From IMG/VR virus record IMGVR_UViG_3300035182_001583, positions 1-20,335 of that record: DNA of 20,335 nucleotides, one strand, 5' to 3'. Below the pieces are notes generated by a model that saw only the letters and a program-made list of their open reading frames with translations, did no database searches and was not told the DNA's origin. Origin of the DNA: a virus. The first letter of the stretch is position 1. The number at the start of each line of letters is the position of its first letter. Below, piece after piece: positions 1-20,335 of this stretch. The translations under genes and the position numbers were made by a program.

Positions 1-34
1 AGGCGTCGATCGTGTCGAGAGTCAGGTCAGCCAC
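1..34 (-). CDS. Next coupled gene, 3' end beyond window
   Basis: A GTG at 34 has GGAGGAGG ending 4 bases upstream and opens VADLTLDTIDA before the window ends. It overlaps the end of the small membrane gene by a few bases. Only 11 codons are visible, so no function can be given. Confidence 0.5.
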   Translation of the reverse strand, partial: MADLTLDTIDA

Positions 35-170
35 GGGGCCTCCTCCGCAGCATGAGGGCGAGCGCCACGCCCCAGCAGGCGACGCACCCGAGCGCGGGCA
101 CGGCGACGACCGCGACGGGGTGCGCGCGCAGGAGCGCGGCGAGCAGGTCGGACAGGGACGAGGATGTCAC
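27..170 (-). CDS. Very small single-membrane-segment protein
   Basis: The 47-residue product is read from GTG 170 (overlapping the upstream stop as GTGA, with GGAG 8 bases upstream) to TGA 27-29. Residues 18-41 form one hydrophobic segment (PVAVVAVPALGCVACWGVAL and following), and the end RRRPRG is basic, so a cytoplasmic C-terminus is likely. It resembles small holin-like or accessory membrane proteins in size and charge layout. It contains two cysteines (29, 32) inside the membrane segment. Function unknown. Confidence 0.55.
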   Translation of the reverse strand: MTSSSLSDLLAALLRAHPVAVVAVPALGCVACWGVALALMLRRRPRG

Positions 171-403
171 GGCTCGGGCTCCGGCGGCGGCGCCGGCAGG
201 GTGTCGGGGATCGGCGTCGCGTCGGCGCGGTCCGGCGCGCTGCGGAGCGCCTCGACGAACGCCGGCCCGCGCTCGATCGCGTCCGCCACGGCGTCGTGTG
301 CATCGGCGCTCTCGCGGTACTCACGAGCGAGCACGCGATGTGTGGGGGCGTCGATCGCGAGGTCCGCGAGGATGCGGCGCAGAGTGGCGGCGAGCACGGT
401 CAC
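167..403 (-). CDS. Small helical protein with Pro-rich tail, unknown
   Basis: The 78-residue product is read from GTG 403. It has a helix AATLRRILADLAID, a second helical stretch HRVLAREYRESADAHDAVAD, and ends in PAPPPEPEP. The GTG overlaps the stop of an 11-codon ORF that has a strong ribosome site; without that ORF the start is only weakly supported. If a two-base TG slip at the GTGTG at 405-401 is assumed, the gene would begin at ATG 435 instead and gain MMRIAQHAGTV. No family is recognised. Confidence 0.5.
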   Translation of the reverse strand: MTVLAATLRRILADLAIDAPTHRVLAREYRESADAHDAVADAIERGPAFVEALRSAPDRADATPIPDTLPAPPPEPEP

Positions 404-435
404 ACGGTCCCTGCGTGCTGGGCGATGCGCATCAT
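400..435 (-). other. 11-codon relay ORF between two small genes
   Basis: ATG ATG at 435-430 is preceded by AGGAG 5 bases upstream and opens an 11-codon frame (MMRIAQHAGTV) ending in TGA at 402-400. Its start overlaps the upstream stop as ATGA and its stop overlaps the next GTG start as GTGA. It may pass ribosomes from one gene to the next, or mark a frameshift in a longer gene. Confidence 0.45.
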
Positions 436-653
436 CGTGGCTCCTGAGGCGGCACGCCGGCCGCGAGGGGGGAGATGCCCCCGCGCTGGGCCGCGATCGC
501 GGCGCGCACACGGGGCGTGTCGAGTTCGGTGTGCGACTCGAGGTACAGCTCGACGGCGCGGCGCACGCTCTCTCCGACGCACGGAGAGCGGTGCTCGTCG
601 CCCGCCACGAGGACGCCGACGAGCACCTCGGCCAACAGCTCGCGCGCGCTCAC
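432..653 (-). CDS. Small protein, unknown
   Basis: The 73-residue product starts with a GTG at 653, overlapping the previous stop as GTGA, with GGGAGG 4 bases upstream, one of the best ribosome sites of the small-gene run. It begins with a helix ARELLAEVLVGVLVAG, then CVGESVRRAVELYLESHTEL, then a third helix TPRVRAAIAAQRG and a loose Pro-rich end. I see no catalytic or metal-binding motif and cannot assign a function. Confidence 0.55.
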   Translation of the reverse strand: MSARELLAEVLVGVLVAGDEHRSPCVGESVRRAVELYLESHTELDTPRVRAAIAAQRGGISPLAAGVPPQEPR

Positions 654-856
654 GGCGCCTCCCTGGGCGGCTCGGGCTCCTGGCGCCGCTCGATGGCGGC
701 GCGGAGGCGTTCGCGCGCGGTCTCGGCCCGGATGCAGAGCTCCGGGAGGACATAGCCGTCGGTGTTGAGGACGTGTGCCACCGCGTCCGCGACGGCGAGG
801 GCCTCGGTGGCCGCGGCGCGGAGCTCGCCCGCCGCGTCGAGCATCGAGGCCGTCAC
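650..856 (-). CDS. Small helical protein, unknown
   Basis: The 68-residue product starts with a GTG overlapping the peptidase stop (GTGA); a GGGGTGG lies upstream. It is almost entirely helical in appearance, with AAGELRAAATEALAVADAVA, a short break at NTDGYVLPEL, then a second helix RAETARERLRAAIERR and a Pro/Glu-rich end. No motif is recognised. It belongs to a group of small coupled genes at the end of the late operon. Confidence 0.55.
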   Translation of the reverse strand: MTASMLDAAGELRAAATEALAVADAVAHVLNTDGYVLPELCIRAETARERLRAAIERRQEPEPPREAP

Positions 857-1659
857 GACAGCCACCCCGGCGGCGCCACGGAGATCGCCCACGCCTCACC
901 GACGCGATCGCTCTCGACGAGCGCCCACGCGAGGCGCGCGAAGCCGCCAGCGCGCCAGCTCGCCCCCCAGGAGTTCACGAGCCAGACGCCCTCGGCGTCG
1001 TAGCCGACGACGGCCATCGCGTGCCCACCGATGGCGTCGCCGAACGATGTCACGAGCTCGGCCCCGTCCTCGGCCTCGAATGCCTCATCGATCGTCGCGC
1101 CGAGGACCACGGGGTGCCCCGCGGCGATGGCGCGCGAGATCGCGCCGCGCCGGTCGGCGTCGTCGAGACGCAGGTACCCGTCGATCTGCCAGCGATGGTC
1201 GGCGCCGATGCGCTCGACCTCGGGCGGCAGGTCGGCGATCGGGTGCGCCTCGTCCCAGGGCCACACGCTCTCGGGCACGACGCCCGCGATCTCGGCGCCC
1301 GCGAAAATGTCGCCGAAACTCGTCCCCTCGTCGACCACGGGCTCGCCGCGCTCGTGCTCGGCGTAGCCGAGGGCGTCGCGGTAGAGCGCGCGTCGGCTCG
1401 GCAGCAGCGGCGGCGGTAGGATGCCCGGCCACGCGACATGCGCGCGGCAGCGGATCGCCTGCGCGACCGCGTGCGCGGCGCACGTGCTCGTCGCGCCCTG
1501 GTCGAGCACCTCGGGCACGAGGAAACGCAGATCAACGGCCTCGGGCGGGAGCGACGGCGCGGGCGCGAGCCTCGCGCCGAGCCTCGCGGATCGCGCGTGC
1601 TGTCCGCACGCCGGATGGTTGGGCGGCGTCGGCCGCCAGGCGTGGACGCGCGCGCTCAC
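853..1659 (-). CDS. Papain-family (C1-like) cysteine peptidase
   Basis: The 268-residue product carries the full papain catalytic set in the right order: Gln54 and Cys60 in LDQGATSTCAAHAVAQAI (the six-residue Gln-Cys distance seen in papain), His213 in GGHAMAVVGYD, and Asn229 in LVNSWGASW. Between them is EGTSFGDIFAGAEIAGVVPE, also usual for the fold. No signal peptide or prodomain of normal length is seen; only about 50 residues precede the core. The GTG start at 1659 overlaps the upstream stop as GTGA and follows a weak GAGG. It sits after two membrane-protein genes, where an endolysin would be expected. Its target is unknown: peptidoglycan stem peptide, host surface protein and phage protein are all possible. 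Confidence 0.84.
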   Translation of the reverse strand: MSARVHAWRPTPPNHPACGQHARSARLGARLAPAPSLPPEAVDLRFLVPEVLDQGATSTCAAHAVAQAIRCRAHVAWPGILPPPLLPSRRALYRDALGYAEHERGEPVVDEGTSFGDIFAGAEIAGVVPESVWPWDEAHPIADLPPEVERIGADHRWQIDGYLRLDDADRRGAISRAIAAGHPVVLGATIDEAFEAEDGAELVTSFGDAIGGHAMAVVGYDAEGVWLVNSWGASWRAGGFARLAWALVESDRVGEAWAISVAPPGWLS

Positions 1660-2396
1660 GGCGTCAGCCTCGCCTGCATGGCGGGCGCGAGCGGCGCGCA
1701 CACGAGGCCCACGCTCGCGCCTGTCGTGTCGTGCACCGCGACCATGCTGCGGCACGGCGCCGCCGCGAGCCTCTGCGACGCGAGCAGGTCGGAGAGCAGC
1801 GCGCCCACGTCCGAGCACACGACGCCCGCGACGCTCGACCCGCTCACGACGGAGACGAGCGAGCACTCCGGCCGCACCGTGTCGACGACCGTGCGCGCGG
1901 TCGCGCGCTGCGCTGCGGTGCACGACGTGAGGGCGCCGAGCACTGCCGCGAGGGCGAGCACGACGAGCAGCCCCGACACGACCGGCGGCACGGCGGGCGC
2001 ACGCGGCGCGGGTGGCGCCTCGCCGCTCGCGTTGGCCCGCGCCGTCCCGTCGCCTGGCGTCACGAGCTGCGCACCCGGCACCGCACGCTGCCAGATCACG
2101 AGGCTCGCGGCGACGAAACCGCCGACGACCGCGGCGCGCCACGTCGCGCCCTGCGCGACCGCATCGAGCACGCCCGCGACCTGGCCCAGCGCGAGCGCGA
2201 GCCACGGCCGCCATGCCGGCGGCACGGTGAGCCACGTCGGGTGCACGTCGGCCTCGAGGAGCCGCAGCACCACGTGGATCGCGAGCGCCGCGAGCGGCAC
2301 CCACGCGTGCGCCTGGATGAGCGCGACGACGGCTGTCGGATCGATCGCGGTCGCGCCATCCGGAGCGACCGTGGCAAAGAGCGAGACGAGGGGCAT
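1656..2396 (-). CDS. Multi-membrane protein with internal lipobox, lysis candidate
   Basis: The 246-residue product has two unlike parts. The first (residues 1-105) has hydrophobic segments at about 30-47, 64-80 and 88-102, as in a holin. After a Pro/Ala linker (about 110-139) the second begins with SGLLVVLALAAVLGALTSCT, which ends in the lipobox LTSC (Cys159), followed by a Cys-containing soluble tail (Cys178, Cys194, Cys215, Cys233). A lipobox is normally near the N-terminus of an o-spanin or other lipoprotein, so this could be a fused holin-lipoprotein, or two genes read as one. No good ribosome site precedes the second part. The ATG at 2396 has AGGAG 6 bases upstream. Its stop overlaps the next GTG start as GTGA. 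Confidence 0.55.
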   Translation of the reverse strand: MPLVSLFATVAPDGATAIDPTAVVALIQAHAWVPLAALAIHVVLRLLEADVHPTWLTVPPAWRPWLALALGQVAGVLDAVAQGATWRAAVVGGFVAASLVIWQRAVPGAQLVTPGDGTARANASGEAPPAPRAPAVPPVVSGLLVVLALAAVLGALTSCTAAQRATARTVVDTVRPECSLVSVVSGSSVAGVVCSDVGALLSDLLASQRLAAAPCRSMVAVHDTTGASVGLVCAPLAPAMQARLTP

Positions 2397-2416
2397 AGGA
2401 GTCTCCTGATGGGCAA

Positions 2417-2809
2417 TCACTTCGGCGGCGGCGGGTACGCGTAGGGGTTCGGCGCGCCGCCCGCGCCGAGCGTCGGAGTCGGAGGAGACGCGGTGCGCGG
2501 CGCTCCCTTGGCCGCCGCGCCGCCAAGCACGCCGAGAGCTGCGGAGAGCAGCGCGATCGCGACCGCCTTGCCGACGTCGCGGCGGAAATCGGCTGCGCGC
2601 GTGCGCTCTGCCTTCAGCGCGGCGACCTCCGCGCGGAGCGCGTCGGCGTCGGCGTCCGCGTCGCCCTTCTTCGCCGCCTCGAGCGCGTCGAGACGCTCGA
2701 CGACTGACCCGAGCGTCGCCTCCACGCGCCCGATGGACGCGCAGAGCTGACCCCACTGCTCGAGCGACGGCGCGGGGCAGCCAGGTGTGCCGCAGGCGTT
2801 GTTGCTCAC
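2417..2809 (-). CDS. Small coiled-coil plus membrane-segment protein, XhlA-like layout
   Basis: The 130-residue product has a soluble N-terminal region with a heptad-like coiled coil (residues about 27-75, VEATLGSVVERLDALEAAKK, then DALRAEVAALKAERTRAADF) followed by one membrane segment at about residues 81-101 (KAVAIALLSAALGVLGGAAA) and a Pro-rich tail ending in YPPPPK. A coiled coil before a single membrane helix is the XhlA-type layout seen in phage lysis clusters. The N-terminus has three cysteines (CGTPGCPAP, QLCAS). The GTG start at 2809 overlaps the fibre stop as GTGA. A lysis or membrane-anchoring role is likely from its place but not proven. Confidence 0.58.
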   Translation of the reverse strand: MSNNACGTPGCPAPSLEQWGQLCASIGRVEATLGSVVERLDALEAAKKGDADADADALRAEVAALKAERTRAADFRRDVGKAVAIALLSAALGVLGGAAAKGAPRTASPPTPTLGAGGAPNPYAYPPPPK

Positions 2810-4236
2810 GAGAGCGCCCCGACGCGCTGATAGACCCCGTTGGTGCGCGGCCCCCACAGCGATTTGTCGGCGAGGTCGAGGTACCAGTCGCCATCGACTC
2901 CCACGCTCGACACCGCGGCCGGCGCGATGGCGACGGCGAAAAACGGAGCGTCGTTGGGGGCGCTCGTGCCGTACGTGACCGAGACGGCGCCCGCCGTTGT
3001 CGCGACGTGATGCACCAGTAGCGACGAGTCGGCGTCGCCCGCCGTCGCGTCGACCACGAATCCGCTCGCGGGCGTGTACGCGACGCCGGGATAGTACGAG
3101 GCCACAGCGCCGACAATCAGCGCGCCCGGCTCGCCGGCTACGACGGTGAGCGGCCCGACGCCGCCGTAGACCGCGTCCGTGCTCTCGACACTGGCCGTCA
3201 CCCCGCGGTACGCGGCGAACGTCGTGCGCGCCCACGAGTTCGGGTGCGTGCCCGTGATCGTGCACGCCCCCGACGTCGGCGCGACCCCCACCCACACCTG
3301 CGCGTTGAGCGGGTGCGACGTGCTCTCGCCGACCATTTTGTACGTGGTGCCGAGCGTGTCGCTCACGGTCGCTCCGGCGATGTTCGCCTCGCACTGGAGC
3401 AGCACGACGAGGAGATCCCCCGCAGTGACCGGCGAGGGCGACGTGACGGCGACTCCGGCCGAGCTCCTGCCCTGGACGACACGCGTGCTATTCGGTTGGC
3501 CGGTGCCGGAGTGCAGGACGCCAGCGGCGCTCGCGTGGGCGTCGACGTACGCTCTCGTCGCCGCATCCTGGTCGCCCACGGGGTCCGCGACGGCGGTGAT
3601 GCGCTGCCCGCCGAGCCCGAGCGGCGATGTCGCGCTAGCGATCGCTGCCTGCACCGCCGCGTAGCCGAGCGCGTGGGCGTGGTCGGCACGCGCGAGCGCG
3701 GGCGACGTGCCCGCCGCGCCTGCGGTGCCCACGCCGGAGGGCAACGCGTCGCTCGGGACCGAGAACGGACGCGCCTCGCTATCGATCCTCCACCCCCTGC
3801 TGGTCGCCCGGAGCAGCGTGCACGACATCGGCTCGCGCATCGTGTACGTGCCCTCGTCGTCGATCGCGTCGTCCGCGTCGAGCGTCACGACGTGCGTCGG
3901 ACTGATCGAGGGCTCCACGCGGAGCACGCCCCAGCGCGCGTTCGGGTGACCGGGCGCGCCGTCCGGCGCGCGGATCGTGATGTCGTTGGCGCTCGCATCG
4001 ACGAGGACGAGCTCGCCGAAACCGGCGACGTAGTCGCTCGTTTTGATGGTTGTCGGCGTGAGATCGCCACCCCCACCACCGCCAGAAAACGTGAGATCGG
4101 TCCGGTTCGCACCCGGGTTGTCGGACGCGCCGACGGCGCCCGTCAGCGCGAGCGTCGGCCTCTCGGGCATCTCGACCCCGTTGACGACGACCGAGCGCAC
4201 GCCGTAGAGCAGGCTGTCGAGCCAGTTCGAGCCCAT
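2806..4236 (-). CDS. Tail fibre protein with fibre landmark motifs
   Basis: The 476-residue product has several motifs found in phage tail fibres: SPALARADHAHALGYAAVQA (the 'aRADHxH' turn, residues 178-197), LGGQRITAVADPVGDQDAAT with RAYVDAH (residues 208-234), the fibre 'i.n.adP...dDAatkxYvd' repeat, and a C-terminal VDGDWYLDLADKSLWGPRTN, similar to the folded tip of fibre and collagen-like proteins. A Gly-rich linker follows residue 50. Residues 240-440 form a beta-rich domain (AGDLLVVLLQCEANIAGATV and on) that probably gives specificity. I used ATG 4236, with GGAGG 5 bases upstream and overlapping the previous stop; the preceding GTG at 4239 is too close to the ribosome site. Confidence 0.72.
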   Translation of the reverse strand: MGSNWLDSLLYGVRSVVVNGVEMPERPTLALTGAVGASDNPGANRTDLTFSGGGGGGDLTPTTIKTSDYVAGFGELVLVDASANDITIRAPDGAPGHPNARWGVLRVEPSISPTHVVTLDADDAIDDEGTYTMREPMSCTLLRATSRGWRIDSEARPFSVPSDALPSGVGTAGAAGTSPALARADHAHALGYAAVQAAIASATSPLGLGGQRITAVADPVGDQDAATRAYVDAHASAAGVLHSGTGQPNSTRVVQGRSSAGVAVTSPSPVTAGDLLVVLLQCEANIAGATVSDTLGTTYKMVGESTSHPLNAQVWVGVAPTSGACTITGTHPNSWARTTFAAYRGVTASVESTDAVYGGVGPLTVVAGEPGALIVGAVASYYPGVAYTPASGFVVDATAGDADSSLLVHHVATTAGAVSVTYGTSAPNDAPFFAVAIAPAAVSSVGVDGDWYLDLADKSLWGPRTNGVYQRVGALS

Positions 4237-4805
4237 CACGACCTCCGATAGACCTTGGCGATCACGACCTGCGGTGTTTTGATCTCCAGCGTCACGGGCT
4301 CACCGCGGACCTGCAGATAGAGCGATTGCGCACCCGCGCGTGCCGCGTCCGGAATCTCGTAGTACGTGTGGATGTGCACCTCGCGGTTATGCGCCCACTC
4401 GTCGACGCTCTGCTCGGGGATCGCGCTGTTGATTACGATCCCGGCGCCCCCCGTGTTTCCGACGCGCAGGTAGACGCCGCCGCTCCCCGACGTGTGCACC
4501 CAAAACGTCGCGTCCAGCTCGATGAGATCGCCGATCTGCAGGTCGGCGAGGTCGACGAGGTTCAGGATGTCCAAGAACGCGCCGCCCGGCATCACCGTCG
4601 TCGTCGTGTTGTGCGAGCTCGACGCGTCGTCCGTCTTGTCGACGACGATGTCGACGAGCCGGAGTCTGCGCGCGAGGTTTGCCGTGCGGTCCGCGAGCCC
4701 CTCCAGCGCCGTCGACACGCTGGCAGCCCGCACGAGGTCGCCGCCGCTGGGGAGGGTGATCGCGTCGGGGTAGTTGTTGGGATCGCCCGCGTAGGTCGTG
4801 GCCAT
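4236..4805 (-). CDS. Tail fibre-associated / receptor-binding candidate
   Basis: The 189-residue product is not a recognised enzyme. It starts with YAGDPNNYPDAITLPSGGDL followed by a helix LEGLADRTANLARRL; a similar opening is familiar from structural proteins of high-GC phage tails and suggests a baseplate- or fibre-attachment domain. The rest is beta-rich (DLIELDATFWVHTSGSGGVY, REVHIHTYYEI, SLYLQVRGEPVTLEIKTPQV), like a small jelly-roll or lectin-like fold. The ATG at 4805 was chosen because it is 6 bp after the upstream stop; only a weak ribosome site is visible. It is followed, with overlapping TGATG, by the larger fibre gene. The role is an inference from position and fold-like pattern. 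Confidence 0.5.
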   Translation of the reverse strand: MATTYAGDPNNYPDAITLPSGGDLVRAASVSTALEGLADRTANLARRLRLVDIVVDKTDDASSSHNTTTTVMPGGAFLDILNLVDLADLQIGDLIELDATFWVHTSGSGGVYLRVGNTGGAGIVINSAIPEQSVDEWAHNREVHIHTYYEIPDAARAGAQSLYLQVRGEPVTLEIKTPQVVIAKVYRRS

Positions 4806-4811
4806 TTCTAT

Positions 4812-5612
4812 CTACACCCCATCCCAGTATTCCGCGGAGCCGAGGCGCGCCGGGACCTGCACGCCACCCACGTTTTTCGACCAGTGCCCCCACGTCCCGT
4901 CAGGCATCCCAGGATCGCCGGGTGCCGCAGTCGGGGCGAAACTCGTCGGGTCGAACGCGACGATGATGTGCGAGCAGCGATCGCCCGCCGACTTGAAATC
5001 GCGCACGATCGCGCGCAGCGTCGCCACCTGCTCGGCCGTGGCACTCGTGCCGAACGTCGCGCCGCCGTCCCACGGATTGCCGTCGTCGTAGCTCGTGCCG
5101 GGCGTCCACGGCCCCGCGTCCGAGTAGATGACGAGCCAGAACCGCGTCGGTTTCGAGGCGTCTCCGTCCCAGTCCCAGTTCAACGCGGGCCACGTCTGCA
5201 CAACCTCCTCGGTGTCGTCGGGATGCAGCGTGTACCATGTGCCCGAGGCGTTGACGATCCGCAGGAGCGGCCTCGCCGGAGACAGGTAGTCGCGCACGGC
5301 GTGCATGAGCCCAAACGGGTTGCCGGCTCGGCGCCAGTCGTCGAGCCACGCGGGCAGGCGGCCCGCATAGGAGTCGTCCGACTCGGCGAATCCCCGCCGG
5401 ATGCACCGATCACGGCCGAGCCGCGGGAGCGCGGTCGGCGTGCCGACGCCGGGCCAGCGCGCCTGGAGGCCCTGCAGGGCGAACTCGACCGTCGCGTCAC
5501 CCACGAGCGCGATCGCGTAGAGATACGAGAAAATCGCGGTCTTCCCCTGCGCCACGCGCGCGCGGAGCCACGGCGGCAGGTACCTCGATAGGGTCGACCG
5601 GAGCGAGCTCAC
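4812..5612 (-). CDS. Tail protein I-like baseplate component
   Basis: The 266-residue product directly follows baseplate J, the place of gpI/gp48-type proteins. It contains the region LVGDATVEFALQGLQARWPG, then TALPRLGRDRCIRRGFAESD with DDSYAGRLPAWLDDWRRAGN, which is the expected segment of this family (a conserved 'e.d..fr.rL..w' pattern). After that comes a beta-rich extension with WPALNWDWDGDASKPTRFWL and a Trp/Gly-rich end (GTWGHWSKNVGGVQVPARLG). The extension is longer than in P2 gpI and may carry the fibre-binding part. The start is a GTG at 5612 overlapping the baseplate J stop as GTGA. Confidence 0.68.
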   Translation of the reverse strand: MSSLRSTLSRYLPPWLRARVAQGKTAIFSYLYAIALVGDATVEFALQGLQARWPGVGTPTALPRLGRDRCIRRGFAESDDSYAGRLPAWLDDWRRAGNPFGLMHAVRDYLSPARPLLRIVNASGTWYTLHPDDTEEVVQTWPALNWDWDGDASKPTRFWLVIYSDAGPWTPGTSYDDGNPWDGGATFGTSATAEQVATLRAIVRDFKSAGDRCSHIIVAFDPTSFAPTAAPGDPGMPDGTWGHWSKNVGGVQVPARLGSAEYWDGV

Positions 5613-6763
5613 GCGGCCACCTGCGTCACGGCGAACACGGGCGAGCCGAGGACCGCGACCTCGGTCGCCCCGATCGCGATGTCCAGTTCGCTCGAGAGCT
5701 TGACCTCGAGGATGCCCCTCGCGGCGGCGGACATCACGGCCTCGAGGGCGCGGAACAGTACCGCGCCGCCGCCGCCTAGGTCGACGCCGCCAATCGGGAG
5801 CGTGGGCAGGTAGTTCGCCACGGCCTGCTCGACGGCCGCGATCGCCTGCGCGTCCGTGAGGCCGGCGCTCTGCGCGACGTAGATCGTCGCGCTCGGTGTG
5901 ACCGTCACGACCGACGCCGACGAGAGGAGTAGCGTGTACCCGGCCGGCACCGCGAGGCGGTTCAGCGCCAGGAACAGCTTCCCGAGGTCCGTCGCGGGGT
6001 CGCCTGTCGTGCCCGCGATCGCGCCGTCAGGGCCGGCCACGACAACGCGAATCGTGCCGTTGCCCTCCGCAGGCCGCACCAGCACGCGGTCGCACGGGAC
6101 GCCACCATTGTTCTCGCGCGTGGTCGCGACATAGGCATACGCCGTCGACGGGCCGGAGGGGGAGAGCGCGCCCAGCTTGGCGCGACACCGCTGGCGCAGG
6201 TCCGCCGCGCTCTCCTCGTCCTCGCCGACGACGGCGTGCGCGTTCGCCACCGAGAGGCCCGGCGCGCCCGTGGCGAATCCGTCGATCTGGCCTGGCGCCG
6301 CCGTCGATGCGGATCCCTGCTCAAGCGCCTCGATCGGGACCACGACGCCGAGTTCGTTTGGGTGGATCGTGACCGGCGCTAGGTTGCGATAGGCCTTCTT
6401 CAGCGCACTCGACGTGACGACGAGGTCACCGGGGCCGTACGTGTAGAGGCCACCCGCGCCGTTGTTGACCGTGACCTCGCCCCGGGCGAACGTCGCCTCG
6501 CGGGGCGCCACTCCGTAGACGTACCGTGCGAGGTTTTGCAGGAGCTCGCCCGTCGCGTCGTCGAGGAATGCGCTCTGATTGACGGTCGCCTGCAGCACCG
6601 TGACATTGCTGACGAGCTGTGCGAGCACCGCGAAAATCGCGCGCAGCGGGCTCAGTTTCTGCCACGCCGTCGTGGAGAGACCGAAACTCTCCGCGAGCTG
6701 GTAGAGGGTCGATTTCACCTCCGCTGGAGAGAGGCCCCGGAACAGTTGATCGATCGTGAGCAT
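5609..6763 (-). CDS. Baseplate J-like protein
   Basis: The 384-residue protein should be the baseplate J / gp47-type wedge, which ties the inner baseplate to the outer ring. It has the N-terminal helical part with FRGLSPAEVKSTLYQLAESF, then the landmark AFLDDATGELLQNLARYVYG, followed by EATFARGEVTVNNGAGGLYT and the APGQIDGF turn. A helical domain DEESAADLRQRCRAKLGALS and the AYAYVATTRENNGGVPCDRV motif, with its conserved 'R.r.P' surroundings, come next. It ends with the beta-rich C-terminal region. The start ATG at 6763 overlaps the previous TAA as TAATG; the longer upstream extension has shadow composition. Confidence 0.86.
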   Translation of the reverse strand: MLTIDQLFRGLSPAEVKSTLYQLAESFGLSTTAWQKLSPLRAIFAVLAQLVSNVTVLQATVNQSAFLDDATGELLQNLARYVYGVAPREATFARGEVTVNNGAGGLYTYGPGDLVVTSSALKKAYRNLAPVTIHPNELGVVVPIEALEQGSASTAAPGQIDGFATGAPGLSVANAHAVVGEDEESAADLRQRCRAKLGALSPSGPSTAYAYVATTRENNGGVPCDRVLVRPAEGNGTIRVVVAGPDGAIAGTTGDPATDLGKLFLALNRLAVPAGYTLLLSSASVVTVTPSATIYVAQSAGLTDAQAIAAVEQAVANYLPTLPIGGVDLGGGGAVLFRALEAVMSAAARGILEVKLSSELDIAIGATEVAVLGSPVFAVTQVAA

Positions 6764-7161
6764 TAGGCGCCTCCGAGGATCGCGATGCCGGCGGCGGACG
6801 CGCCGAGCACGAGCCGGAACGGGCCCTCTCCGCCGTCGAGCTCGAGCTCGACGGTGAGCTCGCCCGCCGAGGGGAGCGACGATGCGTCGACGATCGCGCG
6901 CGCCGCGCGGATCCTCTCGTCTTTCAGGAGCTCGGCCTCGAGGACGGCCGCGAGGCTCGCGACCTCGCTCGGGCCCATCGCGCGCGACAGCCAGTCCGTG
7001 AGGCAGACCCCGTCGTCCTCGCACTCGAGGCACGTCCCGCGCGGTGTCGAGAGGCGGATCAACGCGACCTGCTCGAGCAGTGCGCGGCCGGTGACCGTGC
7101 CGCCGTCAGGCGCCATGTCGAGGTCGCGCAGGTCGAGATCGGTGCCGTAGTCGGTGGTCAT
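6763..7161 (-). CDS. Baseplate wedge protein, gp46 / W / gp25-like
   Basis: The 132-residue protein has the size and place of the gp25/W-type wedge subunit, between spike and baseplate J. The N-terminal YGTDLDLRDLDMAPDGGTVT and the IRLSTPRGTC segment match the family's opening and its 'L.TPxG' turn, which normally continues to an Asp- and Gly-rich loop. Here the loop is CLECEDDGVCLTDWL, containing three cysteines (residues 44, 47 and 53) in place of the usual aliphatic and aromatic residues. The C-terminal half is helical and ends with a strand, SAGELTVELELDGGEGPFRL. The ATG at 7161 overlaps the spike stop as TGATG; the stop codon overlaps the next start as TAATG. Confidence 0.72.
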   Translation of the reverse strand: MTTDYGTDLDLRDLDMAPDGGTVTGRALLEQVALIRLSTPRGTCLECEDDGVCLTDWLSRAMGPSEVASLAAVLEAELLKDERIRAARAIVDASSLPSAGELTVELELDGGEGPFRLVLGASAAGIAILGGA

Positions 7162-7742
7162 CAGGCCCTCACCCTCGAGGCCACGATCGGCGGGACCGGC
7201 GCGCCGATGGCGCCGGGGGCCGAGCCGAGCACGGGGAGCGCGGTCGGCGTCGCGGCGGGGCCGGCCGGAAACATGATCACGTCGCCGTAGCGCACGACGC
7301 GGCCTGCCTCAGCGCCGGGGACCGCGATCGTGTCGCTAGCCTTGCCCGCGAGCTCGACGGTCGCCGCGCTCGGCCCCACGCGCACCGTCGCCGCCGCATC
7401 GAGCGTCAGGTACGCGGGCCGCCACGCCGGATCGTCGCGCGTCGAGAACGCCGCCACGAACGGCTGCTCGGGGTCACCGTCGATGAACTCGACAAGCACG
7501 TGCGCGCCTGGGGCGAGCTCGGCGTGCGCGCCCGCGACGCCAGGCCACACGGGCACCATGAGCACGTCCGGCATCCCCGTCGCCGCCGTCACGATCTGCA
7601 GCTCCACGCGCGTCTGCTCGCTCGAGCTCGCGGACGGCCGCATCCTGACGACGCGGTAGCGCCGTGGCCCGAGGTACGGCTCGCGAGGCAGCAGCGCCGG
7701 GAGCAGCGCCCGGAGCGCCTCGAGGAGTCGCGACGACGTCAC
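7161..7742 (-). CDS. Baseplate spike / puncturing protein, gp45 / gpV-like
   Basis: The 193-residue protein starts with a short helix (SSRLLEALRALLPALL) and continues as an OB-like domain: YRVVRMRPSASSSEQTRVEL, then GMPDVLMVPVWPGVAGAHAE and PGAHVLVEFIDGDPEQPFVA. The last motif is the hallmark of gpV/gp5/gp45-type spikes. A beta-helix-like region with DAAATVRVGPSAATVELAGK follows. The protein ends with a Pro/Ala/Gly-rich tail without the usual metal-binding HxH tip. I used GTG 7742, which overlaps the previous stop as GTGA and has GGGGAG 7 bases upstream; a second GTG at 7757 has no good ribosome site. The spike sits on the baseplate centre and makes first membrane contact. Confidence 0.8.
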   Translation of the reverse strand: MTSSRLLEALRALLPALLPREPYLGPRRYRVVRMRPSASSSEQTRVELQIVTAATGMPDVLMVPVWPGVAGAHAELAPGAHVLVEFIDGDPEQPFVAAFSTRDDPAWRPAYLTLDAAATVRVGPSAATVELAGKASDTIAVPGAEAGRVVRYGDVIMFPAGPAATPTALPVLGSAPGAIGAPVPPIVASRVRA

Positions 7743-8416
7743 GCCAGCACTCCCCACGCGAGGATCCGCGCCGTACCCGGGGTGATGACGGCCTCGAACT
7801 CGCGCACGACGAGCGGGACGCTCATGCGCGCGTCCGTGACGAGCGCTCCGATCGGCACCGCCGACGGGTCCGGGGCGGCTAGCGTTAGGCGGCGCGCACG
7901 CATGTCGACGTCGAGCAACTCGACGCCGGGCCCGAGCGTCGCGGCTGGGCGCGCGCCGTACCGCGTGACGCCGTCGTAGTCGACGCGCCAGTGGGTCCCG
8001 TCGAGGACGTGGTCGAGCACGCGCGCGGCCGTTTCGGAGTGCAGCACGAGATCGATCCCGAGCCGCGTGGCGTCGCCCGTCGTCTCGATCGTCTCGCCCA
8101 CGTCGCGCGCAATCTGCTCGAGCGCCAGCGCGCGCCGGACACCAGCGTCGTCATGATAGGAGCGCGACGGCGCGACCCTCGACCACCCGCCCGCGCCAGA
8201 GACGACGCGCACGCGCGCGACGCCCACGAACGCGCCCGAGCGCGCTGGGACGACGGTCCCCACGAGCGTGAGCCCGCCGATCGTCACGCGCGCCGGGCCC
8301 ACCGGCACCGCCGCGCCGTCGAGCTCGACGTCGACGACCCACCGCCCCGCGAACGGGACGACGAGCCGCGCCGTGTTCGCGCGCGCGCCGTTTAGCGAGA
8401 GGACGAGCTCGCTCAT
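7739..8416 (-). CDS. Baseplate hub protein candidate, gp44 / gpD-like
   Basis: The 225-residue protein lies between the tape-measure-proximal gene and the spike gene, the position of the Mu gp44 or T4 gp27-type hub. It is beta-rich: ARLVVPFAGRWVVDVELDGA and PARVTIGGLTLVGTVVPARS at the start, then SGAFVGVARVRVVSGAGGWS, then a helix (RRALALEQIARDVGETIETT) and LDHVLDGTHWRVDYDGVTRY. A helix with GxWxxDxxG inserted between beta domains is typical of hub proteins. It is shorter than Mu gp44, so some domains may be missing. The ATG at 8416 overlaps the upstream stop as ATGA; its own stop overlaps a GTG as GTGA. Confidence 0.62.
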   Translation of the reverse strand: MSELVLSLNGARANTARLVVPFAGRWVVDVELDGAAVPVGPARVTIGGLTLVGTVVPARSGAFVGVARVRVVSGAGGWSRVAPSRSYHDDAGVRRALALEQIARDVGETIETTGDATRLGIDLVLHSETAARVLDHVLDGTHWRVDYDGVTRYGARPAATLGPGVELLDVDMRARRLTLAAPDPSAVPIGALVTDARMSVPLVVREFEAVITPGTARILAWGVLA

Positions 8417-8964
8417 TGGCCATCCTTGATCTGCTGCGTGAGCTGCTCGATCGTCTTGTCAGCCGCGGATTGGGCGTCGGGCGGCTGCGCGTTTTTGCTC
8501 GTCCACTGTGTCGCACTGCCCTTCGGGGTACCGGACGAGGGCTTCGGCGGCGAGCTCGGCAGTAGTTTGATCACGACGAGGTAACCGCCGTCCTCCTGTT
8601 TCTCGGCCGCTGCGACGGATTTCGTCACCGCCGCTGTGATGCCGCACTCGAGGCACGACGGGTGCTCGACCGCATAGGCACGCGCCCCTTTCCCCTCGGG
8701 CACGGCCCTCACGACCGCGGCCGCGTCGCCGGTCAGCCACTCATCGAACTCGTCCTCGTCAGCGATCTGCAGCCTGACCTCGAACTCCTGTGGATCGGCG
8801 CCCTGGTAGCGGAGAGTCGCGCCCTTCGTCCCGCTCCCCGCCTGGACGTCGATTTTGCGCTGGTCGACGCACCCAGTAACCCTGGCAATGCCGGGCAGCG
8901 GCAACCCGGCCACCATGAATTTGTTGGCCGGTCCCGGCGTGCGGAGTAGGTTGACGCCGGGCAT
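8413..8964 (-). CDS. Baseplate hub-associated or tube-initiator candidate
   Basis: The 183-residue protein follows the tape measure, where Mu has gp43 and other phages have LysM-type or gp53/U-like hub-associated proteins. Its start, an ATG at 8964, overlaps the tape-measure stop as TGATG, although the same frame runs upstream. The N-terminal half is beta-rich with ARVTGCVDQRKIDVQAGSGT and an acidic EFEVRLQIADEDEFDEWLTG region. It then has AVEHPSCLECGITAAVTKSV, which matches the position of an 'HPxLxxxGI' segment of such proteins but has a CLEC pair (Cys104, Cys107). The C-terminal part is Pro/Ser-rich and ends in a short helix. No classic LysM repeat is visible, so the assignment rests mainly on position. 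Confidence 0.55.
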   Translation of the reverse strand: MPGVNLLRTPGPANKFMVAGLPLPGIARVTGCVDQRKIDVQAGSGTKGATLRYQGADPQEFEVRLQIADEDEFDEWLTGDAAAVVRAVPEGKGARAYAVEHPSCLECGITAAVTKSVAAAEKQEDGGYLVVIKLLPSSPPKPSSGTPKGSATQWTSKNAQPPDAQSAADKTIEQLTQQIKDGQ

Positions 8965-10997
8965 CAGGCGAGCTCCGCGCCGGCTAGTAGACCGGCCTCC
9001 TCGAGGGCGGCGACGACGGCCTCTCGCGCCGCCTGAGCGATGTCCGCCGCACCCGCGCCCATGGCGTTCACGGTGAGGTTCAGCGTCACCGCGCCGCGCC
9101 CCGCGCTCTTGCCCGCGGGCCCTGCCCTGCCCGCCGCGCCAGGCGCCCCGGCGGCGCCCGTTGCGGCAGCGCCGGCCATTGCGCCAGCTGCGTCGGCCAC
9201 GTCGCCCGAACCCGCATCGAGACCCGCGGCGAAACCGGCCGCGGTGTGCCCGCCGAGCCCCATCATCAGGCGCGACGGGCTGTGGATGCCGAGGAAATTT
9301 TTCACGGCCGCGACGCCGGCCTTCACGGGCGCGAGGAGCGCGTCGAGGATGGCGCCCGCGCCGCTCGCGATGCCCTGCACGAGCCCGCTGATCAGGTTCG
9401 CTCCGGCGCTCGCGAACTGCCCGACGAAGCCCGTCACGGCCGACCACGCGCTCGAGAGCCCGCCCTGGATGGCACTGCCGAGGTTGCCGAGCCATCCCGT
9501 GATGGTGCTCCACGCGCTCGCGAGCGCGCTCGCGATCATCGGGCCGACCTTGTCCCAGTTGCGGAACACGTAGACCACGGCCATGACGGCCGCGATGATT
9601 GGCAGGAACGGCGCCGCCGCGGCCGCCGCAATCAGCGCGAATGCGGTCTTGATGGCCGCCCAGATCCCGTTCGCCATGGCCTTGATGCCATTCCACACGG
9701 CGAGCGCGCCTGTTTTGATGCCACTCCAGATCGCCGAGAACATCGCCGGGAGTGCCCTCCACCGCGTGAACAGCAGGTACACGCCCACGATCACGGCGCC
9801 GATCGCGAGGAACGGCCACGTCGCGGCGATGACGGACACCGCCATCGCGCCGAACGCCGTGGCCGCGGCGATCGCGCCCGAGACGAGCGCGGGGACAGCC
9901 GTCACTGCCCACGCGAGCGCGGCCGCGACGACGACCGCGCCGAGCAGTTTCAACGCCGGGATCGCGGGCCGAATCCAGATGAATGCCTGCATTCCGGCGA
10001 TCAACACCGCCTGAAATGCGGCCTTGAGATAGGGCAGCACCGCCGCCGCGGCCGAGAACATCGCGCCGAACATCTGCGTCGCGATCTCCCTCAGTGCACG
10101 TCCCGACGCGCTCGACTGCGAGAACACCGAGAGCAGATCCTGCAGCGCCGAGAGGAATGGCCCCACGTCGATCCCCTCGAAAATCTGCGCGACGTTGTCC
10201 CTCAGCTTGTCTGCCTGGACGCCGAACGAGAGCATTTTGTCGGCCGCGAACGGGCCGGCCGCCTTCGCCGCCGCCGCCGCGAGCGCGTCCTCGAGCGCCT
10301 TGCCGCGCAGTCCCGTTTTCGCCAGCTGCTCGGCGAGGGTGGCGAGCTCGGCGCGCGTCTGCGGCACCGTCTGCGCCACTCGGTTCACCGCCGCGGCGAG
10401 GGCCTCACCACCGGCGCGCGAGCCGCCGACCATCGCGGCGAACGCGAGTTTCTGCGACCGCGCCGCGTCGGCCGCCGCGAACGCGAACTGCGTGAGCCTC
10501 GCGATGCCGGTGACGACGATCGCGGCGAGCGCGACGAGCGCGACGCCCGCGGCGACGGCCATCAGATTCACGCCGCCCAGCGCGCGCGAGAGCATGCCTG
10601 CGCGCTCGAACAGACCTCCCATCGGGCCGAGTGCGCCCTTCGCGGCGAGCAGCATCTGCTCGGTCGACAGGCCGGCATCGTCGGCGGCGGCCGCGAGCTC
10701 GCCGAGTCCCGCCGCGCTCGCCGACCCGACCTTGCCGAACGTCCCGCCGAGCGACACGAACGATGCCTGCGCCTGCCCCACGGCGATCCTCTGCGCCGCG
10801 ATCTGTTCCTTCAGCTGCGCCATCGCCTCCGACCCGGACTGACCGCCTGCCCGGAGGTTGCGCATCGCAGTGGTCATCTCGCGGAGCGCGGACGTGTCGG
10901 CGACGAGTTTCGCGCGCAGCGCCTCGAGAGAGCTCGCGGCGTCCTCTCCGCCGGTCTCCTCGATGTCGATTCCGAATGTCGCCGTCGCGTCCGCCAC
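8964..10997 (-). CDS. Tape measure protein
   Basis: The 677-residue product sets tail length and helps DNA pass the inner membrane. It begins with a helical region (EDAASSLEALRAKLVADTSA) and coiled coil, continues through Ala/Leu-rich hydrophobic stretches at about residues 165-190, 390-420 and 430-455 that look like membrane segments, and includes the Trp-rich repeats AIWSGIKTGALAVWNGIKAM. Near the end it has the tape-measure landmark NFLGIHSPSRLMMGLGGHTA, then a Gly/Ala-rich linker and a beta-like end VTLNLTVNAMG. The GTG at 10997 was chosen because GGAG lies 5 bases upstream and the chaperone fusion stops one base before; the longer ATG-started frame has shadow composition there. At 1.5 angstrom per residue the tail would be about 100 nm. 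Confidence 0.88.
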   Translation of the reverse strand: MADATATFGIDIEETGGEDAASSLEALRAKLVADTSALREMTTAMRNLRAGGQSGSEAMAQLKEQIAAQRIAVGQAQASFVSLGGTFGKVGSASAAGLGELAAAADDAGLSTEQMLLAAKGALGPMGGLFERAGMLSRALGGVNLMAVAAGVALVALAAIVVTGIARLTQFAFAAADAARSQKLAFAAMVGGSRAGGEALAAAVNRVAQTVPQTRAELATLAEQLAKTGLRGKALEDALAAAAAKAAGPFAADKMLSFGVQADKLRDNVAQIFEGIDVGPFLSALQDLLSVFSQSSASGRALREIATQMFGAMFSAAAAVLPYLKAAFQAVLIAGMQAFIWIRPAIPALKLLGAVVVAAALAWAVTAVPALVSGAIAAATAFGAMAVSVIAATWPFLAIGAVIVGVYLLFTRWRALPAMFSAIWSGIKTGALAVWNGIKAMANGIWAAIKTAFALIAAAAAAPFLPIIAAVMAVVYVFRNWDKVGPMIASALASAWSTITGWLGNLGSAIQGGLSSAWSAVTGFVGQFASAGANLISGLVQGIASGAGAILDALLAPVKAGVAAVKNFLGIHSPSRLMMGLGGHTAAGFAAGLDAGSGDVADAAGAMAGAAATGAAGAPGAAGRAGPAGKSAGRGAVTLNLTVNAMGAGAADIAQAAREAVVAALEEAGLLAGAELA

Positions 10998-10998
10998 G

Positions 10999-11651
10999 TC
11001 AGCTCCACGCCGTGCGGAGCCTGGTGAGCTCCGCGAGCCCGCGGGCGACGAGGATCGCGCCCGCCGCGAACCGCCACCGCTCCGCGTCCGTCTCGCCCTC
11101 GCCCAGTCGGTACTGGGCGACGCACGCGCCTGCAACCCACTCGTCGTGCTCCGATCGCGCGACGAGTTCCCTTATTTTCCCGCGTCTTCCTCCACCTGCG
11201 GTCGCCCGAGGTCGTACGCCTCATTTGCACATGCGAGGACCAGGGCAGGGACGCGCTCGGCCATTTTCGCGAACGTGTCCCTGTCCGGATACACGAGGCA
11301 GTGCGCCACCAGCCGCTCCGCGGCGTCGTGGAGCGACGTGCGCACCTTCGGATTCGCATGGTCGGCGCGCCCCGACTCGTCGACGAATCGCCGGTGCACG
11401 AGCGGCGGCGCCGCCTTGACGACCACCATCCCGTCGCGTGGGGTGTTCAGGCGCCGGAGCGCACCGTCGCCGTACTCCTCGACGAGTTCGGCGAACTTGG
11501 CATCATCGGCTGTCGCGCGCTCGATGCGTGCGATCTCGGCCTCGATCCGCCTCGGATCCTGCGCGCGCGCTGCGGCGCGTTGCTCTGCCGCCGCCTCGCG
11601 CGCCTTTTTTGCGGCCGCTAGCCGCGCCTCGAGCTCTTCTACCGTAGCCAT
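10999..11651 (-). CDS. Tail assembly chaperone, -1 frameshift fusion form
   Basis: Slipping one base back at G GGA AAA replaces the TAA stop by an ATA codon and adds 58 residues, giving a 217-residue fusion that ends at TGA 10999-11001, one base before the tape measure start. The added segment reads like a true protein: it begins IRELVARSEHDEWVAGACVA, continues through QYRLGEGETDAERWRFAAGA and ends with an amphipathic helix LTRLRTAWS. It has no start codon with a ribosome site of its own, so frameshift is the simplest way to make it. Programmed frameshifting of the tail chaperone gene is well known across dsDNA tailed phages, including lambda G/GT and Mu-like phages. The fused part is expected to bind tube subunits. 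The heptamer, spacer and hairpin are described separately. Confidence 0.85.
11140..11181 (-). promoter_or_regulatory. Programmed -1 frameshift signal
   Basis: The minus strand holds GGGAAAA (11181-11175) in the register G GGA AAA, immediately followed by TAA (11174-11172). After an 8-base spacer comes a perfect 7-bp stem, CTCGTCG (11166-11160) with CGACGAG (11146-11140), enclosing a 13-base loop. Heptamer of form X XXY YYZ, a 5-9 base spacer and a downstream hairpin are the three known elements of -1 frameshifting. The -1 frame is open for 58 codons. Confidence 0.88.
11172..11651 (-). CDS. Tail assembly chaperone, short (zero-frame) form
   Basis: The 159-residue zero-frame product should bind the tape measure and recruit tube subunits, like lambda gpG. 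It starts with a long charged coiled coil (residues 1-55, EELEARLAAAKKAREAAAEQ and on), followed by a domain with DAAERLVAHCLVYPDRDTF and a final helix MAERVPALVLACANEAYDL. That later domain is characteristic of tail chaperones of Mu-like phages. The frame ends with GGA AAA TAA, where the slippery heptamer lies, immediately before the stop. The start codon overlaps the tube stop as TGATG. The tape measure follows after the frameshift extension. Confidence 0.82.
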   Translation of the reverse strand: MATVEELEARLAAAKKAREAAAEQRAAARAQDPRRIEAEIARIERATADDAKFAELVEEYGDGALRRLNTPRDGMVVVKAAPPLVHRRFVDESGRADHANPKVRTSLHDAAERLVAHCLVYPDRDTFAKMAERVPALVLACANEAYDLGRPQVEEDAGK

Positions 11652-12127
11652 CAGACCCCCTGCTCGTCGCTCTCGAAGAGCGTTCTGCCGTTGCGCCGGA
11701 TCAACCGGACGTAGAACTCGAGGTCCTCCGTCAGCGGGTCCGCGCCCTCCTTGCTCGAGCTGGCACCGCCGGTGTTCAGCCGGCAGTCGATGAGCTCGTG
11801 CGTCTGCACGCCGAGCTCGTCGTCGATGTACTGCACGATGATCGTCCCCTTCGGGGATCCCGTGGAGTTGCCGGTGCGGGAGAGCCCGGCGAGGTGCGTC
11901 CGGATCTCCTCGGCCGTCGTCTTGACGACTGTGATCTTGCACGGGTCGGCCGAGTATTTCCCTCTCGTCGTGCCGAGGGGAACCTGCGAGGCGCCGCGCA
12001 CCTCGCCCCGCTCGAGCTTGTCGTTGTAGTCGATCGAGGTGAAGCCCACGACCTTCAACCCGAAGATGTCGAGCCGCGCGGAGCTGTGGTCGTAGGCTTT
12101 GCCGTTGACGAGTACTGCCTCGCTCAT
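11651..12127 (-). CDS. Tail tube protein
   Basis: The 158-residue product follows the sheath and is the tube of the contractile tail. It is beta-rich and of the usual length for Mu gpM-like tubes. Landmarks are an N-terminal VNGKAYDHSSARLDIFGLKV with the two strands that build the inner ring, IDYNDKLERGEVRGASQVPL (the loop rich in charged residues that contacts neighbouring subunits), then ITVVKTTAEEIRTHL and an EDLEFYVRLIRRNGRTLF C-terminal strand. The ATG at 12127 has AGGAG 6 to 7 bases upstream. The stop overlaps the chaperone ATG (TGATG), as expected for the tube-chaperone-tape measure order. Confidence 0.84.
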   Translation of the reverse strand: MSEAVLVNGKAYDHSSARLDIFGLKVVGFTSIDYNDKLERGEVRGASQVPLGTTRGKYSADPCKITVVKTTAEEIRTHLAGLSRTGNSTGSPKGTIIVQYIDDELGVQTHELIDCRLNTGGASSSKEGADPLTEDLEFYVRLIRRNGRTLFESDEQGV

Positions 12128-12140
12128 TGGTTCTCTCCTG

Positions 12141-13613
12141 TTAGGCCGCAGCCGGGTTGATCGCAGCCACCGTGAAGTTGATCGCCTTCGGGTAGCCCCG
12201 GAAGAGGATCCCTCCGTCCGCCGAGAGGGTCTGCGTCGAGAGGACGAGATCGTCCCGGTGCAGGCGGAACTCGAGGCGCGAGACGTGCGTTTTCAGCGAG
12301 TCGCTCAGCGCCGCGAGCACGCGCGCCTCGATACGCTGGCACTCGCGTTCCGTGGGCGCGCCCGCGACGTTCGCGCCGTTGGTTCGCCAGTTCAGATCGA
12401 GCGCGCGCGAGAGCTCGTCGACGAGGACGCGCCGCGCGAGGTTGCAGAACTCGGTCAGAATGCGGACGTGCTGGTCGAGGTGGAAATCGCCACCGGGCTG
12501 CTCGAGCGTGACGGGGTCGTTCACGAACACGCCGGATTTGTCCGGCCACGTGCGGAGCACGAGCGCGCGGACGTCGGAGAGGCCGGGGCGCAGCATCTCG
12601 TCGTGCTCGACCTGGTTGCCGTTCTCGTCGTAGAGCGACACGCCAGGCAGGCCGTCCGGCGTCGCGTCGACGGTCTGCGACATGTCGACACCGAGCGGGA
12701 GCGCGCCGGGCAGCCCCGCGATCGCGTGCAGCGTCGGACGACGGTAGACGTACGCGCGACCGGGGCGCGCGGAGAGCACGCGCGCGGCCGCCGCGCAGAT
12801 CGTGATCCGCCTGTCGCTGAATCCCTCGAAGGCCGACGCGAACGCCGTGAGGTAGTCGGCCTCGGACTCGCTCGCGCGCGGCAGGCGGTACGAGCAGTAT
12901 ATCTTGCGCGCCTTGCCGGTGGTGTTCTCGACCGACGTGAGCCACGCCGAGAGGGCCGCAGCGATCGTCGCGTCGACCGGCGAGCCGATCCACACGTGCC
13001 GCCACGGCTGCGACGACGCGAGCAGCGCGTTCAGCGCGGTCGTGAGGTCGCTCGCCGTCGCCTCGGGCGCGTGCGTGACGACCGACCAGGTGTCGCCCGG
13101 AACGAGCGTGCCAGCGGCGAGCGCGAACCTCACGCCACCGCTGTTCGCGATGGTGATCGAGCTCGCCGTGCCGAGCGCGAGCGGCGTCGACCAGGTCCGG
13201 CCGTGGTCGAGGCTCGTGCGGTAGGTGCCACCGGCCGTGCCGACCGTGCAGCCACGCACGATCTCGACCCTCGCCTCGTAGTCGTCGTCGGCGCTCGCCG
13301 TGGCGTCCAGCGTGACGACGCTCGTGCCCGTGACGCCGCTCGTGTCGAGCGCGTCGAAACTCGACGCCGTGCTCGCCTCCGAGCGGACCATCACGACGTC
13401 TCCGCGCCAGTTCTCGATCGCCCGGCACGCGAGCTCGGGTGTCGGGCCGCTCGTGTAGAGCGAGAGCAGGTCGGTCGTGCGCACGTGGCGCGTCGGCCTG
13501 TTTTTCGCTCCCGCCGCGCACGGTCCCACGTACGCGTGGCACTCGACGCCGCCGGGCGGGCGGACGCCGAGCCGACCATTCACAACGTTGTAGGTGACGG
13601 ACTGGACGGTCAT
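12141..13613 (-). CDS. Contractile tail sheath protein
   Basis: The 490-residue product is the outer sheath that shortens on infection to drive the tube into the cell. It has the layout of sheath proteins of the DUF2586-like group: a short N-terminal arm, a beta-rich inserted region at about residues 94-185 with GGTYRTSLDHGRTWSTPLAL and LVPGDTWSVVTHAPE, and a C-terminal domain made of LTEFCNLARRVLVDELSRAL and VLSTQTLSADGGILFRGYPK. The C-terminal domain is the most conserved part of sheaths, forming the strand-exchange mesh. The ATG at 13613 has GAAGGAG 6 bases upstream, clearly favoured over the longer frame. The next gene, the tube, starts 13 bp downstream, the standard sheath-tube pair. Confidence 0.88.
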   Translation of the reverse strand: MTVQSVTYNVVNGRLGVRPPGGVECHAYVGPCAAGAKNRPTRHVRTTDLLSLYTSGPTPELACRAIENWRGDVVMVRSEASTASSFDALDTSGVTGTSVVTLDATASADDDYEARVEIVRGCTVGTAGGTYRTSLDHGRTWSTPLALGTASSITIANSGGVRFALAAGTLVPGDTWSVVTHAPEATASDLTTALNALLASSQPWRHVWIGSPVDATIAAALSAWLTSVENTTGKARKIYCSYRLPRASESEADYLTAFASAFEGFSDRRITICAAAARVLSARPGRAYVYRRPTLHAIAGLPGALPLGVDMSQTVDATPDGLPGVSLYDENGNQVEHDEMLRPGLSDVRALVLRTWPDKSGVFVNDPVTLEQPGGDFHLDQHVRILTEFCNLARRVLVDELSRALDLNWRTNGANVAGAPTERECQRIEARVLAALSDSLKTHVSRLEFRLHRDDLVLSTQTLSADGGILFRGYPKAINFTVAAINPAAA

Positions 13614-13623
13614 GCGATCTCCT

Positions 13624-14208
13624 TCATCCGCACGGCTGCGGCACGCCGCTCCCCGAGAGCGACGCAATGGTCCCATCGACGGTGGTCACGGTGCCGCCCG
13701 CGACCTCCGGCGTCACGTCGTCTGGAATCATCGCCTCCACGGCGATCACGATGGCGAGCTCCGCACCGAACCGCTGCTCGAGCTCGGGCCGCACCCACGT
13801 CGCGTCGAGCTGCTTCCAGCGGCCGCGGAAACTGCGGATCACGATCGGGACGACGAGATCGTGCAGCCGGCGCGCGGCGCGATACTGGCCGAGCTCCGTC
13901 CTGTCGGTGGGGTCGACCGCCCATAGATAGAGCGTGGCGAGCTCGACGAGCGTCGCGACAGGCGCGGGGTTGCGCCCAGGGAGTTTCGCGCCCTCGAGGC
14001 TACCGATCTTGCCACTCGGGTCGCCCGGCTGGAGCACGACACGCGCGGCGCCGCCCGGGCCGGTGTTCGTCTGTTTCGACGGCTCTCGCCACCCGAACAC
14101 ACACGAGATCGGCGGCGTCAGATTCGGCGGCGTCGGCGGCCGGCGCTCGAGCGTCTCGGCCTGCAGCCGCTGAAACAGGTACTCGAGGGCGAGGGTCGGG
14201 GCCGCCAT
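13624..14208 (-). CDS. Neck or tail-terminator candidate, unassigned
   Basis: This 194-residue protein sits exactly where Mu-like phages keep the tail terminator or gp37-type protein, between the completion protein and the sheath. It has a mixed fold: an N-terminal helix LALEYLFQRLQAETLERRPP, a Pro-rich turn, VFGWREPSKQ, then VPIVIRSFRGRWKQLDATWV and an acidic helix before IVIAVEAMIPDDV. The alternating strands and the helix placement would suit a terminator-like alpha/beta fold, but I do not recognise a family signature. The start is an ATG at 14208 overlapping the upstream stop. The sheath gene starts 10 bp downstream with its own strong ribosome site, so coupling is weaker here than elsewhere. 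Confidence 0.55.
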   Translation of the reverse strand: MAAPTLALEYLFQRLQAETLERRPPTPPNLTPPISCVFGWREPSKQTNTGPGGAARVVLQPGDPSGKIGSLEGAKLPGRNPAPVATLVELATLYLWAVDPTDRTELGQYRAARRLHDLVVPIVIRSFRGRWKQLDATWVRPELEQRFGAELAIVIAVEAMIPDDVTPEVAGGTVTTVDGTIASLSGSGVPQPCG

Positions 14209-14600
14209 CACGCCGCCTCCCACGCTGCGATCAGCGTGCGCCGGATCGCCTGCGCGAGCGCGGCCGGCAACGCGCCGCTGGGCAGGATCTGCCGCCGTGG
14301 CGTGGATCCACCGACCGTCGCGTTGTTGTGGAACACGTACGGATAGCCGACCGTCGCGAGCACGACGGAACCGACGGTCTTGACGGTGATGCTACTGGCC
14401 GCGTCCGGCAGTGCGCGCGCGCCGTCGGCCTTGCGCGGCGCCCACGACGCGCCGTCCGGCGTCGTCCCAGCCGCCGCACTCGCGCGCAGCTCGGCGGCGA
14501 CGGCCGCCGCGCACGCAGGCGCCGCCTCGAGAACGAACGCCCTCGTGCGCCGGAGTTTGCGGATCAGGGCGTCGAGCGCGGAGAGGTCGGTGCTCGCCAT
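14208..14600 (-). CDS. Virion morphogenesis / tail completion protein, gpG-like
   Basis: The 130-residue product has the features of phage virion-morphogenesis proteins of the Mu gpG / HK97 gp10 type, which act at the head-tail joint. It opens with a helical region (LSALDALIRKLRRTRAFVLE), then carries ASWAPRK, a strand-rich TVKTVGSVVLATVGYPYVFH stretch and TPRRQILPSG, matching the usual 'W...K..', 'H..G' and 'PxRxxLp' landmarks of the family. It ends in a long amphipathic helix. The ATG at 14600 overlaps the connector stop (TGATG), and its own stop overlaps the next ATG in the same way. The longer upstream extension in this frame has shadow-like composition and was dropped. Confidence 0.72.
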   Translation of the reverse strand: MASTDLSALDALIRKLRRTRAFVLEAAPACAAAVAAELRASAAAGTTPDGASWAPRKADGARALPDAASSITVKTVGSVVLATVGYPYVFHNNATVGGSTPRRQILPSGALPAALAQAIRRTLIAAWEAA

Positions 14601-15067
14601 CAGAACCCCCTCACGGCCTCGATCTGCCGATCGGTCCAGTCGTACGGGCTCGCCTCCGCGTAGCCGAGCGGACCGCCCACGGCGACGCCGGAGGCGCCGG
14701 GCGTGTCGGCGCGGAGAGGCAGTTCGAAGAGCCCGCCCGCCGAGTCGGCCGCTTCCGAAATCTCCTTTTTCGCGTCGTCTACGGCCTTGACCACGAGCTC
14801 GTTTTGTTTCGCGCTCGGGTCCCACCCGCGCCGCTGGTACCCCGCCAGCGTGGCGAACACCGTAATCCAGCCGAGGTAGACGCCCGGCACGGGGGCCGCG
14901 AACGGCAGCGCGTACCGTTTCGCGAGACGCGCATCGATCCACTCCTGCGCCGCCGCGAACTGCGCTGGCCAGAAGTTGGGCCCCTCGCTCATGACGAGTT
15001 CGTCGACGTAGCCAGACGGCATCACCGTCCGCAGCTTGAACTCGTCGAGGGTGAGGGCGGCAGTCAC
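14600..15067 (-). CDS. Head-tail connector, DUF1320 / Mu gp36-like
   Basis: The 155-residue protein fits the DUF1320 (gp36) family, small helical proteins that follow the capsid gene in Mu-like phages and probably build the neck adaptor. Visible features are a helical N-terminal half with QFAAAQEWIDARLAKRYALP, the usual pattern of a residue-rich helix leading to RYxLP, and a central ITVFATLAGYQRRGWDPSAK segment with helices before a Gly/Pro-rich tail. The start is a GTG at 15067 with AGGAG 8 bases upstream. The ribosome site may be masked by the hairpin described separately. The stop codon overlaps the next ATG as TGATG, so translation of the following completion gene is probably coupled. Confidence 0.78.
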   Translation of the reverse strand: MTAALTLDEFKLRTVMPSGYVDELVMSEGPNFWPAQFAAAQEWIDARLAKRYALPFAAPVPGVYLGWITVFATLAGYQRRGWDPSAKQNELVVKAVDDAKKEISEAADSAGGLFELPLRADTPGASGVAVGGPLGYAEASPYDWTDRQIEAVRGF

Positions 15068-15071
15068 GGCG

Positions 15072-15116
15072 GGGGCTCCTGACGCCGAAGCCCCGGCCCC
15101 TGTCGGGGTGCGGGGC
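15072..15116 (-). promoter_or_regulatory. Two mutually exclusive hairpins covering a ribosome site
   Basis: On the minus strand, the gap after the capsid gene can form hairpin 1 at 15116-15090 (arm GCCCCG with CGGGGC, inner CCCC with GGGG, GACA loop). It can also form hairpin 2 at 15094-15072 (GGGGCT with AGCCCC, 11-base loop). The GGGGC at 15094-15090 belongs to both, so they compete. Hairpin 2 includes part of the AGGAG ribosome site of the following DUF1320 gene. There is no U-tract after hairpin 1, so a classical intrinsic terminator is not supported; partial attenuation, mRNA stabilisation or translational control is possible. Confidence 0.5.
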
Positions 15117-15138
15117 GACTGCGTTCATGCCGGTGGGG

Positions 15139-16176
15139 TCAGATCGGCTTGATCTTGAACATCAGGTACGGGTGCCCGTACGCGACCGCATTGCGGCCGT
15201 CGTAGGACCACTCGAACTCCTTGCGCACCTGGAGCTGCGCCTGTGTCTCCGGCGTGTAGCTCGTGAGCACGTACGGCGAGCGGTCCTGGAAAATCAGGCC
15301 GCCGCCCTCGTTCGTGAGCTGCTCGCACGCGAGGTAGTACTCGCCCGGCGTCGTGAGCTCGGGCGCCGTCACGGGCTCGATTCCGTACGTCGTGAGCACG
15401 TTCTCGGTCGAGCCGTCCTGCCCGAAGTACCGCGTCGAGAGGATCTCGTTCAAGCGCTTCTTCAGATCCTGCCCGGAGAGCGCGTATTTGACCTTCAGGT
15501 AGCGCGGCTTCCCGTTCGGCTGCGTGAGCGTCTCGATGTACGCCACCGCAGCAGCGAAGTTCGCCGCGGCCTCCGCGAGCGTCGGCGCGTGCACGATGTC
15601 GATCGGGCAGGCACCGGGGTAGATGCCACTCGGCGCGCCCGAGAGCAGGTTCGCGTAGATGCCCTTCGAGGAGTCGAACTTGTTGACCGGGTGGTCCTTC
15701 GCGAAGAACGCGCGCCCGTCGTAGGCCGAGCCATGGGCGAGGGTTTCGCCCGACTTGACCAGCTCGAACATCTTCTCCTGCGGCCAGTAGGCCGAGGCTC
15801 CGCCGATCTGGCGGGCCCAGTTGGCCGCGTAGTCGAGCGCCGGACCGCCCTGCGTCATGCCAGGGCGCTGGAGCATGTTGTCCTCGATCTCGTTGCGCGT
15901 GAGCCGCAGCGCCGAGCCCGAGTTGCGGTTCGTGATCTCGAAGAACGTCGCGGCGACCGAGTCGTACGATTTCTGGCCTCCCTGGCCCTCGTCGTAGATC
16001 TGCGCCGTCTCGTACAGCCACATGTACAGCTCGGTCAGCGTCGAGCTCGGCCGCACCTCCATGAATTTGTCCCAGATCAGGGACCGATTGACCCGATCCC
16101 AGGCGTTCTGGATCAGCGTGCGCTGCGCCTTTTCGAACGTGCCGACCCAACTCGGCGTGATGGCAATGAGGCTCAT
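15139..16176 (-). CDS. Major capsid protein, Mu gpT-like
   Basis: The 345-residue product should be the HK97-fold shell protein. It contains LIAITPSWVGTFEKAQR near the N-terminus, an EEVRP-like WDKFMEVRPSSTLTELYMWL segment, TRNEIEDNM, and GSAYDGRAFFAKDHPVNKF, all in the order seen in Mu-like major head subunits. The C-terminal FEWSYDGRNAVAYGHPYLMF and final IKPI are also typical. The ATG at 16176 was chosen because the frame upstream lies inside the decoration gene; an AAGGG lies about 14 bases upstream, so the ribosome site is only moderate and coupling to the previous gene may help. It is followed by the largest gap of the head module, which holds strong hairpins, consistent with separate control of a highly expressed gene. 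Confidence 0.9.
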   Translation of the reverse strand: MSLIAITPSWVGTFEKAQRTLIQNAWDRVNRSLIWDKFMEVRPSSTLTELYMWLYETAQIYDEGQGGQKSYDSVAATFFEITNRNSGSALRLTRNEIEDNMLQRPGMTQGGPALDYAANWARQIGGASAYWPQEKMFELVKSGETLAHGSAYDGRAFFAKDHPVNKFDSSKGIYANLLSGAPSGIYPGACPIDIVHAPTLAEAAANFAAAVAYIETLTQPNGKPRYLKVKYALSGQDLKKRLNEILSTRYFGQDGSTENVLTTYGIEPVTAPELTTPGEYYLACEQLTNEGGGLIFQDRSPYVLTSYTPETQAQLQVRKEFEWSYDGRNAVAYGHPYLMFKIKPI

Positions 16177-16192
16177 GGTTAGTTGCGCCCTT

Positions 16193-16633
16193 TCACGCGG
16201 TAGCGAGGCACTCGACCCACGCGACTCCATTCGCGTCGAGTTCGAACAGCCGGCCCATGATCGTCGTCGAGACCGCCGCCGAGACGGTCTGGTCATCGAG
16301 CGCGTAGGCGGTCCCGCCGCGGTCGCTCGCGGTGAGCGGAGTGCCGACGTCGTTCAGGAACGGGAGCAACTCGCGGTCGCGCCCGAACTCGACGATCGCG
16401 GACGCGTCACCGTCGTGGCCGGCCGTGTTGTCCACGGTCTCGAGGAAGAGACCCTCGACGGCGCCGGTCCTCGCGGCGTCGGCAGGGGCGTAGTAGCCCT
16501 TGCTCGCGCCCGAGGTGATCACCATCGCGGCGGCGCCCTGGTAGGTTTTGACGCCGGCCGCGAGCGGCACACTGATGCGCCGCACGGTGCGGCTACGCGG
16601 CGAGGTGACTCGGGGGGAGGTGAGCGCAGCCAT
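16193..16633 (-). CDS. Putative capsid decoration / head-stabilising protein
   Basis: The 146-residue product lies between the scaffold and the major capsid gene, a common place for decoration proteins in Mu-like and other phages. The ATG at 16633 was chosen because it is 2 bp after the upstream stop and has AGAAGGG upstream; the frame itself continues back into the previous gene. The protein has no membrane segment and looks beta-rich: VKTYQGAAAMVITSGASKG, then a GLFLETVDNTAG stretch, an IVEFGRDRELLPFLND strand pair and a C-terminal STTIMGRLFELDANGVAWVE. Such short repeated beta motifs with a conserved aromatic near a Gly are typical of DUF2190-like decoration folds, but I do not recognise a diagnostic signature. 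The role is inferred mainly from position. Confidence 0.6.
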   Translation of the reverse strand: MAALTSPRVTSPRSRTVRRISVPLAAGVKTYQGAAAMVITSGASKGYYAPADAARTGAVEGLFLETVDNTAGHDGDASAIVEFGRDRELLPFLNDVGTPLTASDRGGTAYALDDQTVSAAVSTTIMGRLFELDANGVAWVECLATA

Positions 16634-16635
16634 GT

Positions 16636-17397
16636 TCAGGATCCCTTCTGCTGGGCGCCCGCGAGACGGGCGCGCGCCTGCGTCGGAGTCTCGACCGGGC
16701 GAATCCACTGGCCGCCCTGGTCCACGCGCGCCTCGCGCGCAGAGTCGGTGAGGATCCCCATCGACCGATAGAGCTCGGCCGCCTGCTCGGGCGGGAGCTC
16801 GGGCGGCGCGTCGGCCTGCCCCTCACCGAGCGTCGGCTGCCCGGCCACGACCTCCGTGCCGATCTGCGCGAGGCGCGCTGTCGGCGCGACCGTCTCGGCC
16901 ATCTGCCGCGCGAGCTGGATCGGAGTCGTCGGGTCGAGGATCATCGCCCGCAGTTTCACGTTCAGCGCGGGGCGCGCGGCGACCAGGCCGTTGCGCTCGG
17001 CGAGCTCGGCGGCCGCCTCGCGCGCCGCGTCCCTCGCCGTGAGGCGCTGCACCTCGGCCGAGAGCGCCGCGACCACGGGGTCGGGCGAGACCGTCGCGCG
17101 CCGAGGCAGCGCCGGGAGCGCGGGCGCGCGGCGCGCGGCCATCGGCGCCCTCGCGGCCGCAGGCTCGGGCTTCTCCTCGTCCTTGTCGTCCGCCGGCTTC
17201 TCCTCGCCATGGGGAGGCGGGGGCGCAGCCTCGCCGGGGGGCGTAGCCTCGCCGTCGGGCGCCTCGTCGCCGTCGGGCGCCGCGGGCGCCTCGTCGCCGT
17301 CGGGCTCGCCCGCGATCGCCTGTTCGAGCAGCGCAAGCGCGGCCTTCCCGTCCTGCTTCCGGATCGCCTCGAGAGCGGCCCTCATGTTGATCGCCAT
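16636..17397 (-). CDS. Putative nested scaffold protein (internal start)
   Basis: The ATG at 17397 lies in frame inside the longer peptidase reading frame and has AAGGAGG ending 7 bases upstream, one of the strongest ribosome sites in the window. Starting here gives a 253-residue protein without the HExxH domain. It has an acidic and Pro-rich linker followed by predicted helices around SAEVQRLTARDAAREAAAEL, and a C-terminus ending near the decoration gene. Lambda C/Nu3 and Mu I/Z are known cases in which a scaffold is made from an in-frame internal start of a protease gene; this arrangement looks the same with a different protease type. Alternatively this is simply the real gene, and the upstream peptidase gene has lost its stop codon. 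The internal start is well supported by sequence; the scaffold role comes from position and composition. Confidence 0.68.
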   Translation of the reverse strand: MAINMRAALEAIRKQDGKAALALLEQAIAGEPDGDEAPAAPDGDEAPDGEATPPGEAAPPPPHGEEKPADDKDEEKPEPAAARAPMAARRAPALPALPRRATVSPDPVVAALSAEVQRLTARDAAREAAAELAERNGLVAARPALNVKLRAMILDPTTPIQLARQMAETVAPTARLAQIGTEVVAGQPTLGEGQADAPPELPPEQAAELYRSMGILTDSAREARVDQGGQWIRPVETPTQARARLAGAQQKGS

Positions 17398-17817
17398 CTG
17401 TCGTCCTCCTTCGCGCACCGGCGCTGGAAATCTCGCGAGCATCGCTCGCACCACGAGCGGCTCGTCGGGGGTGCCTCTCGCCTGCACCATCGCGCCCGAG
17501 ATCGCCCACACCGCCTGTTCCTCGGCCGCGATCTCAGCCCTCGACGAGCCCGACAACGGCGCGAAATGCAGATGCGTGAGCTCGTGCACGAGCACCTTCT
17601 CGGTGCTCGGGGGCTCTGCCGCGAGCGGCGTCGACTCCTCCGGATCGCGGATGTAAATCGTCGCGCGCTTGTCGTCGAGGAACGGGTAGCAGAGCCCGTA
17701 GACCTGAGCGCCCGAGGGGGATTTCAGGTTTTTGACGTAGGAGACATCGATGGCCCAATCCCGCAGACGCAGGCGATCCTGCCAGTAGCGGACGAGCTCC
17801 TGCAGGTCCGGTTTCAC
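16636..17817 (-). CDS. HExxH metallopeptidase fused in frame to scaffold-like domain
   Basis: This 393-residue frame has two parts. Residues 1-140 resemble small phage zinc metallopeptidase-like proteins: VLVHELTHLHF (His78, Glu79, His82) gives HExxH, and Glu99/Glu100 in AAEEQAVWA could be the third ligand. Residues 141-393 begin with a Met preceded by a very good ribosome site and hold a Pro/Asp/Glu-rich linker (about 175-235), helical Ala/Glu-rich segments and an RNGLVAARPALNVKLRAMIL stretch like the C-terminal scaffold region of Mu I-type proteins. The GTG at 17817 was chosen because AGGGGAG lies 5 bases upstream; longer in-frame extensions run into the portal gene. The position between portal and capsid is where capsid protease and scaffold genes sit. 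The known head protease of this slot is not an HExxH enzyme, so a maturation role is inference. No stop separates the halves. Confidence 0.7.
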   Translation of the reverse strand: MKPDLQELVRYWQDRLRLRDWAIDVSYVKNLKSPSGAQVYGLCYPFLDDKRATIYIRDPEESTPLAAEPPSTEKVLVHELTHLHFAPLSGSSRAEIAAEEQAVWAISGAMVQARGTPDEPLVVRAMLARFPAPVREGGRQMAINMRAALEAIRKQDGKAALALLEQAIAGEPDGDEAPAAPDGDEAPDGEATPPGEAAPPPPHGEEKPADDKDEEKPEPAAARAPMAARRAPALPALPRRATVSPDPVVAALSAEVQRLTARDAAREAAAELAERNGLVAARPALNVKLRAMILDPTTPIQLARQMAETVAPTARLAQIGTEVVAGQPTLGEGQADAPPELPPEQAAELYRSMGILTDSAREARVDQGGQWIRPVETPTQARARLAGAQQKGS

Positions 17818-17836
17818 GACGCTCCCCTGCTGGCGC

Positions 17837-19441
17837 TCATGCGGCCTCCATGGCGGCCGGGCGGATGGGCCGCCACGCGATCTTCCACGTCGGCGTGCCA
17901 TCCTCTCCCGGCTCGAAATCGCGCACGCGCTCAATCCCGCACAGCCGGCAGCGATTTGCACTGCCGTGCTCGCACCGCGGGATCTGGTGCTCCGTCATTT
18001 TCGCCGCGAGCGCGGCGGCTGCCTCGTCGGTCGGCGGCGCGTCGGCCGGATCCATCTCGTCCGGCGGCGGCGCGGTCGGCACGAGGCGCGTACCCGAGGC
18101 CGGCGGCGGAGGCGGAGGCGTGCTCACCACGCCGGAGTCCGGGTTGCCGTCGCCGTCTGCGTCGCCCGCGATCGGAATGCCATACTCCGTCGTGAGCTCC
18201 GCGATGTCGAGCTCGCGGCCGTGCTGAGCGAGTTCCTCGCGCAGCGCCTTGATCCCGGCCGCGACGGTCACCATCGTCTGCGCCTGCGCGGTCATGTCCC
18301 TCGGCTCCTTCGCCGCGAGCTCGAGGACGGGCATTCGATCCAGCGCGTCCTCGCCGTGACGGCGCACGACCCACTGCGGTAGGCCCTGCGTGTTCAGCGT
18401 GTACGCGATCGCGTCAGCGGTCGCGTTCACGAGGCTCGTGAGCACGCGCTCGGGGACATCAGCATTACTGAACCCTGCCCCGCCGTTCGTCGTCACGACC
18501 TGACCGCAGATCGCGATCGCGTACGTGTACTCCGCGCGGTCGATCGTGGCGCCGAAACTCTCGTAGCCGCGGCCATTGGACTCGATGATTTTGACGTCCC
18601 AGCCGACCGGCAACTCGAACACGGTGTTGACGCCCCATGCGATTAGCCGTTGCAGGAACCCCGCCCGCTGCGCATCGCTCGCTCCGAGCGGCGCCACCGC
18701 CGCGCGTGCCGGGTTGGCCAACTTGCCCTCCCAGTTCGCCTGGTGCAGTTGCGCGTGGGATTTCGTGATGTACGCGTGCCCGCACGACTGCCACAGACCG
18801 CGTTGCCAGGGGGCCAGCCGCCCGCCCGGCGTGTGCAGCACCCAGCGCCCGTCACCGGGCGTGATCGGGAGTTGGCCGACCGTCGACTGGTAGTACCAGC
18901 GGTTTTCCGACCAGCGGTAGCGCAGCCACTCCGGATCGAGCCGGACGAGGACCGGGTAGTCGCGCCCCTGCACAGGCATGAGCTCGGCGACTCCGATGCC
19001 GAGCAGTAGGCCATCGTCCGCGAGCGCCTCGAGCTCGCTCGGCGGGAACATCTCCTCGAGGACGCTGCGCGCGCCCTGGCGACCCTCGAGCTCCGCCACG
19101 AGCTGCGGGTCGCCGCTGAACCGTCTCGGTAGGCGCACCGCGCGTCCCGTGCGCGCAGAGAGCAGCCCCGCGAACACGCCGTCGCCGCGCATTGCGCGGT
19201 AGAGCCGTGCAGCCGGCCCCATGTCGCCCTGGTTGGCCGCCTGCACGGCGTTCTCGAGGTCCGACAGGAACCAGCGCGTCTGGATGTACGGGTACGGGGT
19301 GAGCTGTCCGTTCAGCCGCGCCCGCGCCGCCTCGACATCCGGGTCGTCGATCGATCGATCCTGCGTCGGCGGCCCCTGGTACGCAGACACGCCGAGCAGC
19401 GCTGCGATTCGCTCGCGCCAGGCTGGGAGGATCTGCGCCAC
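17837..19441 (-). CDS. Portal protein, DUF935 / Mu gp29-like
   Basis: The 534-residue product should form the dodecameric ring at the capsid vertex through which DNA enters and to which the neck attaches. Length and landmarks fit the DUF935 family: an N-terminal segment with PYPYIQTRWFLSDLENAVQA, a central DDGLLLGIGVAELM / RLDPEWLRYRW region, the GDGRWVLHTPGGR loop, then the GQVVTTNGGAGFSNADVPER region. The start is a GTG; an in-frame TAA lies four codons upstream, so no longer frame is possible, but no clear Shine-Dalgarno is visible. The C-terminus departs from the core: a Pro- and Asp-rich linker (about residues 420-475) leads to a small Cys/His cluster (Cys490, His492, Cys498, Cys501) that could bind zinc. 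The terminase gene is upstream and the peptidase/scaffold gene starts 19 bp downstream. Confidence 0.9.
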   Translation of the reverse strand: MAQILPAWRERIAALLGVSAYQGPPTQDRSIDDPDVEAARARLNGQLTPYPYIQTRWFLSDLENAVQAANQGDMGPAARLYRAMRGDGVFAGLLSARTGRAVRLPRRFSGDPQLVAELEGRQGARSVLEEMFPPSELEALADDGLLLGIGVAELMPVQGRDYPVLVRLDPEWLRYRWSENRWYYQSTVGQLPITPGDGRWVLHTPGGRLAPWQRGLWQSCGHAYITKSHAQLHQANWEGKLANPARAAVAPLGASDAQRAGFLQRLIAWGVNTVFELPVGWDVKIIESNGRGYESFGATIDRAEYTYAIAICGQVVTTNGGAGFSNADVPERVLTSLVNATADAIAYTLNTQGLPQWVVRRHGEDALDRMPVLELAAKEPRDMTAQAQTMVTVAAGIKALREELAQHGRELDIAELTTEYGIPIAGDADGDGNPDSGVVSTPPPPPPASGTRLVPTAPPPDEMDPADAPPTDEAAAALAAKMTEHQIPRCEHGSANRCRLCGIERVRDFEPGEDGTPTWKIAWRPIRPAAMEAA

Positions 19442-19498
19442 ACGAGAGAGTTACCGCCTACGCCGCGTTACGCGCGAGAGCCGCGGCGTTACGAACAA

Positions 19499-20335
19499 TC
19501 AGCGGCTCTCCCATGCCCGCAGACCCGCGTACGGGTCGAGCACCGGGAAATCCTGCGGCATCGGCGGCGGTGCCGCGCGCGCCACCGACGTGTCGCGGAG
19601 GGATCTCCCCTCCCACGTCGCGAGGCAGCACGCGTCCGCGCGGTCCGGCGATCGCCCGAGCATTCGGCGCAAATCGTCCTTCGATGTGACCTTGTCGCGC
19701 CCCCTGAGATCGCGGCGCCACTCGGGCGCGTGGAGCTCCTTGGCGAGCCGCGCATCTTCCGGAATCGCTCCGCCGTCGCGCAGCCACGCAGCGAACGCGA
19801 ACCACAACTGGTCGCGCACGCGGTCGTGTGCGCGACCTGGAGCGCCGCCGTCCGCCGCGTCCGAGCCGCGCACGCCGACGAGCTCGTAGTCGTCCGGGTG
19901 CGCGTCGAGGTGCCCACGCAGCGTTCCGTAGACGCGGGCGCCGACAGCGCCGTCGCGGTCGAGCACGACGAGCGGTGGAGCGGGCTCACTGGGCCGCCGA
20001 TACCGCCGGAGCATCCCGAGCAGGTGCGCCAGGTGGGCCTCGGGCGAGAGGCCGCGCAGCGCGTAGAGCGCGAGGATTTTTTGCGCGCGCCTCGGCGCGA
20101 ACACGCTCTCGTCGCCCTGGCCTCCCTCTCCGGCGGGGTCGATCCCGACCACGAGCCGACCGCTGTCGTCCGCGTCGCCCCAGCGCTGCTCGGCCTCCGC
20201 GATCGCGTGGATCGATAGGATTTTGCCGTCCTCGCGCGCCGCGAACTCGCCCCGCACGCGGATTTTGAACATGGGCGAGTCCTCGCCCCACTCCTCGCGC
20301 TTCTCCTCGATCCACCGACGCGTCGCGAGGCCGGG
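19499..20335 (-). CDS. Phage terminase large subunit, C-terminal part (5' end beyond window)
   Basis: This is the ATP-driven motor and nuclease that cuts concatemeric phage DNA and packages it into the prohead through the portal. The frame is open to the window edge: 278 codons are visible, 21 of them before the first ATG at 20272, so the protein starts outside. The entry segment TRRWIEEKREEWGEDSPMFK and following VRGEF match the usual linker between the ATPase and nuclease domains. The nuclease domain shows an RNase H-like acidic set: GIDPAGEG (Asp66 of the visible part), VVLDRDG (Asp126/128) and SPDRADA (Asp231/234). These are the expected metal-binding clusters of the headful or cos-cleaving nuclease. 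The next gene is the portal, 57 bp downstream, as in Mu-like phages. The family call is strong; the exact subfamily and full length cannot be judged. Confidence 0.93.
   Translation of the reverse strand, partial: PGLATRRWIEEKREEWGEDSPMFKIRVRGEFAAREDGKILSIHAIAEAEQRWGDADDSGRLVVGIDPAGEGGQGDESVFAPRRAQKILALYALRGLSPEAHLAHLLGMLRRYRRPSEPAPPLVVLDRDGAVGARVYGTLRGHLDAHPDDYELVGVRGSDAADGGAPGRAHDRVRDQLWFAFAAWLRDGGAIPEDARLAKELHAPEWRRDLRGRDKVTSKDDLRRMLGRSPDRADACCLATWEGRSLRDTSVARAAPPPMPQDFPVLDPYAGLRAWESR

Follow-up and report, generated by a model that had tools for sequence, protein, structure and literature searches.

A predicted −1 frameshift site adjoining the stop codon of a tail assembly chaperone gene, and its relatives in a group of Mu/Mx4-like contractile phages

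The window, a 20,335-base virus record of 71% G+C analysed here over its whole length, very probably carries a programmed −1 frameshift site of the lambda G/GT type in its tail assembly chaperone gene, as predicted from sequence and fold tests. Every feature cited lies on the minus strand. The arrangement of the site was confirmed as real and is common to dozens of related phages. Frameshifting in tail chaperones is textbook knowledge; what this analysis adds is a sizeable group of Mu/Mx4-like contractile phages, most of it unannotated, in which the stop codon lies no more than 9 nt from the slip word. Most ribosomes would read GCG GGA AAA and then stop at the adjoining TAA to give a 159-aa chaperone, while a minority would shift back by one base at G GGA AAA and continue in the −1 frame to give a 217-aa chaperone. 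Through its three-helix extension, the longer form should bring the tail tube protein to the tape measure once this is coated with chaperone. From lambda, we infer that the shift would occur at a few percent and that the extension would have this binding partner. Some relatives have a first slip codon (GCA, TCA, CGA) that is unable to re-pair in the −1 frame, and the two-tRNA model therefore does not fit every member.

The chaperone gene closes, in the zero frame, with GAG GAA GAC GCG GGA AAA TAA. The slippery heptamer G GGA AAA (11181–11175) touches the zero-frame TAA stop (11174–11172), and the last A of the heptamer together with the stop bases forms the −1 codon ATA. The −1 reading, which starts GGG AAA ATA AGG, is open for 58 codons (11175–11002) and ends at a TGA (11001–10999), with one base between this stop and the GTG start of the tape measure gene at 10997. 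Added to the 159 aa of the chaperone, these 58 codons give the predicted fusion its length of 217 aa. The original prediction had placed the heptamer in register directly before the TAA and had the 58-codon frame end one base short of the tape measure, and all of its coordinates were confirmed on the minus strand.

The chaperone gene (11172–11651) has an ATG start, and its gpG-like product of 159 aa ends in DAGK at the slip site, followed by the TAA. By sequence alone, the protein gave a weak match to an unnamed PHROG only, and tblastn against named phages returned no match. An AlphaFold model built from a 27-member alignment (pLDDT 92.6) has 3fgx as its best PDB match in VIA-align, with a Z of 9.6 and an rmsd of 4.1 over 93 residues, followed by HK97 gp13 (2ob9, Z 5.7) and YqbN (3klu, Z 5.5); the sequence profile also reaches 3fgx (E=1.4e-4). 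All three proteins are described as phage tail assembly chaperones (PMC9603447). The upstream protein is thus, by its predicted fold and sequence profile, a tail assembly chaperone. Its neighbours are the tail tube protein directly upstream (11651–12127; phrog_4579 tail protein, E=4.5e-7), the DUF2586 tail sheath protein beyond it (12141–13676; PF10758, E=1.7e-20; phrog_907), which marks a contractile tail, and the tape measure protein (8964–10997; phrog_58, E=8.6e-27). With the order sheath, tube, chaperone, tape measure, the chaperone sits between tube and tape measure, as in lambda-type systems. The window carries portal, major head and baseplate J genes as well.

Searches of IMG/VR with the chaperone, sheath or baseplate protein alone found no close relatives. 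Relatives were then gathered through sheath alignments, which gave 73 and then 80 viral loci in overlapping sets, and an iterated HMM was used to find the extension across loci. The nearest relative, L079, came from a genome scan and is a deltaproteobacterial MAG with 77% sheath identity. The extension has homologues in 105 loci, which takes it beyond chance; 88 of these carry a −1 slip site, 12 encode it in +1, and 5 were unresolved. Between the window and L079, the extension stretch (11175–11002) is 72% identical in the −1 frame, compared to 64% and 55% in the other frames, and the zero frame of L079 contains three stops across it. The junction of L079, GCG GGA AAA TAA, matches that of the window exactly, and the word G GGA AAA occurs in 35 of the 67 non-redundant relatives, window included, on which the heptamer and gap counts are based. 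Among the aligned relatives that have a −1 site, the chaperone ends at the slip site or within a few codons of it, and many extensions begin with GKI, which is the heptamer itself read in the −1 frame. The original prediction had staked itself on related phages keeping both the −1 frame and the heptamer; the outcome is in its favour, with the frame conserved across the 88 loci and the heptamer retained in L079. The AlphaFold model of the extension is compact, with three helices and a pLDDT of 97.3, and HMM homology likewise supports treating it as a T-like domain. It has no match among PHROG families, so no sequence link to lambda T was found.

Judged from these alignments, the −1 frame is kept as a protein without a start of its own, as in lambda-type sites. 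The competing view that the extension is a separate small gene, expressed by translational coupling or from its own start, draws on the two-gene annotation of some relatives (Mx4_p57/p58, MMP7, Riverbug), but we regard it as improbable. There is no in-frame ATG, GTG or TTG in the extension of the window, as had been noted before; in the first 30 extension codons, 23 of the 67 relatives lack any start and only three have one with a ribosome site. An own start was rejected on this survey. Furthermore, the slip site is kept where the two frames meet. Readthrough of the TAA would instead join the chaperone to the tape measure, and in the window the zero frame is indeed open for 736 codons after the TAA (8964–11171), into the tape measure. 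However, such an open frame looks like a coincidence in a genome of 71% G+C; the relatives meet their next zero-frame stop at a median of 41 codons, and L079 has its three stops in the stretch. On these zero-frame stops readthrough was rejected, and it is very improbable. Even less credible is a sequencing error or decayed gene, in which a lost base split one gene in two: the window is a single contig of unknown coverage, but the same frame relation and slippery junction words recur in 88 loci from many separate samples, and the relatives refute this explanation.

Transcriptional slippage is unlikely in the window, where the run has only four A's. In two relatives, L125 (6700–6721) and L126, nine A's lie directly before the TAA/TAG at the junction, and here RNA polymerase slippage could replace ribosomal slippage. 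The genome-borne loci L161 and L167–L169 have GTG GGG GGG ATC and then a stop at the junction, with a G-run slip site instead of an A-rich one. In the published phages Mx4, MMP7, MMP17 and Riverbug, the extension is annotated as a separate hypothetical gene or left unannotated (L003, 9236–9448; L004, 9212–9361; L005; L002, 9217–9309); these extensions look like unannotated frameshift products.

The position of the stop sets this group apart. The zero-frame stop follows the slip word after a gap of 0 nt in 44 of the 67 relatives, 3 nt in 18, 6 nt in three and 9 nt in two, compared to 15 nt in lambda and 18 nt in P2; in HK97, an in-register G GAA AAG was located from the sequence 15 nt before the stop. 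For published phage sets, PRFect gives mean gaps of 26 nt (SEA-PHAGES) and 36 nt (Xu set; PMC10885494). As the gap is so often 0 and never exceeds 9 nt, against 15–18 nt and means of 26–36 nt elsewhere, adjacency is a trait of this phage group. A stop touching the heptamer had been called unusual, which holds against lambda, P2, HK97 and the published phage averages; as an oddity of a single phage the claim does not hold, since adjacency is the rule in the group. The closeness of the stop looks selected, because beyond the chaperone stop the zero frame runs on for a median of 41 codons before it meets another. Codon counts indicate that a gap of 0 is bought with a rare −1 codon in most relatives: ATA is the first −1 codon in 43 of 67, although the long ORFs of these loci use it for 4.1% of their Ile codons. 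A quick sheath tree, which served solely to set a lower limit on the changes and in which the sheath was probably mis-extracted in about five long-branch rows, L079 included, requires 10 or more transitions in gap state; thus, adjacency came or went many times. Selection to end the short product at once is the likeliest reason for adjacency, and adjacency might additionally let termination compete with slippage.

A stronger role for the stop can be envisaged, in which the ribosome slips once translocation has brought the tRNA-Lys, paired to AAA, into the P site and the stop into the A site. We consider this timing possible but doubtful. Equally tentative is the proposal built on it, that the stop would be part of the −1 shift signal: tRNA-Lys would slip on A_AAA with a TAA or TAG standing in the A site, and host release-factor activity would set the ratio of long to short chaperone and hence tail assembly. 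The frequencies of gap 0 and of ATA as first −1 codon are in keeping with such coupling, as are the repeated gap changes on the quick tree, and the stop does stand directly 3′ of the slip codon, as in shifty-stop cases. Moreover, 12 non-redundant relatives combine a non-canonical heptamer (GCA, TCA or GAA before AAA) with an adjacent stop. Relatives such as L085 (GCA AAA TAG) and L134 (TCA AAA TAG) have just a lone A_AAA tetramer beside the stop, which fits P-site slippage at a stop. In E. coli, a lone A_AAA tetramer shifts poorly (PMC4066793). In earlier bacterial work, as described in PMC4373837, frameshifting at the HIV slip word fell when a stop codon was placed behind it, became dependent on release factor and disappeared with additional RF2, an outcome interpreted as slipping while the stop occupies the A site. 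Ribosomes detained at a stop codon can also get past it, shifting by −1 or +1 (PMC7544508).

Against coupling, non-canonical first codons also occur at gaps of 3 or 6 nt (L012, L046, L059, L063, L068), comparable lone tetramers are seen with gaps of 3–6 nt, 18 relatives have a gap of 3 nt, the classical mechanism requires no stop, and TAA is read by both release factors, so good termination is expected. Non-canonical heptamers were not significantly associated with gap 0 (Fisher p 0.25 to 0.77); in the window-type clade, gap 0 is found at 12 of 13 non-canonical sites and at 28 of 39 canonical sites (p=0.25). The notion that a non-canonical heptamer always comes with an adjacent stop was accordingly rejected as evidence. 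The natural variants, with adjacent or spaced stops and slippable or non-slippable first codons, allow a test of whether slipping precedes or follows entry of the next codon into the A site. Established shifty-stop cases, in prfB and in viruses, share the stop directly after the slip site (PMC4373837), but prfB shifts +1 and regulates RF2, and the viral cases are eukaryotic.

The programmed −1 site may be helped by flanking elements, including a hairpin 3′ of the heptamer that could act as a stimulator (ACTCGTCG / CGACGAGT, 11139–11167, 13-nt loop). Its arms CTCGTCG (11166–11160) and CGACGAG (11146–11140) enclose the loop at 11159–11147; with A11167–T11139 counted as an eighth pair, the true spacer is 7 nt. 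The perfect pairing and 13-base loop of the original prediction are thus present, while its size and spacing, 7 bp after eight bases, need correcting to 8 bp and 7 nt. This stem exceeds chance only modestly: at random places on the same strand, with spacers of 4–10 nt, perfect stems of at least 7 bp occur at 2.9% and of at least 8 bp at 0.8%. Its folding z ranges from −1.0 to −2.0, and is −0.24 in the standard 50-nt window. In L079, two of the eight pairs are broken without compensation (C-G to C-A and G-C to C-C), and the stem was therefore rejected as a conserved element. The original prediction had proposed to compare the stem among related phages, and it is not kept in the closest of them; the description of a complete cassette consequently rests on a family-level excess of structure. 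As a whole, that prediction stands in its central reading of a −1 frameshift site in the chaperone gene, on which fold, gene order, heptamer and conserved extension agree, and falls short in the stem as it was drawn.

In the family as a whole, the 60 nt that follow the slip word on its 3′ side fold more stably than windows taken from the tape measure (mean percentile 0.18, KS p 3e-15), with a p-value that is too small because the loci are related. Part of this excess is composition: dinucleotide-shuffle z has a family mean of about −0.7, and is −0.24 for the window and +0.33 for L079. Perfect stems of at least 7 bp are found in 8 of the 67 relatives, compared to 1.3 expected. Not every known site of the lambda type depends on a stimulatory 3′ structure. 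A second, perfect 9-bp hairpin (TCGCCCAGT-ACCG-ACTGGGCGA, 11099–11120) lies inside the extension, 54 nt past the heptamer, and is not evidently kept in L079.

On the 5′ side, a Shine-Dalgarno-like stretch, AGGTGGAGGAAG (11186–11197), is a further possible stimulator, with a hybrid energy of −9.3 kcal/mol in both the window and L079; it had been missed before. The corresponding element of dnaX is farther from its slip word. From 60 nt upstream to 30 nt downstream, pairing with the 16S tail is strongest at −12, with a family mean of −5.06 versus a background of −1.2. Relative to a synonymous null, the family excess is small (−6.5 versus −5.3, p 5e-5), and the pairing of the window itself does not exceed its null. 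Conserved E-E-V/L residues, with their glutamates, account for most of this signal.

Compared with known systems, the site resembles lambda G/GT (G GGA AAG): the gene lies between the major tail protein and the tape measure, an X XXY YYZ word is found near the 3′ end of the chaperone, and the −1 extension ends at the tape measure start. It differs in the stop, which lambda has 15 nt past the heptamer, and in an extension that matches no PHROG family. HK97 gp13/gp14 and P2 E/E′ share the gene position and −1 direction; the chaperone fold matches HK97 gp13, and the G GAA AAA found in some relatives is similar to the HK97 word G GAA AAG, but the HK97 and P2 stops stand 15 and 18 nt past the slip word. 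Phage Mu has a similar head and tail gene order and a contractile tail, whereas the shift at its gp41 is −2 as annotated, compared to −1 in the group of the window. Myxococcus phage Mx4 has a homologous chaperone and extension in p57/p58, in the −1 frame with the slip word A AAA AAA; unlike in the window, its stop lies 6 nt past the heptamer and the two are annotated as separate genes.

The loci with the extension in the +1 frame are L002, L004, L027, L029, L033, L034 and L036–L041, which are of Thermus/Meiothermus type and have it at the chaperone/tape-measure junction. As these relatives read the same extension in +1, the direction of frameshifting seems to have switched within one chaperone family, which suggests that the product can persist through a change of direction. 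Among the junction sequences listed for them, all except Riverbug (L002) show a TTT C tetramer shortly ahead of the zero-frame stop, at a distance of up to about 18 nt.
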